Assembly (NCBI RefSeq): GCF_016863255.1
Contig: NZ_BOON01000028.1
Location: 122,659-186,658, forward strand
DNA from: Planosporangium mesophilum
GTDB lineage: Bacteria > Actinomycetota > Actinomycetes > Mycobacteriales > Micromonosporaceae
Length of the DNA stretch: 64,000 nucleotides
Direction: 5' to 3'
Below, piece after piece: positions 1-64,000 of this stretch. Every line of letters begins with the position of its first letter. The first letter of the stretch is position 1. A program made the translations under genes and the position numbers. The notes under the pieces are model-generated. The model saw only the letters and a program-made list of their open reading frames with translations, ran no database searches and was not told the origin of the DNA.

Positions 1-178
1 CCACGCCGACGTGGTCCTCCCCACCGGCGTCGACTCCCCGTCCCCCTTCGACAGCCTGGCGGCGGGGTTCGTCCTCGTGGAGATCATCGCCTCCGGGGTG
101 CTCGCAGTCCGCGGGGACGCCGCGACGCAGCGCATGCGCGACTGGGACAGCTACGACAGCTGGCAGTACCTGCCCTGA
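1..178 (+). CDS. RpiR/MurR-family transcriptional regulator, C-terminal fragment
   Basis: The window opens inside this gene, so only the last 58 codons (reading from base 2) are seen. The peptide runs through ADVVLPTGVDSPSPFDSLAA and ends at a TGA. This pattern, a short strand followed by a SPFDSL-type helix entry, is typical of the end of the sugar-isomerase (SIS) domain of RpiR-type regulators, which bind sugar phosphates and control carbohydrate genes. The N-terminal helix-turn-helix lies outside the window. The family call rests on a short stretch and is moderately sure. A strong terminator stem follows, so the gene is probably the last of its transcript. Confidence 0.6.
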   Translation, partial: HADVVLPTGVDSPSPFDSLAAGFVLVEIIASGVLAVRGDAATQRMRDWDSYDSWQYLP

Positions 179-296
179 ACTGTGACGGTTATCGACCCGA
201 GTCGGCTGTTACGGTCGGATCGGACGCCGACGACCCCACCTCGGTGGCCGTCATGCCGTTCGTGGTACCCCTCGCTCGGCAAGCTCCTGCGCCGCG

Positions 297-367
297 ACCT
301 CCGCGACCTCGGCGCCGAAGACGCCGAGGTCGCGGAGGTGAGCGCCCGGGAGGCGGTGCCTCCGGGC
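297..367. terminator. Bidirectional terminator, 18-bp perfect stem plus a second hairpin
   Basis: Bases 297-314 (ACCTCCGCGACCTCGGCG) pair perfectly with 322-339 across a 7-nt loop. A second, slightly bulged hairpin follows at 344-367. The element sits between the convergent RpiR-type gene and the MFS gene and can serve both. It lacks a clear U-tract, as is common in high-GC actinomycetes. Confidence 0.75.
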
Positions 368-388
368 CCTGGTTTCGTAGGAGTTGGA

Positions 389-2881
389 CTAGCGGGAGTT
401 GGCGGCGGAGCCGGGCACCGGCACTGAGCCGGGCGTACCCGTGTCGCCGAGCGCGATGTCGCGGTCGATCCGCTCCCCCGCCAGGTCGATCCGGGTGGCC
501 ACCGGCGCGTAGCCGCTGGCCGTGAGGGTATACCGGCCGGGCAGCAGGTCGCCGAACTCGTACCGGCCGTCCGCACCGGTCGTGATCGATCCGGCCACGT
601 TGCCGTAGCCGTCCATCAGGACCACCGACGCCTCCGCGACCGGCTGGCCGGTGCGCGCCGCCCGGACCGTACCGGTGACCGTGGCACCCGCGTGCAGCAC
701 CACGTCGACGCGGTGCGACCCGACGCCCTCGACGGTGACGCCGCGCGCGAGCGGGCGGGCGCCGTCGGCCGTCGCCGTGAGCACGTACTCGCCGGGGTAC
801 AGGTCGGCGAGGACATACTCGCCGTCCGGGCCGGTCACCGCCGCGCCGACGACCTCGCCGCGGGCATCGGTGAGGGTCACCGTCGCGCCGCCGATCGGCT
901 CGCCGCCGTGGCGGAGCACCCGCCCCTCGATCAGGCTCGCACCGGCCAGCACGATGTCCCGCCGGACGTCGCCGGTGCCCACCACGACCATCGACGCCAC
1001 GGGTTCGTGGTTGTCGGCCGCGCAGATCAACAGGTACGTGCCACCCGTCGGCAGCCCGAGCCGGTACTGGCCGTCGGGCTCGGTGACGCCCCGCGCGACC
1101 TGGCGGCCGGCGAAGTCGGTGACCGTCAGGACCGCCGCGGCGATCGCGCGCCGGTCCGGGCCCTCGACGCGGCCGGTCACTGCGGGACCGTCGCTCGGCG
1201 GTGCGACCGCGACGGGGTCCAGGCCGATGGCGGCGTGGGCGGCCTGGTACGGCGCGCCGTTGGCGGCCGCGCCCGGCGCCGGCTTCGGCCCGGCACCCTC
1301 GGCCGGGGCCGGGGTGGCGAGGTCGACGCTGGAGCGCAGGGTGATGCGGGGCAGCGCCAGGGCGGCGAGGACGCTGAGGACGGCGACCACGGCCGAGATC
1401 AGGAAGACGTGGCCGATGCCGTCGCCGTAGGTGGCGCGGATGATGGCCACGATCGGCTTCGGCAGGGCGTGCAGGTCCAGGGTGCCGGTCTGTGCGCCGC
1501 CACCGCCGGCGGGGACCCGGATGCCGGCCTCCGCCATGCGCTTCGGGATGTCCGTGGCGACCCGGTCGGCCAGCACGGCGCCGAGCACCGACACGCCGAT
1601 GGTGCCGCCGAGCGAGCGGAAGAACGTGACCGTGCCACTGGCCGATCCGATGTCGCGCAATGCCACGGTGTTCTGCACCGCCAGCACCAGGTTCTGCATG
1701 GTCATGCCGACCCCGATGCCGACCAGCGCCATCGCGACGCCGATGTAGACCAGCTTGGTGGCGTGGTCGATGGTGGCCAGCCCCGCGAAGCCGACGACGA
1801 GAACGATGGCGCCGGTGACGATGAACGGCTTGATCTTGCCGCTCTTGGTGATCAGAAGTCCGGCGATCGTCGACGCGACCAGGATGCCGGCCATCATCGG
1901 GATGGTCATCAGGCCGGCCTTGGTCGGGCTGTAGCCGCGGGCGATCTGGAAGTACTGGCCCAGGAAGACCGAGCCGCCGAACATCGCCATGCCGATCGCC
2001 ACGCTGGCCACGATCGCCAGGGCGGGGGTGCGCTGCACCACGATGCGCAGTGGCACGATCGGCTCGGAGACCCGCGCCTCCACCAGCACGGCCAGGGCGA
2101 GCAGCACCACGCCGCCGCCGACCATCGCCGCGGTCTGCCACGACAGCCAGGCGAAGTTGTGGTGCACGAAGGTGACCCAGATCAGCAGCACGCTGACGCC
2201 GGCCGCGATCAGCGTGGCGCCGAGGTAGTCGATCCGCGCGTCCGGCCGGCGGACGGTCTTGAGGTGCAGGGTCTTCTGCAGCAGGACCAGGGCGACGAGG
2301 GCGAACGGCACGCCGACGTAGAAGCACCACCGCCAGCCCAGCCACGAGGTGTCGACGATGACGCCGCCGAGCAGTGGGCCGCCGACCGTGGCCAGGGCCA
2401 TGACGCCACCGAGGTAGCCGTTGTAGCGGCCGCGCTCGCGCGGCGGGATCATCGCCGCGATGACGACCTGGACCAGCGCCTGCAGGCCGCCCATGCCCAG
2501 GCCCTGGAACGCGCGGGCGGCGATGAGCTGCGGCGTGTTCTGCACGATCCCGCAGAGCACCGAGCCCAGGATGAACATGACGATGGCGATCTGTACCAGC
2601 GCCTTCTTGCTGAACAGGTCGGCGAGCTTCCCCCAGATCGGGGTCGAGGCCGTCGACGACAGCAGCGCCGCGGTCACCACCCAGGTGTACTGGCTCTGCG
2701 TGCCGTGCAGCGCCCCGATGATCTGGGGCAGCGCGGTGGCCACCACCGTGATGCTGATCATCGAGACGAACAGGACCAGCAGCAGACCGCTGAGTGCCTC
2801 CATGATCTCGCGGTGACTCATCGCCTCGGTATCGGGTGGCGCGGTCCTCGCCTCGGCTGGTGCGGTGGTCGCTGCTGTCAC
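389..2881 (-). CDS. DHA2-type MFS multidrug exporter fused to carboxypeptidase-regulatory-like repeats
   Basis: This 830-residue protein has an EmrB/QacA-like (DHA2, 14-helix) transporter in roughly residues 1-530, with LFVSMISITVVATALPQI in the first helix and a motif-A-like stretch GKLADLFSKK after the second. DHA2 proteins export drugs or lipophilic compounds using the proton gradient. About residues 590-810 add three similar beta-sandwich repeats of the carboxypeptidase-regulatory type, each with a G-x-Y core (EPDGQYRLGLP, GPDGEYVLADLYPGEY, GADGRYEFGDLLPGRY). The ATG overlaps the stop of the upstream MarR gene by 4 bp, so the two are translationally coupled. MarR, or the divergent TetR, probably controls export. 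The extra domain is of unknown purpose; it could be a substrate-capture or wall-contact module. Confidence 0.85.
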   Translation of the reverse strand: MTAATTAPAEARTAPPDTEAMSHREIMEALSGLLLVLFVSMISITVVATALPQIIGALHGTQSQYTWVVTAALLSSTASTPIWGKLADLFSKKALVQIAIVMFILGSVLCGIVQNTPQLIAARAFQGLGMGGLQALVQVVIAAMIPPRERGRYNGYLGGVMALATVGGPLLGGVIVDTSWLGWRWCFYVGVPFALVALVLLQKTLHLKTVRRPDARIDYLGATLIAAGVSVLLIWVTFVHHNFAWLSWQTAAMVGGGVVLLALAVLVEARVSEPIVPLRIVVQRTPALAIVASVAIGMAMFGGSVFLGQYFQIARGYSPTKAGLMTIPMMAGILVASTIAGLLITKSGKIKPFIVTGAIVLVVGFAGLATIDHATKLVYIGVAMALVGIGVGMTMQNLVLAVQNTVALRDIGSASGTVTFFRSLGGTIGVSVLGAVLADRVATDIPKRMAEAGIRVPAGGGGAQTGTLDLHALPKPIVAIIRATYGDGIGHVFLISAVVAVLSVLAALALPRITLRSSVDLATPAPAEGAGPKPAPGAAANGAPYQAAHAAIGLDPVAVAPPSDGPAVTGRVEGPDRRAIAAAVLTVTDFAGRQVARGVTEPDGQYRLGLPTGGTYLLICAADNHEPVASMVVVGTGDVRRDIVLAGASLIEGRVLRHGGEPIGGATVTLTDARGEVVGAAVTGPDGEYVLADLYPGEYVLTATADGARPLARGVTVEGVGSHRVDVVLHAGATVTGTVRAARTGQPVAEASVVLMDGYGNVAGSITTGADGRYEFGDLLPGRYTLTASGYAPVATRIDLAGERIDRDIALGDTGTPGSVPVPGSAANSR

Positions 2882-3417
2882 AGCGCTGCCTCCAAGGTCG
2901 GTGTGTTGTGGTCGGATGGATCACCGGTACGGGCGTGCGGCGCGGGCCGCCCGGCGTTCCGGTCGAGATAGGTCGTCGCGCCGTCGACGAAGCGGGTGAG
3001 CGCGGCGGTGAAGGCCTCGATCTCCGGGCCGGTCCAGCCCCGCAGCGCGCCCGCCAGCAGGTCGGCCTGCTGGCGCTCGATGTCGGCGAGGGCCGCCGCC
3101 CCTTCGGCGGTGAGGGTGAGGATGCTGGCCCGGCCGTCGGCCGGGTCGGCGGTACGCTCCACGAGCCCCCGGCTCACCAGGGCCGTCACCACCCGGCTGA
3201 TCGTGGACGCGTCCAGCCCGCACCGTGTCGCCAGTTCCTTGGCGTGGCAGACCTCGCGGGTACCGGCTCGCCGGAGCGCCGACAGCACCCCGGTCATCCC
3301 CGGCTGCACCTGGGTCTGGGTCGCGGGTACGGCCAGCCGCTGGCGAGCGATCCGGGCCACCCTGATCAGGGCGCGTAGCTGCTCCCCCAGGTCGGACTCC
3401 GATGCCGCCTCGGTCAT
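2878..3417 (-). CDS. MarR-family transcriptional regulator
   Basis: A winged-helix regulator of about 179 residues. It has the MarR layout: N-terminal dimer helix (LGEQLRALIRVARIARQRL), recognition helix region (LATRCGLDASTISRVVTAL), wing (RTADPADGRASILTLT) and C-terminal helices. I chose the ATG at 3417; a TTG at 3459 directly follows an in-frame stop and has no ribosome-binding site. Its stop overlaps the MFS start (ATGA), so regulator and exporter form one operon. MarR proteins of this kind usually repress the exporter and release DNA on binding a ligand. The ligand is unknown. Confidence 0.8.
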   Translation of the reverse strand: MTEAASESDLGEQLRALIRVARIARQRLAVPATQTQVQPGMTGVLSALRRAGTREVCHAKELATRCGLDASTISRVVTALVSRGLVERTADPADGRASILTLTAEGAAALADIERQQADLLAGALRGWTGPEIEAFTAALTRFVDGATTYLDRNAGRPAPHARTGDPSDHNTPTLEAAL

Positions 3418-3438
3418 GCGGGTCGCCGCCCGGGCGTA

Positions 3439-3514
3439 TTGACTGCTTGTCTCACGCAACTAACCATACATGCTTAGCGAGAAACTTTTCTCTTTGAGTA
3501 TCTTTTCTCACTGA
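3439..3514. promoter_or_regulatory. Divergent marR/tetR control region with a 14-bp palindrome
   Basis: The gap between the two regulator genes is unusually AT-rich. It contains a possible -35 box TTGACT at 3439-3444 toward tetR and the perfect palindrome GAGAAA-CT-TTTCTC at 3479-3492. The octamer CTTTTCTC occurs twice, at 3485-3492 and 3502-3509, 17 bp apart. That spacing suits two dimers of a TetR-type repressor on one DNA face. Which regulator binds is inference. Confidence 0.5.
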
Positions 3515-3530
3515 GCTACTGTGAGCCGTG

Positions 3531-4109
3531 ATGAACAGCCCAGGTCTGCGCGAGCGCAAGAAGGCCGCCACGCGGCGGGCCCTGCACGAGGCCGCCTTGC
3601 GGCTGGCGGTGGAGCGTGGCCTGGACAACGTCACCGTCGAGGCGATCGCCGACTCCGTCGACCTCTCCCGGCGCACCTTCTCCAACTACTTCGCCGGCAA
3701 GGAAGACGCCGTGCTCTACGGCTTCGAGCAGGGGCTGGGGACGCTGCTCGAGCTGGTACGGGTCCGGCCGGCCGAGGAGCCCACGTGGACGGCGCTCCGG
3801 AACGCCTTCCACGACCTCGGCCCGCAGTACGGCGAGCGCGGGCCGGAGTGGCTGACCGAGATTCGGCTCATCCGCCAGCACCCCTCGCTGCTGGCCCGCC
3901 AACTCGCGGCGATCGCCCACTTCGAACGCGACCTCGCCCAGACCATCGCGGAACGTCAGGCCGACCCGATGCGCGCCCGGGTCATGGCCGCCACGTTCCT
4001 CACCGGCATTCGCCTTGGTACCCAGCTCTGGCTCGACGAACCGCGGACCCGGCCGCTGACCGACGTCGTCGACGACGTGCTGGACGAGATGAGCGCGCAG
4101 TTCCGCTAA
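3531..4109 (+). CDS. TetR/AcrR-family transcriptional regulator
   Basis: A 192-residue regulator. The N-terminal helix-turn-helix is well conserved: KAATRRALHEAALRLAVERG, then VEAIADSVDLSRRTFSNYFA and GKEDAVLYG, the standard TetR signature. The C-terminal two-thirds is a variable ligand-binding domain. A GTG lies one codon upstream (3528), but the ATG at 3531 is the likelier start. It is divergent from the marR-MFS operon, with a palindromic candidate operator between them, so it probably represses itself and perhaps the exporter. A 9-bp gap separates it from the decarboxylase gene, so the two may be co-transcribed. Confidence 0.85.
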   Translation: MNSPGLRERKKAATRRALHEAALRLAVERGLDNVTVEAIADSVDLSRRTFSNYFAGKEDAVLYGFEQGLGTLLELVRVRPAEEPTWTALRNAFHDLGPQYGERGPEWLTEIRLIRQHPSLLARQLAAIAHFERDLAQTIAERQADPMRARVMAATFLTGIRLGTQLWLDEPRTRPLTDVVDDVLDEMSAQFR

Positions 4110-4118
4110 CGTACGGTT

Positions 4119-5489
4119 GTGGATCAACTGACTGACCTTCTCGTCAGGGCCGCCGAGCAGGCGGCCGCCTACCGGGCCTCGCTGGCCGACCGCCAGGTGG
4201 CCGCAACGGCCGACCCGGCCGCGGTCCGCGCCGCCTTCGGCGGCCGGATGCCGGCGGGCCCCACGGCACCGGAGAAGGTGCTCGACGAGCTGCTCGCCGC
4301 GGCGGAGGGCGGCCTGGTCGCCACCGCCGGGCCCCGGTTCTTCGGCTTCGTCATCGGCGGTGCGCTCGCCTCGGCCACGGCCGCCGACGTCCTCGCCGCC
4401 GGCTGGGACCAGTGCGCCTTCAACGCCGTCCTGGCACCGGCGGCCTCCGCGGCCGAGGAGACCGCCGGCGGGTGGCTCAAGGAACTGCTCGGCATCCCGG
4501 CGTCGGCGTCCGTCGGGTTCGTCACCGGCGCCCAGGCGGCCAACACCGTCGGGCTGGCGGCGGCGCGCCACCACGTCCTGGCCGAGGCCGGTTGGGACGT
4601 CGAGCGGAAGGGACTGCACGGGGCGCCGCGGGTACGCGTCATCGCGGGCGAGGAGCGGCACGCGACCGTCGACCGGTCCCTGCGGCTGCTGGGGTTCGGC
4701 TCCGACGTCGTGGAGCCGGTACGCGCCGACGCCAACGGGGCCATCGACGTCGACGACCTGGCCAGGGTCCTGGCGGCCGGCCCGAGCGGCCCGACGATCG
4801 TGTGCCTGCAGGCCGGCAACGTGAACACGGGCGCCTGTGACGACCTGCACGCCGCCTGCGACCTCATCCACCGCCACGGCGGATGGGCCCATGTCGACGG
4901 GGCCTTCGGGCTGTGGGCGGCCGTGAGCCCGAGCACCCGGCCTCTGGTCGACGGCGTGGAACTGGCCGACTCGTGGGGCTGCGACGGCCACAAATGGCTG
5001 AACGTGCCGTACGACTCGGCGTTCGCCTTCTGCTCCCGGCCCGACGTGCACGTGGCCGCGATGTCGTACACCGCCTCGTACCTGACGGGCTCCGGAACGG
5101 TGCCGGGCGTCTCCGACTACACCGCGGAGTCCTCACGGCGGGCCCGCGGCTTCGCCGTCTGGGCGGCGCTGCGGGAACTGGGCCGCGACGGCATGGCCGA
5201 CCTGGTGGAGCGGAACTGTCGACTCGCGCGCCGCTTCGCCGACGGACTGGCGGAAGCCGGCATCGAGGTGGTCAACGACGTCGTACTCAACCAGGTACTG
5301 GTCAGCTTCGGCGACGACGCGCGCACCGACGAGGTCATCGACGCGATCCAGCGCGACGGCACCTGCTGGATGGGCGGTACGACCTGGCGCGGCCGTCGAC
5401 TGATGCGCATCTCGGTGTCGAACGTCGCCACCACCGACGCGGACGTGGACCGCTCGGTGGCGGCGATCCTGCGCATAGCCGGCGCTTGA
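4119..5489 (+). CDS. Pyridoxal-phosphate-dependent group II decarboxylase family protein
   Basis: A 456-residue fold-type I PLP enzyme of the aromatic-L-amino-acid decarboxylase/glutamate decarboxylase group. The PLP lysine is Lys292 in the context WGCDGHKWLN, with the usual preceding His, and the pocket segment HVDGAFGLWA supplies the Asp that holds the pyridine nitrogen. The family decarboxylates amino acids to amines, but some members are aldolases or transaminase-like, and the substrate cannot be read from sequence. The GTG start follows the TetR stop by 9 bp. The link to the TetR gene suggests that an amine or amino acid controls the pair (inference). Confidence 0.8.
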   Translation: MDQLTDLLVRAAEQAAAYRASLADRQVAATADPAAVRAAFGGRMPAGPTAPEKVLDELLAAAEGGLVATAGPRFFGFVIGGALASATAADVLAAGWDQCAFNAVLAPAASAAEETAGGWLKELLGIPASASVGFVTGAQAANTVGLAAARHHVLAEAGWDVERKGLHGAPRVRVIAGEERHATVDRSLRLLGFGSDVVEPVRADANGAIDVDDLARVLAAGPSGPTIVCLQAGNVNTGACDDLHAACDLIHRHGGWAHVDGAFGLWAAVSPSTRPLVDGVELADSWGCDGHKWLNVPYDSAFAFCSRPDVHVAAMSYTASYLTGSGTVPGVSDYTAESSRRARGFAVWAALRELGRDGMADLVERNCRLARRFADGLAEAGIEVVNDVVLNQVLVSFGDDARTDEVIDAIQRDGTCWMGGTTWRGRRLMRISVSNVATTDADVDRSVAAILRIAGA

Positions 5490-5666
5490 CGGCGGAGCCG
5501 ACGCGCCTGACGACGGGGCCCGCCGGGCCTGACCGGCGCACCTAGGGAGTCCCCTTTAACCTACCCGCGCCGTTTGCATCCACCATTTTCTATCTATCGA
5601 GCCAATGGCAGCATCTGCCTACCGGCAAGCGTTCAATCCCGAACGCCCCGCGTGAATTCCCTCCCC

Positions 5667-5671
5667 GGAGG
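5667..5671 (+). promoter_or_regulatory. Ribosome-binding site fixing the protease GTG start
   Basis: GGAGG lies 5 nt before the GTG at 5677. It supports this start for the secreted protease, which gives a complete signal peptide. Confidence 0.7.
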
Positions 5672-5676
5672 TTCAC

Positions 5677-6726
5677 GTGAGACTCACAAGGTCCCCCCTC
5701 CGCCGCGCCGCGGTCGCCGTCGCGGCCGCCGGGCTCATCTCCGGCGTGCTGGCCGCCCCGTCCATGGCCCAGGCATCCCCACCCGCCAAGGTGTTCACCG
5801 CGGCCGACGCCGACGCCGCCCAGAAGCTCGCGGACTCCCTCGGCGCCAAGTCGGCCGGCAGCTACCTCGACACGGCCACCGGCACCATGGTCGTCACCGT
5901 CACGGACGCGGCCACCGCCACGACCGTCCGCGCCGCCGGCGCCACCCCCAAGATCGTCAAGTACGGCTCCGCGCAGCTGAACAGCGCCACCGCCGAACTC
6001 GACCGCACCGCCAGGATCCCGGGCACCGCCTGGTCGGTCGACCCCCAGACCAATCAGGTCGTGGTCGAGGCCGACAGCACCGTCACCGGCGCCAAGCGCG
6101 CCCAGCTCGACGCGGCCGTGGCCCGCCTCGGCGGCATCGTCCGCGTCGCGCCCATGGCCGGCACCCTGAGCACGACGATCTCCGGCGGCGACGCCATCTA
6201 CACCGGCGGCGCCCGCTGCTCGCTCGGCTTCAACGTACGCAGCAGTTCCGGCGTCTACTACTTCCTGACCGCCGGCCACTGCACCAACATCGGCTCGACC
6301 TGGACCAACGGCAGCACGACGATCGGCACCCGCGCCGGCACCAGCTTCCCCGGTAACGACTACGGGATCGTCCAGTACACCAACACGTCGATCTCGCACC
6401 CTGGCGCCGTCGGCTCGCAGGACATCACCAGCGCCGGCACCCCGGCCGTCAACCAGACCGTGTACCGCCGCGGCAGCACCACCGGCATTCACAGCGGCCG
6501 GGTGACGGCGCTGAACGCGACCGTCAACTACGCCGAGGGCTCCGTGTACGGCCTGATCCGCACCACGGTCTGTGCCGAGCCCGGCGACAGCGGCGGCTCG
6601 CTCTACGCCGGCACGACCGCGTACGGGCTCACCTCCGGCGGCAGCGGCAACTGCTCCTCCGGCGGCACCACGTTCTTCCAGCCCGTCACCGAACCGCTCG
6701 GCGTGTACGGCGTGAGCGTCTACTAG
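5677..6726 (+). CDS. Secreted streptogrisin-like serine protease (S1 family, with pro-region)
   Basis: A 349-residue exported preproprotease. Residues 1-33 form a signal peptide (Arg-rich start, hydrophobic core, cut near AQA-SP). Residues 34-165 look like the alpha-lytic/streptogrisin pro-region that folds the enzyme, and the mature domain begins near [11 protein letters not shown]. The catalytic triad is visible: His201 in TAGHC, Asp228 in GNDYGIV and Ser305 in PGDSGGS. Three cysteine pairs are placed as in streptogrisins. The enzyme should digest proteins outside the cell. It stands alone, between the decarboxylase gene and a shared terminator. Confidence 0.92.
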
Positions 6727-6751
6727 ACCCCATTCCGGCAGTTCCCACCGT

Positions 6752-6784
6752 GAAGGGTGCCTTCCCCACCGGAGGGCACCCTTC
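6752..6784. terminator. Bidirectional terminator between protease and NUDIX genes
   Basis: GAAGGGTGCC (6752-6761) pairs perfectly with GGCACCCTTC (6775-6784) over a 13-nt loop. It lies between the ends of two convergent genes. Confidence 0.8.
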
Positions 6785-6789
6785 GCGCG

Positions 6790-7365
6790 TCACTCCTCGG
6801 CCGGGCGCAGGTCGGTGAAGCCGGTGGAGCGCGACACGACGGCGGCGAGCAGTCCGGCGACGGCCAGGGCGTTGGTGATCCGGCCGGTGCGCACCTCGCG
6901 TACGGCCTCGTCCAGCGGCGTCCAGCGGGTTTCGAGCTCGCCCTCGTCGGCGTCGCGCTCGTGCTCGCCCTCGGCCGGGCGCACGTCCCTGGCCAGGAAG
7001 ACCCGTACCCGCTCGCCGGTCATGCCCGGGGTGGTGTGCAGGTCGACCAGGGTGTGCCAGTCCCGTGCCGCGCAGCCGGTCTCCTCTGCCAGTTCCCGCC
7101 GGGCGGCCGCCAGCATCGGCTCGTCGGGCCGGTCGAGCAGGCCGGCGGGCAGCTCCCACAGTTCGGCGCCGACCGGGTGGCGGTACTGGCGCAGCAGCAG
7201 CACCCGGCCCTGTCCGTCGAGCGTGACCACGGCGACGGAGTCGGGGTGGTCGACGACCTCGCGTACGACTGTGCGACCGTCGGGCTGCCGCAGCGTGTCG
7301 CGGTGCACGGTGATCAGCTTTCCTCGATAGACGACCTCGCGGTCGACGAGTTCGGGCGCGGCCAT
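6790..7365 (-). CDS. NUDIX hydrolase, ADP-ribose pyrophosphatase-like
   Basis: About 191 residues from the ATG at 7365; an in-frame ATG at 7404 would add 13 residues, and neither has a strong ribosome-binding site. The NUDIX box is clear: GLLDRPDEP, seven residues, then RRELAEETG, which binds Mg2+ for hydrolysis of a nucleoside diphosphate linked to X. The flanking segments (EVVDHPDSVAVVTLD before the box, LHTTPGMTGERVRVFLA after it) match ADP-ribose pyrophosphatases, in which a downstream proline dictates the substrate. The role is probably clearing ADP-ribose or similar metabolites in the cytoplasm. Confidence 0.85.
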   Translation of the reverse strand: MAAPELVDREVVYRGKLITVHRDTLRQPDGRTVVREVVDHPDSVAVVTLDGQGRVLLLRQYRHPVGAELWELPAGLLDRPDEPMLAAARRELAEETGCAARDWHTLVDLHTTPGMTGERVRVFLARDVRPAEGEHERDADEGELETRWTPLDEAVREVRTGRITNALAVAGLLAAVVSRSTGFTDLRPAEE

Positions 7366-7565
7366 GACCGCTGGGTACCCGATCGTCGCCCGCCTATCCC
7401 GCATGTACCTTGATCGTCTTCAGCTCCGGATCGGCGCGTTCTCGACCGTGGCCTCGATGAATTCACCGCTGGCCAGGTACGACAGGTACGACTGGACCGC
7501 CCGACCTTCTCGTCCAAAAGGGTTATTGCGCGGCATAACCGCACCGATCGCAGTAACCTACGGTG

Positions 7566-8414
7566 ATGCGTCGCCCCCGGACTCCGTCACCCCGGCACGC
7601 CGCCTGGCTGGCGCTCGTGGCGCTGGCCGTCTGCGCCGGCTGCGCGCGGCCCCCCGCGAAATGGGCGGCGGCGGACCCGGCCGCCCGACCCGCCCCGGTG
7701 GCTTCGCCGTCGGCGGAGGCCGTCCCGCCGGCCGTCGAACCCGCCGCCGACCTGCCCGTCATCACCTACGACCGGGCACCCGCGGGCTTCCCGGCCGACC
7801 CCGAGCCGCTGTCGACCGCGGCACTGCGCGAGGGCGTGCACCCGACCCGTACGATCGCCGCGTACGACGCGCCCGGCGGACAGCCCCGCGCCTTCCTGGC
7901 CCCGACGATCAGCGGTGTCGAGGTGACGATGCCGGTCGTGCAGCGCCGCTCCGGCTGGACGGCGGTGCTGCTTCCGTCGGCCAACCGGACGATCGCCTGG
8001 ATACCGCCCGGCGACGGCTGGACCACCGTGCCGCTACGGGACCAGATCGTCGTGTACCGGAGCAGCCACGAACTGAGGTGGCACCGCGACGGCGCGCTGG
8101 TGCGGTCGTGGCCGGTGACCCTGGGGACGCCGAAGACCCCGACCCCTCTCGGCCGGACCTTCATCCTGGGGCGCTCGACCCTGCCCGGCGCGGTGTACGC
8201 CGGTACCGACGTCTTCGCCCTGGGCGCCGTGCCGGACGAGCCGGACGCCGTCCCCGCCGGCCTGCGCGGCGCCCACATCGGCCTGCACACCTGGTACAAC
8301 GACCAGACGCTCGGCGCGGACACCACCGACGGGTGCATCCGCCTGACCAGGACGGGCCAGCAGCTGCTGCTCCAGGAGCTCGTACCGGGTACCGAGATCC
8401 TCGTCCTGAACTAG
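7566..8414 (+). CDS. L,D-transpeptidase (YkuD domain) lipoprotein
   Basis: A 282-residue envelope protein with a basic start, a hydrophobic stretch and a probable lipobox ending AVCAGC. An Ala/Pro-rich linker follows, and then a YkuD domain in about residues 150-282. The catalytic region has His241 (GLHTWYND) and nucleophile Cys257 in TTDGCIRL. The usual S/T-H-G-C motif is T-D-G-C here, so the histidine just before Gly-Cys is replaced by Asp255. These enzymes make 3-3 crosslinks in peptidoglycan or attach proteins to it. A GTG one codon upstream (7563) is an alternative start. Confidence 0.85.
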   Translation: MRRPRTPSPRHAAWLALVALAVCAGCARPPAKWAAADPAARPAPVASPSAEAVPPAVEPAADLPVITYDRAPAGFPADPEPLSTAALREGVHPTRTIAAYDAPGGQPRAFLAPTISGVEVTMPVVQRRSGWTAVLLPSANRTIAWIPPGDGWTTVPLRDQIVVYRSSHELRWHRDGALVRSWPVTLGTPKTPTPLGRTFILGRSTLPGAVYAGTDVFALGAVPDEPDAVPAGLRGAHIGLHTWYNDQTLGADTTDGCIRLTRTGQQLLLQELVPGTEILVLN

Positions 8415-8527
8415 AGCCGGTTGGGCACGTCGTACGAGGCGGCCGGCGTCGCGTTCGCGTACCAGCGCCCGGCGCTGCTGCGCAGGATGTGCTTGACCAG
8501 GTCCCGTGCGGCGATCTTGGCCACCAC
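8411..8527 (-). pseudogene. Short codon-biased ORF, probable remnant of a lost gene
   Basis: A minus-strand frame of about 38 codons from a GTG runs between two in-frame stops and contains AARDLVKHILRSSAGRWYAN and ends with SYDVPNRL. Nearly every codon ends in G or C, while second positions are balanced, which is the actinomycete coding signature and is not expected in a true spacer. No ribosome-binding site or known domain was recognised. It may be the C-terminal remnant of a deleted gene or a real microprotein; a remnant is likelier. It shares bases with the stop of the L,D-transpeptidase gene and covers the lacI promoter. Confidence 0.3.
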
Positions 8528-8587
8528 CGCCGCGCCCTAGACTTGTGACGGTGCGCGCGCCCTCGCCGTACGGAAAGGTCGTGACCG

Positions 8588-9619
8588 ATGCCGAGGCCCC
8601 ACTCCGCGCTGAGGCTCGTCGACGTGGCCGCCGAGGCCGGCGTGTCGCTGGCCACCGCGTCCCGCGCCCTGGCGGGCCGGGACGGCGTCAGTGAACGGCT
8701 GGCCGCGCACGTCCGGCGCGTCGCCGGCGAGCTCGGCTACGTGGCGAACATGCACGCCCGCTCGCTCGCCGGCGGCTCGACCTCGACGGTGGGCCTGATC
8801 GTGCACGAGATCGGCGACCCGTACTTCTCGGAGATCGCCAGCGGCGTGCTCCGGCTGGCCGGCACGGAGGACCGGATGGTCCAGATCTGCCACTCCGGCC
8901 GCGACCCGGAGGTCGAGCTGCGGCAGATCCGGATGCTGATCGCCCACCGCGTCGGCGTCATCATCGTCGCCGGCTCGGGCTACACCGACCCGGCGCTGCA
9001 GGCGGAGTCCAAGGCCGAGCTGGCGGCGTTCCAGGAGGCCGGTGGGCGGGTCGCGGTGATCGGCCGGCACCACGTCAGCGCGGACGCCGTGCTGCCCGAC
9101 AACGAGGCGGGCGGCCGCGCGGTCGCCGAGCACCTGCTGTCGCTGGGGCACCGCCGGATCGCGATCGTCTCGGGACCGGGCGTCCTGACCACGGTGACCG
9201 ACCGGCTGGCCGGGATCGCCGCCGCGCTGGAGCGCCACGGGCTGCGCCTGGCGGACCTGCCGGTGGTGCAGACCGACTTCACCGGTAGCGGCGGTCGGCT
9301 GGCCGCGGCGGAGATCCTGCGCGAGTACCCCCGGACGACCGCGATCATCGCGCTCAACGACGCGATGGCGATCGGCGTGCTCTCCACCCTGCGGGCGCAC
9401 CGGGTGGCCGTACCCGAGCGGATCTCCGTCGCCGGGTTCGACGACGTCTCCGTCGCGGCGGACCTCAACCCCGGCCTGACCACGGTCCGGCTGCCGATGA
9501 CGCAGATGGGCGAGCTGGCGCTGGAGCTCGCCCTCAAGCCGCCGGTGGCCCGGCCGCGTCGCAAGGGCACCGGCCACGAGCTGGTCGTACGCGACTCGAC
9601 CGGCCCGGTGCCGAGCTGA
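8588..9619 (+). CDS. LacI-family transcriptional regulator
   Basis: A 343-residue repressor. The N-terminal helix-turn-helix with hinge helix is typical: LVDVAAEAGVSLATASRALA, then YVANMHARSLAGG. A periplasmic-binding-protein-like sensor domain follows (TVGLIVHEIGDPYFSEIASG, and near the end VAGFDDVSVA). A GAAAGG site precedes the ATG. It converges on the enolase-superfamily gene and lies close to a second lacI-type gene, so it may sense a substrate of the same catabolic locus. It could also act on distant genes; no nearby operator specific to it was identified. Confidence 0.9.
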   Translation: MPRPHSALRLVDVAAEAGVSLATASRALAGRDGVSERLAAHVRRVAGELGYVANMHARSLAGGSTSTVGLIVHEIGDPYFSEIASGVLRLAGTEDRMVQICHSGRDPEVELRQIRMLIAHRVGVIIVAGSGYTDPALQAESKAELAAFQEAGGRVAVIGRHHVSADAVLPDNEAGGRAVAEHLLSLGHRRIAIVSGPGVLTTVTDRLAGIAAALERHGLRLADLPVVQTDFTGSGGRLAAAEILREYPRTTAIIALNDAMAIGVLSTLRAHRVAVPERISVAGFDDVSVAADLNPGLTTVRLPMTQMGELALELALKPPVARPRRKGTGHELVVRDSTGPVPS

Positions 9620-9637
9620 CAGCGCCGGGTTCGCCGG

Positions 9638-10813
9638 CTACGGCGCCGTCGCGGTCAGCACGTCGACCGCCCGCTTCCGCACGACCGACTCGTCCACGTC
9701 CACCCCGAGGCCCGGGCCGGTCGGTACCCGCGCGACCCCGCCGTTGACCTCGACGGTCGCCCCGGTGGCGTATGCGGAGTCCACGAACTGGCGCCCGTTG
9801 AGGTCGACCGGGGTGTCGATGCCGTACGCGGCGAACAGGTGCAGCGAGGCCGCCAGACCGAGGTCGGAGTCGGTGAGCCCGGAGCCCATCAGCCGCACCC
9901 CGCTGTCCTCGGCCAGGGAGCACAGCCGGCGAGACAGGGTCAGCCCGCCGCTGCGCTGCACCTTCGCGATCGCCACGTCCACCGCGCCCAGTTTGACGAA
10001 GGTGGCCAGGTCGCTGGGGTGGCGCAGGCTCTCGTCGAGGGCGACCGGTACCGGTGACGCGTCGCGCAGCCGGCGCAGCCCGGCGACGTCGTTGGCGGGC
10101 AGCGGCTGCTCGAACGCGGTCACCCCGAGCTCGGCCATGCTCCGCGCCATCCGCAGCGCCGCGTCCACCGTGTACCCCTGGTTGGCGTCCACCCACAGTG
10201 GAGCGTCCGGGGCGGCGTCGCGGACGGCGCGGACCACCGCGGTGTCCTCCCGCTCGGTGTGCAACCCAATCTTGACCTTGAAGGCCCGGTACCCGAGGTC
10301 CAGCCCCTCGGCCACGCAGTCGGCGACCTCCGCCGCGGTCTGGCCGGACACGATCCAGCCCAGCTCGATCTGCTCGGTGCGGCGCTGCCCCCACAGCACC
10401 CCGACGGGTACCCCGAGCGCCCGGCCGAGCAGGTCGTGCAGCGCGACGTCGACGGCGGACTTGGCCAGCGGGGCGCCGATGCTCAAGCCCCGGTTGATGG
10501 CCCGGTCGAACGCGGTCGTCACGCCGTCGAGATCCCAGCAGGGGCGGCCGAGTACGGCCGGCGCGAGGTACCGGTCGATGGTGGTGACGATGGACTCGGC
10601 GGTCTCGTACGTCCATGCCGGGATCGGGGTCGCCTCCCCCCAGCCGGTGACGCCGTCCGCGCTGACCTTGACGAGGACGCGGATGCTCGGCCGGCCCGCG
10701 ACGGCGACCGACCCGCCGGACACGCCGAAGGACCGCAGGGTCGGCAGCGCGACGGCGAACGTCTCGACCCGGTCGATCGTGAGCCCGGCGAGAGCGGCGG
10801 TGGAGACGGTCAC
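9638..10813 (-). CDS. Mandelate racemase/muconate-lactonizing enzyme family protein (enolase superfamily)
   Basis: A 391-residue enzyme. The frame stays open far upstream, but the GTG at 10813 has an AAAGG site and begins the conserved capping domain. The barrel shows Lys179-x-Lys181 (FKVKIG), metal ligands Asp209 (WVDANQGY), Glu235 (FEQPLP) and Asp260 (ALDESL), and Lys284 (AIAKVQR) across the barrel. Lysines on both sides mark the MLE-like subgroup, which contains cycloisomerases, dipeptide epimerases, N-succinylamino acid racemases and o-succinylbenzoate synthases. The start overlaps the stop of the upstream lacI-type gene (GTGA), so repressor and enzyme are coupled. The likely substrate is an acid met in the neighbouring catabolic operon. 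Confidence 0.85.
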   Translation of the reverse strand: MTVSTAALAGLTIDRVETFAVALPTLRSFGVSGGSVAVAGRPSIRVLVKVSADGVTGWGEATPIPAWTYETAESIVTTIDRYLAPAVLGRPCWDLDGVTTAFDRAINRGLSIGAPLAKSAVDVALHDLLGRALGVPVGVLWGQRRTEQIELGWIVSGQTAAEVADCVAEGLDLGYRAFKVKIGLHTEREDTAVVRAVRDAAPDAPLWVDANQGYTVDAALRMARSMAELGVTAFEQPLPANDVAGLRRLRDASPVPVALDESLRHPSDLATFVKLGAVDVAIAKVQRSGGLTLSRRLCSLAEDSGVRLMGSGLTDSDLGLAASLHLFAAYGIDTPVDLNGRQFVDSAYATGATVEVNGGVARVPTGPGLGVDVDESVVRKRAVDVLTATAP

Positions 10814-11844
10814 GGGGACACCTTTCGAGTGCTCGATCTGATGACGACTTCGCCGGCCATGCGGTGGATCCGGCGGCGGCGCCCGGGGTTCTCGGTGAGC
10901 GCCAGCTCCATCGCCCGCTCCCCCAGCTGCGGCAGCGGCAGCGCGACGGTGGTCAGCGGTGGCGTCAGGTCCCGCACGATCGGGATGTCGTCGAAGCCGG
11001 CGACCGATACATCGTCGGGCACCGACAGCCCATGCTCGCGCAGGGCGGAGAGCGCCCCGATCGCCATCACGTCGGTCACCGCGAACACGCAGGTCGCGTC
11101 CAGCCCTCTGGCCAGCAGTTCGGACATCGCCGCGTAGCCGCCGTCCCGGGTGAAGGGTGCCTCGACGACGTCGGCGGGGCGCAGCCGTACGCCGGCCTTC
11201 TTCAGTTCGTCCCGGAAGCCGCCGAACCGGTCGGACACGGTGGTCAGCGCCTGCGACCCGGTGAGCACGGCGAACCGGCGGTGTCCCAGGTCCAGCAGCG
11301 ACCGGGCCATGGCGGCGGCGCCCGCCCTGTTCTCCGGCAGAACGCTGTCCACCTTCAGGCTGCGGTGGCGGCTCACCACGGCCACCCGGCCGCCACCGGC
11401 CAGGTACGGGTCCAGCTCGGCGTCCAGCGCCCGCTCCCAGTCCGGGTCCTCGAACCCCGAGCCGATCAGCAGGATGGCCGCGGCGCGCTCGGCGCGCAGC
11501 ATCGACACGTACGCGATCTCGCGCTCGGGCTCGCGGAACGTGCTCGCGAGCATGACCAGCATTCCGTTGTCGCCGGCGACGCGCATGATGCCGCCGGCGA
11601 CCGCGGCGAAGTACGGGTCGCTGACGTCGTGGCAGATGACGCCGACGGTCCGGTGGGTCGCCCCGGCGAGCGCCCGGGCGTGCGCGTTCGGGGTGTACGC
11701 GAGCTCCTCCGCGGCCCGCAGCACCCGCTCGCGCAGGTGCTGCCGTACCGGTGCGGTGCCGTTGAGCGCCCTCGACGCCGTGGCGAGCGAGACCTCGGCG
11801 GCCCGGGCCACGTCCTCCAGCGTCACATGGGTCCGTGCCTGCAT
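10810..11844 (-). CDS. LacI-family transcriptional regulator, probable controller of the DUF993 operon
   Basis: A 344-residue LacI-type repressor. The start at 11844 is set by AGGGAGG just upstream. The helix-turn-helix is VTLEDVARAAEVSLATASRAL, followed by a hinge with YTPNAHARALAGATH, and the sensor domain has VGVICHDVSDPYFAAVAGGI and VAGFDDIPIV. It resembles the LacI-type protein at 8588-9619, suggesting related ligands or an old duplication. It is divergent from the transporter operon, with two TGAAAGCG boxes between. The simplest model is repression of both itself (with the enolase-superfamily gene) and the divergent operon until the imported compound or a metabolite binds. Confidence 0.9.
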   Translation of the reverse strand: MQARTHVTLEDVARAAEVSLATASRALNGTAPVRQHLRERVLRAAEELAYTPNAHARALAGATHRTVGVICHDVSDPYFAAVAGGIMRVAGDNGMLVMLASTFREPEREIAYVSMLRAERAAAILLIGSGFEDPDWERALDAELDPYLAGGGRVAVVSRHRSLKVDSVLPENRAGAAAMARSLLDLGHRRFAVLTGSQALTTVSDRFGGFRDELKKAGVRLRPADVVEAPFTRDGGYAAMSELLARGLDATCVFAVTDVMAIGALSALREHGLSVPDDVSVAGFDDIPIVRDLTPPLTTVALPLPQLGERAMELALTENPGRRRRIHRMAGEVVIRSSTRKVSP

Positions 11845-11900
11845 GACCCTCCCTGGAGAAGTTCTTGACCGGCCCACCCGGTGTGACTACCGTAACAGCC

Positions 11901-11927
11901 TGAAAGCGCTTACTGAAAGCGCATTCA
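11901..11927. promoter_or_regulatory. Tandem LacI-type operator boxes
   Basis: TGAAAGCGCTTACT (11901-11914) and TGAAAGCGCATTCA (11914-11927) abut each other in the divergent promoter. The second is nearly palindromic about the central GCGC typical of LacI-family operators. They lie 57 bp from the repressor start and about 118 bp from the permease start. Confidence 0.65.
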
Positions 11928-12044
11928 GAATGACTGTTCCGCCGACGCGGCGGAACGCCTGGGCCCCGCACGATGGCACGCACACGCCAACCGGCTGTGG
12001 GCCGGACCGCCCGGTCAGCCCAGGCAGAGGGAGAACGGAGGGTC

Positions 12045-12917
12045 ATGGCCGCGCAGAGCGCAACCGATGAACTGGAGCGGACGGGTTCCGCCGGTGCGGT
12101 GACGGCACGCCCCCGCCGGGGGGCCGGCGCCAGCCTGGCCCGGTTCGCCCAGCAGACCTGGCGCCCGGTCGCCGTACTCGCGGCGCTCGTGGTGATCTGG
12201 TGGGCGGTGACCGCCGCCAACCTGATCAAGCCGTACCTGGTGCCCTCGCCCGGTAAGACGTTCGACGTCATCCTCGCCCAGACCGGCTACTTCGCGCACA
12301 ACACCTGGATCACCTCGTACGAGACGATCCTCGGCTTCGTCATCGCGATCGCGGTCGGCGTGCTGTCCGCAGTCGTCATGGTGTACTCGCCGACGGTCGA
12401 GAAGAGCCTGTACCCGCTCCTGCTCTTCGCCCAGGTCATCCCGAAGATCGCCATCGCGCCGCTGTTCGTCGTGTGGCTGGGCTTCGGCCTGTCGCCGAAG
12501 ATTGTCGTGGCGGTTCTGATGGCCTTCTTCCCCATCGTCATCTCGACGGTCACCGGCCTGAAGTCCATCGACCCCGAGATGCTGCAACTGTCGGCGACCA
12601 TGGGCGCGGGCGCCGGCAAGACGTTCTGGAAGATCCGGTTCCCGGCCTCGCTGCCGCACCTGTTCGCCGGCCTCAAGGTCGCCGCGACCATGGCCGTCAC
12701 CGGCGCGGTGGTCGGCGAGTTCGTCGGCGCCAACGAGGGGCTCGGCTACGTGATCCTGCAGGCCAACGGCAACCTCGACACGCCCATGCTCTTCGCCGGA
12801 CTGCTCATCATGTCGCTGCTGGGCGTGGTGCTGTTCGTCGTCGTCGAACTACTCGAGTACTTCGTCCTTCCCTGGCACGCCAGCCGCCGTACCGACGCCG
12901 CTACGACGTCGCTGTAA
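12045..12917 (+). CDS. ABC transporter permease, NitT/TauT (SsuC-like) family
   Basis: A 290-residue inner-membrane permease. The start at 12045 is chosen because GGAGG precedes it; the frame is open further upstream. There are six or so transmembrane segments, and the cytoplasmic loop typical of this family (LSATMGAGAGKTFWKIRFPA) contacts the ATPase. The family imports nitrate, taurine, sulfonates, or thiamine and riboflavin precursors. Here it heads an operon of carbohydrate-type enzymes, which is unusual for this transporter class. Thirteen bases separate it from the binding-protein gene. Confidence 0.9.
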   Translation: MAAQSATDELERTGSAGAVTARPRRGAGASLARFAQQTWRPVAVLAALVVIWWAVTAANLIKPYLVPSPGKTFDVILAQTGYFAHNTWITSYETILGFVIAIAVGVLSAVVMVYSPTVEKSLYPLLLFAQVIPKIAIAPLFVVWLGFGLSPKIVVAVLMAFFPIVISTVTGLKSIDPEMLQLSATMGAGAGKTFWKIRFPASLPHLFAGLKVAATMAVTGAVVGEFVGANEGLGYVILQANGNLDTPMLFAGLLIMSLLGVVLFVVVELLEYFVLPWHASRRTDAATTSL

Positions 12918-12930
12918 AAGGAGAGACCCC

Positions 12931-13959
12931 ATGAGGTTACGTACCCTCGCCGCCGCCTTGCTCCCGGCCGCGTTGCTGTTCGCCGCCGCCGGCTGCGGCT
13001 CCAACTCCGACCAGTCGAGCCAGGGATCCCAGGGCTCCAAGGCCGCCGACAAGGTCACGCTGACGCTCAACTGGTACCCCTACGGCGAGCACGCGCCGTT
13101 CTACTTCGGCAAGAAGCAGGGCATCTTCGCCAAGCACGGCATCGACCTGACGATCCAGGCCGGCCAGGGCTCGCAGAAGACGATCCAGGCGACCGCGGCC
13201 GGGCAGACCACGTTCGGCTGGGCCGACACCCCCGCGCTGCTGGCCGCCGTCGGTCAGGGCCTCCAGGTCAAGAGCGTCGGCGTCTTCCTGCAGACCACCC
13301 CGTCGTCGGTGCAGTTCTTCAGCGACAAGAACATCAACACGCCGGCCGACCTCAAGGGCAAGACGATCGCCTCCACCGCCGGTGACGCCCTCAGCAAGAC
13401 GTTCCCCGCGTTCCTGAAGGCCAACGGCCTGGCTGCCAGCGACGTGACGCTGCAGAACACCGACGCCGCCGGCAAGATGGCCGCCGTCATGTCGGGCAAG
13501 ACCGACGCGCTGCTGGGCTTCGCCACCGACCAGGGCCCCACGATGCAGGAGAAGGCCGGCAAGCCGGTCTCGTACCTGAAGTTCGCCGAGCACGGCCTCA
13601 ACTTCTACAGCAACGGCCTGCTCGCCTCGACCGACACCATCAAGGACAAGAAGGACCTGGTCAAGCGCATGGTCGCGGCCAGCAGCGAGGCCTGGACCGC
13701 GGCCGAGGGCAACCCGACCGGCGCGGTGGACGCGATGGAGGGCGCCTCCCAGCAGCTTCCGTCGAAGAAGGTCCTCACCGACCAGTTCAACGCCACGCTC
13801 AAGCTGCTGCACACCGACGCCAGCAAGGGTCAGGCGCCGGGCGTGAACACCGAGGCCGACTGGACCAAGACGATCACGGTCTTCGCCGAGGCCGGCGTGA
13901 TCACCAAGGTCGAGTCGCCGTCGACCTACTGGGACGCGAGCTTCGCGCCGAAGGGATGA
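12931..13959 (+). CDS. ABC transporter substrate-binding lipoprotein, NMT1/THI5-like
   Basis: A 342-residue lipoprotein with a lipobox ending FAAAGC, then a polar linker and an NMT1/THI5-like binding domain starting at VTLTLNWYPYGEHAPFYF. This domain class binds thiamine-pyrimidine precursors, riboflavin, sulfonates or other small planar or acidic ligands. A strong AAGGAGAG site precedes the ATG. The stop overlaps the ATPase start. The ligand is unknown; the linked enzymes point to a sugar-derived or cyclitol-like compound (inference). Confidence 0.88.
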   Translation: MRLRTLAAALLPAALLFAAAGCGSNSDQSSQGSQGSKAADKVTLTLNWYPYGEHAPFYFGKKQGIFAKHGIDLTIQAGQGSQKTIQATAAGQTTFGWADTPALLAAVGQGLQVKSVGVFLQTTPSSVQFFSDKNINTPADLKGKTIASTAGDALSKTFPAFLKANGLAASDVTLQNTDAAGKMAAVMSGKTDALLGFATDQGPTMQEKAGKPVSYLKFAEHGLNFYSNGLLASTDTIKDKKDLVKRMVAASSEAWTAAEGNPTGAVDAMEGASQQLPSKKVLTDQFNATLKLLHTDASKGQAPGVNTEADWTKTITVFAEAGVITKVESPSTYWDASFAPKG

Positions 13960-14786
13960 CCTCGATGATGGCCGGCAACACCAGCACGCAGCGGTCCTCG
14001 ACCGCCACCGCGACCGGCGCCGCGGTCGAGATCGACGACGTCGCGGTCCGCTTCCGTACCAAGAAGAAGGACGTCACGGCGCTCACCGACGTCTCGCTGC
14101 GGATCGAACCGGGCGAGTTCGTGTCGATCGTCGGCGCCTCCGGCTGTGGCAAGTCGACCCTGCTGAAGCTGGTGTCCGGCCTTCTTCGACCGTCGTCGGG
14201 CCAGGTCCGGCTGCACGGCGAGGACGTACGCGGGCCGCGGCGCGACATCGGGTACGTCTTCCAGCGGGCCGCCCTGCTGGAGTGGCGCAGCGCGCGCCGC
14301 AACATCCTGCTCCAGGCCGAGATGCGCGGCATGCCCCGGGCGCAGGCGCGCGAGCGCGCCGACGAGCTGATGGCGATGACCGGGCTGACCGGCTTCGAGG
14401 ACGCGTACCCGAACGAACTGTCCGGCGGGATGCAGCAGCGGGTGGCCCTGTGCCGCGCGCTGCTGCACCGCCCCCCGGTCCTGCTCATGGACGAGCCGTT
14501 CGGCGCGCTCGACGCGCTCACCCGTGAGCAGATGAACGTCGAGCTGCGTCGGATCTGGCAGGAGACCGGCACGACGGTCATGCTCGTCACCCACTCCATC
14601 GCGGAGGCCGTCTACCTCGCCAACCGGGTGGTCGTCATGACCCCCCGGCCCGGCACCATCGCCGAACTCATCGACGTCGACCTCCCGGTGGAGCGCGACT
14701 ACGGCAAGACCATGTCCGAGCCGGAGTTCGCCCGGGGCACCGGGCGCATCCGTGACCTGCTCGGCGCGGCGTCGGCCTCGGACTGA
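13956..14786 (+). CDS. ABC transporter ATP-binding protein, NitT/TauT (SsuB-like) family
   Basis: A 276-residue ATPase. Walker A is GASGCGKST (about residues 60-68), the Q-loop lies in GYVFQRAALLEW, the signature is LSGGMQQR, and Walker B runs into LLMDEPFGALDALTR. The switch His is in LVTHSIAEAVYLANRVVVM, the typical end of the SsuB/TauB group. It overlaps the binding-protein gene by 4 bp and completes a permease-binding protein-ATPase importer. Confidence 0.92.
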   Translation: MTSMMAGNTSTQRSSTATATGAAVEIDDVAVRFRTKKKDVTALTDVSLRIEPGEFVSIVGASGCGKSTLLKLVSGLLRPSSGQVRLHGEDVRGPRRDIGYVFQRAALLEWRSARRNILLQAEMRGMPRAQARERADELMAMTGLTGFEDAYPNELSGGMQQRVALCRALLHRPPVLLMDEPFGALDALTREQMNVELRRIWQETGTTVMLVTHSIAEAVYLANRVVVMTPRPGTIAELIDVDLPVERDYGKTMSEPEFARGTGRIRDLLGAASASD

Positions 14787-14847
14787 GGCGGCCTCGGACC
14801 GAGCGGCGGCCACCGCCGAACAAAGCACCAGACCTGGAAGGACCACT

Positions 14848-15999
14848 GTGGAGCGCACGTCAATCGGTATCGTCCTCAACGGCGTGACCGGGCGGATGGG
14901 GTACCGGCAGCACCTCGTCCGGTCGCTGCTGGCCATCCGTGAGCAGGGCGGCCTGCCCGCCCGCGACGGCAGCCGGATCTGGCCGGAGCTGACGCTCGTC
15001 GGCCGCAACGAGGCCAAGCTCGCGGACATCGCCGCCCGCCACGGCCTGACGAAGTACACCACCGACCTCGACGCCGCGCTCGCCGACGAGAACAACCAGA
15101 TCTACTTCGACGCCCAGGTCACCGCCCAGCGCGAGAAGGCGATCCGGGCCGCGATCGAGGCCGGCAAGCACATCTACACCGAGAAGCCGCTCGCCGAGGA
15201 CGTCGCCGGGTCGCTGGAGCTCGCCCGGCTCGCCGCCGCGAAGGGCGTCAAGAACGGCGTCGTGCAGGACAAGCTGTTCCTGCCGGGCCTGCGCAAGCTC
15301 AAGCGCCTGGTCGACGGCGGCTTCTTCGGCCGCATCCTGTCGGTACGCGGTGAGTTCGGCTACTGGGTGTTCGAGGGCGACTGGCAGACCGCCCAGCGGC
15401 CGAGCTGGAACTACCGCGCCGAGGACGGCGGCGGCATCGTCGTGGACATGTTCCCGCACTGGCACTACGTGCTCGAGCAGATCTTCGCACCGGTGAAGGC
15501 GGTGACCGCGCACATCGCCACCCACATCCCCGAGCGCGTCGACGAGAACGGCGAGACCTACCCGGCCACCGCCGACGATGCCGCGTACGGCATCTTCGAG
15601 CTGGCCGGCGGCATCGTCGCCCAGATCAACTCCTCCTGGGCGGTGCGGGTGTACCGCGACGAGCTGGTCGAGTTCCAGGTCGACGGTACGCACGGCAGCG
15701 CCGTCGCCGGGCTGCGCAACTGCCGCATCCAGCACCGCGGTGCGACCCCGATGCCGGTGTGGAACCCGGACCTGCCGGTCACCGAGCCCTTCCGGTCGCA
15801 GTGGCAGACCGTCCCCGACAACGAGGAGTTCGACAACGGCTTCAAGGTGCAGTGGGAGGCGTTCCTGCGCCACGTCGTCGACGACGAGCCGTTCGGATGG
15901 GACTTCCTCGCCGGGGCGCGCGGCGTGCAGCTCGCCGAGGCCGGCCTGCGGTCCGCGCGCGAGGGGCGCCGCATCGAGATCGAGGAGCTCAGCCTGTGA
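14848..15999 (+). CDS. Gfo/Idh/MocA-family NAD(P)-dependent oxidoreductase
   Basis: A 383-residue enzyme from a GTG with GGAAGGA upstream. The Rossmann motif is GVTGRMG (12-18) and the family signature EKP is at 112-114 (YTEKPLAED). The second domain holds the substrate-site lysine-to-His region (DMFPHWHYVLEQ). Such enzymes oxidise or reduce a carbinol of sugars, inositols or their derivatives. The gene is coupled to the DUF993 gene by a GTGA overlap, so the product probably passes straight to it. The substrate is not predictable. Confidence 0.9.
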   Translation: MERTSIGIVLNGVTGRMGYRQHLVRSLLAIREQGGLPARDGSRIWPELTLVGRNEAKLADIAARHGLTKYTTDLDAALADENNQIYFDAQVTAQREKAIRAAIEAGKHIYTEKPLAEDVAGSLELARLAAAKGVKNGVVQDKLFLPGLRKLKRLVDGGFFGRILSVRGEFGYWVFEGDWQTAQRPSWNYRAEDGGGIVVDMFPHWHYVLEQIFAPVKAVTAHIATHIPERVDENGETYPATADDAAYGIFELAGGIVAQINSSWAVRVYRDELVEFQVDGTHGSAVAGLRNCRIQHRGATPMPVWNPDLPVTEPFRSQWQTVPDNEEFDNGFKVQWEAFLRHVVDDEPFGWDFLAGARGVQLAEAGLRSAREGRRIEIEELSL

Positions 16000-17159
16000 G
16001 CGTCACCGTCTCGCTGCCGTACGGCGACGGTACGACCGAGCGGGTCACGCTGCGCGAGCCGGGGAACTGGCAACGGCCGGCCGCCCCGGCGACCAGCCGG
16101 ATCGCGTACGCCGCCGCCCACGTCGTGGCCGATCCCTTCGCCGACAACGCACCGGGGCTACCGGCGGCCCTGGACTGGGACGCCACCCTGTCGGTACGAC
16201 GCAACCTGTGGTCCTGGGGGCTCGGCGTGGCCGAGGCGATGGACACCGCGCAGCGCGGCATGGGGCTGGACTGGACGGCGACGCAGGAGCTGATCCGGCG
16301 CAGCGCCGCCGAGGCGGCCGCGTGCGGCGGGCGGATCGTGGCGGGCGCCGCGACCGACCAGGCGGCGCCGGTCCTCAACAGTCTGGACGAGGTGGCCGCC
16401 GCGTACACCGAGCAGGTCGAGTTCGTCCAGGGCACCGGCGCGACGGCGGTCGTGATGGCCAGCCGCCAGCTGGCCGCGCTGGCAGGAGGCCCGGACGACT
16501 ACCTGTCCGTGTACGAGCGGATCCTGTCCCAGGTCACGACGCCGGTCCTGCTGCACTGGCTGGGCGACATGTTCGACCCGGCGCTCGCCGGCTACTGGGG
16601 CTCACGCGACCTCGACGAGGCGACCAAGACGTTCGTGTCGCTGGTACAGACCCACGCCGCAGCCATCGACGGCGTGAAGGTGTCCCTCCTGGACGCCGAG
16701 CGGGAGGTACGGCTGCGCGAGCTGCTGCCGCCGGCGGTACGGGTCTACACCGGTGACGACTTCAACTACCCCGAGCTGATCGCCGGCGACGGCCAGCGGT
16801 CCAGCCACGCGCTGCTCGGCGCGTTCGCGGCGATCGCCCCGGCGGCCTCCACCGCGCTCCAGCGGCTCGACGCCGGCGACGAGGCCGGCTTCCTTTCGAT
16901 CCTGGAGCCGACCGTGCCGCTGTCGCGGCACATCTTCGCCGCGCCGACGCAGTACTACAAGACCGGCATCGCGTTCCTGTCCTGGCTCAACGGGTTCCAG
17001 CCGGGCTTCACGATGGTCGGTGGCCTGCAGAGCGGCCGCAGCGTACCGCACCTGGTGCAGACGTTCCGGCTGGCGGACGCCGCCGGACTGCTGCTCGACC
17101 CGGAGCTGGCGGCCCAGCGTATGACCCAGTACCTCGCCGTCTCGGGGGTGACCGCATGA
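15996..17159 (+). CDS. DUF993 family protein, dihydrodipicolinate synthase/aldolase-like
   Basis: A 387-residue protein recognised as the DUF993 family, a relative of class I aldolases of the dihydrodipicolinate synthase/N-acetylneuraminate lyase type. It has a barrel-like run of strands, with VLLHWLGDMFDPALAGYWG and a likely Schiff-base lysine in DGVKVSLLDAER. No member has a role I can name with confidence. Its place between a Gfo/Idh oxidoreductase and a xylose-isomerase-fold protein, with overlaps on both sides (GTGA and ATGA), suggests it performs a C-C cleavage or dehydration in a sugar catabolic route (inference). Confidence 0.75.
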   Translation: MSVTVSLPYGDGTTERVTLREPGNWQRPAAPATSRIAYAAAHVVADPFADNAPGLPAALDWDATLSVRRNLWSWGLGVAEAMDTAQRGMGLDWTATQELIRRSAAEAAACGGRIVAGAATDQAAPVLNSLDEVAAAYTEQVEFVQGTGATAVVMASRQLAALAGGPDDYLSVYERILSQVTTPVLLHWLGDMFDPALAGYWGSRDLDEATKTFVSLVQTHAAAIDGVKVSLLDAEREVRLRELLPPAVRVYTGDDFNYPELIAGDGQRSSHALLGAFAAIAPAASTALQRLDAGDEAGFLSILEPTVPLSRHIFAAPTQYYKTGIAFLSWLNGFQPGFTMVGGLQSGRSVPHLVQTFRLADAAGLLLDPELAAQRMTQYLAVSGVTA

Positions 17160-17989
17160 CCGATCCTCGTATTTCCAAGCTGTCGCTCAACCAGCAGACG
17201 ACGAAGTCGTGGTCGGTACGGGAGGCCGTCGAGGGCTGCGTCCGGGCCGGTATCCCCGCGATCGGGCTGTGGCGCGAGCCGGTGGCCGAGATCGGCGTCG
17301 CCGCGGCGGCGAAGGCCGTCGCCGACGCCGGGCTGCGGGTGTCGTCGCTGTGCCGCGGCGGGTTCCTCACCGCGTCCGGTGACGCCGGCCGGGCCGCGCT
17401 CGAGGACAACCGGCGCGCCATCGACGAGGCGGCGACCCTCGGTACCGATTGCCTGGTGATGGTCGTCGGTGGCCTGCCGGACGGCTCGAAGGACCTGCGC
17501 GGCGCCCGGCAGCGGGTGGCCGACGCGATCGCCGAGCTGGCACCGTACGCCGGGGAGCGCGGGGTGCGGCTCGCGCTCGAGCCGCTGCACCCGATGTACT
17601 GCGCCGACCGGGCCGTCCTGTCCACCCTGGGCCAGGCGATCGACCTCGCCGAGCAGCACCCGGTCGAGCAGGTCGGCGTCGTCGTCGACACGTTCCACAT
17701 CTGGTGGGACCCGGACGTGTGGAACCAGATCGCTCGGGCCGGGGCGCGCATCGCGAGCTTCCAGGTGTGTGACTTCCTCACCCCGCTGCCCGCCGACGTC
17801 CTGCTCGGTCGCGGCATGATGGGCGACGGCCACATCGAGTTCCCGCCGTTCCACCGGGCCGTCACCGAGGCCGGGTACACCGGGGACACCGAGGTCGAGA
17901 TCTTCAACGCCGACGTGTGGGCGACCGACCCCGACGAGGTGCTGGCCACCATGAAGCAGCGGTACGTCGACCTGGTCCTCGAAGGCTGA
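17156..17989 (+). CDS. Sugar phosphate isomerase/epimerase (xylose-isomerase-like TIM barrel)
   Basis: A 277-residue TIM-barrel protein of the AP-endonuclease-2/xylose isomerase superfamily. Metal-binding residues are visible: a Glu at the end of the strand in RLALEPLHPMY, Asp and His in VVVDTFHIWWDPD, and Glu in DTEVEIFNADVW. The family isomerises or epimerises keto-sugars and inosose, or dehydrates them. It is last in the six-gene operon and overlaps the DUF993 stop by 4 bp. A terminator follows within 10 bp. Confidence 0.88.
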   Translation: MTDPRISKLSLNQQTTKSWSVREAVEGCVRAGIPAIGLWREPVAEIGVAAAAKAVADAGLRVSSLCRGGFLTASGDAGRAALEDNRRAIDEAATLGTDCLVMVVGGLPDGSKDLRGARQRVADAIAELAPYAGERGVRLALEPLHPMYCADRAVLSTLGQAIDLAEQHPVEQVGVVVDTFHIWWDPDVWNQIARAGARIASFQVCDFLTPLPADVLLGRGMMGDGHIEFPPFHRAVTEAGYTGDTEVEIFNADVWATDPDEVLATMKQRYVDLVLEG

Positions 17990-17994
17990 CGGCC

Positions 17995-18034
17995 GCCGCC
18001 CGGGTCCTCGCCAGCGATGGCGGGCCCGGGCGGC
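17995..18034. terminator. Bidirectional terminator after the DUF993 operon
   Basis: GCCGCCCGGG (17995-18004) pairs with CCCGGGCGGC (18025-18034), and a nested stem CGCCA/TGGCG (18009-18022) extends it. It lies between convergent operons. Confidence 0.75.
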
Positions 18035-18049
18035 GTCAGCTTTCCGGCC

Positions 18050-19054
18050 TCAGTCGATCGTGAGGTGCCGCACCGGGTTGGTCACCAGCATCTGGTCGAC
18101 CTGCTCCTCGCTGATCCCGGCAGCCACCATCATCGGCACGAACTCCTGGCCCAGGTAGGAGAGTCCGAGCGTGCCGTGGGTACGCGCGTTCAGGTAGGAC
18201 TCGCGGCCCGTCATGTCCTCCGACAGCACGATCTTCTCGGTCCAGCCCTCCCGCACGAGCGTCACGAGGTTCTCCAGCCGGCCGCTGTCCGGGCGGTAGT
18301 AGGCCCGCTTGGTGAACTCGCCTTCAGGTGCGGTCTCGGGGAGCGGGGCGAGGACGAAGTCCCAGAACTGCTTGCCGATGGTGTCGAAGGCGACGGTGAC
18401 GCCGGTACGCAGCACCGCGCGCACATAGTCGACGTCGTCGGTGATGTCCATGTGGCCGATGATCACGCGCTCGGGGTCGAGACCCTCCTCCTTCAGCAGG
18501 ATCTCGACCTGCTCCAGTGCCATCGTGCTGTGGGTCGTGTGGGTGTTCAGGGTCCGTCCGGTCGCCTTCGCCGCCCGGGCCGCGGCCCGCAGGCACTTCT
18601 CCTCGTGTGCCGAGATGCTGCCCAGGCCGGTGGCCTGCTCGCCGAAGACGCCGGCCTTGATGTCGGTGCCGTCCACGCCCACCGTCGCGTCGTTCACGAA
18701 GCGTTCGGTCATCTGCTGCACCGACGCGTTGCGTGCCCACTGCGGAGACATGGTCTCCAGGTAGATCGAGACCCCCATGACGATGTGCATGCCGGATTTC
18801 TTCGACACCTCCGCGAGTGCGGCGCCGCCACGCTCCTCACCCTGGTACGCCGAGAGCTCCACGACCGTGTTGAACCCCAGGCGCGGCAGCTCGCCGACCG
18901 CGCTGACGGACATCGCGATGTTCTGGTCCCGGACATCGCCGGCCCCGCCGGTCGGGAACGGGCCCGGAAGGTACCGGTTGAGATGCTCGTGCTGCATGAC
19001 CCGCGTGATCTCGGAGGGGTCAACTGGTCCGAGCACCGTCTGTACGTAGCCCAT
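18050..19054 (-). CDS. Phosphotriesterase-family metal-dependent hydrolase
   Basis: A 334-residue amidohydrolase-superfamily enzyme. The binuclear metal site is complete: His22 and His24 (MQHEHLN), the carboxylated lysine Lys133 (GTDIKAGVFGEQ), His172 (LNTHTTHS), His201 (IIGHMD) and Asp280 (VLSEDMTG). The family contains true phosphotriesterases, lactonases and many proteins of unknown substrate. The start at 19054 begins the conserved MGYVQTVLGPV; the frame is open upstream. It is the last gene of an oligopeptide-type ABC operon, 11 bp after the ATPase gene, so the imported molecule is probably its substrate: a lactone, phosphoester or modified peptide (inference). Confidence 0.88.
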   Translation of the reverse strand: MGYVQTVLGPVDPSEITRVMQHEHLNRYLPGPFPTGGAGDVRDQNIAMSVSAVGELPRLGFNTVVELSAYQGEERGGAALAEVSKKSGMHIVMGVSIYLETMSPQWARNASVQQMTERFVNDATVGVDGTDIKAGVFGEQATGLGSISAHEEKCLRAAARAAKATGRTLNTHTTHSTMALEQVEILLKEEGLDPERVIIGHMDITDDVDYVRAVLRTGVTVAFDTIGKQFWDFVLAPLPETAPEGEFTKRAYYRPDSGRLENLVTLVREGWTEKIVLSEDMTGRESYLNARTHGTLGLSYLGQEFVPMMVAAGISEEQVDQMLVTNPVRHLTID

Positions 19055-19065
19055 GCCACACCGCC

Positions 19066-19902
19066 CTAACTGGTCGCGTGATCCGATCGGAGGTCGAAGA
19101 ACTTGGCGTCGTGAAGGAGCTTCTGCGCGTACCCACTGCGTGGAGCTGTGAGGATCGTGGACGTGGGGCCTTCCTCTTCGATGCGGCCCTGATTCATGAC
19201 GATGGTCCGCTCGCACAACAGCTGAACGACCGCGAGATCGTGGGCGACCATCAGCAGGGTGAGGCCGAGCGTCTGCCGCAGGTGGTTGAGGAGCGTGATG
19301 ATCTGGTCCTGCACCGAGACGTCCAGGGCGCTGACCGGCTCGTCGGCGACGAGGACCCGGGGTCGCGGCGCGAGCGCTCGGGCGATGGCGATCCGCTGCC
19401 GCTGCCCCCCGGAGAACTCGTGGGGGTAGCGGCGCACGACGTCCGCCGGCAGGCCGACCAGCTCGAGCAGTTCCCTCACGCGGGCGGCCCGGTCCCCCTC
19501 GATGCCCAGCGCACGCAGCGGCTCGGCGATCGCGACCCCGACCGGCATCTTCGGGTCCAGCGACGCGGACGGATCCTGGAAGACCATCTGTACATCGCGG
19601 ATCAGCCGACCGCGCACTTCCCTGTTCGCACCGCGCAGTGACCGTCCACGGAACCGGACCTCGCCCCGGGTCGGCTGGTCCATGCCGAGCAGGATCCGCG
19701 AGAGAGTGCTCTTGCCCGAGCCCGACTCGCCGACGATCCCGACGGACTCGCCCTCGAAGATCTCGAATGAGACGTCCCGCAGGGCCTGGATCTGGGTCGC
19801 CGGCTGGAAGAGCGAACTGCGGCGAGCCTTGTACACCTTGTCCACCGACTCGAGGCGGTAGACGCTGCTGCGGGCTTCGGGCACGGCTGCTCCCACCTTC
19901 AC
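19066..19902 (-). CDS. Oligopeptide/dipeptide ABC transporter ATP-binding protein (DppF-like)
   Basis: A 278-residue ATPase. The GTG at 19902 overlaps the previous stop by 4 bp. Walker A is GESGSGKST, the signature is FSGGQRQR, and Walker B runs into VLVADEPVSALD. The C-terminal extension ends in the peptide-importer region (LTAPRSGYAQKLLHDA). The N-terminal segment YKARRSSLFQPATQIQALR is typical of DppF/OppF rather than DppD. It pairs with the adjacent DppD-like ATPase to energise import. Confidence 0.92.
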   Translation of the reverse strand: MKVGAAVPEARSSVYRLESVDKVYKARRSSLFQPATQIQALRDVSFEIFEGESVGIVGESGSGKSTLSRILLGMDQPTRGEVRFRGRSLRGANREVRGRLIRDVQMVFQDPSASLDPKMPVGVAIAEPLRALGIEGDRAARVRELLELVGLPADVVRRYPHEFSGGQRQRIAIARALAPRPRVLVADEPVSALDVSVQDQIITLLNHLRQTLGLTLLMVAHDLAVVQLLCERTIVMNQGRIEEEGPTSTILTAPRSGYAQKLLHDAKFFDLRSDHATS

Positions 19903-20693
19903 TCGTCGCCGGCGACGGTGGCCAGCTTCGGCACCGCCGCGATCAGCTTGCTGGTGTAGGGGTGTTCCGGCGCGTTGACGATCTGGCCGGTGGTCCCCCG
20001 CTCCACGATCTCGCCGTCGTACATCACGACCACCTCCTCGCAGAGCCGGGCGATGACGCCCATGTCGTGTGAGATCACGATCATCGCCACGCCTTCGGCG
20101 TCGGCCACCTCGTTCAGCAGGGAGACGACCTCGACCTGTACGGAGACGTCCAGAGCGCTCGTCGGCTCGTCCGCGAGCAGCAACGTCGGCCGGCACGCCA
20201 GCGCCAACGCGATCAGCACCCGCTGCCGCTGCCCGCCGGACAGCTCATGCGGATATGCCCGCAGTCGCTGCTCGGGACGGTCGATCCGCACCCGCTCCAG
20301 GAGCGACACCGCCGCACGCCGGCGTTCGCGGGCGTCTTTCACGCCGGCCAGCCGGAGCGCCTCGTCCAGCTGCCGGCCCACCCGCATGAGGGGGTTCAGC
20401 GCGCCGGTGTCCTGGAAGACCACGGCGACTCCTCGCCGTGCCGGTGACACACCGGGGCGGGCGTCTTCGAAGCGCTCCTCCTCTCCGCCGAACGTGATGC
20501 TGCCGCGGGCGGTCACGCCCGGCGGCAGGAGACCGGCGATGGCCATCGACGCCATCGTCTTGCCGGCTCCCGACTCCCCCACGACGCCGATGCGCTGTCC
20601 TTTGTGGATGTCGAGGCTGAATCCCTTGACCAGGTCCTGCTTGTGGGTGGACACGACGAGGTCGCGTACGGAGAGCATCGGGGTCGCGTTCAC
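19899..20693 (-). CDS. Oligopeptide/dipeptide ABC transporter ATP-binding protein (DppD-like)
   Basis: A 264-residue ATPase from a GTG start that overlaps the dppC-like stop (GTGA). Walker A is GESGAGKTM, the signature is LSGGQRQR, and Walker B runs into LLLADEPTSALDVSVQ. The switch histidine is in VISHDMGVIARLCEE, and the C-terminal motif NAPEHPYTSKLIAAVP marks the Opp/Dpp branch. The usual Cys-rich C-terminal tail of DppD is missing, so the protein is somewhat short for the family. Confidence 0.92.
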   Translation of the reverse strand: MNATPMLSVRDLVVSTHKQDLVKGFSLDIHKGQRIGVVGESGAGKTMASMAIAGLLPPGVTARGSITFGGEEERFEDARPGVSPARRGVAVVFQDTGALNPLMRVGRQLDEALRLAGVKDARERRRAAVSLLERVRIDRPEQRLRAYPHELSGGQRQRVLIALALACRPTLLLADEPTSALDVSVQVEVVSLLNEVADAEGVAMIVISHDMGVIARLCEEVVVMYDGEIVERGTTGQIVNAPEHPYTSKLIAAVPKLATVAGDE

Positions 20694-21565
20694 AGCCGGG
20701 CCCTACCTTTGACGTCGAAGCGGTCTCGCAAGCCGTCCCCGATGAGGCTCAGCCCCAGTACGCAGATCACGATCGCGAGTCCGGGCCAGATCGCGAGCAT
20801 CGGCTGGACCGCGACGTTGGCCTGCGCGTCGTTGAGCATCCGACCCCAGGAGACTCCCGGCGGCTGTGTCCCGACGCCGAGGTACGACAGGCTCGCATCG
20901 GTGAGGATCGAGCTGGAGAACACGGTCGCGGCCGTCACGATGAGGGCCGACGAGATGTTCGGCAGCACGTGCCGCACGAAGATGTAGGCCTTGCCTCGAC
21001 CGTAGCCGCGGGCCGCGGCGATGAAGTCGCGGTGCAGCACCTGGGTGGTGACGCTTCTGACCAGCCTGGCGATCGCCGGTCCGACCGTGAGCGCGATCGC
21101 GATGACCACGGTGTCCTTGCCCGCGCCCATGCCGGCCGCGAGCACCATCGCCAGGATCACGCTGGGGAAGGCGAACAGGACGTCGCAGACGCGCATCAGC
21201 GCGTCGTCGAAGAACGTACCGATCATCGCGGACAGGCCGCCGATGGCCACGCCGACGAGCAGTCCGAACGCCGTACCGAGGATGGCGATCTGGAAGGAGG
21301 TCATGGCCCCGGCCATCAACATGGACAGCTCGTCGCGGCCGAGGTGGTCGGTTCCGAGCAGATGCCCGGGGCTGCCGGCGCCCAGCAGCCGTTCGCGGGC
21401 CGCGGTGCGGGTCGGCGACGCCGGGGTCCAGAACGCCGACACCAGTGTCATGACCGCGACCGGGGCGAGCAGCGCCAGCCCGATCCACATGTTCACGCTG
21501 CGCCGGGTGCGGCGCCGTTGCCGCCAGGCTCCGACTCCGCGGGCGACCAGTTCGACGTTTGCCAC
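20690..21565 (-). CDS. Oligopeptide/dipeptide ABC transporter permease (DppC-like)
   Basis: A 291-residue permease from a GTG whose first base is the last base of the upstream stop. An N-terminal membrane anchor (IGLALLAPVAVMTLVSAFW) is followed by LGTDHLGRDELSMLM, a hallmark of DppC/OppC. Five further helices follow, with the ATPase-contact loop FIAAARGYGRGKAYIFVRHV. It forms the inner-membrane channel with the DppB-like protein. Confidence 0.92.
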   Translation of the reverse strand: MANVELVARGVGAWRQRRRTRRSVNMWIGLALLAPVAVMTLVSAFWTPASPTRTAARERLLGAGSPGHLLGTDHLGRDELSMLMAGAMTSFQIAILGTAFGLLVGVAIGGLSAMIGTFFDDALMRVCDVLFAFPSVILAMVLAAGMGAGKDTVVIAIALTVGPAIARLVRSVTTQVLHRDFIAAARGYGRGKAYIFVRHVLPNISSALIVTAATVFSSSILTDASLSYLGVGTQPPGVSWGRMLNDAQANVAVQPMLAIWPGLAIVICVLGLSLIGDGLRDRFDVKGRARL

Positions 21566-22515
21566 TAGACACGCCTCGCCTTCACCCGCGGGTCGATGAC
21601 TCCGTAGAGGAGGTCGACCAGCAGGTTGACCAGCAGGATGATGAAGGTGATGACCATGGCCCCGGACTGCACCAGCACCAGGTCCCGGACGCCGAGCGCG
21701 TTCATCATGATCCGCCCGAGGCCGGGCAGGAAGAAGACGTTCTCGATGACGAGCGTCCCGCCGACGAGGAAGCCGAACTGGATGCCCACGACGGTGAGGA
21801 CCGGCAGCATCCCGTTGCGCAGCCCGTGCCGGATCATCGCCTGGGTGAAGTTCAGCCCCTTCATCCGGGCGGTCCGGATGAAGTCCTCGTGCGCGATGTC
21901 CAGCAGCGCCGCGCGGGTGTACCGGACGAAGATCGCCGCCTGGCCCGCCGCGAGGGCGATCACCGGAAGTGCGATCGAGCGCAACCAGGGCCCCACCCCT
22001 TCGGCTAGCCGGGCGTAACCGCCGGAGGGGAACATCCTGAGCGTCACCGCGAACACCAGCGCCAGGACCAGGCCGAGCCAGAAGGACGGGATGGCCAGCC
22101 CGGTGTGGGCCGCGCCCGAGATGACCGCGCCGGTTGACCTGGTGTTGCGGATGCTGGCCAGGAACCCGAGAGGGATGGCCACAACCAGCGCCAGGATGAT
22201 CGCGACGATCGCCACGGAGAGCGTGACACCCAGACCCGCGCTCAGCGGCGGCCCGACCGGTGCCTTGCTGACCGCGCTGACCCCGAGCGAGCCGGTGACC
22301 AGGTCGCCGAGCCAGTCCACGTACTGGTTCCACAGTGGGCGGTTGAGGCCCATCTGCACCTCGAGCGCCCTCAGGTCCTCGGGGGTCGCATCGCTGCCCA
22401 GGGCGATGGCCGCCGGGTTGCCACCCAGAAGCCGCAGCGCCCCGAAGATCAGCGCTGATGCCAGGAGGAGCGTCAGGCCGAAGAGACTCAGCTTCCTGAG
22501 TACGTAGGCGGCCAT
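21565..22515 (-). CDS. Oligopeptide/dipeptide ABC transporter permease (DppB-like)
   Basis: A 316-residue permease. The start MAAYVLRKLSLFGLTLLLAS and the conserved periplasmic piece LGLNRPLWNQYVDWLGD (here QMGLNRPLWNQY) are typical of DppB/OppB. The coupling loop is DFIRTARMKGLNFTQAMIRH. A good AGGAAAGG site precedes the ATG, and 28 bp separate it from the binding-protein gene. It is the first permease gene of the operon. Confidence 0.92.
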   Translation of the reverse strand: MAAYVLRKLSLFGLTLLLASALIFGALRLLGGNPAAIALGSDATPEDLRALEVQMGLNRPLWNQYVDWLGDLVTGSLGVSAVSKAPVGPPLSAGLGVTLSVAIVAIILALVVAIPLGFLASIRNTRSTGAVISGAAHTGLAIPSFWLGLVLALVFAVTLRMFPSGGYARLAEGVGPWLRSIALPVIALAAGQAAIFVRYTRAALLDIAHEDFIRTARMKGLNFTQAMIRHGLRNGMLPVLTVVGIQFGFLVGGTLVIENVFFLPGLGRIMMNALGVRDLVLVQSGAMVITFIILLVNLLVDLLYGVIDPRVKARRV

Positions 22516-22543
22516 CGCACTGGGTCCTTTCCTGCTCGGTCCG

Positions 22544-24058
22544 TCAGTTGGCCGGCTTGAGGGAGCGCAGGTCGAACTCGAAGTCCGCCGTGAAGCCCTT
22601 GAAGCCGGTGACCTTCGAGCTGAAGATCGACGGTGCCGCGGAGGTGAACAGCGGCACGTTGAACGCCGCGTCGGTCATCAGGTGGACCGCCTTGACCATC
22701 TCGCTGGACGCGACGTTCGGGTCGGTCGTCGCGTCGGCCGCCAGGAGGTGCGCCTTCACCTGTGGGTCGCAGTAGCCCTCCGCGTTCGGCGGTGGGCACA
22801 CGCTGAGCGCGTCTGACGGCTTCATCTCCCGCCGCCCGACCACCGTCGTCTGGTAATCGGGGGTCTGGCTACCGAAGACCCTGGCGATCACCTGCGCGTC
22901 GTCGCTGACGCTGTTCTTGACGGTGATGCCGACCTCGGCCAGCTGCGCGATGACGAGCTCGGACACGGGCTGCACGACGATGCCGCCGATCATCTCCATC
23001 TCGAAGCCGTTCGGGTAGCCGGCCTCGGCTAGCAGCTGCTTCGCCTTCGCCGGGTTGTACTCGTACGGGCAGTAGTTGTCCTGAAGCGGGCTGACCGAGG
23101 AGAAGAAGTTGCACGTCGGGACCGCATACCCGGAGAAGGTGGCGTCGACGAAGGCCTTGCGGTCCAGCGCCATCGAGATGGCCTGGCGTACCTTCGGGTT
23201 GGCCAGCGGGCCCTGCCGGGTGTTCATCGACAGCCGCCAGATCAGCTGGCTCGGTACCGGCACAACCTTGAGGTTGGGGTCCTTGCTCAGCTGCTTGGTA
23301 CGGTCCAGCGCGCCGTTCTGCACGATGATCCCGTCGACGTCGCCGGCCTGAACGGCGCTCAGAGCCGCGTTCTCGTCGGTGATCTCCTTGAACTCGACCT
23401 TCTTGTAGGCCGGCTTCTCGCCCCAGTACTCCTCGTTGCGGTCCAGCGCGATGACCTCGCCCTTGGTCCACTTCACGAACTTGTACGGGCCGGTGCCGAC
23501 CGGGGACTCGGCCTGCTTGGCGGCGGCCGCCGGGCTGACCATCACGCCCTGGCGGAGGCCGAGGAACGTCATGAACTCCGAGCTGGGACGCCCGAGCTTG
23601 ATCTCGACCGTCTTCGGGTCCACCGCGGTCACCGACTGGACGTTGCCGATGTTGCGGTAGCCGAACCCGGCGATCCCCTTGTCACGGTTGAGGTTGAACG
23701 CCACGGCGTCGGCGTTGAACGGGGTGCCGTCGTGGAACTTGACACCCTCGCGGAGGGTGAAGGTGTAGGTCAGGCCATCGGTGGACATCTGCCACTTCGT
23801 GGCGAGCAGCGGCTGCGGCTTGCCACTCTTGTCGAGCTCGACGAGCCCTTCCATGACGTTGTAGGTGAAGACGTGGGAGACGATGTTCGCCGTCGTCTGG
23901 GTGACATCCAGTGTGGCGGGATCGGACTGGAGTCGGATCTTCAGCAGGCTGGCGTCGCCGGTGGCAGCCGGTTGGCCGCTGCCGCAGGCGACGAGGGACA
24001 GGGCTGCGGCGGTCATGACGGCAACCGCCGCTAACCGGGAGCGTCTAGAGATGGGCAT
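22544..24058 (-). CDS. ABC transporter substrate-binding lipoprotein, family 5 (DppA/OppA-like)
   Basis: A 504-residue lipoprotein. The ATG at 24058 has AGGAGAGG close by; an upstream TTG start is unlikely. The lipobox ends SLVACGSG. The domain shows the family 5 layout, with LRIRLQSDPATLDVTQ-like entry, VEGLVELDKSG-like strand and the signature YTFTLREGVKFHDGTPFNAD. Family 5 proteins bind di- and oligopeptides, nickel, glutathione, heme or oligosaccharides. It is the first gene of the operon and so probably sets its specificity. The target is presumably the substrate of the terminal phosphotriesterase-family enzyme. Confidence 0.92.
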   Translation of the reverse strand: MPISRRSRLAAVAVMTAAALSLVACGSGQPAATGDASLLKIRLQSDPATLDVTQTTANIVSHVFTYNVMEGLVELDKSGKPQPLLATKWQMSTDGLTYTFTLREGVKFHDGTPFNADAVAFNLNRDKGIAGFGYRNIGNVQSVTAVDPKTVEIKLGRPSSEFMTFLGLRQGVMVSPAAAAKQAESPVGTGPYKFVKWTKGEVIALDRNEEYWGEKPAYKKVEFKEITDENAALSAVQAGDVDGIIVQNGALDRTKQLSKDPNLKVVPVPSQLIWRLSMNTRQGPLANPKVRQAISMALDRKAFVDATFSGYAVPTCNFFSSVSPLQDNYCPYEYNPAKAKQLLAEAGYPNGFEMEMIGGIVVQPVSELVIAQLAEVGITVKNSVSDDAQVIARVFGSQTPDYQTTVVGRREMKPSDALSVCPPPNAEGYCDPQVKAHLLAADATTDPNVASSEMVKAVHLMTDAAFNVPLFTSAAPSIFSSKVTGFKGFTADFEFDLRSLKPAN

Positions 24059-24410
24059 GGCCTCTCCTATCAACGTCGCCTACTTGAAACAGCAGACCAC
24101 TTAGTAACGGCCTTTAACTGATCAAGTGCCGGGGAATCTACAACCACCCCCAACGGCCGTCAATGGTCTTGTCAGGACCGACGCCGACCATCACCCAGCC
24201 GTGTCCCTCCCCCGGTTCACCGGAGCCCCTACCAGGTAAAGGAGGGAACGATTCAGGCCGGTAGGCCCCGTTAGGAAAGCAGATGCGACGTCCGGAGAAC
24301 TCTGTCGACAGACGCGGAGAAACGGACTACGAAGACGCCCGTTGACGCCCCTCGATCATGCGGCCTACTGTCACCTAGAAAAGTCGTTTAACTAAAGGGA
24401 GGTGGCATCG
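24059..24410. promoter_or_regulatory. 352-bp divergent control region with repeated TTTAACT boxes
   Basis: The region between the binding-protein gene and the ROK gene is AT-richer than its surroundings. The heptamer TTTAACT occurs at 24113-24119, 55 bp from the binding-protein start, and at 24387-24393, just before the ROK ribosome-binding site (GGGAGG, 24397-24402). One copy near each gene suits a ROK repressor that controls both directions. I see no other gene or RNA in the region. Confidence 0.5.
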
Positions 24411-25592
24411 ATGGCGGCAGCCGGCGAGCGCACTCGACCACTCCAGAGGTTGACGAACAGTCGCGCTGTCATCGAAGAGCTCCTTCGGGGGGACAGCGTG
24501 ACAAGGGTCCACGTTGCTCAACGGACCGGACTGTCCAAGCCGACCGTGAACTCGATCGTTGCGGACCTCCGGGCCAGCGGGCTGGTCACCGAACTCGGAA
24601 GCGTCAGCGGCACGCCAGGCCGGTCCGCCGCCCTGTACCGCATCGAGCCGACAGCCCGCGTCGTGATCGGCGTCGACCTCGGCGGAACGAACGTTCGTGC
24701 CGGCGTCGCGGACCTTCTGGGAAGCATCCGAGCCGAGCGCCAGATCGAAACGGCAGGCCCGGTCGGCACCCTGGTTCCCAGACTCGCCGACCTGTGTCGT
24801 CGCATCGTCCAGGAGGCAGACCTGGGCTGGGAGTCGGTCGCCGCGATCGCGATCGGGACGCCAGGCGTCCCCGACCCTGTCACGGGCCTGATGGATCTCG
24901 CCGCCAACATCCCCGAACTCGCCGAAGTCAACCTCCGCCAGGAGCTCGGGCGGACGTTGGGCGTCGACATCATGCTCGACAACGACGTCAACATGGCGAT
25001 CATGGGCGAGCGGTGGCGGGGCCTCGCCCAGACGTCGCGTGACTCGGTGTTCATCGCCATCGGCACGGGGATCGGCATGGGGATCTTCGCCGGTGGCGGC
25101 ATGCAGCGCGGACACGCCGGTGCGGCCGGCGAGATCGGCTACCTGCCGTTGGGCGCCGATCCCTTCGATCCCGCCGTGCAGCGTTCCGGCCCGGTCGAGG
25201 AAGTCGTGTCGCTCAGGGGAATCATGGCGACCTACGACCGGCTCCGCCACGAGTACGGGCAACCGGAACTCGAGACGGTCGCGGACATCTTCGCGGCGGC
25301 GGAGCGCGGCGAACCCGCGGCGCTCAAGTGCGTCGACAGCACCGCCCGGTGCTTGGCCCTGGTGGTCGGCGCGGTGCATGCGGTGCTCGACCCCGAACGT
25401 GTGATCCTCGGCGGCGGCATCGGCTCCAACCGGTTACTGCTGAACCACCTGCGAGCCCACCTTGCCCGTCTGGCGAGACGGCCGCCGGTGGTCGACATCA
25501 GCGCCCTCGGTTCGCGGGCCGCTCTTGTCGGCGCCATCGCCGTGGCCCTGGAAGAGGCCAAGAGCCGCATCTGCGGCAGTTCCCGAGCCTAG
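24411..25592 (+). CDS. ROK-family transcriptional regulator
   Basis: A 393-residue protein with an N-terminal winged helix (TRVHVAQRTGLSKPTVNSIV) and a ROK sugar-kinase fold with DLGGTNVRAG at 89-98. The ATG at 24411 has GGGAGG 8 nt upstream; a GTG at 24402 overlaps that site and is unlikely. The C-x-C-G-x-x-G-C-x-E zinc motif of typical ROK proteins is absent: after GHAGAAGEIGYLPLG the chain has no cysteines. It is therefore a zinc-free variant. It is divergent from the Dpp-phosphotriesterase operon and likely represses it until the imported compound or a product binds. Confidence 0.88.
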   Translation: MAAAGERTRPLQRLTNSRAVIEELLRGDSVTRVHVAQRTGLSKPTVNSIVADLRASGLVTELGSVSGTPGRSAALYRIEPTARVVIGVDLGGTNVRAGVADLLGSIRAERQIETAGPVGTLVPRLADLCRRIVQEADLGWESVAAIAIGTPGVPDPVTGLMDLAANIPELAEVNLRQELGRTLGVDIMLDNDVNMAIMGERWRGLAQTSRDSVFIAIGTGIGMGIFAGGGMQRGHAGAAGEIGYLPLGADPFDPAVQRSGPVEEVVSLRGIMATYDRLRHEYGQPELETVADIFAAAERGEPAALKCVDSTARCLALVVGAVHAVLDPERVILGGGIGSNRLLLNHLRAHLARLARRPPVVDISALGSRAALVGAIAVALEEAKSRICGSSRA

Positions 25593-25688
25593 ACGAACAA
25601 TTCCGAACTCTGGACTGACGCAGCCCCGAGGAGCGCACCGACCCGGTCCCCACCCCCATTTCCGGTTCGACGCTTCACCGGTCGTAGG

Positions 25689-26123
25689 TCAGGCGCTCTC
25701 CTCGTCTTCGAGGCCCACTGCGGCGCGTAGTTCCTTCACGGCTTGGTGCAGTTCAGCGCGGTCGTGGATGTCGGCAGTGTGACTCATGAGCGTGGACATC
25801 GCCGCCGCCATCGCGTTGAGCTTGTCCTGAATGGCCGCGTCGCTGCGGGTCTGGGTGTTCTGCAGCAACGCGACGAGCAGGAACGTAACGATCGTGGTGA
25901 CAGTGTTGATGATCAGCTGCCAGGTGTCGACATTGCCGAACAGCAGGATCGATGGAGCCCACAGCAGTACCAGCAGCACGCAGGCGGTAAAAAACCACGC
26001 TCGGGATACGAACTTCGCCGCTTGGGTGGCGAACCTGTCGAAGAGCGACAGGTGAGGCGTCACATCGGTCGGCATATGCGCGCCATCCGACCGCTCGCCC
26101 CTCGCGGCCTCACTGGTGCTCAT
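25689..26123 (-). CDS. Low-affinity iron permease family protein
   Basis: A 144-residue small membrane protein. Two transmembrane helices (WFFTACVLLVLLWAPSILLF and IINTVTTIVTFLLVALLQN) are followed by the conserved QNTQTRSDAAIQDKLNAM and an acidic tail. This is the low-affinity iron permease (Fe_perm) domain named from yeast Fet4. In bacteria the role in iron transport is unproven. The ATG at 26123 is preferred over an upstream TTG. It lies 26 bp from the truncated toxin gene and may be read from the same transcript. Confidence 0.8.
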   Translation of the reverse strand: MSTSEAARGERSDGAHMPTDVTPHLSLFDRFATQAAKFVSRAWFFTACVLLVLLWAPSILLFGNVDTWQLIINTVTTIVTFLLVALLQNTQTRSDAAIQDKLNAMAAAMSTLMSHTADIHDRAELHQAVKELRAAVGLEDEESA

Positions 26124-26149
26124 ATCCACAGATCTACCCAAGCGGTCGA

Positions 26150-26233
26150 TCAGAAAAACTCCGGCTCGCCTACATCGATCGAGCCGGCGGCGAACGCCTT
26201 GATCGCGGAGGTGTCGAGGACCAGGAGGCTCAC
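26150..26233 (-). pseudogene. Truncated PIN-domain (VapC-type) toxin
   Basis: A GTG overlapping the antitoxin stop (GTGA) opens a 27-codon frame containing LLVLDTSAIKAFAAGSIDVG and then stops. V-L-D-T-S-A is the first strand and first catalytic aspartate of PIN-domain ribonuclease toxins, which are normally about 130 residues long. Everything after the first 25 or so residues, including the other acidic residues, is missing. The toxin has therefore been lost by deletion. The assignment rests on the motif plus the coupled antitoxin-like gene. Confidence 0.55.
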
Positions 26234-26397
26234 GCGGCGGAACGGTCCAGCCCGAAGGCGGCGCGCACCTCGGCCCGCTTCTCCGGCGTCATCCGTTCCT
26301 CGGCCTCGGCGAGCTTGCGGCGGAACCGGGCACGTGCCTCGGCGCGCTCTTCATCGGTCGCGGTCCTCACCGCGGCCTGCTCCTCCCGCTGCTCCAT
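26230..26397 (-). CDS. Small antitoxin-like protein next to a truncated PIN toxin
   Basis: A 55-residue, highly charged, mostly helical protein (ATDEERAEARARFRRKLAEA, then MTPEKRAEVRAAFGL). The start at 26397 begins a frame that is open upstream, but only this part looks like protein. It is coupled by GTGA to a PIN-domain start, the usual antitoxin-toxin order. It shows no recognisable DNA-binding fold, so it would be a short VapB-like partner that wraps the toxin. With the toxin truncated it is an orphan. Confidence 0.5.
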   Translation of the reverse strand: MEQREEQAAVRTATDEERAEARARFRRKLAEAEERMTPEKRAEVRAAFGLDRSAA

Positions 26398-26447
26398 ACC
26401 TGCCAGCGTACCGAACCGGCCACCCCGCCACGACCCGTCAGCGGTCG

Positions 26448-26737
26448 TCAGAAAGTCAGCGAGCGGATGACCAGGTACCGGTCGAGCTCCGGAGCGCAGT
26501 TCGCGCAGACCCAGACCAGCCGTACATCGGCTTGTCCGTCCGGCAGCCCTGGCCGCACCGTTCGCACGGCCGCCTTGACTTCGGCGGCGGTCGCCGGCCC
26601 TTCGGGGCCAGCTCGACGAGGGCACTGGAAAAACCGGCCGTACCGTGTCGTCGGCGCGACGATCGTGATCTCTTGGACAAGGGCCTCGCCGTCGTTTCGC
26701 GCTCCGTCTTTCAGTGGTCGCCGCGCGTTCCCAGGTC
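26448..26737 (-). pseudogene. Possible frameshifted small gene with a VCANC motif
   Basis: A minus-strand frame of about 94 codons ending at 26448 reads plausibly (EALVQEITIVAPTTRYGRFF, later VWVCANCAPELDRYLVIRS) but has no start codon until late. An ATG at 26737 opens a neighbouring frame (MTWERAAT), and one indel near 26712 would join the two into a protein of about 95 residues. I recognise no family. It may be a decayed gene. Otherwise this 362-bp stretch between the antitoxin and LysE genes holds nothing I can name. Confidence 0.3.
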
Positions 26738-26759
26738 ATACGGGATCAGCGGTCGAGCC

Positions 26760-27431
26760 CTACAGCGACGCGGTCGCGAGCTTCAGCGCGAAGCCGACGA
26801 AGAGCACGCCGACACCGGTCGTCAGGGCGCTGGACAGGGCGCGACGGCGCCGGAACTGGGCGGCCAGGTAACTGCCGGTGAAGATCAAAGCGGTCAGGTA
26901 GGCGGCGCTGATCAGCTCCGCGATCGCGCCCAGGATCAGGAACGGCACCCAGGGATGGGCGTAGCCGGGCTGGACGAACTGGATGAAGAAGGAGATGAAG
27001 AACAGAATCGCCTTCGGGTTGAGCAGGCTGACCAGCAGCGCCCGGCGGAACGGGCCGCGCTCGTCGCTCGGTTCAGCCGCCGCGCGCGCCGCCGACTCGG
27101 CCGCCGCACGCGCCGCCGGGTTCCGCCAGCGACGCCACGCCGCCCGCAGCAGACCGAAGCCGATCCAGCAGAGGTACCCGGCGCCGGCGTACTTCACCAC
27201 CATGAACAGGGCGGGCTGCGCCCGCAGCAGCGAGGCGACCCCGGCCGCGGACAGCGTCATCAGGACCGCGTCTCCGAGGAACACCCCGCACGCGCCGGCG
27301 TATCCGGCCCGTACCCCCCGCCGGGCGGCCGTGGAGAGCACGTACATCGAGTTCGGTCCCGGTAGCAGGATGATGGCGGCGGTGCCCAGCAGGTAGGTCC
27401 AGACGTTGGTGATGCCCAGCATGGTGATCAT
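26760..27431 (-). CDS. LysE/LeuE-family amino acid exporter
   Basis: A 223-residue membrane protein with six predicted helices. The family signature is near the start (LLGTAAIILLPGPNSMYVLS), and GVFLGDAVLMTLSAAGVA and NPKAILFFISFFIQFV follow. LysE/RhtB/LeuE proteins export amino acids or homoserine lactones using the proton gradient. An Ala-rich loop of about 30 residues (RNPAARAAAESAARAAAEPS) is longer than usual. ATGs at 27431 and 27422 are both possible; neither has a strong ribosome-binding site. Confidence 0.88.
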   Translation of the reverse strand: MITMLGITNVWTYLLGTAAIILLPGPNSMYVLSTAARRGVRAGYAGACGVFLGDAVLMTLSAAGVASLLRAQPALFMVVKYAGAGYLCWIGFGLLRAAWRRWRNPAARAAAESAARAAAEPSDERGPFRRALLVSLLNPKAILFFISFFIQFVQPGYAHPWVPFLILGAIAELISAAYLTALIFTGSYLAAQFRRRRALSSALTTGVGVLFVGFALKLATASL

Positions 27432-27898
27432 CTTCGCCGGTGCGCCCACCGCCCCACCAGCCACCCTTCAGCCAGCAACGACCCCTCCTACCGGCCGGTT
27501 CCCAGCTTCGCCCCGTGGCCCCGTGCGGTTCGCGGCGGTTCGAGCGGTTTCTTTTGCCACGCTACGGGGCAGTACCCGGCAAGCATCTGGTTTAGGTACC
27601 GAGTCGCCAAGCCCCGCGCCGCTTACCGCGAACGCCGTGACGAACGGTGCGGCCCCGCGACGTCCGGCGGAAGATTTCGCCACACGTGGATGCATTAAGC
27701 CATGCTTCGCGGGCATTTCACGCGCTACCGCATCGCCTGAGCACCGAGTCGCTCTCAGCACCAGGTCATCTGAGCGCCGCAGCAGCAGATCCGACGCGCC
27801 AACGCCGTTCGACTCTTCGGTTGTGCAGAACCACCGCCGCTGGTCGTCGTGAACGACGGGACACCGCTCGTCATCGCTGATACTCGGGAGGTTTGACG
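27432..27898. other. 467-bp gene-free leader of the spore-pigment operon
   Basis: No convincing coding pattern is seen on either strand; a 159-codon minus-strand frame here has random-looking composition. The region must carry the promoter of the polyketide operon. The only fixed signal is the ribosome-binding site GGGAGG at 27886-27891, 7 nt before the cupin ATG. Confidence 0.5.
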
Positions 27899-28357
27899 AT
27901 GGACCGAACAACCCTTGCCTCGCCAGGAGCGTCCCCGGTACACGCACGGCAGTCCGACCGGCCGATCCGACGGGTGTCGGCCGACGACGTGCCCGCCGAC
28001 GTACGGCGTGGCGGCGAGATCCGTACCCTGCTGAGCCCCAAGACCGCCGGCTCGACGTCCGGCTTCCTCGGCCGGGCCGACATCGCGCCCGGACAGCGAA
28101 TCGCCGAGCACTACCACCCGTACTCCGAAGAGTTCATCTACCTGATCGAGGGTGAGCTCGTCGTCGACCTGGACGGCATGCCACAGCCGATGCGCCCCGG
28201 CGACGCGCTGCTGATCCCGCCCGGAACCCGGCACCGGCTGCGCAACCCCGGCACGGTACCGACCCGTTGCGTCTTCCACCTCGGCCCGCTCGCGCCCCGA
28301 CCGGAGCTCGGGCATGTCGATACCGAGACCGCCGGCAACCACGGAAGTGCGCGATGA
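27899..28357 (+). CDS. Cupin-domain protein of the spore-pigment polyketide cluster (WhiE ORFII/TcmJ-like)
   Basis: A 152-residue single-domain cupin. Motif 1 is [20 protein letters not shown], with the two His and a Glu for metal binding, and motif 2 is [19 protein letters not shown]. Related cupins occur in whiE- and tcm-type aromatic polyketide clusters and assist polyketide folding or cyclisation. It is first in the operon and its stop overlaps the KS-alpha start (ATGA). Confidence 0.85.
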
Positions 28358-29622
28358 CCAGGCGGGTCGCCGTCACGGGCATCGGCGTGGTCGCACCGGG
28401 CGGGATCGGGATCAAGGACTTCTGGGAACTGCTGGTCGACGGGCGGACGGCCACCCGCCAGATCTCCCTGTTCGACGCGGCGCCGTTCCGGTCGCGGATC
28501 GCGGCCGAGTGCGACTTCGACCCGGTGGCCGAAGGGCTGACCGAGGCCGAAGTGTACCGGCTCGACCGGCACATCCAGCTCGGGATCGTCGCCGCGCGGG
28601 AGGCGGTCGAGGACGCCGGACTGGCCGCCGGCGCGACCGACGGGTGGCGTACCGGCGTCGTCATGGGCACGGCGGTGGGCTCCACCACCCGGCTGGAGGA
28701 CGAGTACGTCGTGGTCTCGGGCGCCGGACGCGAGTGGGTGGTCGACGCCGACAACCCGCACCCGTACCTGTACCACGCGCTGGTCCCGAGCACGCTCGCC
28801 TCGGAGGTGGCCGGGGACAACGCGGCGCACGGTCCGGTGATGACCGTCTCCAACGGCTGCACCTCGGGGCTGGACGCGGTCGGCTACGGGTTCCAGTTGA
28901 TTGAGGACGGCCAGGCCGACGTCGTCATCGCCGGTGCGGCCGACGCGCCCATCTCCCCCATCACCGTGGCCTGCTTCGACGCGATCCACGCCACGAGCAC
29001 CCGCAACGACGATCCGGCGCACGCGTCGCGGCCGTTCGACGCCGACCGCGACGGTTTCGTGCTCGGCGAGGGCGCGGCCGTGCTCATCCTGGAGGAGTTG
29101 CAGCACGCCCGGCGGCGCGGGGCCCAGGTGTACTGCGAACTCGGCGGCTTCGCCACGTTCGGCAACGCGTACCACATGACCGGCCTGACCACCGAGGGCG
29201 TCGAGATGGCAGCCGCCATCACCTCCGCCCTCGACCAGGCGCACGCCAACCCGGACGAGGTCGACTACGTCAACGCGCACGGTTCGAGCACCCGACAGAA
29301 CGACCGGCACGAGACCGCGGCCGTGAAACGCAGCCTTGGCGACCACGCGTACCGCACCGCGATGAGCTCCATCAAGTCGATGGTCGGTCACTCGCTCGGG
29401 GGGATCGGCAGCATCGAACTGGTCGCGTGCGTGCTGGCGATGGAGAACGGGGTGATCCCGCCGACCGCGAACTACGAGACCCGCGACCCCGAATGCGACC
29501 TGGACTACGTGCCGCGGGAGGCACGGCCGGCCCGGCTGGACCTGGTGGTCAGCGTCGGCAGCGGGTTCGGCGGCTTCCAGTCCGCGGTCGTACTCGACGG
29601 CGCCGGCCGGAGGGCGCGATGA
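28354..29622 (+). CDS. Type II PKS ketosynthase alpha subunit (spore-pigment type)
   Basis: A 422-residue ketosynthase. The active-site Cys169 is in [13 protein letters not shown], with His309 ([13 protein letters not shown]) and His346 ([10 protein letters not shown]) completing the triad. It joins malonyl units on the acyl carrier protein, with KS-beta as partner. The sequence and the neighbouring cupin, aromatase and cyclase order resemble whiE-type spore pigment synthases. It overlaps genes on both sides by 4 bp, so the two ketosynthase subunits should be made in equal amounts. Confidence 0.93.
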
Positions 29623-30887
29623 TCCACCGCCGCGCCGTCCTCACCGGACTGGGCGTGGTGGCACCCACCGGGGGCGACACCGCCGAGTACTGGGAGACGA
29701 CGCTGGCCGGGCGCAGTGCGATCGGCCCGATCACCCGGTACGACGCGTCCAGGCACCCGGTGCGGCTGGCCGGCGAGGTCCGCGCCTTCGACGCCAGCGG
29801 CACCGTGGAGCAACGGATCCTCGCGCAGACCGACCTGTGGACGCACTTCGCGCTGGTCGCCGCGCAGCGGGCGCTCGCGGCCGCGAACCTGACCACCGTC
29901 GGCGGCAACGACTTCGGCATCGGCGTCACCACGTCCTCCTCGTCCGGGGGAAACGCCTTCGGGCAGCGCGAGATCCAGGCCCTGTGGTCCAAGGGTTCGA
30001 CGTTCGTCGGCCCGTACCAGTCGATCGCGTGGTTCTACGCCGCCTCGACCGGTCAGCTCTCGATCGCGCACCAGCTGCGCGGCCCCTGCGGTGTGATCTG
30101 TACCGAGGCCGCGGGCGGGCTGGACGCGCTCGCGCACGCCCGCCGGGTCATCCGCCGGGGTACCCGGGCGGTGCTCACCGGCGGCACCGAGGCGCCGGTC
30201 AGCCCGTACGCCGTGACCTGCCAGGTACCCGCCGGCACCCTCTTCACCGGCGCCGAACCGGCCCGCGCGTACCTGCCCTTCGCCCGCGACGCCGCGGGGC
30301 ACGTACCGGGCGAGGGCGGGGCGATGATGCTGCTGGAGGAGGCGGAGAGCGCCCGCGACCGGGGCGTTCCGGCCCTGGCCGAGGTGACCGGCTACGCGGC
30401 GGCCTTCACCGCCCCGTCCTTCGACCGGCAGGACGCCGGCGGCTGGGCCCCGACGGCACCGGCGCTGGCGGCCGCGATCCGCGGCGCGCTCGCCGACGCC
30501 CGTTTGTCCCCAGCGGACATCGACGCCGTGGTCGCCGACGCGGTCGGGGTCCAGGCCGCCGACCGGGCCGAGGTCGCGGCGTTACGGGCCGCGCTCGGCG
30601 AGCGGGCCACCCGGATCCCGGTGACCGCGCCGAAGGCCGGGGTGGGCCGGCTGTACTCCGGCGGCGCCGCGCTGGACGCGGCCACCGCCGCGCTGGCGAT
30701 CCGCGACGGCGTCCTGCCGCCGACCCCGTCGGTCACCGTGGCCGACCTCGACGAAGACATCGACCTGGTCACCGGCTCGGCGCGGCGGCTCGCCCTGGAG
30801 AACGTGCTCGTCGTCGCCCGCGGCTTCGGCGGGTTCGCCTCCGCCCTGGTGCTCAGCCGCGTGCCCGACCTCGCCTCTCACCTATAA
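29619..30887 (+). CDS. Type II PKS ketosynthase beta subunit / chain length factor
   Basis: A 422-residue partner of the ketosynthase that sets chain length. The catalytic cysteine is absent, as expected: the region reads [16 protein letters not shown]. By alignment with KS-alpha the Cys position is Ala164, where well-studied chain length factors carry a conserved glutamine (E-Q-A-G-G-L-D). This replacement is unusual and may affect malonyl decarboxylation for priming. The start overlaps the KS-alpha stop (ATGA). The C-terminal [11 protein letters not shown] is typical of the fold. Confidence 0.92.
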
Positions 30888-30898
30888 GGAGCTGACAC

Positions 30899-31658
<760 letters not shown>

Positions 31659-31685
31659 GCGCCGGGCGCGAGAGAGGAGGTCACC

Positions 31686-32318
31686 GTGCACCGAACCCTG
31701 ATCGTCGCCCGGATGAAGCCCGACTCCGAAGACGCCGTCGCCGACATCTTCGGCCGCTCCGACGAGACCGAACTACCCCGCCTCGTCGGCGTCCGGTCCC
31801 GCACCCTGTACCGCTTCCACGACCTGTACATGCACCTCATCGAGGCCGACGCGCCGGTCGGCCCCGAGGTCGACCGGGTCCGCGACGACCCGTTGTTCCG
31901 CCGGGTCAACGAGGAACTGACCGAGCACATCGACCCGTACGAGCCGGCCACCTGGCGGAGCCCGGCCGACGCCATGGCGACCGAGTTCTACCACTGGGAG
32001 GGCCCGGAACCGACCGGCGGCGTGGGGCGCCTGCGGGTCGTCTTCAGTGTGCGGGTGCCCGAACACGTACAGGAGCGGTTCCTGGCCACGTACGACCGCA
32101 TCTCGGCCGACATCGCCGCCACCCCCGGGCACATCGCGGACGAGGTGTGCCAGTCGGTGACGGACCCCTGCGAGTGGATCGTCACGAGCGAGTGGGAATC
32201 GCTGGAGCACTTCCTGGCCTGGAAGTCCGGCCCGGGCCACCTGGACCTGGTCGAACCGCTCTTCGTGGGCACGAGCCCCCGCACGCCGGTGCGCTACGTC
32301 GTACGCCGGCGGATCTGA
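31686..32318 (+). CDS. TcmI-type polyketide cyclase with a second monooxygenase-like (ABM) domain
   Basis: A 210-residue protein from a GTG with GAGGAGG upstream. Residues 1-105 match the TcmI/WhiE ORFVII cyclase (RTLIVARMKPDSEDAVADIF, then LYRFHDLYMHLIE). Residues 115-205 form a second dimeric alpha-beta barrel domain of the ABM type (VGRLRVVFSVRVPEHVQERF, ending EWESLEHFLAWKSG). The first domain should close later rings. The second could oxidise the product to a quinone, so the fusion may stand in for the separate oxygenase missing from this cluster (inference). Confidence 0.82.
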   Translation: MHRTLIVARMKPDSEDAVADIFGRSDETELPRLVGVRSRTLYRFHDLYMHLIEADAPVGPEVDRVRDDPLFRRVNEELTEHIDPYEPATWRSPADAMATEFYHWEGPEPTGGVGRLRVVFSVRVPEHVQERFLATYDRISADIAATPGHIADEVCQSVTDPCEWIVTSEWESLEHFLAWKSGPGHLDLVEPLFVGTSPRTPVRYVVRRRI

Positions 32319-32343
32319 TCCCTCTTTCGGAAAGGAGCGGCAG

Positions 32344-33084
32344 ATGAACCGCTGTGCGCTCACCTTCACCGTCCGGCCGGGTACCGAGTCCGACGTCGCA
32401 CGGATCCTGTCCTGGTACCCGCGCCCGGCGACGGGCGGGCCGCCCGGCCGGATACCGCTGGTACGGCGAGTTTCGGTGCTGCTCGCCGGCAACCGGGTCG
32501 TACGGGTGATGGAGGTCAACGGCGACCCGACCGAGGTACTGGTCGAACTGGGCCGGCGGCCGCGGATCCGGGCCCTGGAGGCGGCGCTCGACCCGTACCT
32601 GGAACAGCCCCGCGACCTGTCGCACCCGGACGGGGTGCGCGACTTCCTGGAACGCGCCCGCCTCGACCGGGTACACGACCGGGCGACGCCGGCACAGTTG
32701 CTGCCGACCGGCGGGCGGAAGTCGGCGCAGCGGGTGGTGCTGTCGTGTCCGGTACGGCCGGGGTGTGGCCTGGACGCCGCCCGACTGCTGGCCCGGATCC
32801 GGGACCTGACGCCGGAGACCCCGACGACCCTGGCGCGGACCACCATCTTCGCCCGGGGCGACGTCGTGGTGTGGGTCGTCGACGTCGCCGGGGAGCCGGA
32901 GGAGGGGCTCGACGGCCTCGCGGCGGTCGCGGTCGGGTCGGGGTGCGCGCGCGAGGTGAGCCGGTACGTCGACGCGGCGCACGACATCACGGGCCGGGCC
33001 GGCTTCCGGCGGTTCCTGACCACGCGCACGATGCGGATGCTGACCGACCGCCGGGCGGAGGTACCGTCGCCGATGCCCGCCTGA
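32344..33084 (+). CDS. SchA/CurD-like domain protein of the spore-pigment cluster, internally duplicated
   Basis: A 246-residue protein with two similar halves. Half one runs from RCALTFTVRPGTESDVARIL to HPDGVRDFLERARLDRV, and half two from RVVLSCPVRPGCGLDAARLL to GRAGFRRFLTTRTMRML. Both match the SchA/CurD-like domain known only from spore-pigment clusters such as sch and cur, whose biochemical role is unsettled. It is the last gene of the operon, with AAAGGAG before the ATG, and a long inverted repeat follows. Confidence 0.78.
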   Translation: MNRCALTFTVRPGTESDVARILSWYPRPATGGPPGRIPLVRRVSVLLAGNRVVRVMEVNGDPTEVLVELGRRPRIRALEAALDPYLEQPRDLSHPDGVRDFLERARLDRVHDRATPAQLLPTGGRKSAQRVVLSCPVRPGCGLDAARLLARIRDLTPETPTTLARTTIFARGDVVVWVVDVAGEPEEGLDGLAAVAVGSGCAREVSRYVDAAHDITGRAGFRRFLTTRTMRMLTDRRAEVPSPMPA

Positions 33085-33099
33085 CCGCGTTGCTTCGGG

Positions 33100-33175
33100 C
33101 GTTCGGGGCGGCGGCCGGCAGGGACATCCGCGAGCGCTTCACGGAGCGCCGCCTACATCCGCACCGCCCCGAACG
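33100..33175 (+). terminator. Long inverted repeat at the end of the spore-pigment operon
   Basis: CGTTCGGGGCGG (33100-33111) pairs perfectly with CCGCCCCGAACG (33164-33175), and the 52 bases between contain a further partial stem (AGCGC/GCGCC). It starts 15 bp after the SchA/CurD-like stop. It is probably a terminator, although the wide loop is unusual. The remaining bases to 33396 hold the helicase promoter and no gene. Confidence 0.5.
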
Positions 33176-33337
33176 CGGAGCCGACCGCGCGGTCGCCCAT
33201 CCCGCCCGACATCGTGCCGTCCGACCACGCCGCCCGCGGACCGGACTCTGTCACCCGGTCGGGGACACGCGACGCCCAACCACCACACGTACGGAGATCA
33301 ACAACTCACCCAAAAAACGGACACATATGGTCGATCG

Positions 33338-33348
33338 GGTAATTTACC
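33338..33348. promoter_or_regulatory. AT-rich palindrome before the DUF4011 helicase gene
   Basis: GGTAATTTACC is a perfect palindrome about a central base. It sits in a rare AT-rich patch 49 bp upstream of the helicase ATG. It is a candidate operator or promoter element; no matching regulator is known. Confidence 0.35.
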
Positions 33349-33396
33349 GCTAAAGAGGTGCATGATTGGCTCTCTTGCTGACAGGGCGGGAGGGCC

Positions 33397-36300
33397 ATGC
33401 GCAGCGGCGTGTTCGAGCGGTACACGGAAGACGACGGCGACCTGCGGGCGGAGTTGCTCGTACAGCCTGCGATCAATTACGCCCTGGTACACAACCGGGT
33501 ACCCGTGGTGCGGCACCTGGCGATCACCAGCCGGACCGGTCGTCCGCTCACCGACGTACGGGTCACGCTCGAACTGCTGGCGCCGGAGGGACCGCTCACG
33601 CCGCCGTGGTCGCGGACCGTCCCGGCCGAGCTCCCGTCCGGCACCGCGGTGGAGTGGGGGGACTTCGCCGAGTTCGTACCGGAGGCCGGCCGCCTGCGCG
33701 GCAACGACGAGGCGTTCCCGGTCGACTACCGGCTCACGGTCGCCCGGCCAGGGGTACCCGACCTGCGCCTGACCGCGCGGTCGTCGGTACTGGCGCACAA
33801 CGAGTGGTTCAACACTCCGGCCCTGTACGAGACGCTCGCGGCGTTCGTCCAGCCCAATACCCGTGCCGTCGACGCCGTCCTGCGGTCGGCGGCGCAGATC
33901 CTGCTCGACCGGACCGGATCCGGCTCCCTTCAGGGGTACCAGGCCGGCGCCGAGCGCGCGTCGCAGATCGCCGGCGCGGTGTACGAAGCGTTGCGCCGGC
34001 TCGGTATCCACTACCAGAACCCGCCCGCCTCGTTCGAGCACACCGGGCAGAAGGTGCGCGCCACGGCCGCCGTCCTCGACGGCCGGATGGGCAACTGCCT
34101 CGACCTGTCGGTCACGTACGCGGCCTGCCTGGAGGCGGCCGGGCTGCACCCGTTGATCTGGCTGACCGGTACCCACGCGTTCGCCGGCTTCCGGCTGGAC
34201 CCGGACCGGCTCGGCGACGCCACGGTCACCGAGACCAACCTGCTCATCTCGATGGTGCAGGCCGGTCGGGCGGTACCGGTGGAGCTGACCCGGATCGGCC
34301 CCGGTACCGGCAGCGCCGACTTCGCCGCCGCGGTACAGGCCGGACTCGCCCACTTCCGCGCCAGCGGCCAGGCACCGCTGGGCATGGTCGACGTCCACCT
34401 CGCGCACCGCAGCGGCGTCCGACCGCTGCCGTCGGCGGAGGCAGCGCCACCGCCGGGGGCACCGGCCGGCGCGGACGGGGTGGGCTCCATCGACCTGCCC
34501 GCCGGGGTGGCACGCACCTGGCTGCGCCCGCAGACCGAAGAGCGCGCACAGGCCGAAGAGCGCCCGCAGACCGAAGAGCGCGCACAGGCCGAAGAGCGCG
34601 CACAGGCCGAAGAGCGCGCCGAAGAGAAGCAGGCCGCGGGGAACGCGCGCGGCGAGGCCGGCGAGGACCGCCGCACCGAGACCAACCGGAAGGACCGCGC
34701 CGAGACCGGCGAGAACGGCCGCGACGAGGCGGCCGAGGACGAGACCGACGAGTCCCCGATCCGGGTGCGGCAGTGGAAGCGCTCCCTGCTCGACCTCAGC
34801 CTGCGCAACCCCCTGCTCAACCTGCCCCAGCGTGGACGCGGCCTCGACCTGCACGTACCGCAGGGTGCGCTGGCGCTGCTGGACGGCCTGGCCCACGAGG
34901 GGACCAGGATCCAGGTCATCGCCCAGGACGCGATCAGCCCGGTGCACGAGCTCACCGGCGCGCGGCGGGCGCAGGAACTCGACCCGGACATGCTGACCCG
35001 GGAGCTGCGCACCGACCACCGCATCTACGGCGCGGTCACCGAGCAGAAGTACGTCGCGACCATGCGCCGGCTCCAGCGGGACGCCCGCACGATGGAGCAG
35101 GAGACCGGCAGCAACTACCTGTACCTCACGATCGGCACGCTCGTACACGGCAAGGGCAGCGGCGCCGAGGCGCGCGCCCCGCTGTTCCTGCTGCCGGTGC
35201 GCATCGAGGGCGGGACCGGGCGGAGGCCGTACGTCTTCGTGGTCGACGGCTCGGAGTCCGCCGCGCCCAACTACTGCCTGGTCGAGTGGCTGCGCCGCAA
35301 GCACGGCGTGCAGATCCCGGAGCTGACGAACCCGGTACGCGACGACTACGGCATCGACATCGCGAAGACCCTCGCGGCGATCAACGCGAGGATCGTCGAC
35401 AGCCGCCTCAACTACCGCATCGACGAGACCGCGAGCCTGCGGCTGCTGCAGTTCTCCACGTACCAGATGTGGCGCGACCTGGCCGACCACTGGCCGACGT
35501 TCCTGGAGAACCCGGTCGTACGGCACCTGGTCGAGGCAGGCGGGGCCCGGTTCGACGACCCGGCCGGCATCGACCGGCCCGAGGTCGACGAGGCCGACCT
35601 GCACCTGCCGATCCCGGCCGACGGGTCGCAGATGCAGGCGATCGTCATGGCCGAACGGGGCCAGTCGTTCGTCCTCGAGGGCCCGCCCGGCACCGGCAAG
35701 TCCCAGACCATCACCAACCTCATCGCCCGGGCCGTCGCCGCCGGGCGCTCGGTGCTGTTCGTGGCCGAGAAGGAGGCCGCGCTCGAGGTCGTCAAGCGCC
35801 GACTCGGCCAGGTCGGGCTCGCGCCGTTCGCGCTGGACCTGCACGGGCGCAGGCAGTCGACCCGCGCCATCCGGGACCAGTTGCGCGAGGCGCTGGACCA
35901 GGTCGAGTACACCGACGACGCGAACTGGAAGGCGGTCGAGACCGGTTACCGGGCCCGGCTCGCCCCGCTCGCCGCGTACCCGGCTCTCGTCCACACCCCG
36001 AACCCGGCGGGCCTGTCCGCCTGGTCGGCGTACGAGCAGGCGCTCGCGTACGGCGAGGGGCCCAGCGCCCCCGTACCGCCGGACCACCTCACCGTCCCGG
36101 CCGACCAGCGCCGGCGCGTGGAGGCGGCGCTGCGCGGGTTTCCCGCGGCGGCCCGGTCGGCGCGGCTGCGCCCGGCCCACCCGTGGTCGCTGTCGGGCCG
36201 CCGGACGATGGACGGCCTGCACGCCGACGCCGTGACGCAGATCGCCGAGGAGCTGGAGGAGATCCGGCTGTCCGTTGTGGAGCGTCCGGCCCTCGTCCGG

Positions 36301-39300
36301 CTGCTCCGCGAGCTGCCCGGCCCCGCCGCGATCGGTGGCATCCTTCCGGTCGCCCGGCTCGCCGCCCGCGGCGCGCTGCCGGACGAGACGACCGTCCGGC
36401 AGGCCGGGGACGGACAGGCCATGGACGCCCGCTGGGAGGCGGCCGTCACGAACCTGCAGGAGGAGCTGAGCTGGTTCCGCCACGCGTACGCCGCCGAGCT
36501 GGCGACCTTCCAGCCGATGGTGTTCACGCTGGCCGAACTGCCCGCCTGGCACGCCGAGTCGCAGGAGGCCGGCAAGCGGATGTTCGGCCGGGGCAGGCGG
36601 CTACGGGCCGTGGCGAACCGGCTCGAACCGTACCTGCCGCCCGACGCGGTCCTCGACGCGAGGAACGTCGAGCGGGTCCTGGCCCGGCTGGTCGCCGCCC
36701 AGCGGCAGTCGACCGCGCTGCACCAGCGGACCCGGGCCATCGGCGGCCTACCGCTCCCGGCCGGCTGGCAGCCGACGAGCCCGGCCGCCGACACCGACCT
36801 GGCGCAGGCCAGACAGGCCAATGCGATCAGCCGGCAGCTCATGGCCAGGCACGCCACGGTCTGGCCGCTGCTCGCCGAAGGCATCTCCGACGGCGACGTG
36901 CGCGCCCTCGAAAAGCTCGCCGCCGGCTGGCGCGCCTGGCGCGGCCTGCTCCAGGCGAACCGGTCCAGCCTGCGGCTGTGGGCCGACGGCGGGCACTGGT
37001 TCGACGCCTGGCAGCGGGACGGCGCGAGCTGGCTCACCGACCTGCGCGTCGACAAGCTGTCGGCGGTGCGGCGGTGGGCCGCCGTGCTGGACTGCGCGGA
37101 CGCCCTGACCGACACCGGCCTGACCGAGTACCGCGACCGGCTGCTGCGCGGCGCGGTCGACCCCCGCGTCGCCGAGGAGGCGTACCACCGGGGCGTCGCC
37201 GCCTCCTCGCTGTCGGAGCGGCTGTGGGCCGGGTCGCTGGACTCCTTCGACCCCGACCTGCACGACAGCCACATCGAACAGTTCGGCGCGGCGGCCGAGC
37301 GGTTGCGCACCGCCCTGCTGGACCGCGTCCCGTCGACACTGGTACAGAACCGCCGGTTCGAAGCAGGTGGGCGGGTCGCCGAGTTCGCCGCCGAGCTGCG
37401 GCGCAACCGGGGCGGCAGGTCGTTCCGGGAGCTGTTCCAGGCGTACCCCGACGTGATCCTGGCCCTGACCCCGTGCGTCCTGGTCAGCCCGGCGTCGGTG
37501 GCGAACTTCCTCGCGCCCGGGGCCGCGCGCTTCGACCTGGTCGTCTTCGACGAGGCCTCGCAGATCCGGGTCCCGGAGGCGATCGGCGCGATGGGCCGCG
37601 GCAAGGCGGTGGTCGTGGTCGGGGACTCCCGCCAGCTGCCGCCGAGCCCGGTCATGCAGGTCTCGGCCGGCGAGGACCCGACCGACGACGACGGTACCGG
37701 CGACGACCTGGAGAGCATCCTCAGCGAAGCCGTCGAGTCCGGACTCCCCCAGCGCATGCTGACCTGGCACTACCGCAGCCGCGACGAGTCGCTGATCGCC
37801 TTCTCCAACCGTCATTACTACGAGGGCAAGCTGTCCAGTCTGCCCTCGCCCGGTACCGGTACCGCCACCGGCATCGGCTGGCGCCGGGTCGACGGCCACT
37901 TCGACCGGGGCGCGTCGCGTACCAACGAGGTGGAGGCGAGGGCGGTGGTCGCGGAGATCGCCCGGCGGCTGCGTGACCCGCGGACCGCGCACGACTCGAT
38001 CGGCGTGGTCACGTTCAACCTCCAGCAGCGCGACCTGATCCTGAACCTGCTGGAGGACAGCTCCGACCGGTTGATCCAGAAGAGGATGTCGCCGGACGCG
38101 GGCGAGCCGATCTTCGTCAAGAACCTGGAGAACGTACAGGGCGACGAGCGCGACGTCATCCTGTTCTCGCTGGCCTTCTCCACCAACCCGGAGACCGGCC
38201 AGCTCCCGTTGAACTTCGGGCCTCTCAGCCAGACCGGCGGAGAGCGCCGGCTGAACGTGGCCATCACCCGGGCCCGGCGCCAGGTCCTGCTGTTCGCCTC
38301 GTTCGACCCCGGCGACATCGACCTGTCCCGTACCTCCGCGCTGGGCACCCGGCACCTGCGTGCGTACTGCGAGCTGGCCGTCGCCGGGGTGGACCGGCTG
38401 GGCGTACCGACGCCGGGGCGCGGCCGCGGTGCCGAGCGGGTCCGGCAGGAGGTCGCGGACGCCATCCGGGCTCGGGGGCACGAGGTACGGGTCGGGTACG
38501 GGCTCTCCGACTTCACTGTGGACATCGCGGTACGGACTCCCGGCTCGAAGCGGTGGCAGGTGGCCGTGATGCTCGACGGCCCGCGCTGGGCCCGCCGCCC
38601 CACCGTGGCCGACCGGGACGGCGCGCCGACGCTGCTGCGTACCGTCATGGGCTGGTCGGACGTGATCCGGTTCTGGCTGCCGTCGTGGATCCACGACCGG
38701 AAGGCCCTGCTGGACCGGATCGACGCCGCGGTGGCTCGGGCAGCGGAGGCAGACGTCACCGCCGCCGCCGCGGCAGCGGAGGCCGAGGTCGTCGCCGTCG
38801 AGCCGCCGGCAGCCGCGCCGATCCCGGTCCCCGAGCCGGCGCTCACCGACCTCCCCGCGCCGCGAACCGCCACCGCCACGAGCAGCACCGCCACCGCCGG
38901 CGGTCGCCCGACGCCGGTACGGCTCACGCCGGCCCAGCGGTCGACCTCCGAGTACGTCCTCGTCGCGGCGCTGGCGGCGCCGCCGGCCCCCGACACCGAG
39001 ACCGCCACTGCGAACGGGGCCACTGCGAGCGGGGACAGAGAGGACGGGCTGGTCGCCTTCGTGCCGTACGAGCCGTCGCTGATCGGCAGCCAGTCCGACA
39101 TCGACGTCATCGGCAGTGACCCGCGGGTCCGGGCGCTCGTCCAGAGCAGCCTGCGCGAGATCATCGCCGCCGAGGGGCCGATCGAGGCGCACCGGCTCGC
39201 GAAGCTGACGCTGGCCCGCTTCGGGTTCGCCCGGCCCCGCGAGGACCGCCGCAACGCCGTACTGGCCCTGGCCGATCCGGGCGTGATCCGCCGGCACGAG

Positions 39301-39609
39301 GGCGTGGGCAGCTTCGCCTGGCCGACCAACCTCGACCCCAAGCGGTGGAACGGGTTCCGCACCACCGGGTCGAGGACCGACCGGGCCTTCGAGGAGATCG
39401 CCCCGGAGGAGGTCGCGAACGCGGTACGGCACGCGCTGGCGGCCACGCCGGACCTGACCGAGCAGGAGCTGTTCCGGGCGGCCCTGGAGCTGCTGGGCTA
39501 CCAGCGCCGGACGCAGAAGATCACCAAGCTGCTCCGGTACGGGCTGCTGGTCGCCCTGACCAGCGGCCGGGTGGTCCACGGCGGGCGCGGCCGGTACCGC
39601 TTGAGCTGA
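33397..39609 (+). CDS. Giant DUF4011 superfamily 1 helicase with transglutaminase-like, endonuclease-like and DUF3320-like regions (Hhe-like)
   Basis: A 2070-residue protein with GGGAGG before the ATG. Residues about 225-265 have a transglutaminase-like core (GNCLDLSVTYAACLEAAG, then THAFAGF). Residues 378-410 are a charged repeat. DUF4011 begins near 455 (RQWKRSLLDLSLRNPLLNLP). Helicase motifs: Walker A GPPGTGKSQT near 763, Walker B VFDEAS near 1380 with GDSRQLPPS, then WHYRSRDESLI, ENVQGDERDVILFSLAF and NVAITRARR near 1623. About 1678-1780 resembles a Vsr/MTES_1575-type nuclease, but the expected acidic residue of the E-C-D-G motif is replaced (VAVMLDG). The end matches DUF3320. This order is that of the single-gene Hhe antiphage protein. 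It stands alone, without a methylase or phage genes nearby. Confidence 0.85.
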   Translation: MRSGVFERYTEDDGDLRAELLVQPAINYALVHNRVPVVRHLAITSRTGRPLTDVRVTLELLAPEGPLTPPWSRTVPAELPSGTAVEWGDFAEFVPEAGRLRGNDEAFPVDYRLTVARPGVPDLRLTARSSVLAHNEWFNTPALYETLAAFVQPNTRAVDAVLRSAAQILLDRTGSGSLQGYQAGAERASQIAGAVYEALRRLGIHYQNPPASFEHTGQKVRATAAVLDGRMGNCLDLSVTYAACLEAAGLHPLIWLTGTHAFAGFRLDPDRLGDATVTETNLLISMVQAGRAVPVELTRIGPGTGSADFAAAVQAGLAHFRASGQAPLGMVDVHLAHRSGVRPLPSAEAAPPPGAPAGADGVGSIDLPAGVARTWLRPQTEERAQAEERPQTEERAQAEERAQAEERAEEKQAAGNARGEAGEDRRTETNRKDRAETGENGRDEAAEDETDESPIRVRQWKRSLLDLSLRNPLLNLPQRGRGLDLHVPQGALALLDGLAHEGTRIQVIAQDAISPVHELTGARRAQELDPDMLTRELRTDHRIYGAVTEQKYVATMRRLQRDARTMEQETGSNYLYLTIGTLVHGKGSGAEARAPLFLLPVRIEGGTGRRPYVFVVDGSESAAPNYCLVEWLRRKHGVQIPELTNPVRDDYGIDIAKTLAAINARIVDSRLNYRIDETASLRLLQFSTYQMWRDLADHWPTFLENPVVRHLVEAGGARFDDPAGIDRPEVDEADLHLPIPADGSQMQAIVMAERGQSFVLEGPPGTGKSQTITNLIARAVAAGRSVLFVAEKEAALEVVKRRLGQVGLAPFALDLHGRRQSTRAIRDQLREALDQVEYTDDANWKAVETGYRARLAPLAAYPALVHTPNPAGLSAWSAYEQALAYGEGPSAPVPPDHLTVPADQRRRVEAALRGFPAAARSARLRPAHPWSLSGRRTMDGLHADAVTQIAEELEEIRLSVVERPALVRLLRELPGPAAIGGILPVARLAARGALPDETTVRQAGDGQAMDARWEAAVTNLQEELSWFRHAYAAELATFQPMVFTLAELPAWHAESQEAGKRMFGRGRRLRAVANRLEPYLPPDAVLDARNVERVLARLVAAQRQSTALHQRTRAIGGLPLPAGWQPTSPAADTDLAQARQANAISRQLMARHATVWPLLAEGISDGDVRALEKLAAGWRAWRGLLQANRSSLRLWADGGHWFDAWQRDGASWLTDLRVDKLSAVRRWAAVLDCADALTDTGLTEYRDRLLRGAVDPRVAEEAYHRGVAASSLSERLWAGSLDSFDPDLHDSHIEQFGAAAERLRTALLDRVPSTLVQNRRFEAGGRVAEFAAELRRNRGGRSFRELFQAYPDVILALTPCVLVSPASVANFLAPGAARFDLVVFDEASQIRVPEAIGAMGRGKAVVVVGDSRQLPPSPVMQVSAGEDPTDDDGTGDDLESILSEAVESGLPQRMLTWHYRSRDESLIAFSNRHYYEGKLSSLPSPGTGTATGIGWRRVDGHFDRGASRTNEVEARAVVAEIARRLRDPRTAHDSIGVVTFNLQQRDLILNLLEDSSDRLIQKRMSPDAGEPIFVKNLENVQGDERDVILFSLAFSTNPETGQLPLNFGPLSQTGGERRLNVAITRARRQVLLFASFDPGDIDLSRTSALGTRHLRAYCELAVAGVDRLGVPTPGRGRGAERVRQEVADAIRARGHEVRVGYGLSDFTVDIAVRTPGSKRWQVAVMLDGPRWARRPTVADRDGAPTLLRTVMGWSDVIRFWLPSWIHDRKALLDRIDAAVARAAEADVTAAAAAAEAEVVAVEPPAAAPIPVPEPALTDLPAPRTATATSSTATAGGRPTPVRLTPAQRSTSEYVLVAALAAPPAPDTETATANGATASGDREDGLVAFVPYEPSLIGSQSDIDVIGSDPRVRALVQSSLREIIAAEGPIEAHRLAKLTLARFGFARPREDRRNAVLALADPGVIRRHEGVGSFAWPTNLDPKRWNGFRTTGSRTDRAFEEIAPEEVANAVRHALAATPDLTEQELFRAALELLGYQRRTQKITKLLRYGLLVALTSGRVVHGGRGRYRLS
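34528..34617 (+). repeat. 18-bp in-frame tandem repeat, five units
   Basis: Five 18-bp units encode P-Q-T-E-E-R or A-Q-A-E-E-R and form a charged helical spacer between the transglutaminase-like part and DUF4011 in the giant helicase. The number of units probably varies between strains. Confidence 0.85.
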
Positions 39610-39675
39610 CGAGCCCGTGGGTGTCGGCGGCGGCGGGCCGGGTAGGCGTCGGCTAAAGACCTGGGAGGGGTACCG

Positions 39676-39978
39676 ATGACCGCCGCAACCGACCACCAGC
39701 AGTGTGAGGGCCACGACCACGAGCACGGCCCGGCCTGTGGTCATGCCAGCGTGCAGCACGGCGACCATACCGACTACCTGCACGACGGTCACGTCCACCA
39801 CACGCACGAGGGCCACTACGACGAGTGCGCGCTCGACCAGCACCTACAGACCGAGGACCATCCCCACGCCCACGGCGAGGGGTGCGGGCACGAGCAGGTC
39901 CGGCACGGCGACCACGTCGACTACGTACACGGCGACCATCGCCACGCCACACACGAGGGCCACTACGACGAGCACTAG
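39676..39978 (+). CDS. Duplicated histidine-rich metal-binding protein
   Basis: A 100-residue cytoplasmic protein made of two similar halves. Each holds GH-type clusters, H-G-D-H-x-D-Y-x-H, and ends T-H-E-G-H-Y-D-E. About a quarter of residues are His, with several Asp/Glu and four Cys (EGHDHEHGPACGH, GEGCGHEQVRHGDH). Such a composition binds Zn, Ni or Cu and suits a metal store or chaperone. A strong GGGAGGGG site precedes the ATG. There is no transmembrane segment or signal peptide. Similar small proteins are widespread in actinomycetes, often called hypothetical. No metal-response operator was recognised upstream. Confidence 0.8.
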   Translation: MTAATDHQQCEGHDHEHGPACGHASVQHGDHTDYLHDGHVHHTHEGHYDECALDQHLQTEDHPHAHGEGCGHEQVRHGDHVDYVHGDHRHATHEGHYDEH

Positions 39979-40111
39979 CTACGCCGCGGCGCGAGTACCC
40001 GGGCCGCGACGTGGACTGCCCCGGCGGCGACCGGCAGCAGCACGGCCGCGGTGGCCGCCTGCGCCGGGGTCGTCGGCTGCGGGAGGAGTGGCCACGTACG
40101 ATCGGGACCCC

Positions 40112-41608
40112 ATGAGCCCTACCCCCCTCGCGACGACGGCGCTGATCGAGACCGTGCTCGACCCCGGCACCTGGCGGTCCTGGGACGAGCCCCTGCCGGA
40201 CCCGGCGGAGCTGGATGCCGCGTACGCCTCCGACCTGGAACGGGCCCGCGCCGAGACCGGCCTCGACGAGTCGGTCCGCACCGGTGAGGGCCGCATCGGC
40301 GGGCACCGGGTCGCGGTCGTCGTCTGCGAGTTCGCCTTCCTCGGCGGCTCCATCGGGGTCCACTCCGGCGAGCGCCTGACCCGCGCCGTCGAGCGCGCCA
40401 CCCGGGAGCGGCTGCCGCTGCTGGCCTCCCCCGCCAGCGCCGGCACCCGGATGCAGGAGGGCACCTTGGCCTTCCTCCAGATGGCCAAGGTGACCGCGGC
40501 GATCACCGATCACCGCGCCGCCGGGCTGCCGTACCTCGTGTACCTGCGCCACCCCACCACCGGGGGCGTGCTGGCCTCGTGGGGTTCGCTCGGGCACCTG
40601 ACCGTGGCCGAGCCCGGGGCGCTCGTCGGCTTCCTCGGCCCCCGGGTCTACCGGGCGCTGTACGGCAAGCCGTTCCCGCCCGACGTCCAGACCGCCGAGA
40701 ACCTGCACGCCCACGGCCTGCTCGACGGGGTACTCAGCCGGGAGCAGCTGCCCGACGCCGTCACCCGCGTGCTCGACGTGCTGTCCGCCGCCGGATCAAC
40801 CCCCGACATGACAGCCGCCGCGCACACAGCGCCGAGCCCCACCCCCGCCGCCGAGACCATCCGCCGGTCCCGTCGGCCCGAGCGGCCGACGGTACGGGCC
40901 CTGCTGCGCGCGGTCGGGCGAGACGTGACACCGCTCAGCGGCAGCGGTGAGGGCGAGGCGGATCCGGGGCTGCTGCTCGCGCTCGCCCGCATCGGCGCGG
41001 TCCCCTGCGTCGTCATCGGCCACGACCACGACGCGGACCGGCGTCCCCGCGCGATCGGGCCGGCCGGGCTGCGCATCGCCCGCCGCGGCATGCGGCTCGC
41101 CGCCGAACTGGGCCTACCGCTGCTGTCGGTCATCGACACCGCCGGCGCCGAGCTGTCACCCGAGGCCGAGGAGCACGGACTCGCCGGGGAGATCGCCCGC
41201 TGCCTGGCCGACCTGATCACCTTGCCGACCCCGACGCTGTCCCTGCTGCTGGGCGAGGGCGCCGGCGGGGCCGCGCTGGCCTTCTTCCCCGCCGACCGGG
41301 TCGTCGCCGCCGAGCACGGCTGGCTGTCACCGCTGCCGCCCGAGGGCGCCTCGGAGATCCTGTACCGCACGACCGACCGCATGGGTGAGATCGCCGACCG
41401 GCAGCGGGTGCAGTCCACGGCCCTGTACGCCCGGGGCGCCGTGGACCGCGTCGTCGCCGAGCACCCGGACGCCGCGGACGAACCGGCCGCTTTCCTCGAC
41501 CGGATCGGCGCGGTCATCGAAGACGAACTCCTCCGGCTACGGCAACAGGATCCCGCCGCCCGGCTGGCCGGGCGGCGGGCCAGGTACCGGGGCCTCGGGG
41601 TCAGCTAG
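40112..41608 (+). CDS. Fused acetyl-CoA carboxylase-type carboxyltransferase (AccD-AccA)
   Basis: A 498-residue protein with two crotonase-fold carboxyltransferase halves. The N half (about 40-235) is beta-like, with [34 protein letters not shown] and [15 protein letters not shown]. The C half (about 270-490) is alpha-like, with [17 protein letters not shown] and [20 protein letters not shown]. The zinc-binding cysteines of the classic AccD N terminus are absent. It should move a carboxyl group from biotin to an acyl-CoA, but no biotin carrier or carboxylase gene is nearby. The acyl-CoA specificity is unknown. Its stop overlaps the convergent GH1 gene by 8 bp. Confidence 0.82.
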
Positions 41609-42941
41609 GACGAGCATTCACCGCGCGGTGCTCTCGGATCATCTCCGCGTACCGGTGGCCGCTGGCCTTGATCGTGCGCGCCTGGGTGGCATAGTCGACG
41701 TACACCAGCCCGAACCGCTTGTCGTACCCGTACGCCCACTCGAAGTTGTCCAGCAGCGACCAGGCGAAGTACCCGGCCACCGGCACGCCCTCCCGGGCGG
41801 CCCGACCGGTCGCCGCCACGTGGTCCTCGAGGTACGCCAGCCGCTCCTTGTCCTCGACGGTGCCGTCCGGCGTGACGGTGTCGGCGAAGGCGGCTCCGTT
41901 CTCGGTGACGTAGATCTTCGGCGCGGCGTACTCGCGGTGCAGCCGTACCAGCAGCTCGGCCAGGCCGTCCGGGTACACCTCCCAGCCCATCGCGGTCTGG
42001 TGCGCCCCGGGTACCGGCACCATCCGGGTCCGGGGCGCGGGGCCGTCCGGGTCGTCGGTGATGAGCTGCCGGAAGTAGAAGTTCAGTCCGATGTGGTCGG
42101 TGGGCGTGGCGATGACGTCGAGGTCGCCGTCGTGTACCGGCGGCGCGAAGCCGTACTCGGCCACCATGTCGGCCGGGTAGCCCCGGCCGTGCAGCGGGTC
42201 GAGCCACCACCGGTTGGTGTGCCCGTCGGCCCGCCGCGCCGCCGCTACGTCAGACGGGTCGTCGCTGGCGGGCAGGCACGGGCTGAGGTTGACCACCGCG
42301 CCGACCCGGACCGGGCCCGGAGAGGAGGCCCGCAGCGCCTGTACCGCGAGGCCGTGGCCGAGGAGCAGGTGGTGGGCCGCCGGTACGGCCCGGCCGAGGT
42401 CGCGCTCGCCCGGCGCCATGGTGCCCTCGAGGTGCCCGATCCAGGCCGAGCAGAGCGGCTCGTTGACGGTGAACCAGTCCTCGACCCGGTCCCCCAGCCG
42501 GGCGGCCACCACGGCCGCGTACTCCGCGAACGCGTTCGCCGTGTCCCGGGCCGGCCAGCCGCCCCGGTCCTGGAGCGCCTGCGGCAGGTCCCAGTGGTAC
42601 AGCGTGACGAACGGACGGATGCCGGCCTCGCCCAGCGCGTCGACCAGTCGGTCGTAGAAGTCCAGGCCGGCGGGGTTGACCTGACCGGTGCCGTCCGGGA
42701 TCACCCGAGGCCACGCGATCGAGAACCGGTACCCGTCGACCCCGAGCCGGCGCATCAGCTCGATCTCCTCCGGCCAGCGGTGGTAGTGGTCGCAGGCCAC
42801 GTCGCCGGTGTCACCGCCGGCGATCGCGCCCGGTACCCGGCAGAAGGTGTCCCAGATGGACGCTGCCCGGCCGTCTTCGGCCACCGCACCCTCGATCTGG
42901 TACGCCGAGGTGGCGACCCCCCATACGAAGTCGGCTTCCAT
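41601..42941 (-). CDS. Beta-glucosidase, glycoside hydrolase family 1
   Basis: A 446-residue cytoplasmic GH1 enzyme. The acid/base is Glu161 ([11 protein letters not shown]) and the nucleophile is Glu347 ([10 protein letters not shown]). The N-terminal signature [15 protein letters not shown] and aglycone-region [14 protein letters not shown] are typical. It cleaves beta-glucosides such as cellobiose after uptake. It follows the sugar ABC permease genes by 26 bp, with AAGGAGAG before the ATG, so uptake and hydrolysis form one operon. There is no signal peptide. Confidence 0.94.
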
Positions 42942-42967
42942 TCACTCTCCTTACTTCACGGTGCCGA

Positions 42968-43807
42968 TCACTTCACGGCACCCGCCGTCAGACCGGAGAC
43001 GAAGTGCCGTTGCAGGGCCAGGAAGCCCGCCACGACCGGGACGCTCACCACGAGGGACGCCGCCATCACCTGGTTCCAGTACACGTCGTGCTCGGTCGAG
43101 TACCCCTGAAGCCCGATCGGCAACGTGCGGCTGGTGTCGTCGGTCATCACCGACGCGAAGAGCACCTCGCCCCAGGCGGTCATGAAGGCGTACACCGCCA
43201 CCGCGATGACTCCGGGCAGCGCGGTCGGCAGGATCACCCGGAACAGCGTGCGTACCGGTCCGGCGCCGTCGACCTGGGCCGACTCGTCCAGCCCGCGCGG
43301 GATGCCGTCGAAGTACCCGACGAGCATCCAGATCGAAAACGGCAGCGAGAACGTCAGGTACGTGATGACCAGGCCGGTACGGCTGCCGTACAGCTCCAGT
43401 CCGGTCAGGTTGCCGACGTTGACGAAGATCAGGAACAGCGGCAGCAGGAACAGGATGCCGGGGAACATCTGGGTGGACAGCACCGCGACCGAGAACAGCC
43501 GCCGGCCGGGGAAGCGGTAGCGGCTCACCGCGTACGCCGCGAAGATCGCGACGGTGACCGAGCAGATCGTGGCCGCACCGGAAACGATCACGCTGTTGAC
43601 GAAGTACCGGCCCAGCGGCACCGTGTGCCAGATGTCGACGAACGGGCGCACCGTGAAGGTGGACGGCCACCACCGGAACGGCCCCTGCACGTCGCGCAGC
43701 GGCTTGAGCGCCGACGTGATCATCACGTAGATCGGCGCGAGGGTGAAGACGGCCAGCAGGGACAGCACCACCCGGCGGACCCAGGGCAGCCACGCCGGCT
43801 CACGCAT
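42968..43807 (-). CDS. Carbohydrate ABC transporter permease (MalG/CebG-like)
   Basis: A 279-residue permease with six helices and the EAA-type loop DESAQVDGAGPVRTLFRVIL, the ATPase contact of the CUT1 sugar family. The start overlaps the end of the previous permease gene by 8 bp. With the MalF-like protein it forms the channel for a di- or oligosaccharide. No ATPase gene lies in the operon; a shared MsiK-type ATPase elsewhere would be needed, as is usual in actinomycetes. Confidence 0.92.
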   Translation of the reverse strand: MREPAWLPWVRRVVLSLLAVFTLAPIYVMITSALKPLRDVQGPFRWWPSTFTVRPFVDIWHTVPLGRYFVNSVIVSGAATICSVTVAIFAAYAVSRYRFPGRRLFSVAVLSTQMFPGILFLLPLFLIFVNVGNLTGLELYGSRTGLVITYLTFSLPFSIWMLVGYFDGIPRGLDESAQVDGAGPVRTLFRVILPTALPGVIAVAVYAFMTAWGEVLFASVMTDDTSRTLPIGLQGYSTEHDVYWNQVMAASLVVSVPVVAGFLALQRHFVSGLTAGAVK

Positions 43808-44801
43808 CGCTCCTCCTCCGCGACCTTGCCCAGTAGGACGGTGCCGCCAGGTAGACGGCGGTGACGACCAGCAGGAACAACAGCAGCAGCACGCTCATCG
43901 CCGAGCCGAGGCCGAAGTTCCAGGTGACGAACGAGCTCTGGTAGATGTGGATGGAGATCAGGTCGGCGGCGCGCGGCGCGGCCCGTCCGAACAGGACGAA
44001 GGGCGTGTTGAAGTCGTTGAACGTCCAGAGGAACAGCACCAGCACGAGGACCTGGTTGACCGGGCGCAGCATGGGCAGCGTGATGTGGCGCAGCTGCCGC
44101 CAGAAGCCGCCGCCGTCCATGGCCGCCGCCTCGTACAGCTCCTGCGGCACGTTCTGCAGCCCGGCGGTGAGGCAGAGGAACGCGAACGGCCACGTCCGCC
44201 AGACCGACACGACCAGCAGGGCGACGAAGCTGTTGTTGCCGATCAACCAGAACGGTCGGTCCTGCGCGAGGCCGAGCTGGTCGACCAGGACGTGGTTGAC
44301 CATGCCGGCGTCGCGCTGGAGCAGGAAGCTCCAGGTGATCACCGCGGCGTAGGTGGGCAGGGCGTACGGCGTCAGGAACAGGGTACGCAGCAGGCCCCGA
44401 CCGCGGAACCGGTTCTGGGTGAGCACCGCCGCCGTGACCCCGAGCAGCCAGGCCAGCCCCACCGACGCGACGGTGAACGCCAGTGTGACGGCGAACGAGT
44501 GCAGCAGGTCGGCGCCGGCCGCGTTGTTGACGTTCACCACCAGGCGGTAGTTGCGCAGGCCGACGAAGGGCGCCGCCGTCCAGTTCCGGATGAAGAACTG
44601 GGTCAGTCCGAGCAGGCTCATCCAGACGCCACCGAGCATCGGAACCAGGTGGACGAGCAGCTCCAGCAGCAGCGCCGGCAGGAGCATCAGGTACGGGGTG
44701 AGGGTGCGCCGGCGCGAGCGGGGCCGCCCGGCACGCGCCGGCGTATCCGGCCGGCGCGGCCCTCGTACCCCGCTCGTCGCGGTCGTGGTCAACTGTGCCA
44801 T
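43800..44801 (-). CDS. Carbohydrate ABC transporter permease (MalF/CebF-like)
   Basis: A 333-residue CUT1 permease. A basic cytoplasmic N terminus is followed by helix PYLMLLPALLLELLVHLVPM, and the EAA loop is ELYEAAAMDGGGFWRQLRHI. It lies between the binding-protein gene (16 bp upstream) and the MalG-like gene. It is the second gene of the beta-glucoside operon. Confidence 0.92.
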   Translation of the reverse strand: MAQLTTTATSGVRGPRRPDTPARAGRPRSRRRTLTPYLMLLPALLLELLVHLVPMLGGVWMSLLGLTQFFIRNWTAAPFVGLRNYRLVVNVNNAAGADLLHSFAVTLAFTVASVGLAWLLGVTAAVLTQNRFRGRGLLRTLFLTPYALPTYAAVITWSFLLQRDAGMVNHVLVDQLGLAQDRPFWLIGNNSFVALLVVSVWRTWPFAFLCLTAGLQNVPQELYEAAAMDGGGFWRQLRHITLPMLRPVNQVLVLVLFLWTFNDFNTPFVLFGRAAPRAADLISIHIYQSSFVTWNFGLGSAMSVLLLLFLLVVTAVYLAAPSYWARSRRRSDA

Positions 44802-44817
44802 CTTCTAGCCGCGTCCC

Positions 44818-46122
44818 TCAGCCGCCCGCGTGGACCTGCTGGTTGGCGGCGGTGAGCTTGCTCTTGATCGCGTCGTCGGTGATCGGCTTGCCGCTCGCCG
44901 CGTCGGCGAACAGGTCCTTGACCACGGCGCCGACGAGCGTCTCGAACTGGGCCTCCTCCGGCACGGCCGGCAGCGGGGCGGCGCTGGTCGCGAGCGTCTC
45001 CCGGAACACCTTCACCTGGGGGGTCTGGAACGCCGGGTCGCTGTACGCGCTCTCGACCGTCGGCATCGACCGGTACGTCTTGTTGAGGGCCAGCTGCTCC
45101 TCGTCGCTGGTCATGAACTTCACGAACGACAGCGCCGCGTCCTTGTGCTTGGTGTTGGCGAAGACGGCGAGGTTGATCCCGGCCACCATGCTGTTGACCT
45201 TCTTGCCGCCGGGTGGGGTCGGCTGCTCGAACGGCACCGGCGCCACCGCGTAGTCGTCCGGGCTCATGCCGTGCGACTGGAGCGAGGTGTCGGCCGCCTG
45301 CCAGAGCAGCATGGCCGCCTTGCCGGAGGCGAAGTCGGCGAGCGACTCGTTCTTGGCGTACTCCGCTGCGCTCGGGTTGACGATCTTGTCGTTGGCCATG
45401 AAGCCGACGTACCGCTTGACGCCGGCGACCATCCCTGGCGAGTCGAAGCGCGGCTTGCCGGAGGCGTCGAACGCGTCCGCCCCGTACTGCTGTCCGAAGG
45501 TGAACGCGTGGTGCGCGTTCTCCGTCGGGTTGCCGCCCTCGACGACGAGGCCCCACTGCCCGCTCCTGGTGAGCTTCTTGCCGACGTCGACCAGCTCGGC
45601 CCAGGTCTTGGGCGGCTCGGTGATGCCGGCGGCGGCGAAGAGCTTCTTGTTGTAGTACAGGCCGTAGGCCAGCGAGTACAGCGGGACGGCCGTCGGCGGC
45701 TTGCCCGGCGCGCCGGTGGCCGCCATGCTGCCCGGCAGGAACCGGCTCTTGCCGCCGACCGTGGCCAGGGTGGCGTCGTCGAAGGGCAGCAGCGCCCCGG
45801 TCGCCTGCAGCGACGGCGACCAGGTGTTGCCGATGTTCAGGACGTCCGGGCCCTTGCCCGAGGCGGCCGCGGCGAGGATCCGGTTGAGCAGGTCCGGCCA
45901 GCCGATGACCTCGAGCTTGACCTTGATGCCGGTCTGCTTGGTGAACTTGTCCAGCTGCGGCTGGAGCACCTGCCTGTCGTGGTCGAGGCTGGTGCCCTGG
46001 TTGCTGGCCCAGTACGTGAGCGTGTTGTCGGACGATGAGCCGCTACCGCCACCGCAGGCCACGAGCGTCGGGGCGAGCAGCGCGGCGACCACGGCGACGA
46101 GGCCGAGTCTGCGAAGGGTCAC
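44818..46122 (-). CDS. Carbohydrate ABC transporter substrate-binding lipoprotein (family 1)
   Basis: A 434-residue lipoprotein. The GTG at 46122 is chosen because GGGGAG precedes it and it begins the signal peptide; the lipobox ends TLVACGGG. The family 1 solute-binding fold shows LTYWASNQGTSLDHDRQ at the start and ALSFVKFMTSDEEQLALNK near the end. It captures a sugar for the MalF/MalG-like permeases; the downstream GH1 gene suggests cellobiose or another beta-glucoside. Confidence 0.92.
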   Translation of the reverse strand: MTLRRLGLVAVVAALLAPTLVACGGGSGSSSDNTLTYWASNQGTSLDHDRQVLQPQLDKFTKQTGIKVKLEVIGWPDLLNRILAAAASGKGPDVLNIGNTWSPSLQATGALLPFDDATLATVGGKSRFLPGSMAATGAPGKPPTAVPLYSLAYGLYYNKKLFAAAGITEPPKTWAELVDVGKKLTRSGQWGLVVEGGNPTENAHHAFTFGQQYGADAFDASGKPRFDSPGMVAGVKRYVGFMANDKIVNPSAAEYAKNESLADFASGKAAMLLWQAADTSLQSHGMSPDDYAVAPVPFEQPTPPGGKKVNSMVAGINLAVFANTKHKDAALSFVKFMTSDEEQLALNKTYRSMPTVESAYSDPAFQTPQVKVFRETLATSAAPLPAVPEEAQFETLVGAVVKDLFADAASGKPITDDAIKSKLTAANQQVHAGG

Positions 46123-46199
46123 GGTCTCCCCTCTCTGGCGGGGTGGGGGTGATGGGCAGGCTGGGCGATGGGCGATCGGTGAGGAACGTGGCGCCCGCG

Positions 46200-46237
46200 A
46201 TACTTTTTTTAAGCACTGAAGTATTGAGGGCATTCAA
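46200..46237. promoter_or_regulatory. Dyads upstream of the beta-glucoside operon
   Basis: ATACTT (46200-46205) and AAGTAT (46219-46224) form an inverted repeat around a T-tract. Overlapping it is TTGAGGGCATTCAA (46224-46237), with symmetric TTGA/TCAA ends, resembling a degenerate LacI-type operator. They lie 78-115 bp upstream of the binding-protein start. Confidence 0.4.
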
Positions 46238-46322
46238 CCCCTCGCGAACGGGCAACGTCAAGACCGCAATCGATGGATGGGGCGAACGCCGGGTTCGGTC
46301 GGCGGCGTTCAGTCGACGGTGC

Positions 46323-47171
46323 TCAGGACTCACCCAGAAGTTGCCGCGTCACGTCGGCGCAGACCCCGGCGCCGTAGCCCAGGCTGCGTGATGCGTCGTA
46401 CCGGGTCAGCACGGCGAGGATCCACCGGTCCTGCACGCCTAGGCAGGCGACGTGCCACTCGCCGTCGGCGTCGACTACCGTCCAACCGTTCTTGATCGCG
46501 GTGGTGTCGGCGACGCGGGACGGGAGAGCGTCGATGATGCCGAACCGGCCCTCGCCACGGACCTTGCGCATCTGGGTCAGGATCCAGGGGGTCCAGGCGT
46601 GGCCGGCCGCCCGCCCGTCCGCGACGCACAGGCCGAGCCGGACGGCGTCACGGGCGGTGATCTGCGTCTGGCCCCATCTGCCGTCGACCACCGTGGTGTC
46701 GGTAAGGCCACAAGTGGAGATCATGCGGTTGACGACGTCGTTGCCGCCGTCGAGTTGGTAGACGTCGTCGGCGGCCTCGTTGTCGCTGTCCCGGATCATC
46801 GTGGTGAGTTCGTCGAGCCGCTGCCGGCTCGGCGGATGCCCGTCCGCCTCCGCGAGACGCAGGTGGTCGGCGGCGATCCAGATCTTGATCATCGAGGCGG
46901 TGGTGCTGGTGGCGGTGGCGTAGTTGGCCGAGCCGGAGATGGTGCCGGTCCGGCGGTCCAGCAGCGCCCAGGCCAGGAACCCGTCGACGTCCACGCTCAC
47001 TGTTCGGGGCGTGAGCACCGGTACGCGGGCGGGTCGCAGACCGGTGGCGACGATGACCCCGGCGGCGCCGCCGAGGATGAGCAGAGAGGCCAGTACGCCG
47101 AGAATCGGCCAGATCCGTCGGGCACGGAACGGCATGACCCAGAACGGCGGGGTCCACTTCGGATCGTTCAC
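46323..47171 (-). CDS. Membrane-anchored serine hydrolase, class A beta-lactamase-like
   Basis: A 282-residue protein from a GTG, with an N-terminal membrane anchor (WPILGVLASLLILGGAAGVIVA) and an extracellular penicillin-binding-type domain. The S-x-x-K motif is Ser93-Met-Ile-Lys96, S-D-N is at 129-131 (RDSDNEAADD), and the K-T/S-G position reads K-N-G (AIKNGWTV). The omega-loop glutamate of true beta-lactamases is not evident. It may be a peptidoglycan-modifying enzyme or a penicillin-binding relative; resistance should not be assumed. An ATG at 47135 is an alternative start. Confidence 0.75.
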   Translation of the reverse strand: MNDPKWTPPFWVMPFRARRIWPILGVLASLLILGGAAGVIVATGLRPARVPVLTPRTVSVDVDGFLAWALLDRRTGTISGSANYATATSTTASMIKIWIAADHLRLAEADGHPPSRQRLDELTTMIRDSDNEAADDVYQLDGGNDVVNRMISTCGLTDTTVVDGRWGQTQITARDAVRLGLCVADGRAAGHAWTPWILTQMRKVRGEGRFGIIDALPSRVADTTAIKNGWTVVDADGEWHVACLGVQDRWILAVLTRYDASRSLGYGAGVCADVTRQLLGES

Positions 47172-47220
47172 GGCCTGCGCATCTCCACAGCGCCGCCGCC
47201 CAAACCCGGGCGCGGGAGGA

Positions 47221-48030
47221 TCAGTACCCGGGGAACAGCCGCCGCAGGTCGTCCAGGCTGACCGGTCCACCGTCCACGGTGACGGACGCCGGGGTGTGCT
47301 CGGGTGCGAGCCGCCCGGTGGCCAGGCGCAGCCACGCCTCGGCGGGCGCCCGCAACACGCCGTCGGGCCGCCCGGGCGCGTCGATCTGGGTGACCGCGTC
47401 GCCCAGGTCGAGCCCGAAGGACCGGTCGGGGTCGGTGAGGTTGACCGCGAGGGTGCCGTGCCTACCGGCGAGCGCGTCGGGGTGCGCGATGAAACCGAAG
47501 AACATGCCCAGGCGGTCGAGGAGCAGCGGTACCGCCTCGGGCGCCACGGTCGCGCGGGGGTCGGAAGCCACCTCGACGTCCCAGGCGTGCAGGGCGTACT
47601 CCATCAGCCGGAAGCCCGCCGCGGTGGCGACGTCCACCGGCTGCGGCAGGAAGCCGAGGTCGATGCGCAGGTTCTCGCGGGTCGTCGCGTCGAGCGACTC
47701 GTACCGGTCCACCAGTTCCGCGTTTGCCCGCAGGAACCCCTCGGCCTGGTCGGTGGGGGTCATGGCGTCCCACCGCGCCCAGACGCGCTTGTTGAAGTCG
47801 CCGTCCGGCGCGTCGGCCCGCCCGAGAGCGGCGTCGAGGGTGGCGAGGTTGATCTCGGCGCCGCTGCCGAGGTGGCTGAGGACCTGGGCGACGCTCCACT
47901 CGCTGGCGCCCGACGGGCCGGTCAGCTCCTCGGGGCGCATCGCGCGTACCCGCGGGGCGAGGTCGTCGTGACCCGAACGAAGGGCGGCGATGGCCTGGTC
48001 GGCGGCTGTCAGATCGGCGGCGTTGCTCAT
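47221..48030 (-). CDS. Maleylpyruvate isomerase-family (mycothiol-dependent DinB-like) protein
   Basis: A 269-residue protein with a DinB-like four-helix domain in about residues 1-165. Metal ligands are seen at His54 (VLSHLGSGAEI) and in MEYALHAWDVEVA, and W-S-V-A-Q-V-L-S-H-L is the usual metal-helix context. A small C-terminal SCP2-like domain follows. The family uses mycothiol, the actinobacterial thiol, for isomerisation or detoxification; most members have no known substrate. GAGGAGG before the ATG at 48030 fixes the start. Confidence 0.85.
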   Translation of the reverse strand: MSNAADLTAADQAIAALRSGHDDLAPRVRAMRPEELTGPSGASEWSVAQVLSHLGSGAEINLATLDAALGRADAPDGDFNKRVWARWDAMTPTDQAEGFLRANAELVDRYESLDATTRENLRIDLGFLPQPVDVATAAGFRLMEYALHAWDVEVASDPRATVAPEAVPLLLDRLGMFFGFIAHPDALAGRHGTLAVNLTDPDRSFGLDLGDAVTQIDAPGRPDGVLRAPAEAWLRLATGRLAPEHTPASVTVDGGPVSLDDLRRLFPGY

Positions 48031-48121
48031 GGTTGTCCTCCTCGGACCGGCTCCCCAACCAGGCAAAGCTTACCGGCCGCCGGATACTCTGATCTCCACC
48101 CGGCAGAGAAGAGGATGCCCG

Positions 48122-49093
48122 ATGAGCTCCGACCCGGTCGTGACCTTCGAGGACGTACAGGCCGCGGCCAAGCGCCTCGAGGGCGTGGCGCACCGTACCC
48201 CGGTGGTCACCTCTGCGACGCTGAACGCCCTGGTCGGGGCCGAGGTCTTCGTCAAGTGCGAGAACTTCCAGCGCGTCGGCGCGTTCAAGTTCCGCGGCGC
48301 CTACAACGCGATCGCGCAGCTGAGCCCCGCGCAGCTCGCCCGGGGGGTCGCGGCCTACTCGTCCGGTAACCACGCCCAGGCGGTCGCACTCGCCTGCCGG
48401 GAGGCGGGCGCCAGCGCCGTGATCTTGATGCCGGCCGACACCCCCGCCTCGAAGGTCGCCGCCACCACGGGCTACGGCGCGGAGGTCGTCACGTACGACC
48501 GGTACACGCAGGACCGGGTGGCGCTCGGCAACCAGCTCGCGGCCGACCGCGGCCTGACCCTCATCCCGCCGTACGAGCACCCGCACGTCATGGCCGGTCA
48601 GGGCACGGTCGCCCTGGAGCTGCTGGACGAGGTCGGCCCGTTGGACGGGCTGGTGGTCCCCGTCGGCGGTGGCGGTCTGTTGGCCGGCAGCGCCACCGCC
48701 GCCAAGGCGGTCGACCCGGGCATCCGGGTCATCGGGGTGGAGCCCGAGGACGGCGACGACACGAAGCGGTCGCTGGAGGCGGGCCACCGGGTCCGCATCC
48801 CGGTCGCGCGTACCATCGCCGACGGCCAGGCCGCCGATATCCCGGGCGAGCTGACCTTCTCGGTCAACCAGCGGCTGGTCGACGACATCGTCCTGGTCAG
48901 CGACGACGAGATTCGCGCCGCCATGAAGTTGGCCTTCGAGCGGCTGAAGATGGTCGTCGAGCCGAGCGGCGCCACCGCCCTCGCCGCCGTACTGGCCGGC
49001 CGCGTCAACCCGCGGCCCGCCCGCATCGGGGTCGTCATCTCGGGCGGCAACGTCGACACACGTCGGTTCGCCGAACTCGTCGCCGGCGTCTGA
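48122..49093 (+). CDS. Threonine/serine dehydratase or 3-hydroxyaspartate ammonia-lyase (PLP)
   Basis: A 323-residue fold-type II PLP enzyme. The Schiff-base lysine is Lys56 in GAFKFRGAYNA, the substrate loop is SSGNHAQA, and the phosphate loop is VPVGGGGLLAG. It lacks the C-terminal ACT-like domain of biosynthetic threonine deaminase, so it resembles serine racemase, catabolic threonine dehydratase or threo-3-hydroxyaspartate ammonia-lyase. GAGG lies before the ATG at 48122. It is divergent from the maleylpyruvate-isomerase-like gene and stands alone. Confidence 0.88.
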   Translation: MSSDPVVTFEDVQAAAKRLEGVAHRTPVVTSATLNALVGAEVFVKCENFQRVGAFKFRGAYNAIAQLSPAQLARGVAAYSSGNHAQAVALACREAGASAVILMPADTPASKVAATTGYGAEVVTYDRYTQDRVALGNQLAADRGLTLIPPYEHPHVMAGQGTVALELLDEVGPLDGLVVPVGGGGLLAGSATAAKAVDPGIRVIGVEPEDGDDTKRSLEAGHRVRIPVARTIADGQAADIPGELTFSVNQRLVDDIVLVSDDEIRAAMKLAFERLKMVVEPSGATALAAVLAGRVNPRPARIGVVISGGNVDTRRFAELVAGV

Positions 49094-49100
49094 ACGCGCA

Positions 49101-50162
49101 TCAGTCCCGTCGGTTCGTCGGCAACGCATGCGAGAACGTCGCCGACCGGTACACCGTCGAGGTGGTCCGACGCCCTCCCGGCCGGGTGCTCCGCTCGTAC
49201 CGTACCGGCCAGGCCTCCCGGCGCACGGGCACCGGCGGGACGGCCGACCTTTTCGTCGGCACCACGCGGCCGCCCGTCGCCTGCGGGCTCGCGGCCGGGG
49301 CCGGCCGGCGTCGCCCGCGCAGGGTGGCCGCGGCGGCGCGCACGAGCAGCCAGAGATCGAGCAGGAACGACATCCGGCGAAGGTACGCGCGGTCGGCGTC
49401 CAACCGCTCCATCGGCGTCGGGTCGTCGTACGGCGGGACGGTGCCCACCATCCCCGGCTTCACGGTGTGCCGCTCGGAGTAGCCGGGAACCTCGCCGAGG
49501 TGGGCCCATACCAGTACCGTGCGCTGCGGTACGGGACCGACCAGGCTCATCTGACCGATCAGCACGTTCGCCAGCGCCGGTAGGGCGTCGAGGTGCCACC
49601 GGCGCAGGAACCTGCCGACCGTCAACGTCCGGCGTTCGGCTCCGCGTCTGGTGGTCCGGAAGCCGTACCGGCGGAAGGTGACGCCGCGCTTGCCCACCAC
49701 GTACTCGACGCGGAAGACCGGCCCGGGCTCCTCGAACCAGATGAGCAGCGCGATGACCGGCCACAGCGGCAGCGTGAGGACGAGGCCGACGGACGCGCCG
49801 AGCAGGTCGAGTGTCCACTTGGGAAGCGTGCGGCACCGGTACCGCTGGAAGACGCTGTGCGCGGTCCGCACCCGGGTGCGGGTGTCCGACGACGGTACGG
49901 CGAGATACTCCACTGAGCCCATGTCGATCCCGGTCGTGACAAGCGCACCGACGACGGCGCCGATGACGGCCGACAGCACGGCGTACGGCGTGGCCCAGTT
50001 GTGGACATACAAGCCGTACCACGCCGTCGACGTCAGTGCCGCGCTGCCGAGGAGAGCGGTCCGGTAGAGCCATGCGGCGGCGACCGGCCGATCTGATGGC
50101 GTGGGTAACCAGGCCAAGGTCATGACCAGCAGAAGCGATGCGAAGAACAGCACATAGTTCAC
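49101..50162 (-). CDS. Bacterial sugar transferase (polyprenyl-phosphate glycosylphosphotransferase-like)
   Basis: A 353-residue membrane protein from a GTG with GGAGG upstream. The N-terminal part has about four helices, then a sugar-transferase domain (about 115-285) with TLDLLGASVGLVLTLPLWPV, the catalytic region and GQMSLVGPVPQR, followed by KPGMVGTVPP. Such enzymes place the first sugar phosphate on undecaprenyl phosphate for exopolysaccharide. Compared with WcaJ it lacks the long N-terminal sensor part, and the Arg/Pro-rich tail of about 65 residues is probably disordered. No other polysaccharide genes are nearby. Confidence 0.82.
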   Translation of the reverse strand: MNYVLFFASLLLVMTLAWLPTPSDRPVAAAWLYRTALLGSAALTSTAWYGLYVHNWATPYAVLSAVIGAVVGALVTTGIDMGSVEYLAVPSSDTRTRVRTAHSVFQRYRCRTLPKWTLDLLGASVGLVLTLPLWPVIALLIWFEEPGPVFRVEYVVGKRGVTFRRYGFRTTRRGAERRTLTVGRFLRRWHLDALPALANVLIGQMSLVGPVPQRTVLVWAHLGEVPGYSERHTVKPGMVGTVPPYDDPTPMERLDADRAYLRRMSFLLDLWLLVRAAAATLRGRRRPAPAASPQATGGRVVPTKRSAVPPVPVRREAWPVRYERSTRPGGRRTTSTVYRSATFSHALPTNRRD

Positions 50163-50338
50163 AGCTTGTACCTCCAGACGATGCGACTGAAAAGTAGTGC
50201 TGTGCGAGAGCTACAGTGCCGTGTACGCCGTGCCGGATGATCTCCGGACGGCACAGGATGTTCGGACCCGACGATGGTTGGCCGGGACTACGGGTCCGAC
50301 TATGGGCGGATCCGACTACGGGTCCGACCGGCCCGGGC

Positions 50339-51655
50339 TTACCGGGTCCGGGTGAGCCGCCACCACGCGGACGGCTCGGAGAGCGTCCCACCGGCTGTCA
50401 GGTCGACGGCGGTGTCGCCGAGGCCGGTGTGGACGGTGAGCGCGCCGACGACCTGCCCGGCCCGCGGCCGCCCGCCGAACTCCGCCGGCTTCGCCCGGAC
50501 GCCGACGGTCAGGCCCGGCCAGCCGACGATCTGTACCGGCGCGGCGGTGCGTACCGCGACGGAGGCGCCCCAGGCGCCGCGCACCTGACCGACCGTACCG
50601 GCGGGCAGCGCCGGGTACGTCTGCACCAGGCGCCGGGCGGCCGCGAGCAGCCCGCGCGTGACACCGTTCGCGGCGGCGAGCTGTTGCGGTGTTCCGGTTC
50701 CGGGCTGTCCCAGGACCGCGCCGACGACGGTCAGGGTGCGGCCCGCCACCGTCAGGCGGGCGGCGAAGACCAGGTTGCCGCCCGCCTCGTCGGTGGATCC
50801 GGTCTTGACGCCGACGACGCCGTCCGTACCGAGCAGGCTGTTGTAGTTGGTGACCGCGCCGGCGACCGGCAGGACCGTGCTCGGCAGTGCGACGATCTCG
50901 GCGAACGCCGGCATCGTCAGCGCCCGCTGGGCCAGGACGGTCTGGTCGTCGGCGGTACTCACGGTGCTGGGCGCCAGGCCGCTGGGGTCGGTGTAGTGGG
51001 TGTCGACCAGCCCGAGTTGCACCGCGGCGGCGTTCATCTTGGCCACGAAGGCCTCGACGCTGCCGGCGTCCCACTTGGCGAGGATCTGGGCGACGTTGTT
51101 GGCCGACGGCAGCAGCAGCGCCTCCAGCGCCTGTCGTTCGGTGAGCGGCTGACCAGCCTCCACCGCCACCAGCGACTGCCCGCCCGGGATCCGGGACTCG
51201 TAGTCGTCCACGTCCGCGGCCGTCACGGTGATGGACGGGCCCGCCTGGCCAGGGGCGAGCGGGTGGTCGGCGAGGACGACGTAGGCGGTCATCACCTTGG
51301 CGACGCTGCCGATCGGTATCGGCCTGTCGGCGCCGGATCCGCCCAGTGTGCCCAGCCCGTCCACGTCCAGGCGCGCCTGCCCCTGCGCCGGCCACGGAAC
51401 GTCTGTCACCTGCCCGGGCAGCGTGAGCGAGTCCGGCACGGACAGGCGCAGCTCGCCGCGCGGTACCGGCCGTACCAACTGAACTCCGACCAGCGCGGCC
51501 AGCAGCACGACGATCGCCAGCGCGGGCACGAGCAGGTGGAGGCTCCTGCGCTCGGGCGCGACCGACGGTGTCTCTTCCGCCACGCCGGAGCCCTCGGTGC
51601 CGGAGCCCCCAGAGCCCTCCGTACCGGAGCCTCCAGTGACAGAGTCCCCCGTCAT
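50339..51655 (-). CDS. D-alanyl-D-alanine carboxypeptidase (S11, DacA-like)
   Basis: A 438-residue penicillin-binding-type enzyme. A Gly/Ser/Glu-rich cytoplasmic start is followed by one membrane helix (LHLLVPALAIVVLLAALVGV) and the S11 domain. Catalytic motifs are Ser117-Val-Ala-Lys120, Ser184-Ala-Asn186 and Lys284-Thr-Gly286. It removes the last D-Ala from peptidoglycan side chains. The frame is open far upstream, but the ATG at 51655 is the last sensible start. It has an anchor at the N terminus instead of the cleaved signal and C-terminal amphipathic helix of E. coli DacA. Confidence 0.88.
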   Translation of the reverse strand: MTGDSVTGGSGTEGSGGSGTEGSGVAEETPSVAPERRSLHLLVPALAIVVLLAALVGVQLVRPVPRGELRLSVPDSLTLPGQVTDVPWPAQGQARLDVDGLGTLGGSGADRPIPIGSVAKVMTAYVVLADHPLAPGQAGPSITVTAADVDDYESRIPGGQSLVAVEAGQPLTERQALEALLLPSANNVAQILAKWDAGSVEAFVAKMNAAAVQLGLVDTHYTDPSGLAPSTVSTADDQTVLAQRALTMPAFAEIVALPSTVLPVAGAVTNYNSLLGTDGVVGVKTGSTDEAGGNLVFAARLTVAGRTLTVVGAVLGQPGTGTPQQLAAANGVTRGLLAAARRLVQTYPALPAGTVGQVRGAWGASVAVRTAAPVQIVGWPGLTVGVRAKPAEFGGRPRAGQVVGALTVHTGLGDTAVDLTAGGTLSEPSAWWRLTRTR

Positions 51656-51896
51656 AGCCACGCTGCTGCCCTCCCCCGCGCCGTGCCACCGCGCCAGCTT
51701 GAACACTCCACAACGGAGAGTGCCGGCGCCGGCCTGCCGGTGGTCCGCGCCGGCCTGCCGCGTCATCCCGACGTCAGAGGTGACGCATGCGGTACAGCGA
51801 TGTTCACGAGTCGATGTCGCTGCCTCGCCCGTGCCGGCGTGTGATCCGCTGCCAGCATGGCAGACGTCGTCGGAGGCGGCGACGGCTGCACTCCGG

Positions 51897-52100
51897 TCAG
51901 ATGATCCTGACCTGCTCGGCCTGCAGACCCTTCTGACCCTGCACGATCTCGAACTCGACCCTCTGGTTCTCGTCCAGCGAGCGGAAGCCATTGGACTGGA
52001 TGGCGGAGAAGTGTACGAACACGTCGCCGAGGCCGTCGTCCTGGCTGATGAAACCGAAACCCTTCTCGGGGCTGAACCACTTCACGGTGCCCTGTGCCAT
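51897..52100 (-). CDS. Cold-shock protein (CspA family)
   Basis: A 67-residue OB-fold protein. RNP1 is KGFGFISQ and RNP2 is DVFVHFSAI, with the start [18 protein letters not shown]. It binds single-stranded RNA or DNA and melts RNA structure. AAGGAGA lies 8 nt before the ATG. The long upstream region suggests a structured leader, as in other csp genes. Confidence 0.96.
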
Positions 52101-52576
52101 GCCCTATCTCCTTCATAAGCCGGGTCGCTCCGCGAACACGGTCCCTGATCCGATTCGGTGCGCCGCCGTGTCACACCCGCCCGCCGGCGGCAACACCATG
52201 TTCCACACAAAACCCTGTTCCACTCAGAACCCTGGCCCGTACGGGCCGTTCTCCCGGGGCGGGAAAGGGGCCGTTGACCTACCCATGCGTCGACGCCGCT
52301 AACAGACCGGTCACCGGTTTCTGCGCCCGCAGGACCGGTCCGCCCGATGCGCGACGCCGGTCAGGCCGGTCGGCGTTGTCGGCTTTACCTACCTGACGGA
52401 TGTGATCTCCCCAACGTTGGGCTGTGTAGTCGGGCATCGGCACGCTAAGTTGCGAGCCATGCACCGGAGCAAGCGCCTGGTTCAGAGGCGTTTCATCGAC
52501 TACCTCCTGGTGTGCGGCGGCACCTGTTAACGTCGGCGTGCGATATTACTTTCGCCCCGATTCGACAGGAAAGTCC
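52101..52576. other. 476-bp divergent region between csp and metN, with palindrome and direct repeats
   Basis: GGCCCGTACGGGCC (52234-52247) is a perfect 14-bp palindrome, and TGTTCCAC occurs twice (52199-52206, 52216-52223). Both lie where the csp leader would be transcribed. Near metN only a short hairpin (GCGCCT/AGGCGT) and the ribosome-binding site AGGAAAG (52567-52573) were found. I could not recognise a SAM riboswitch. Confidence 0.4.
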
Positions 52577-53560
52577 GTGATTCAGCTTCACCGCCTGCGT
52601 AAGGCGTACCGCACCCGCGGCCGTACCGTCGTCGCCGTCGACGGCGTCGACCTGGCCGTACGCGAGGGCGAGGTCCACGGCGTACTCGGCCGCAGCGGCG
52701 CCGGCAAGAGCACGCTGCTGCGCTGCGTCAACCTGTTGGAGCGGCCCGACGAGGGCACGGTCACCGTCGGCGGCGTGGACCTGACATCCCTGTCGGAGCG
52801 GCGGCTACGCCGGCACCGGCAGCGGATCGGCATGATCCACCAGCACTTCGCGCTGCTCTCGTCGCGTACCGCCGCCGGCAACGTGGCGTTCCCGCTGGAG
52901 GTGATGGGCGTCGGCCGGCGCGAGCGGGCCGCCCGGGTGGCCGAACTGCTCGACCTCGTCGGGCTGACCGACCGGGCGCACGCGTACCCGGCACAGCTGT
53001 CCGGCGGGCAGAAGCAGCGCGTCGGGATCGCCCGGGCGCTCGCGGGGCGGCCGAAGGTGCTGCTCTCCGACGAGGCGACCTCCGCGCTCGATCCGGAGAC
53101 GACCACCTCGATCCTGGAGCTGCTGCGCGACCTCAACCGGCGCCTCGGGCTGACCATCCTGCTGATCACCCACGAGATGGAGGTGGTCAAGCGCATCTGC
53201 GACTCGGCCACCCTGATGCGCGAGGGGCGGATCATCGAGTCGGGCCGGGTACCGGACCTGCTCGCCCGGCCGGGCTCCGCGCTCGGGCAGGAGATGTTCC
53301 GGCTGGGCCCCGTGCCGGTCCTGCCCGGCACCACGGTCGTCGACGTGACGGTCACCGGTGGCGGTACCGGCGAGTCGTTCGTCGCCGACCTCGCCCGTAC
53401 CTACGACGTCGACGCCCGGATCCTGGCCGGGACGATCGAGAACCTCGCCGACGGGCAGGCCGGCCGGCTGCGCATCGCGCTCCCCGGCAGCGCGGAGGCG
53501 AACGAGGCACCGCTGCGCCACCTGCGCGAGGCCGGCCTGACCGTGGAGGTGGCGCGATGA
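52577..53560 (+). CDS. metN: Methionine ABC transporter ATP-binding protein MetN
   Basis: A 327-residue ATPase. The GTG at 52577 is chosen for the AGGAAAG site and the family-like start IQLHRLRKAYRTRG. Walker A is GRSGAGKST, the signature is LSGGQKQR, and Walker B runs into VLLSDEATSALDPETT. Residues about 250-325 form the NIL domain that senses methionine and shuts the transporter. It overlaps metI by 4 bp. Confidence 0.93.
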   Translation: MIQLHRLRKAYRTRGRTVVAVDGVDLAVREGEVHGVLGRSGAGKSTLLRCVNLLERPDEGTVTVGGVDLTSLSERRLRRHRQRIGMIHQHFALLSSRTAAGNVAFPLEVMGVGRRERAARVAELLDLVGLTDRAHAYPAQLSGGQKQRVGIARALAGRPKVLLSDEATSALDPETTTSILELLRDLNRRLGLTILLITHEMEVVKRICDSATLMREGRIIESGRVPDLLARPGSALGQEMFRLGPVPVLPGTTVVDVTVTGGGTGESFVADLARTYDVDARILAGTIENLADGQAGRLRIALPGSAEANEAPLRHLREAGLTVEVAR

Positions 53561-54213
53561 CGTGGGCGGACCTCGGGCCACTGCTGTGGCAGGCCAGTAC
53601 GGAAAGCGCCTACATGGTCGGCGTCTCCACGGTGCTGACCGCCGTCGGTGGGCTGCTGCTGGGCGTACTCCTCGTGCTGACCGGCCGGGGCGGCCTGCTG
53701 GCCGCCCGCCCGGTCAACCTGATCCTCGGCCTCATCGTCAACGTGGGCCGGTCGCTGCCGTTCATCATCCTGCTGGTCGCGATCATCCCGTTCACCAGAG
53801 CGATCGTGGGCACGACCATCGGTACCAGCGCCGCCATCGTGCCGCTGACCGTGGGGGCGATCCCGTTCTTCGCGCGCATCGTGGAGACCGCGATCCGGGA
53901 GGTCGACCGCGACGTGATCGCGGCGGCCCGCGCGATGGGCGCGTCCCGCGCCGGGATCGTCTTCAAGGTACTGCTGCGCGAGGCCCGGCCCGGCCTCGTC
54001 GCGGGACTGACCATCACCGTCGTCGCTCTGGTCGGCTACTCCGCGATGGCCGGCGTCGTCGGCGGCGGCGGCCTGGGCGACCTGGCGATCCGCTACGGCT
54101 ACCAGCGGTTCGAGAACACCGTCATGGTCGCCACCGTCGTGCTGCTCGTCGTCTTCGTGCAGCTCATCCAGACGCTGGGCGACCTGGTCGTCCGGTGGCT
54201 GTCCCACAAGTGA
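53557..54213 (+). CDS. metI: Methionine ABC transporter permease MetI
   Basis: A 218-residue permease with five helices and the family loop DVIAAARAMGASRAGIVFKV. LNVGRSLPFIILL-type sequence (here VNVGRSLPFIILLVAIIPFT in part) is characteristic of MetI. It sits between metN and metQ in the standard order and imports L- and D-methionine with them. Confidence 0.94.
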   Translation: MTWADLGPLLWQASTESAYMVGVSTVLTAVGGLLLGVLLVLTGRGGLLAARPVNLILGLIVNVGRSLPFIILLVAIIPFTRAIVGTTIGTSAAIVPLTVGAIPFFARIVETAIREVDRDVIAAARAMGASRAGIVFKVLLREARPGLVAGLTITVVALVGYSAMAGVVGGGGLGDLAIRYGYQRFENTVMVATVVLLVVFVQLIQTLGDLVVRWLSHK

Positions 54214-54273
54214 CCACCCCGCAAGTGACACCGCCCCGGCGATGAGCCCGGGCGCGAATAGAGAGGTACCACC

Positions 54274-55095
54274 GTGCGACGCACGTTATCCGCCACACTC
54301 GCCGCCGCCGCGCTCGTGCTCGGTCTCGCCGCGTGCGGCTCCGGCTCGAGCAGCGACACCAGCAGCGCGGACGCCGCCCTCAAGGTGGGCGTCTCACCCG
54401 TTCCGCACGGCGAGATCCTCACGTACGTCAAGGACAACCTGGCGGCCAAAGAGGGGCTGAAGCTCGAGATCGTCGAGTTCAACGACTACGTACAGCCCAA
54501 CGCCGCGCTCCGGGACAAGAAGCTGGACGCCAACTACTTCCAGCACGTGCCGTACCTGGACGAGGAGAAGAAGGCGAAGGGGTACACGTTCACCGCGCTC
54601 AAGCCGGTGCACCTGGAGCCGCTCGGCGTGTACTCGAAGAAGGTCAAGAACCTGGCCGACGTGCCGCAGGGCGCCGTGGTGGCGATCCCCAACGACCCGT
54701 CGAACTCGGGCCGCGCGCTCAACCTGCTCGCTTCCAAGGGCGTCATCAAGCTCAAGGAGGGCGCCGGGGTGAAGGCGACCCAGCGCGACATCGCCGACAA
54801 CCCCAAGAAGCTCCAGTTCAAGGAGCTGGAGGCGGCGCAGCTGCCGCGCAGCCTGGACGACACCGCGCTGTCGGTCGTCAACGGCAACTACGCCATCCAG
54901 GCCAACCTCACCCCGGCCAAGGACGCGCTGGCGCTGGAGAGCGCCGAGAACAACCCGTACGCGAACCTCGTCGTGGTGCGTACCGGTGACGAGAACGACC
55001 CACGGCTGGTGAAGCTCGAGAAGCTGCTGCACTCCCCCGAGGTCAAGAAGTTCATCGAGGACAAGTACAAGGGCTCGGTCGTCGCCGCGTTCTGA
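54274..55095 (+). CDS. metQ: Methionine-binding lipoprotein MetQ (NlpA family)
   Basis: A 273-residue lipoprotein from a GTG with GAGAGG upstream. The lipobox ends GLAACGSG. NlpA-family pieces include VGVSPVPHGEILTYVKDNLA, DYVQPNAALRDKKLDANYFQ and IPNDPSNSGRALNLL, which line the methionine site. It delivers methionine to MetNI. A strong terminator follows. Confidence 0.94.
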   Translation: MRRTLSATLAAAALVLGLAACGSGSSSDTSSADAALKVGVSPVPHGEILTYVKDNLAAKEGLKLEIVEFNDYVQPNAALRDKKLDANYFQHVPYLDEEKKAKGYTFTALKPVHLEPLGVYSKKVKNLADVPQGAVVAIPNDPSNSGRALNLLASKGVIKLKEGAGVKATQRDIADNPKKLQFKELEAAQLPRSLDDTALSVVNGNYAIQANLTPAKDALALESAENNPYANLVVVRTGDENDPRLVKLEKLLHSPEVKKFIEDKYKGSVVAAF

Positions 55096-55129
55096 TTCCG
55101 TACAGCAGAACACAGCGTCACCGCGACAT

Positions 55130-55158
55130 GGGCGCCCCTGGATCCAGGGGCGCCCTTT
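55130..55158 (+). terminator. Rho-independent terminator of metNIQ
   Basis: GGGCGCCCCTG (55130-55140) and CAGGGGCGCCC (55145-55155) form a perfect 11-bp stem over GATC, followed by TTT. Confidence 0.88.
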
Positions 55159-55189
55159 CCGCCCTACGAATAGTCAACCTTGAATCGGT

Positions 55190-55201
55190 GGAAGCGCTTC
55201 C
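55190..55201. promoter_or_regulatory. Perfect LacI-type operator before the GH28 gene
   Basis: GGAAGCGCTTCC is a 12-bp perfect palindrome centred on GCGC, 40 bp upstream of the GH28 start. It has the form of LacI/CebR/CcpA-type operators and probably blocks transcription when occupied. Confidence 0.7.
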
Positions 55202-55241
55202 GTAGCATGGCCGCCAACTCTCCCCCCACGAGGTGGCTACT

Positions 55242-56696
55242 GTGCGTACGCGACGGGACTTCCTGAAACTCACGGGCGCGGTCGGCGCCGGTATCACGGC
55301 GGCACAGTTCACCGGCCAGGCCGCGTTCGCAGCTGCGGAATCGGCGGCGGATTCAGCGGCAAGCGCGCCCGGAAACCCCTGGGCGCGCGCGGCGTACATC
55401 AAGGCGAAGGTGCGCCGGCCGCACTTCCCCAACCGGTACGTCGACATCACGAAATTCGGCGCCGTCGGCGACGGCACCACCGACTGCACCGAGGCGATCC
55501 GGCGCGCGATCGTGGCCTGCCACCGCGCCGGGGGCGGCCACGTGGTGGTACCCGGCGGTCGATTTCTGACCGGCCCGATCCACCTCCTCAGCAACGTCGA
55601 CCTCCACGTCACGCAGGACGCCCGGGTGCTGTTCAGCACGAACCCCGCCGCGTACCTGCCGGCGGTACTGACCCGCTTCGAGGGCGTCGAGCTCTACAAC
55701 TACTCGCCGCTGATCTACGCGCTCGACCAGTGCGACATCGCCGTCACCGGTACCGGAATCCTGGACGGACAGGCGGACAACCAGCACTGGTGGCCCTGGA
55801 AGGGCAACACAGCGTACGGCTGGAAGCCCGGCGACCCCAAGCAGGACGCGGCCCGCGCCCGCCTGTTCGCCATGGCGGAGCAGGGCGTACCGGTGGCGCA
55901 GCGGGTCTTCGGCGAGGGCGACTACCTGCGGTCCTCGTTCATCGAGCCGTACCGGTGCCGCAACGTCCTCATCGAGGGCGTGACCGTCGTCAACTCACCG
56001 ATGTGGGAGATCCACCCGACGCTGTCGGAGAACGTGCTGGTACAGGACGTCACGGTCAACACCCACGGCCCCAACAACGACGGGTGCGACCCGGAGTCCA
56101 GCCGGATGGTCGTCATCCGTGGCTGCACCTTCGACACCGGCGACGACTGCATCGCCATCAAGTCGGGGCGCAACGCGGACGGCCGGCGGGTCAACGTACC
56201 GAGCCGGGACATCCTCATCGAGGACTGCCGCATGCGCGACGGCCACGGCGGCGTGACGATCGGGAGCGAGATGTCCGGCGGCGTCCGCGACGTCTTCGTC
56301 CGCAACTGCGAGATGTCCAGCCCCAACCTCGACATCGCACTGCGGTTCAAGACCAACTCCGTGCGCGGCGGGTGCATCAACGGCTTCCATGCCCGCGACA
56401 TCACGGTCGGCGAGGTGGGCAAGGCCGTGATCGACATCAACTTCTACTACGAAGAGGGCCCCGGCCACGGGTTCAACCCGGTGGTCAGCGACATCAACGT
56501 CAGCCGCATGACGGTCCGGTCGGCCACCCAGAGCCTGAACCTACGCGGGTACGCCGACGACCACATCCGGGGCGTCACCCTGACCGACGTCGACTTCGGC
56601 GCCACCACCGCGCCGGCAGTCGTCGAGTACGTGGACACCCTGGTCCTCCGCAACGTGATCGAGAACGGCAAACCCCTCACCCTCCCCGCCGGTTGA
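55242..56696 (+). CDS. Secreted polygalacturonase-type glycoside hydrolase family 28
   Basis: A 484-residue enzyme with a Tat signal: RTRRDFLKL at the start, then a hydrophobic stretch cut near AFA-AA. The GTG at 55242 has AGG 8 nt upstream; the GTG at 55233 overlaps that site. The right-handed beta-helix domain carries the GH28 residues: Asp280 in PNNDGCDPES, Asp301-Asp302 in TGDDCIAIKSG, His335 in GHGGVTIGSE, and Arg368-x-Lys370 (RFKTN). It cleaves alpha-linked galacturonans of pectin outside the cell. The LacI-type operator upstream indicates control by a sugar-responsive repressor. Confidence 0.93.
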   Translation: MRTRRDFLKLTGAVGAGITAAQFTGQAAFAAAESAADSAASAPGNPWARAAYIKAKVRRPHFPNRYVDITKFGAVGDGTTDCTEAIRRAIVACHRAGGGHVVVPGGRFLTGPIHLLSNVDLHVTQDARVLFSTNPAAYLPAVLTRFEGVELYNYSPLIYALDQCDIAVTGTGILDGQADNQHWWPWKGNTAYGWKPGDPKQDAARARLFAMAEQGVPVAQRVFGEGDYLRSSFIEPYRCRNVLIEGVTVVNSPMWEIHPTLSENVLVQDVTVNTHGPNNDGCDPESSRMVVIRGCTFDTGDDCIAIKSGRNADGRRVNVPSRDILIEDCRMRDGHGGVTIGSEMSGGVRDVFVRNCEMSSPNLDIALRFKTNSVRGGCINGFHARDITVGEVGKAVIDINFYYEEGPGHGFNPVVSDINVSRMTVRSATQSLNLRGYADDHIRGVTLTDVDFGATTAPAVVEYVDTLVLRNVIENGKPLTLPAG

Positions 56697-56803
56697 GAGG
56701 GCCTGCCGTCTCCGGTCAGCGAAGAAGGGGTCGCAGCGTCAGTCGGGTACGGGTCAGGGTGCGCACGGTGCTCGGGCGATCGACGGCTGGTTAGAGTGCT
56801 CGG

Positions 56804-57487
56804 ATGTGGATCACGCGCGCAGTACCGGTCGTCGGCGTCGCGGTGACGCTGTCCGGAGGAGCACTGTCCGGGCCGGCCGTGACCGCGACCCCGTCCCCCT
56901 CGGCCCCGCCCCCCTCCGCCGGGGCGCCCGCCGGCGACGTGGCGCCCGTCCTGACCTCGACCCCGTTCGCCTCCCCGCCGGGGCAGGCGGTCACGCACAC
57001 CATCACGCTGTCGACCACCGGTACCGGGACCGCGAGCGCCGTTCGGGTGACGTTCACGACCACCGTCGAACTGGACAGCGTCACGGCGACTCCCAGCCAG
57101 GGCTCCTGCCCGGTGGTCACCGCACTCACGGTCGTCTGCGATCTGGGCAATGTGGACTTCTCGGACGCCAGCCCGCCGACGGCCAAGGTGACGGTCGCCG
57201 GCATCGTGCACGCCGGCGCCGCCCGCGGCACGCTCGTCCAGAACCTCGCCAACGTCACCTTGGGCGCGCCCGACGCCGATCCGACCAACAACGTCGTGAG
57301 CAACGCGTACCTGGCCGCGCAGTCCAGCGCGGCGCCCATCCCGGCGCCGTCCAGCGCGAGTCCGTCGCCGCAGCCCTCGGCGGGCGCGACCCGGCGGCTG
57401 CTGCCGTGGGCAACGGGCGCGGCCGTACTCGTCCTGGGCGCGGCGGCGACGGCGCTTCTTGTCCGGTGGCGGCGACGCCGTTCATGA
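56804..57487 (+). CDS. Surface-anchored DUF11-like protein
   Basis: A 227-residue exported protein. It has an N-terminal signal segment, a Pro/Ala/Ser spacer, then one DUF11-like beta-sandwich (about 45-170) with HTITLSTTGTGTASAVRVT and ending APDADPTNNVVS, the domain's hallmark. A Ser/Pro spacer, a membrane helix (WATGAAVLVLGAAATALLV) and RWRRRRS follow. It is anchored in the membrane with its domain facing the wall. The function is unknown; adhesion or wall spacing is possible. Confidence 0.75.
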   Translation: MWITRAVPVVGVAVTLSGGALSGPAVTATPSPSAPPPSAGAPAGDVAPVLTSTPFASPPGQAVTHTITLSTTGTGTASAVRVTFTTTVELDSVTATPSQGSCPVVTALTVVCDLGNVDFSDASPPTAKVTVAGIVHAGAARGTLVQNLANVTLGAPDADPTNNVVSNAYLAAQSSAAPIPAPSSASPSPQPSAGATRRLLPWATGAAVLVLGAAATALLVRWRRRRS

Positions 57488-57562
57488 TGATCGAATAAAT
57501 GGCGTGACACTCCGGGTACCAATAGCGATATACGAATAACGAAACCTGCTTGGGGGCTGGGT

Positions 57563-58792
57563 ATGAGGCATGCGAAGTGGTGCATGGTGTGCGCGGTGTC
57601 GGCTGCCGTCACGGCGACCCTGGTCACGACGGTGAGCTCACCCGCCGCCGCCGTCGCGACGCCGGGCGCGGCGGCCAGCCCGGGCGGCGGCCTCCTGCCC
57701 GGGCCGCTCAATTCCGTCCTGCCGCTGCCCGCGCTGCCCGCCCCCTCGCTGCCGGCCCTGCCGCTGCCGTTGCCGTTGCCGACGATCGTCAAACCGCCGG
57801 CGTCGCAGCCCTCACCGCTCCCGCCGATCGTGCAGCCCGCGCAGCCGGGCGGCCCGGGGACGCAGCCGGCCCAGCAGCCGGCCCAGCCGGCCGCCGGTGC
57901 GCCGGGCAACGAGGCGCCGGCCGCGGCGAACCCGAACGTTCCGGTGACGCCCGGCAACGCCGCGCAGATCATCGCCAACGACCCGGGCGCCGACCTGTAC
58001 CCGCAGGTACCGGTCGACCCGGCCGACACACCGCAGGCCCGCCTGGTGGCCCGCCTGAGCGAGGTCCAGCACCGGGTTCAGTACCTGCACAACACGATCG
58101 CCCGGACCCAGGTCGATCTCGCCGTGGCGCAGCGCCAGGCCGGCGCGGTCCCGTCCCTGATCACGGTGCTCACCTCCAACACCGGGGACACCACACCGAC
58201 CGCCGGGAGCTACCAGGGGTCGGTCGACTCGCCCGAGGGCCGGGTACTGGCGCTCACCTCGGCCGTCGCCTCCGGTCAGGGCGAGCTGGCCCGACGACAG
58301 GCCGAGGTCCAGAACATCCAGCAGCAGGTCAACAGCAGCATCCAACAGGCGATCCTGAACCCCGCCCCGGTTCCCGCCACCGCCGCGAACTACGGCGGCG
58401 GCAAGCTGCGCCGACCCGTACCCGGCGCCATCACCAGTACTTTCGGCAACCGGTTCGACCCGTACTACCACGTCTGGCAGCTGCACGCCGGCGCCGACAT
58501 CGGCGCCCCGACCGGTACCCCGATCGTGGCGGCCGCGGCCGGCCGCGTCACCCAGGCCGGCTGGCTGGGTGGGTACGGGTACTACACCTGCATCGACCAC
58601 GGGCAGGTCAACGGCCAGCGGATGTCCACCTGCTACGGCCACCAGTCGAAGATCCTGGTGACCGTCGGCCAGCAGGTCAGCGCCGGCCAGGTGATCGGCC
58701 AGGTCGGGTCGACCGGTGCCTCCACCGGACCGCACCTGCACTTCGAGGTACGGCTGGGCGGCCGCCCGGTCGACCCGATGCCGTGGCTGTGA
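57563..58792 (+). CDS. Secreted M23-family peptidoglycan endopeptidase
   Basis: A 409-residue exported protein. It has a signal peptide, a long Pro/Ala-rich linker (PSLPALPLPLPLP and similar), a helical region (about 155-255) that may be a short coiled coil, and a LytM/M23 domain. Zinc ligands are His308 and Asp312 (LHAGADIGAP) and His393 in GPHLHFE (with His391). It should cut peptide crossbridges during growth or division. The full catalytic set suggests an active enzyme rather than a regulator. Confidence 0.9.
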   Translation: MRHAKWCMVCAVSAAVTATLVTTVSSPAAAVATPGAAASPGGGLLPGPLNSVLPLPALPAPSLPALPLPLPLPTIVKPPASQPSPLPPIVQPAQPGGPGTQPAQQPAQPAAGAPGNEAPAAANPNVPVTPGNAAQIIANDPGADLYPQVPVDPADTPQARLVARLSEVQHRVQYLHNTIARTQVDLAVAQRQAGAVPSLITVLTSNTGDTTPTAGSYQGSVDSPEGRVLALTSAVASGQGELARRQAEVQNIQQQVNSSIQQAILNPAPVPATAANYGGGKLRRPVPGAITSTFGNRFDPYYHVWQLHAGADIGAPTGTPIVAAAAGRVTQAGWLGGYGYYTCIDHGQVNGQRMSTCYGHQSKILVTVGQQVSAGQVIGQVGSTGASTGPHLHFEVRLGGRPVDPMPWL

Positions 58793-58796
58793 CGGC

Positions 58797-60764
58797 TTAC
58801 TCGCCGCGGGACAGTTCGAGCGTGGGCACGCCCGGCGGTTCGAAGCCGAACACCTGGCCGTAGAACGACAGCTCGGCCTCCTGCGACGCGATGATCGTGG
58901 ACTCCATCCGGAAGCCGTGCTGCTCGCCCTCGAACTCCAGGTACGCGTGCGGGATGCCCTTGGCCGCCAGCGCGTCGCGGACGATCAGCGACTGCGACGG
59001 CGGCACCACCCGGTCGTCGGAGCCCTGCAGCAGCAGGACCGGGCAGGACACCCGGTCCACGTGCGTCAGGGGTGACCGCTCGACGTACAGGTCCCGCGCC
59101 TCCGGCAGCGGCCCGATCAGCCCGTCGAGGTAGCGCGACTCGAAGTCGTGGGTGTCCTCGGCGAAGCTCAGCAGCTCGGCCACGCCGAAGTACGAGGTAC
59201 CGGCGGCGAACACGTCGGTACCGGTCAGCGCCGCGAGGGTGGTCCAGCCACCGGCCGATCCGCCCCTGATGGCCAGCCGTGCCGGGTCCGCCTCACCGCG
59301 CTCGGCCAGGGCCCGCGCTGCGGCCACACAGTCCTCGACGTCCACCACGCCCCACTGGCCTGCGAGCAGGTCGCGGTAGGCCCGCCCGTACCCGGCCGAG
59401 CCGCCGTAGTCGACGTCGACGACCCCGATCCCCCGGCTGGTGAAGTAGGCGATCTCCAGCTTGAGCACCTGCTCCGCCTGCCCGGTCGGCCCGCCGTGCA
59501 CGAACACCACGCACGGCGGCTTCTCGCCCTCCGGGGCCAGGGCTTCGGGGTTGCGGGGCGGGTAGACGTGGGCGTGCACCACCCGGCCGTGCGGGCCGGG
59601 CAGCGCCTCGGACCGCGGGTGCGGCAGGTAGGCCGGGTCGGGGATCCGGTCCAGCGAGGGCCGCAACCGCTCGACGGCTCCGGCGTCCGGATCCACCCGT
59701 ACCACGGTGTACGGCTCGCTCGCGCTGCCGGCCACCCCGAGCACGCACCCGTCGCCGATCGCCAGGGTGGACTTCCAGACGGTGAACGGCGCATCGAGGT
59801 CGTCCAGCTTGCCCGTGTCGGGGTCGAGGATGCCGAGGGCGTACGTGCCGGTGCCGTGCAGGACGACCAGCCGACCGTCGCCGAGCAGCGCGTACGAGAC
59901 GCGGCCCAGCAGCCACATCGGGAAGCCGAACTCCTCCTCGCGGGGACAGAGCGGGCGCGCTTCGCCGCTGTCCACGCCGACCCGGTACAGGTTCCACCAG
60001 CCGCTGCGATCGGACACCGCGTACAGGGTCGCGTCGTCGGCCCACTCCGGCTGCAGCACGGACTCCTCCGGGCCGCCGAGCAGCGTCCGTACGTCTCTCG
60101 CCACCCCGTTCTCCAGCCGCGCGACCCTCAGTTCGGTGCCGTCCCACGGCATCCGGGGATGGTCCCAGGCGATCCACGCGATCCGGTCCCCGCTCGGGGA
60201 GATCCGGAGGGAGGCGAGGAAGTCGCTGCCGCCCGCGACCTCGCGCACCCGGCCGCCGTCCGCGGCGGCGCCGCCGTCCAGCGGTACCGCGACGATATGC
60301 CGCTCGATGCGCCCGTCGCGGTGCGCCTCCCGTACGCACAGCACCTCGGCACCGTCGCCGGTCAGTACCGGGTCGGCGTAGCGCAGGGCCGCCGGCTCGG
60401 CGGGCTCGGGGGTCAACGGGCGCGGCTCGTCGGCGCCGTCCTCCAGCAGGTACAGCCGCTGGTCGTCCCAGTGGGCGAAGACCAGTGCGGGTCCGCGCCC
60501 CGGCGCGGCCGGAACCGGCAACCAAGCCTTGCCGCCGTACTCGTGCGCCCGGGTACGGGCGTGCCACGGCTGCGGCAGGACGTCGGTGACCGTGCCGTCG
60601 GCGCGACGGCGCACCACGACGGTCCGCCCCGACTCCCGAGGTCGCGTCTCGTCCCACCACACGTCGTCGCCGACCGCCGCGACGAACCCGATCGTCACGC
60701 CCGAACGAGCCACGTCGGCCGCGCTGATCGGCGACGGCCACTCCCCGTACGGCAGCTCCCGCAC
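58797..60764 (-). CDS. S9-family prolyl oligopeptidase / dipeptidyl aminopeptidase
   Basis: A 655-residue cytoplasmic peptidase. The GTG at 60764 has GGGGAG before it; the frame is open further upstream. The first 390 or so residues form a beta-propeller (for example ISPSGDRIAWIAWDHPRMPW). The alpha/beta-hydrolase domain follows, with nucleophile Ser503 in RGGSAGGWTT, the acid in GSDDRVVPP and the base in EGEQHGFR. It degrades short peptides. It ends 4 bp after the convergent M23 gene, with no terminator between them. Confidence 0.9.
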   Translation of the reverse strand: MRELPYGEWPSPISAADVARSGVTIGFVAAVGDDVWWDETRPRESGRTVVVRRRADGTVTDVLPQPWHARTRAHEYGGKAWLPVPAAPGRGPALVFAHWDDQRLYLLEDGADEPRPLTPEPAEPAALRYADPVLTGDGAEVLCVREAHRDGRIERHIVAVPLDGGAAADGGRVREVAGGSDFLASLRISPSGDRIAWIAWDHPRMPWDGTELRVARLENGVARDVRTLLGGPEESVLQPEWADDATLYAVSDRSGWWNLYRVGVDSGEARPLCPREEEFGFPMWLLGRVSYALLGDGRLVVLHGTGTYALGILDPDTGKLDDLDAPFTVWKSTLAIGDGCVLGVAGSASEPYTVVRVDPDAGAVERLRPSLDRIPDPAYLPHPRSEALPGPHGRVVHAHVYPPRNPEALAPEGEKPPCVVFVHGGPTGQAEQVLKLEIAYFTSRGIGVVDVDYGGSAGYGRAYRDLLAGQWGVVDVEDCVAAARALAERGEADPARLAIRGGSAGGWTTLAALTGTDVFAAGTSYFGVAELLSFAEDTHDFESRYLDGLIGPLPEARDLYVERSPLTHVDRVSCPVLLLQGSDDRVVPPSQSLIVRDALAAKGIPHAYLEFEGEQHGFRMESTIIASQEAELSFYGQVFGFEPPGVPTLELSRGE

Positions 60765-60841
60765 CTGTTCTCCCCTCGTCAACCCGGATCGTTGCCTGGC
60801 GCGGGCGGTTACCTGGATCACAGCCCGACCCGGGTCCGACT

Positions 60842-61381
60842 CTAGGGTGTCCGGGCCCGCGCCTCCACGGAGTGGTCGGAAGTGACGCGGTCCAGCAGGT
60901 CCCGGAGCGTCACCTGCTCGGCGTCGCTCAGCCGGGACAGTGCCCGTCGCTCGGCGTCGAAGACCTGTGGCAGCAGCGCGTCGAGGCGTTGCCGGCCGAC
61001 CGGCGTGAGCCGGATGAGGATCTTGCGCCGGTCGCGCGGTGCGGCGGTACGGGTGATCCAGTCGTGCTGTTCGAGCGCGGCGAGGCGCTTGGTCGTACCG
61101 GCCGCGGAGACCAGGGTCGACGCGGTGAGCTGGGCCGGAGTGACGCCCTCCGCGGCGTCGAGGCGCCGGAGTACACAGAGCAGGTCGAACTCGCCGCGGT
61201 TGAGCCCGCCCTGAAGGAGCAGCGCGTTGGCCTCGGCGCGCACCCCGGCCGCCGCCGACTGGAGCGCGGTGAGGAGCGGCAGGTGGTCGGTGGGCAGATC
61301 CGGCCGCGCCGTCGCCCACTGGTCACGAACACGTTCGACGTCCACCGGCCGTACGCCGGTAAACGACTGGTGTACGTTCAT
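60842..61381 (-). CDS. MarR-family transcriptional regulator
   Basis: A 179-residue winged-helix regulator. The DNA-binding part is TPAQLTASTLVSAAGTTKRL, followed by the wing TRTAAPRDRRKILIRLT. The N-terminal helices are longer than usual. It is divergent from the FUSC-type gene, 77 bp apart, and probably controls it. An inverted repeat covers its start. Confidence 0.85.
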   Translation of the reverse strand: MNVHQSFTGVRPVDVERVRDQWATARPDLPTDHLPLLTALQSAAAGVRAEANALLLQGGLNRGEFDLLCVLRRLDAAEGVTPAQLTASTLVSAAGTTKRLAALEQHDWITRTAAPRDRRKILIRLTPVGRQRLDALLPQVFDAERRALSRLSDAEQVTLRDLLDRVTSDHSVEARARTP

Positions 61382-61394
61382 ACCTGGAGCGTAC
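61372..61394. promoter_or_regulatory. Inverted repeat at the marR start
   Basis: GTACG (61372-61376) and CGTAC (61390-61394) flank 13 bases that include the MarR start codon at 61379-61381. It is a possible self-regulation site, with short arms and hence weak support. Confidence 0.3.
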
Positions 61395-61458
61395 CGCGTG
61401 CGCTCCCGTCCGGCGGCAGCGCGGCCGCGTACAGATCAGTCATGGATTCGAGGATGGA

Positions 61459-63477
61459 TTGTTCCCCGGCCGCAGCAGGCTCTCACACGCCGCCCGACGC
61501 GGCATCGACAACGTCCGGGCCACCGTCACGGCGGTGCGCGCCGCCGCTCCCCATCGGAAACGGGTCGCCGTACGCGCAACGCTGAGCATGACCCTCCCAC
61601 TGGCGATCGGCGTCGCGGTGGGTCACCCCGCCTGGGGCGCCCTCGCCTCGATGGGCGGCTTTGCCGGCTTCTACGGCTCCGACACGCCGTACCGGTACCG
61701 CGCCCGCCTCGTCGCCGGGATCGGCGCCGCCCTCACCCTGGGGGTGCTGCTCGGCGGGCTCGCGTCCACGCGCGGCTGGCTCGCCCCGCTCGTCGCCGGC
61801 GCGGTCGCCGGCGCCACGTCGTTCGTCTGCCAGGCCGCTGAGATCCCGCCGCCGCGCGAGTACCTGATCGTGCTCGCCACCCTGGCCGCGACCGGAATCC
61901 CGGTACCCGCCGACCAGGCGCTGTGGAACGCCGGCCTGACCGCGGCCGGGGCTGCGGTCGGCTGGCTGGTGACCATGTCCCCGGCGCTCGGTAGAGCCCG
62001 CGCCCCGGAGCGCCGGGCGGTACGCGCCGCGCTCGAAGCGGTCGCCGGGTTGCTCGCCCGTACCGGCGGGCCGGACGCCGGCGCCGCCCGCCACCAGGCT
62101 GTCACCGCCGTGCGACGGGCCCGCCGCGCCGTCATTCAGGGGGTACTCCCCGCCGACCACCGGCTCACCCGCTCGCTGACCGCCATCGAGGAACTGCTCG
62201 AGGCGGCCCTCCACGTCGAGGTGGAAGCGTCCGCCCCGCTGGATACCGGCTGGGCCACGGCGGTACGCGCCCTCATCCCGGCGGTCGCGCGCCGTACCGC
62301 GGCGGACGTACAACTCTCGGTGTCATCGCCCGCCTCCGGCGGCGGGTCGGTGTCATCGCCCGCCTCCGGCGGCGGGTCGGTGTCATCGCCCACCGCCGGC
62401 GGCGGGTCAGCGTCATCGCCCGCCCCCGGCCCCCTGCCGGACGCGATCGAGCAGGTACGGGCCGCCCTCGCCGGGGCGGACACCGCCGCCCCGGACCAGG
62501 AGCTGACCGGCCTGCCGGCCTGGCCGGGCATCCGCCCCCAGCTACGGGCGGCCGCACGCGGCCACTCGGTCATCCTGCCGGCGGCCGCCCGCCTCGGGAT
62601 CGCGGTAGCGGCCGGTGCCGGCATCGGCCGCGCCCTCGGACTGGACCACTCGTACTGGGTCGGCCTCACCGCGGCCGCGGTACTGCTCGCCACCAACTCC
62701 GCCAACACGCTGCGCCGCTCGGTGCACCGGATCGCGGGGACGGTGGCCGGGGTCGCGCTCGCGTACACGCTGCTCGCGGGCCACCGATCGTGGGTGGTCG
62801 TGGTGGCGGGCGTGGCGCTGTGCCAGTTCGCGTCGGAGATGATCATCACCGCCAGCTACGGCCTCGCGGTCGTGGGTATCACCGTGCTCGCGCTGGTGCT
62901 GTTCCACATCGGTACGCCCGGTGCCGACGTCGGCGTCACCATCGGCGCCCGCATCACGGACACGGTGCTCGGCGCGGTACTCGCGCTGATCCTGAGGTCG
63001 GTGCTGTGGCCGCGGGCCACCGCCGCCCGGTTGCCGCAGGTACAGGGGCGTACCCTCCGCTCGGTCGGCCGCGTGCTGTGCGCGCTCTGGTCGGACAGCG
63101 GGGACGGGCGGGATCTGGGGGACGGGCGGCGCCTGCTCCAGTCCGAGCTGGCGACGCTGCGGGCGGTACACACCGACGCCCTCGCCGACGACCGGGCCGC
63201 CTCGCCGGACACCGATCTGCGCTGGCCGGTCACGGTCGCCATCGAGGAGCTGGCCTTCCTCGCGCTCTCCCTGCCCCGGTACCGGAATCCACCGCCGCCC
63301 GACACGGTATGGGCCTTCCGGCGCAGTCTGAACGAGATCGCGGGCGCCGTCGACGGGTACGCCTCCGCGCCGGCCGCGGTAACGCCGGTGCCGGGCTACC
63401 CGCGTACCTCCGCCGCGCTCGGTGTGCTCGCGGCCGCCGTGACCGACGCGGATCGGCACCGTTTCCGGTGCGGGTAG
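61459..63477 (+). CDS. FUSC-family aromatic-acid exporter-like membrane protein
   Basis: About 672 residues from a TTG; the start is uncertain, since no better codon is in frame. Two blocks of membrane helices (about 45-180 and 370-510) are separated by a cytoplasmic part, the FUSC/AaeB layout. The second block contains GLDHSYWVGLTAAAVLLATN and RRSVHRIAGTVAGVALAY, the FUSC signature. Related AaeB and FusC proteins export aromatic acids or fusaric acid. A Gly/Ser-rich linker repeat lies between the blocks. The divergent MarR gene fits control by a phenolic ligand (inference). Confidence 0.82.
   Translation: MFPGRSRLSHAARRGIDNVRATVTAVRAAAPHRKRVAVRATLSMTLPLAIGVAVGHPAWGALASMGGFAGFYGSDTPYRYRARLVAGIGAALTLGVLLGGLASTRGWLAPLVAGAVAGATSFVCQAAEIPPPREYLIVLATLAATGIPVPADQALWNAGLTAAGAAVGWLVTMSPALGRARAPERRAVRAALEAVAGLLARTGGPDAGAARHQAVTAVRRARRAVIQGVLPADHRLTRSLTAIEELLEAALHVEVEASAPLDTGWATAVRALIPAVARRTAADVQLSVSSPASGGGSVSSPASGGGSVSSPTAGGGSASSPAPGPLPDAIEQVRAALAGADTAAPDQELTGLPAWPGIRPQLRAAARGHSVILPAAARLGIAVAAGAGIGRALGLDHSYWVGLTAAAVLLATNSANTLRRSVHRIAGTVAGVALAYTLLAGHRSWVVVVAGVALCQFASEMIITASYGLAVVGITVLALVLFHIGTPGADVGVTIGARITDTVLGAVLALILRSVLWPRATAARLPQVQGRTLRSVGRVLCALWSDSGDGRDLGDGRRLLQSELATLRAVHTDALADDRAASPDTDLRWPVTVAIEELAFLALSLPRYRNPPPPDTVWAFRRSLNEIAGAVDGYASAPAAVTPVPGYPRTSAALGVLAAAVTDADRHRFRCG
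62321..62430 (+). repeat. 30-bp in-frame tandem repeat, about 3.7 copies
   Basis: Units begin at 62321, 62351, 62381 and 62411 (partial) and encode S-S-P-A-S-G-G-G-S-V. The first two are identical and the others carry a few changes. They form a flexible linker in the FUSC-type protein and are prone to copy-number change. Confidence 0.9.
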
Positions 63478-63485
63478 AAGCAAAA

Positions 63486-63510
63486 GTGGCGCCCCGATCC
63501 GGGGCGCCAC
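63486..63510. terminator. Bidirectional terminator between FUSC-type and SMR genes
   Basis: GTGGCGCCCCG (63486-63496) pairs perfectly with CGGGGCGCCAC (63500-63510) over three bases, between convergent genes. Confidence 0.85.
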
Positions 63511-63532
63511 TGTCAAACGGCTCGACAACGAC

Positions 63533-63847
63533 TCAGTGGAACAGCTTGAGCCCGATGACGCCGGCGACCACCAGCAGCAGGGAAAAGACCCGCAACAGGT
63601 TCGCTGACTCGCCGAGGAAAAGCATGCCGGTCACGGCCGTGCCTGCCACGCCGATGCCGACCCACACCGCGTAACCGGTGCCGACCGGGATCGTACGCAG
63701 GGCGTAGCCGAGGCCGACCATGCTAAGGACCAGGGCGATGACGAAGATTACCGAGGGGAGCGGACGGGTGAAACCGGCGGTCCGGCTGAGCGCGACGGCC
63801 CAGACCGACTCCAGCAGTCCGGAAAAGACGAGAACCGACCACGACAT
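63533..63847 (-). CDS. Small multidrug resistance (SMR) family exporter, SugE/Gdx-like
   Basis: A 104-residue protein with four helices. The functional glutamate is Glu13 in SGLLESVWAVALSRTAGFTR, a pattern nearer to SugE/Gdx guanidinium exporters than to EmrE. The last helix ends VVAGVIGLKLFH. It exports small cations in exchange for protons as an antiparallel dimer. No guanidine riboswitch was recognised in the available upstream sequence. A tiny Cys-rich ORF ends 6 bp before its ATG. Confidence 0.88.
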   Translation of the reverse strand: MSWSVLVFSGLLESVWAVALSRTAGFTRPLPSVIFVIALVLSMVGLGYALRTIPVGTGYAVWVGIGVAGTAVTGMLFLGESANLLRVFSLLLVVAGVIGLKLFH

Positions 63848-63853
63848 GATGAC

Positions 63854-63970
63854 CTAGGCACCTTCGACGCGGTCGTCTTCGCTGGCCGGGTACGACACGC
63901 CCTCGTCCGGGATATCCGCTCGTGCGGTATCGGCTTCACAGTAACCGCATCCCGGGCGGCAGCAAGACAT
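63854..63970 (-). CDS. Tiny Cys-rich protein, 38 residues, upstream of the SMR exporter
   Basis: An ATG at 63970 opens a 38-codon frame that begins MSCCRPGCGYCEADT and ends with an acidic tail. Four cysteines fall in C-C-x-x-G-C-x-x-C spacing, suggesting metal or redox binding. The frame ends 6 bp before the SMR start, so translational coupling is possible. Codon bias is moderate and no family is recognised; it could be a microprotein or a regulatory leader peptide. Confidence 0.45.
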   Translation of the reverse strand: MSCCRPGCGYCEADTARADIPDEGVSYPASEDDRVEGA

Positions 63971-64000
63971 TGTTGCCGGCCCCGCCAGAAGCCCGTGTCC

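What the first reader, a model, noticed from the sequence alone, without database searches (positions are those of the whole stretch)
33397..39609. Hhe-like DUF4011 helicase with an added transglutaminase-like region and an altered nuclease site
Seen: one 2070-residue protein carries DUF4011, a full SF1 helicase, a Vsr/MTES_1575-like region and a DUF3320-like end. Known: this order is that of Hhe, a single-gene antiphage system reported in a large screen of defence genes. Here an N-terminal transglutaminase-like core (GNCLDLSVTY and a later THAF) is added, and the nuclease core reads VAVMLDG where an acidic residue is expected before the D-G. It may be a subtype that damages or blocks rather than cuts, or that uses the protease-like domain as effector.
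Basis: partly seen in the sequence, partly recalled or inferred. Interest (0 to 1): 0.75.

Follow-up and report, generated by a model that had tools for sequence, protein, structure and literature searches.

The report
Antiphage helicase with altered nuclease site
This gene encodes a giant protein of an already named antiphage family that joins a predicted transglutaminase-like domain, a helicase and a nuclease-like domain lacking the glutamate and histidine usual at its likely active site, so it likely stops phages by some means other than ordinary DNA cutting.

Summary
In detail: one intact 2070-residue frame carries an N-terminal transglutaminase-type fold, DUF4011, an SF1 helicase, an MTES_1575 nuclease-like domain and a weak DUF3320 match. 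The label needs correcting: it is not Hhe plus a new domain. It passes the curated cut-off of NCBIfam 'anti-phage protein ProA' (1722.5 against 1500) and fails that of Hhe (524 against 2000); a fusion of this kind was described in 2013. The lost acid is real but shared by whole branches: of 139 non-redundant relatives, 18 keep an acid at 1725 with a histidine at 1732, 118 lack both, 2 keep only the acid, 1 lacks the domain. All 80 scorable rows of the actinobacterial ProA clade lack both, yet three aspartates and an arginine nearby stay 97-100% conserved: remodelled, not decayed. Helicase motifs are intact in 139 of 139 rows, the transglutaminase Cys/His in 115. The window's own clade has deleted that module three times, in frame. 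Location varies between congeners. Likely mechanism: helicase sensor with an exchangeable protease-like effector and a non-cutting nuclease fold; untested.

The parts
33397..39609 (+). proA-family gene, 2070 aa: the whole predicted single-gene system
   Evidence: ORF; NF058533 antiphage_ProA 1722.5 bits, cut-off 1500; one match in the window's own genome
33397..33801 (+). N-terminal beta-sandwich, about residues 1-135
33814..34431 (+). transglutaminase-like domain, about residues 140-345
34096..34098 (+). C234, predicted nucleophile
   Evidence: invariant in 23 of 23 close rows; C in 116 of 131 rows, C and H together in 115 of 139
34174..34176 (+). H260, predicted catalytic histidine
   Evidence: H in 122 of 131 rows; 23 of 23 close rows
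34282..34284 (+). E296, predicted third residue (E, or D in some relatives)
   Evidence: invariant in 23 of 23; E 112, D 14 of 131 rows
34524..34740 (+). repetitive linker (QAEERA-type), longer than in aligned relatives
   Evidence: tandem repeats, periods 18, 24 and 36; insertion against 22 homologues
34786..35292 (+). DUF4011, residues 464-632
   Evidence: Pfam 7.4e-26
35620..38298 (+). SF1 helicase (AAA_11 to AAA_12), residues 742-1634, with a long insertion between the two halves
   Evidence: Pfam; K768 and D1385-E1386 in 139 of 139 rows
38446..38730 (+). MTES_1575/Vsr-type nuclease fold, residues 1684-1778
38521..38523 (+). D1709, retained aspartate of the fold
   Evidence: D in 99% of 118 rows without the E/H pair and 100% of 18 with it
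38569..38571 (+). M1725, where nuclease-type relatives have E
   Evidence: the E of VEADG in 3hrl aligns here
38575..38577 (+). D1727, retained aspartate of the D-G
   Evidence: 97% of 118 and 100% of 18
38590..38592 (+). A1732, where nuclease-type relatives have H
   Evidence: H in 18 of 18 E/H rows (by definition of the group) and in no row without the acid
39139..39606 (+). C-terminal DUF3320-like region (winged helices in the 2013 description of related proteins)
   Evidence: DUF3320 below cut-off, 17.3 against 25; wHTH overlapping DUF3320 (PMC3710099, passages)
28354..33084 (+). upstream neighbours: type II polyketide synthase genes (ketosynthase pair, cyclases, SchA/CurD); context, not part of the system
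   Evidence: Pfam; no PADLOC hit at E<=0.01 in 10 neighbours

Best explanation
The gene encodes a member of the ProA family that likely works alone as an antiphage sensor: its SF1 helicase motor would engage invading nucleic acid and switch on the predicted transglutaminase-fold cysteine protease at its N terminus, while the nuclease-like domain likely grips DNA rather than cutting it. Shown by sequence: intact helicase motifs, an intact Cys/His/Glu set in a predicted transglutaminase fold, and a nuclease-like domain without the E and H that accompany each other in nuclease-type relatives. Inferred: that the E/H pair is catalytic, that the transglutaminase fold cleaves protein, that the helicase controls it, and that the C-terminal region reads DNA. 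The effector end looks exchangeable: some relatives add a HEPN domain, some lose the transglutaminase cysteine, and some of the window's closest kin have deleted the module.
Against: The transglutaminase module was deleted in frame three times among 9 distinct proteins of the window's clade, with the rest kept, so it is not required for whatever keeps the gene. D1709, D1727, D1739 and R1740 are 97-100% kept in rows without E/H, which would suit a nuclease that still works by altered chemistry. The window gene's tested neighbours have 0 of 10 PADLOC hits and include polyketide genes; a scan of 127 neighbour against 127 control genes was inconclusive. No activity data for this protein were found, nor the publication behind the name ProA.
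Confidence: 0.42

Rival explanations
1. The nuclease domain still cuts: D1709, D1727 and D1739 would bind the metal and R1740 or another group would replace E/H, so the protein would be a DNA-degrading helicase-nuclease, with the transglutaminase as a further line, as proposed in 2013 for related proteins.
For: D1709 99%, D1727 97%, D1739 97%, R1740 100% in 118 rows without E/H; Vsr-like fold; 2013 proposal (PMC3710099, passages).
Against: Acid and histidine vanish together: H is never seen without the acid in 138 scorable rows, and R1738 is 100% in the 18 E/H rows but mostly A in the others. The retained residues could be structural, and 4 rows (L099, L137, L142, L150) lose D1727 as well.
Confidence: 0.27
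2. The helicase motor alone is the effector: it would strip or block phage replication intermediates, and the transglutaminase and nuclease folds serve regulation or binding.
For: Helicase motifs are the only catalytic set intact in 139 of 139 rows. The 13 rows with a replaced transglutaminase Cys or His all lack E/H too. Three in-frame transglutaminase deletions in the window's clade.
Against: C (90%) and H (93%) are far above the transglutaminase domain mean of 54% (129 rows), which a mere scaffold would not need.
Confidence: 0.22
3. It is a DNA-maintenance or other house gene rather than defence.
For: No PADLOC hit in 10 neighbours here; Upf1-like helicases also have house roles (recalled); a large DUF4011 gene, whose type I did not test, flanks P. 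aeruginosa hotspot cDHS1 in every isolate (PMC10250203, passages).
Against: Patchy within a genus (5 of 16 over cut-off), different locations among congeners, and a site shared with a restriction-type gene in one non-carrier.
Confidence: 0.09

Closest known systems
ProA (NCBIfam NF058533, anti-phage protein ProA; PADLOC candidate PDC-S37)
   Same: Match over the curated cut-off, transglutaminase region included
   Different: A Pseudomonas and a Methylobacterium member score higher (2198 and 2106 bits) and keep the nuclease E/H pair; the window protein lacks it
MTES_1575-type giant proteins (Anantharaman et al. 2013, PMC3710099; passages read)
   Same: Transglutaminase, SF1 helicase and Vsr-type nuclease in one protein, with a DUF3320-like end (weak here)
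   Different: The window protein lacks their N-terminal HEPN domain. The passages read do not mention loss of nuclease residues, though a Microbacterium protein (L089, from the genus of MTES_1575) also lacks E/H
Hhe (NCBIfam NF042953, 'Gao Hhe')
   Same: DUF4011, SF1 helicase (grouped as Upf1-type) and MTES_1575-like part align
   Different: Score 524 against a cut-off of 2000. No Hhe over the cut-off was found in 296 genomes; the best match there, L032 (847 bits of Hhe, 1169 of ProA, under both cut-offs), has E/H and no transglutaminase region
RAP-domain proteins of the mitoribosome (9g6k, 9i05)
   Same: Best PDB sequence match of the nuclease profile (E 1.5e-4); D...VDG kept, E absent
   Different: Not helicases; ribosomal proteins. 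An analogy for non-cutting use of the fold (recalled), not a family claim

Membership tests
ProA (NF058533) | whole-protein score over the curated cut-off of 1500 bits | tested here: met
   1722.5 bits
ProA (NF058533) | transglutaminase region at model positions 1-323 | tested here: met
   287.8-bit stretch, model 1-323, window residues about 27-355
ProA (NF058533) | protection against phage | not testable with these tools
   no assay; source paper not found
nuclease-type (E/H) branch of the ProA family, as defined here | acid at 1725 and H at 1732 | tested here: not met
   M1725 and A1732
Hhe (NF042953) | score over the curated cut-off of 2000 bits | tested here: not met
   524 bits
HEPN-bearing MTES_1575 giant proteins (2013) | transglutaminase + SF1 helicase + Vsr-type nuclease | tested here: met
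HEPN-bearing MTES_1575 giant proteins (2013) | C-terminal winged helices (overlapping DUF3320) | tested here: inconclusive
   DUF3320 match below its cut-off; region not modelled
HEPN-bearing MTES_1575 giant proteins (2013) | N-terminal HEPN domain | tested here: not met
   Pfam reports none for the window protein; the modelled beta-sandwich starts at about residue 7
transglutaminase-like superfamily | transglutaminase fold with Cys, His and a third acid | tested here: met

The most novel reading that the evidence does not exclude
Across two large bacterial branches the Vsr-type nuclease of this defence family has been converted, as a unit, into a non-cutting DNA-binding or damage-sensing module, and killing passed to exchangeable front-end effectors (transglutaminase-type protease, HEPN ribonuclease). 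In the window's own clade that front end was then cut out three times, leaving natural variants that defend with a bare motor.
Probability: 0.25. Interest if true: 0.65.

Novelty: new variant of a known kind. Interest (0 to 1): 0.45.

Why it matters
The family is widespread, yet no mechanism turned up in the papers searched here. Coordinated loss of acid and histidine with retention of the aspartates separates nuclease-type from remodelled members, and close relatives with and without the transglutaminase offer ready natural comparisons. Together they make the question 'which module kills?' directly testable, and warn against calling every MTES_1575 domain an active nuclease.

Tried and rejected
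Hhe plus an added transglutaminase: rejected by curated scores and by the 2013 description. No Hhe over its cut-off was found in 296 genomes, so the comparison rests on the model and on proteins under its cut-off.

Defence island around the window gene: 0 of 10 neighbours match PADLOC at E<=0.01. A wider comparison (127 of 200 called neighbour genes of homologues in 11 genomes, against 127 drawn at random from 212 control genes of 10 of these genomes; frames over 1300 aa and proA itself dropped) gave 74 against 35 matched models; of the 25 shown on each side most are kinase models hit by one to three proteins: inconclusive. 'Within 8 kb' was measured to the end of the stretch next to proA, but in L070 and L071 to either end of the stretch. 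Insertion into a polyketide operon: not settled, since the SchA/CurD neighbour has no match in the three congeners and matches in 14 of 121 genomes of the family (the window's own included), mostly weakly. Five more non-carriers share the left flank of the g4 site (G003, G082, G130, G133, G143), but the right flank was not found in the 8-20 kb fetched, so they say nothing.
Full report
What is there. The frame 33397-39609 (+) is one intact gene of 2070 codons with strongly coding base use (0.744/0.518/0.944 GC by codon position). Pfam places DUF4011, two halves of an SF1 helicase and an MTES_1575 domain over their cut-offs and DUF3320 below its cut-off. The window's own genome has one match, on contig C28. 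One congener contig (G053:C28, 115,948 bases) has the length reported for the contig of the Planosporangium thailandense homologue P0003, so the genome is probably Planosporangium or near it; likewise G146:C1 (718,602 bases) fits a Micromonospora record (P0032), so genus g4 is probably Micromonospora. Both are inference.

Family. NCBIfam names it anti-phage protein ProA (1722.5 bits, cut-off 1500); Hhe reaches 524 of the 2000 needed. PADLOC gives PDC-S37, a candidate model (868.6 bits), ahead of Hhe (367.4). The ProA model includes the transglutaminase region (positions 1-323). Passages of Anantharaman et al. 2013 (PMC3710099) describe giant proteins with HEPN, transglutaminase, SF1 helicase, Vsr-type DNase and winged helices, MTES_1575 among them, and propose DNA recognition by the winged helices, DNA cleavage, suicidal RNase action and a further line of protein cleavage. 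I did not find the paper behind the name ProA in the library held.

Set of relatives. I put together the window protein, the proteins of 88 of 129 loci with a matching frame (1500 aa or more; the window's own L010 and L049 and the duplicate L072 left out) and 150 of 160 database proteins (1800 aa or more): 239 rows, reduced at 85% helicase identity to 139 (the window, 80 loci, 58 database proteins). Helicase K768 and D1385-E1386 are present in 139 of 139. Transglutaminase Cys and His: both in 115, one or both replaced in 13, domain not seen in 11; of these 11, L023, L024 and L025 are cut by the stretch held, and L012, L016 and L032 were set to 'not seen' by me because only stray letters aligned. 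Nuclease positions 1725 and 1732: acid (E in 17, D in L016) plus H in 18, neither in 118, acid without H in 2 (L024, L145), H without acid in 0, domain absent in 1 (L118). The solved homologue 3hrl reads D...VEADGGQH here, which supports E as the usual acid and puts a histidine within one residue of the other site; that both are catalytic is inference. In the 118 rows D1709 is 99%, D1727 97%, D1739 97% and R1740 100% conserved against a domain mean of 55%: the site is remodelled rather than decaying. The best PDB sequence matches of the nuclease profile are mitoribosomal RAP-domain proteins, which read VDG without the E (E 1.5e-4).

Tree. On DUF4011 and helicase columns only (FastTree, 1171 columns) the E/H pair needs at least 7 changes. 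It is absent in the 80 scorable rows of an 81-row clade in which every row with a named origin is actinobacterial, and in all of a 33-row clade of Bacillota, Bacteroidota and others. It is present in the 13 rows named as Pseudomonadota (10), Myxococcota (2) and Acidobacteriota (1). Actinobacterial genomes also hold Hhe-like proteins outside that clade: L016 and L032 keep acid and H, L024 the acid, L023 and L025 neither. Several deep branches are long, so the count is approximate.

Natural deletions. Among the window's closest kin, L013 (genome G073) and P0082 pass from residue 19 to about residue 315 in frame; P0088 (Planosporangium flavigriseum; L012 of G022 is identical in the part compared) and P0046 have other junctions; each keeps the first 10-30 residues and the rest of the protein. 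On a careful tree of 21 rows (19 different) this needs 3 changes, within a clade of 9 distinct proteins of which 4 lack the module. Of the 160 database proteins, 155 have the module, 3 show internal deletions (P0046, P0082, P0088), P0104 starts after it and P0119 is a fragment. The module is therefore discrete and dispensable in some settings.

Where the gene sits. Here it lies about 310 bases behind the last gene of a type II polyketide cluster and before a carboxyltransferase gene; none of 10 neighbours matches PADLOC. In congeners G022, G053 and G073 it lies just upstream of a GGDEF gene. The window's genome has that gene on contig C32, with no match to proA in the 16 kb held around it. In genus g4, 5 of 16 genomes pass the cut-off. 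Two carriers (G045, G095) share left and right flanks with non-carrier G122, where the interval instead holds a GmrSD-type gene (PADLOC Orf5, 1.9e-90); a third carrier (G146) shares the left flank. This resembles a variable defence site, but rests on one comparable non-carrier. The broader neighbour scan was inconclusive.

Mechanism. Shown: architecture, conserved motifs, remodelled site, deletions, variable location. Inferred: the motor engages foreign nucleic acid, the C-terminal region reads DNA, the transglutaminase fold acts as a protease, and the nuclease fold binds. I give 0.42 to a helicase-controlled protease effector, 0.27 to a still active nuclease, 0.22 to a motor-only effector and 0.09 to a non-defence role.

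Noticed in passing
window 28354-33084 and 40088-41608: Type II polyketide genes (ketosynthase pair, cyclases, SchA/CurD, carboxyltransferase) around proA; the SchA/CurD neighbour has no match in the three congeners.
   Followed up: partly
window 63866-63933 (-): Guanidine-III riboswitch just over its gathering score (36.9 against 36), close to the FUSC-type gene 61588-63477.
   Followed up: no
window 34524-34740: In-frame tandem repeats in the linker between transglutaminase and DUF4011, longer than in 22 aligned relatives.
   Followed up: partly
L077, L083, L085, L088, L089, L096, L118, L121: Relatives with an N-terminal extension carrying an R-N-x3-H HEPN-type motif; all eight keep the transglutaminase Cys/His, and the seven with a scorable nuclease domain lack E/H.
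   Followed up: partly
L099, L137, L142, L150: Relatives (Bacillota) in which D1727 of the nuclease site is also lost while transglutaminase Cys/His stay.
   Followed up: no
L059:422-3853: In G146 a kinase-TPR gene and a UvrD-type helicase gene lie directly upstream of proA; a pair of like size (406 and 718 aa) lies near proA in G126.
   Followed up: no
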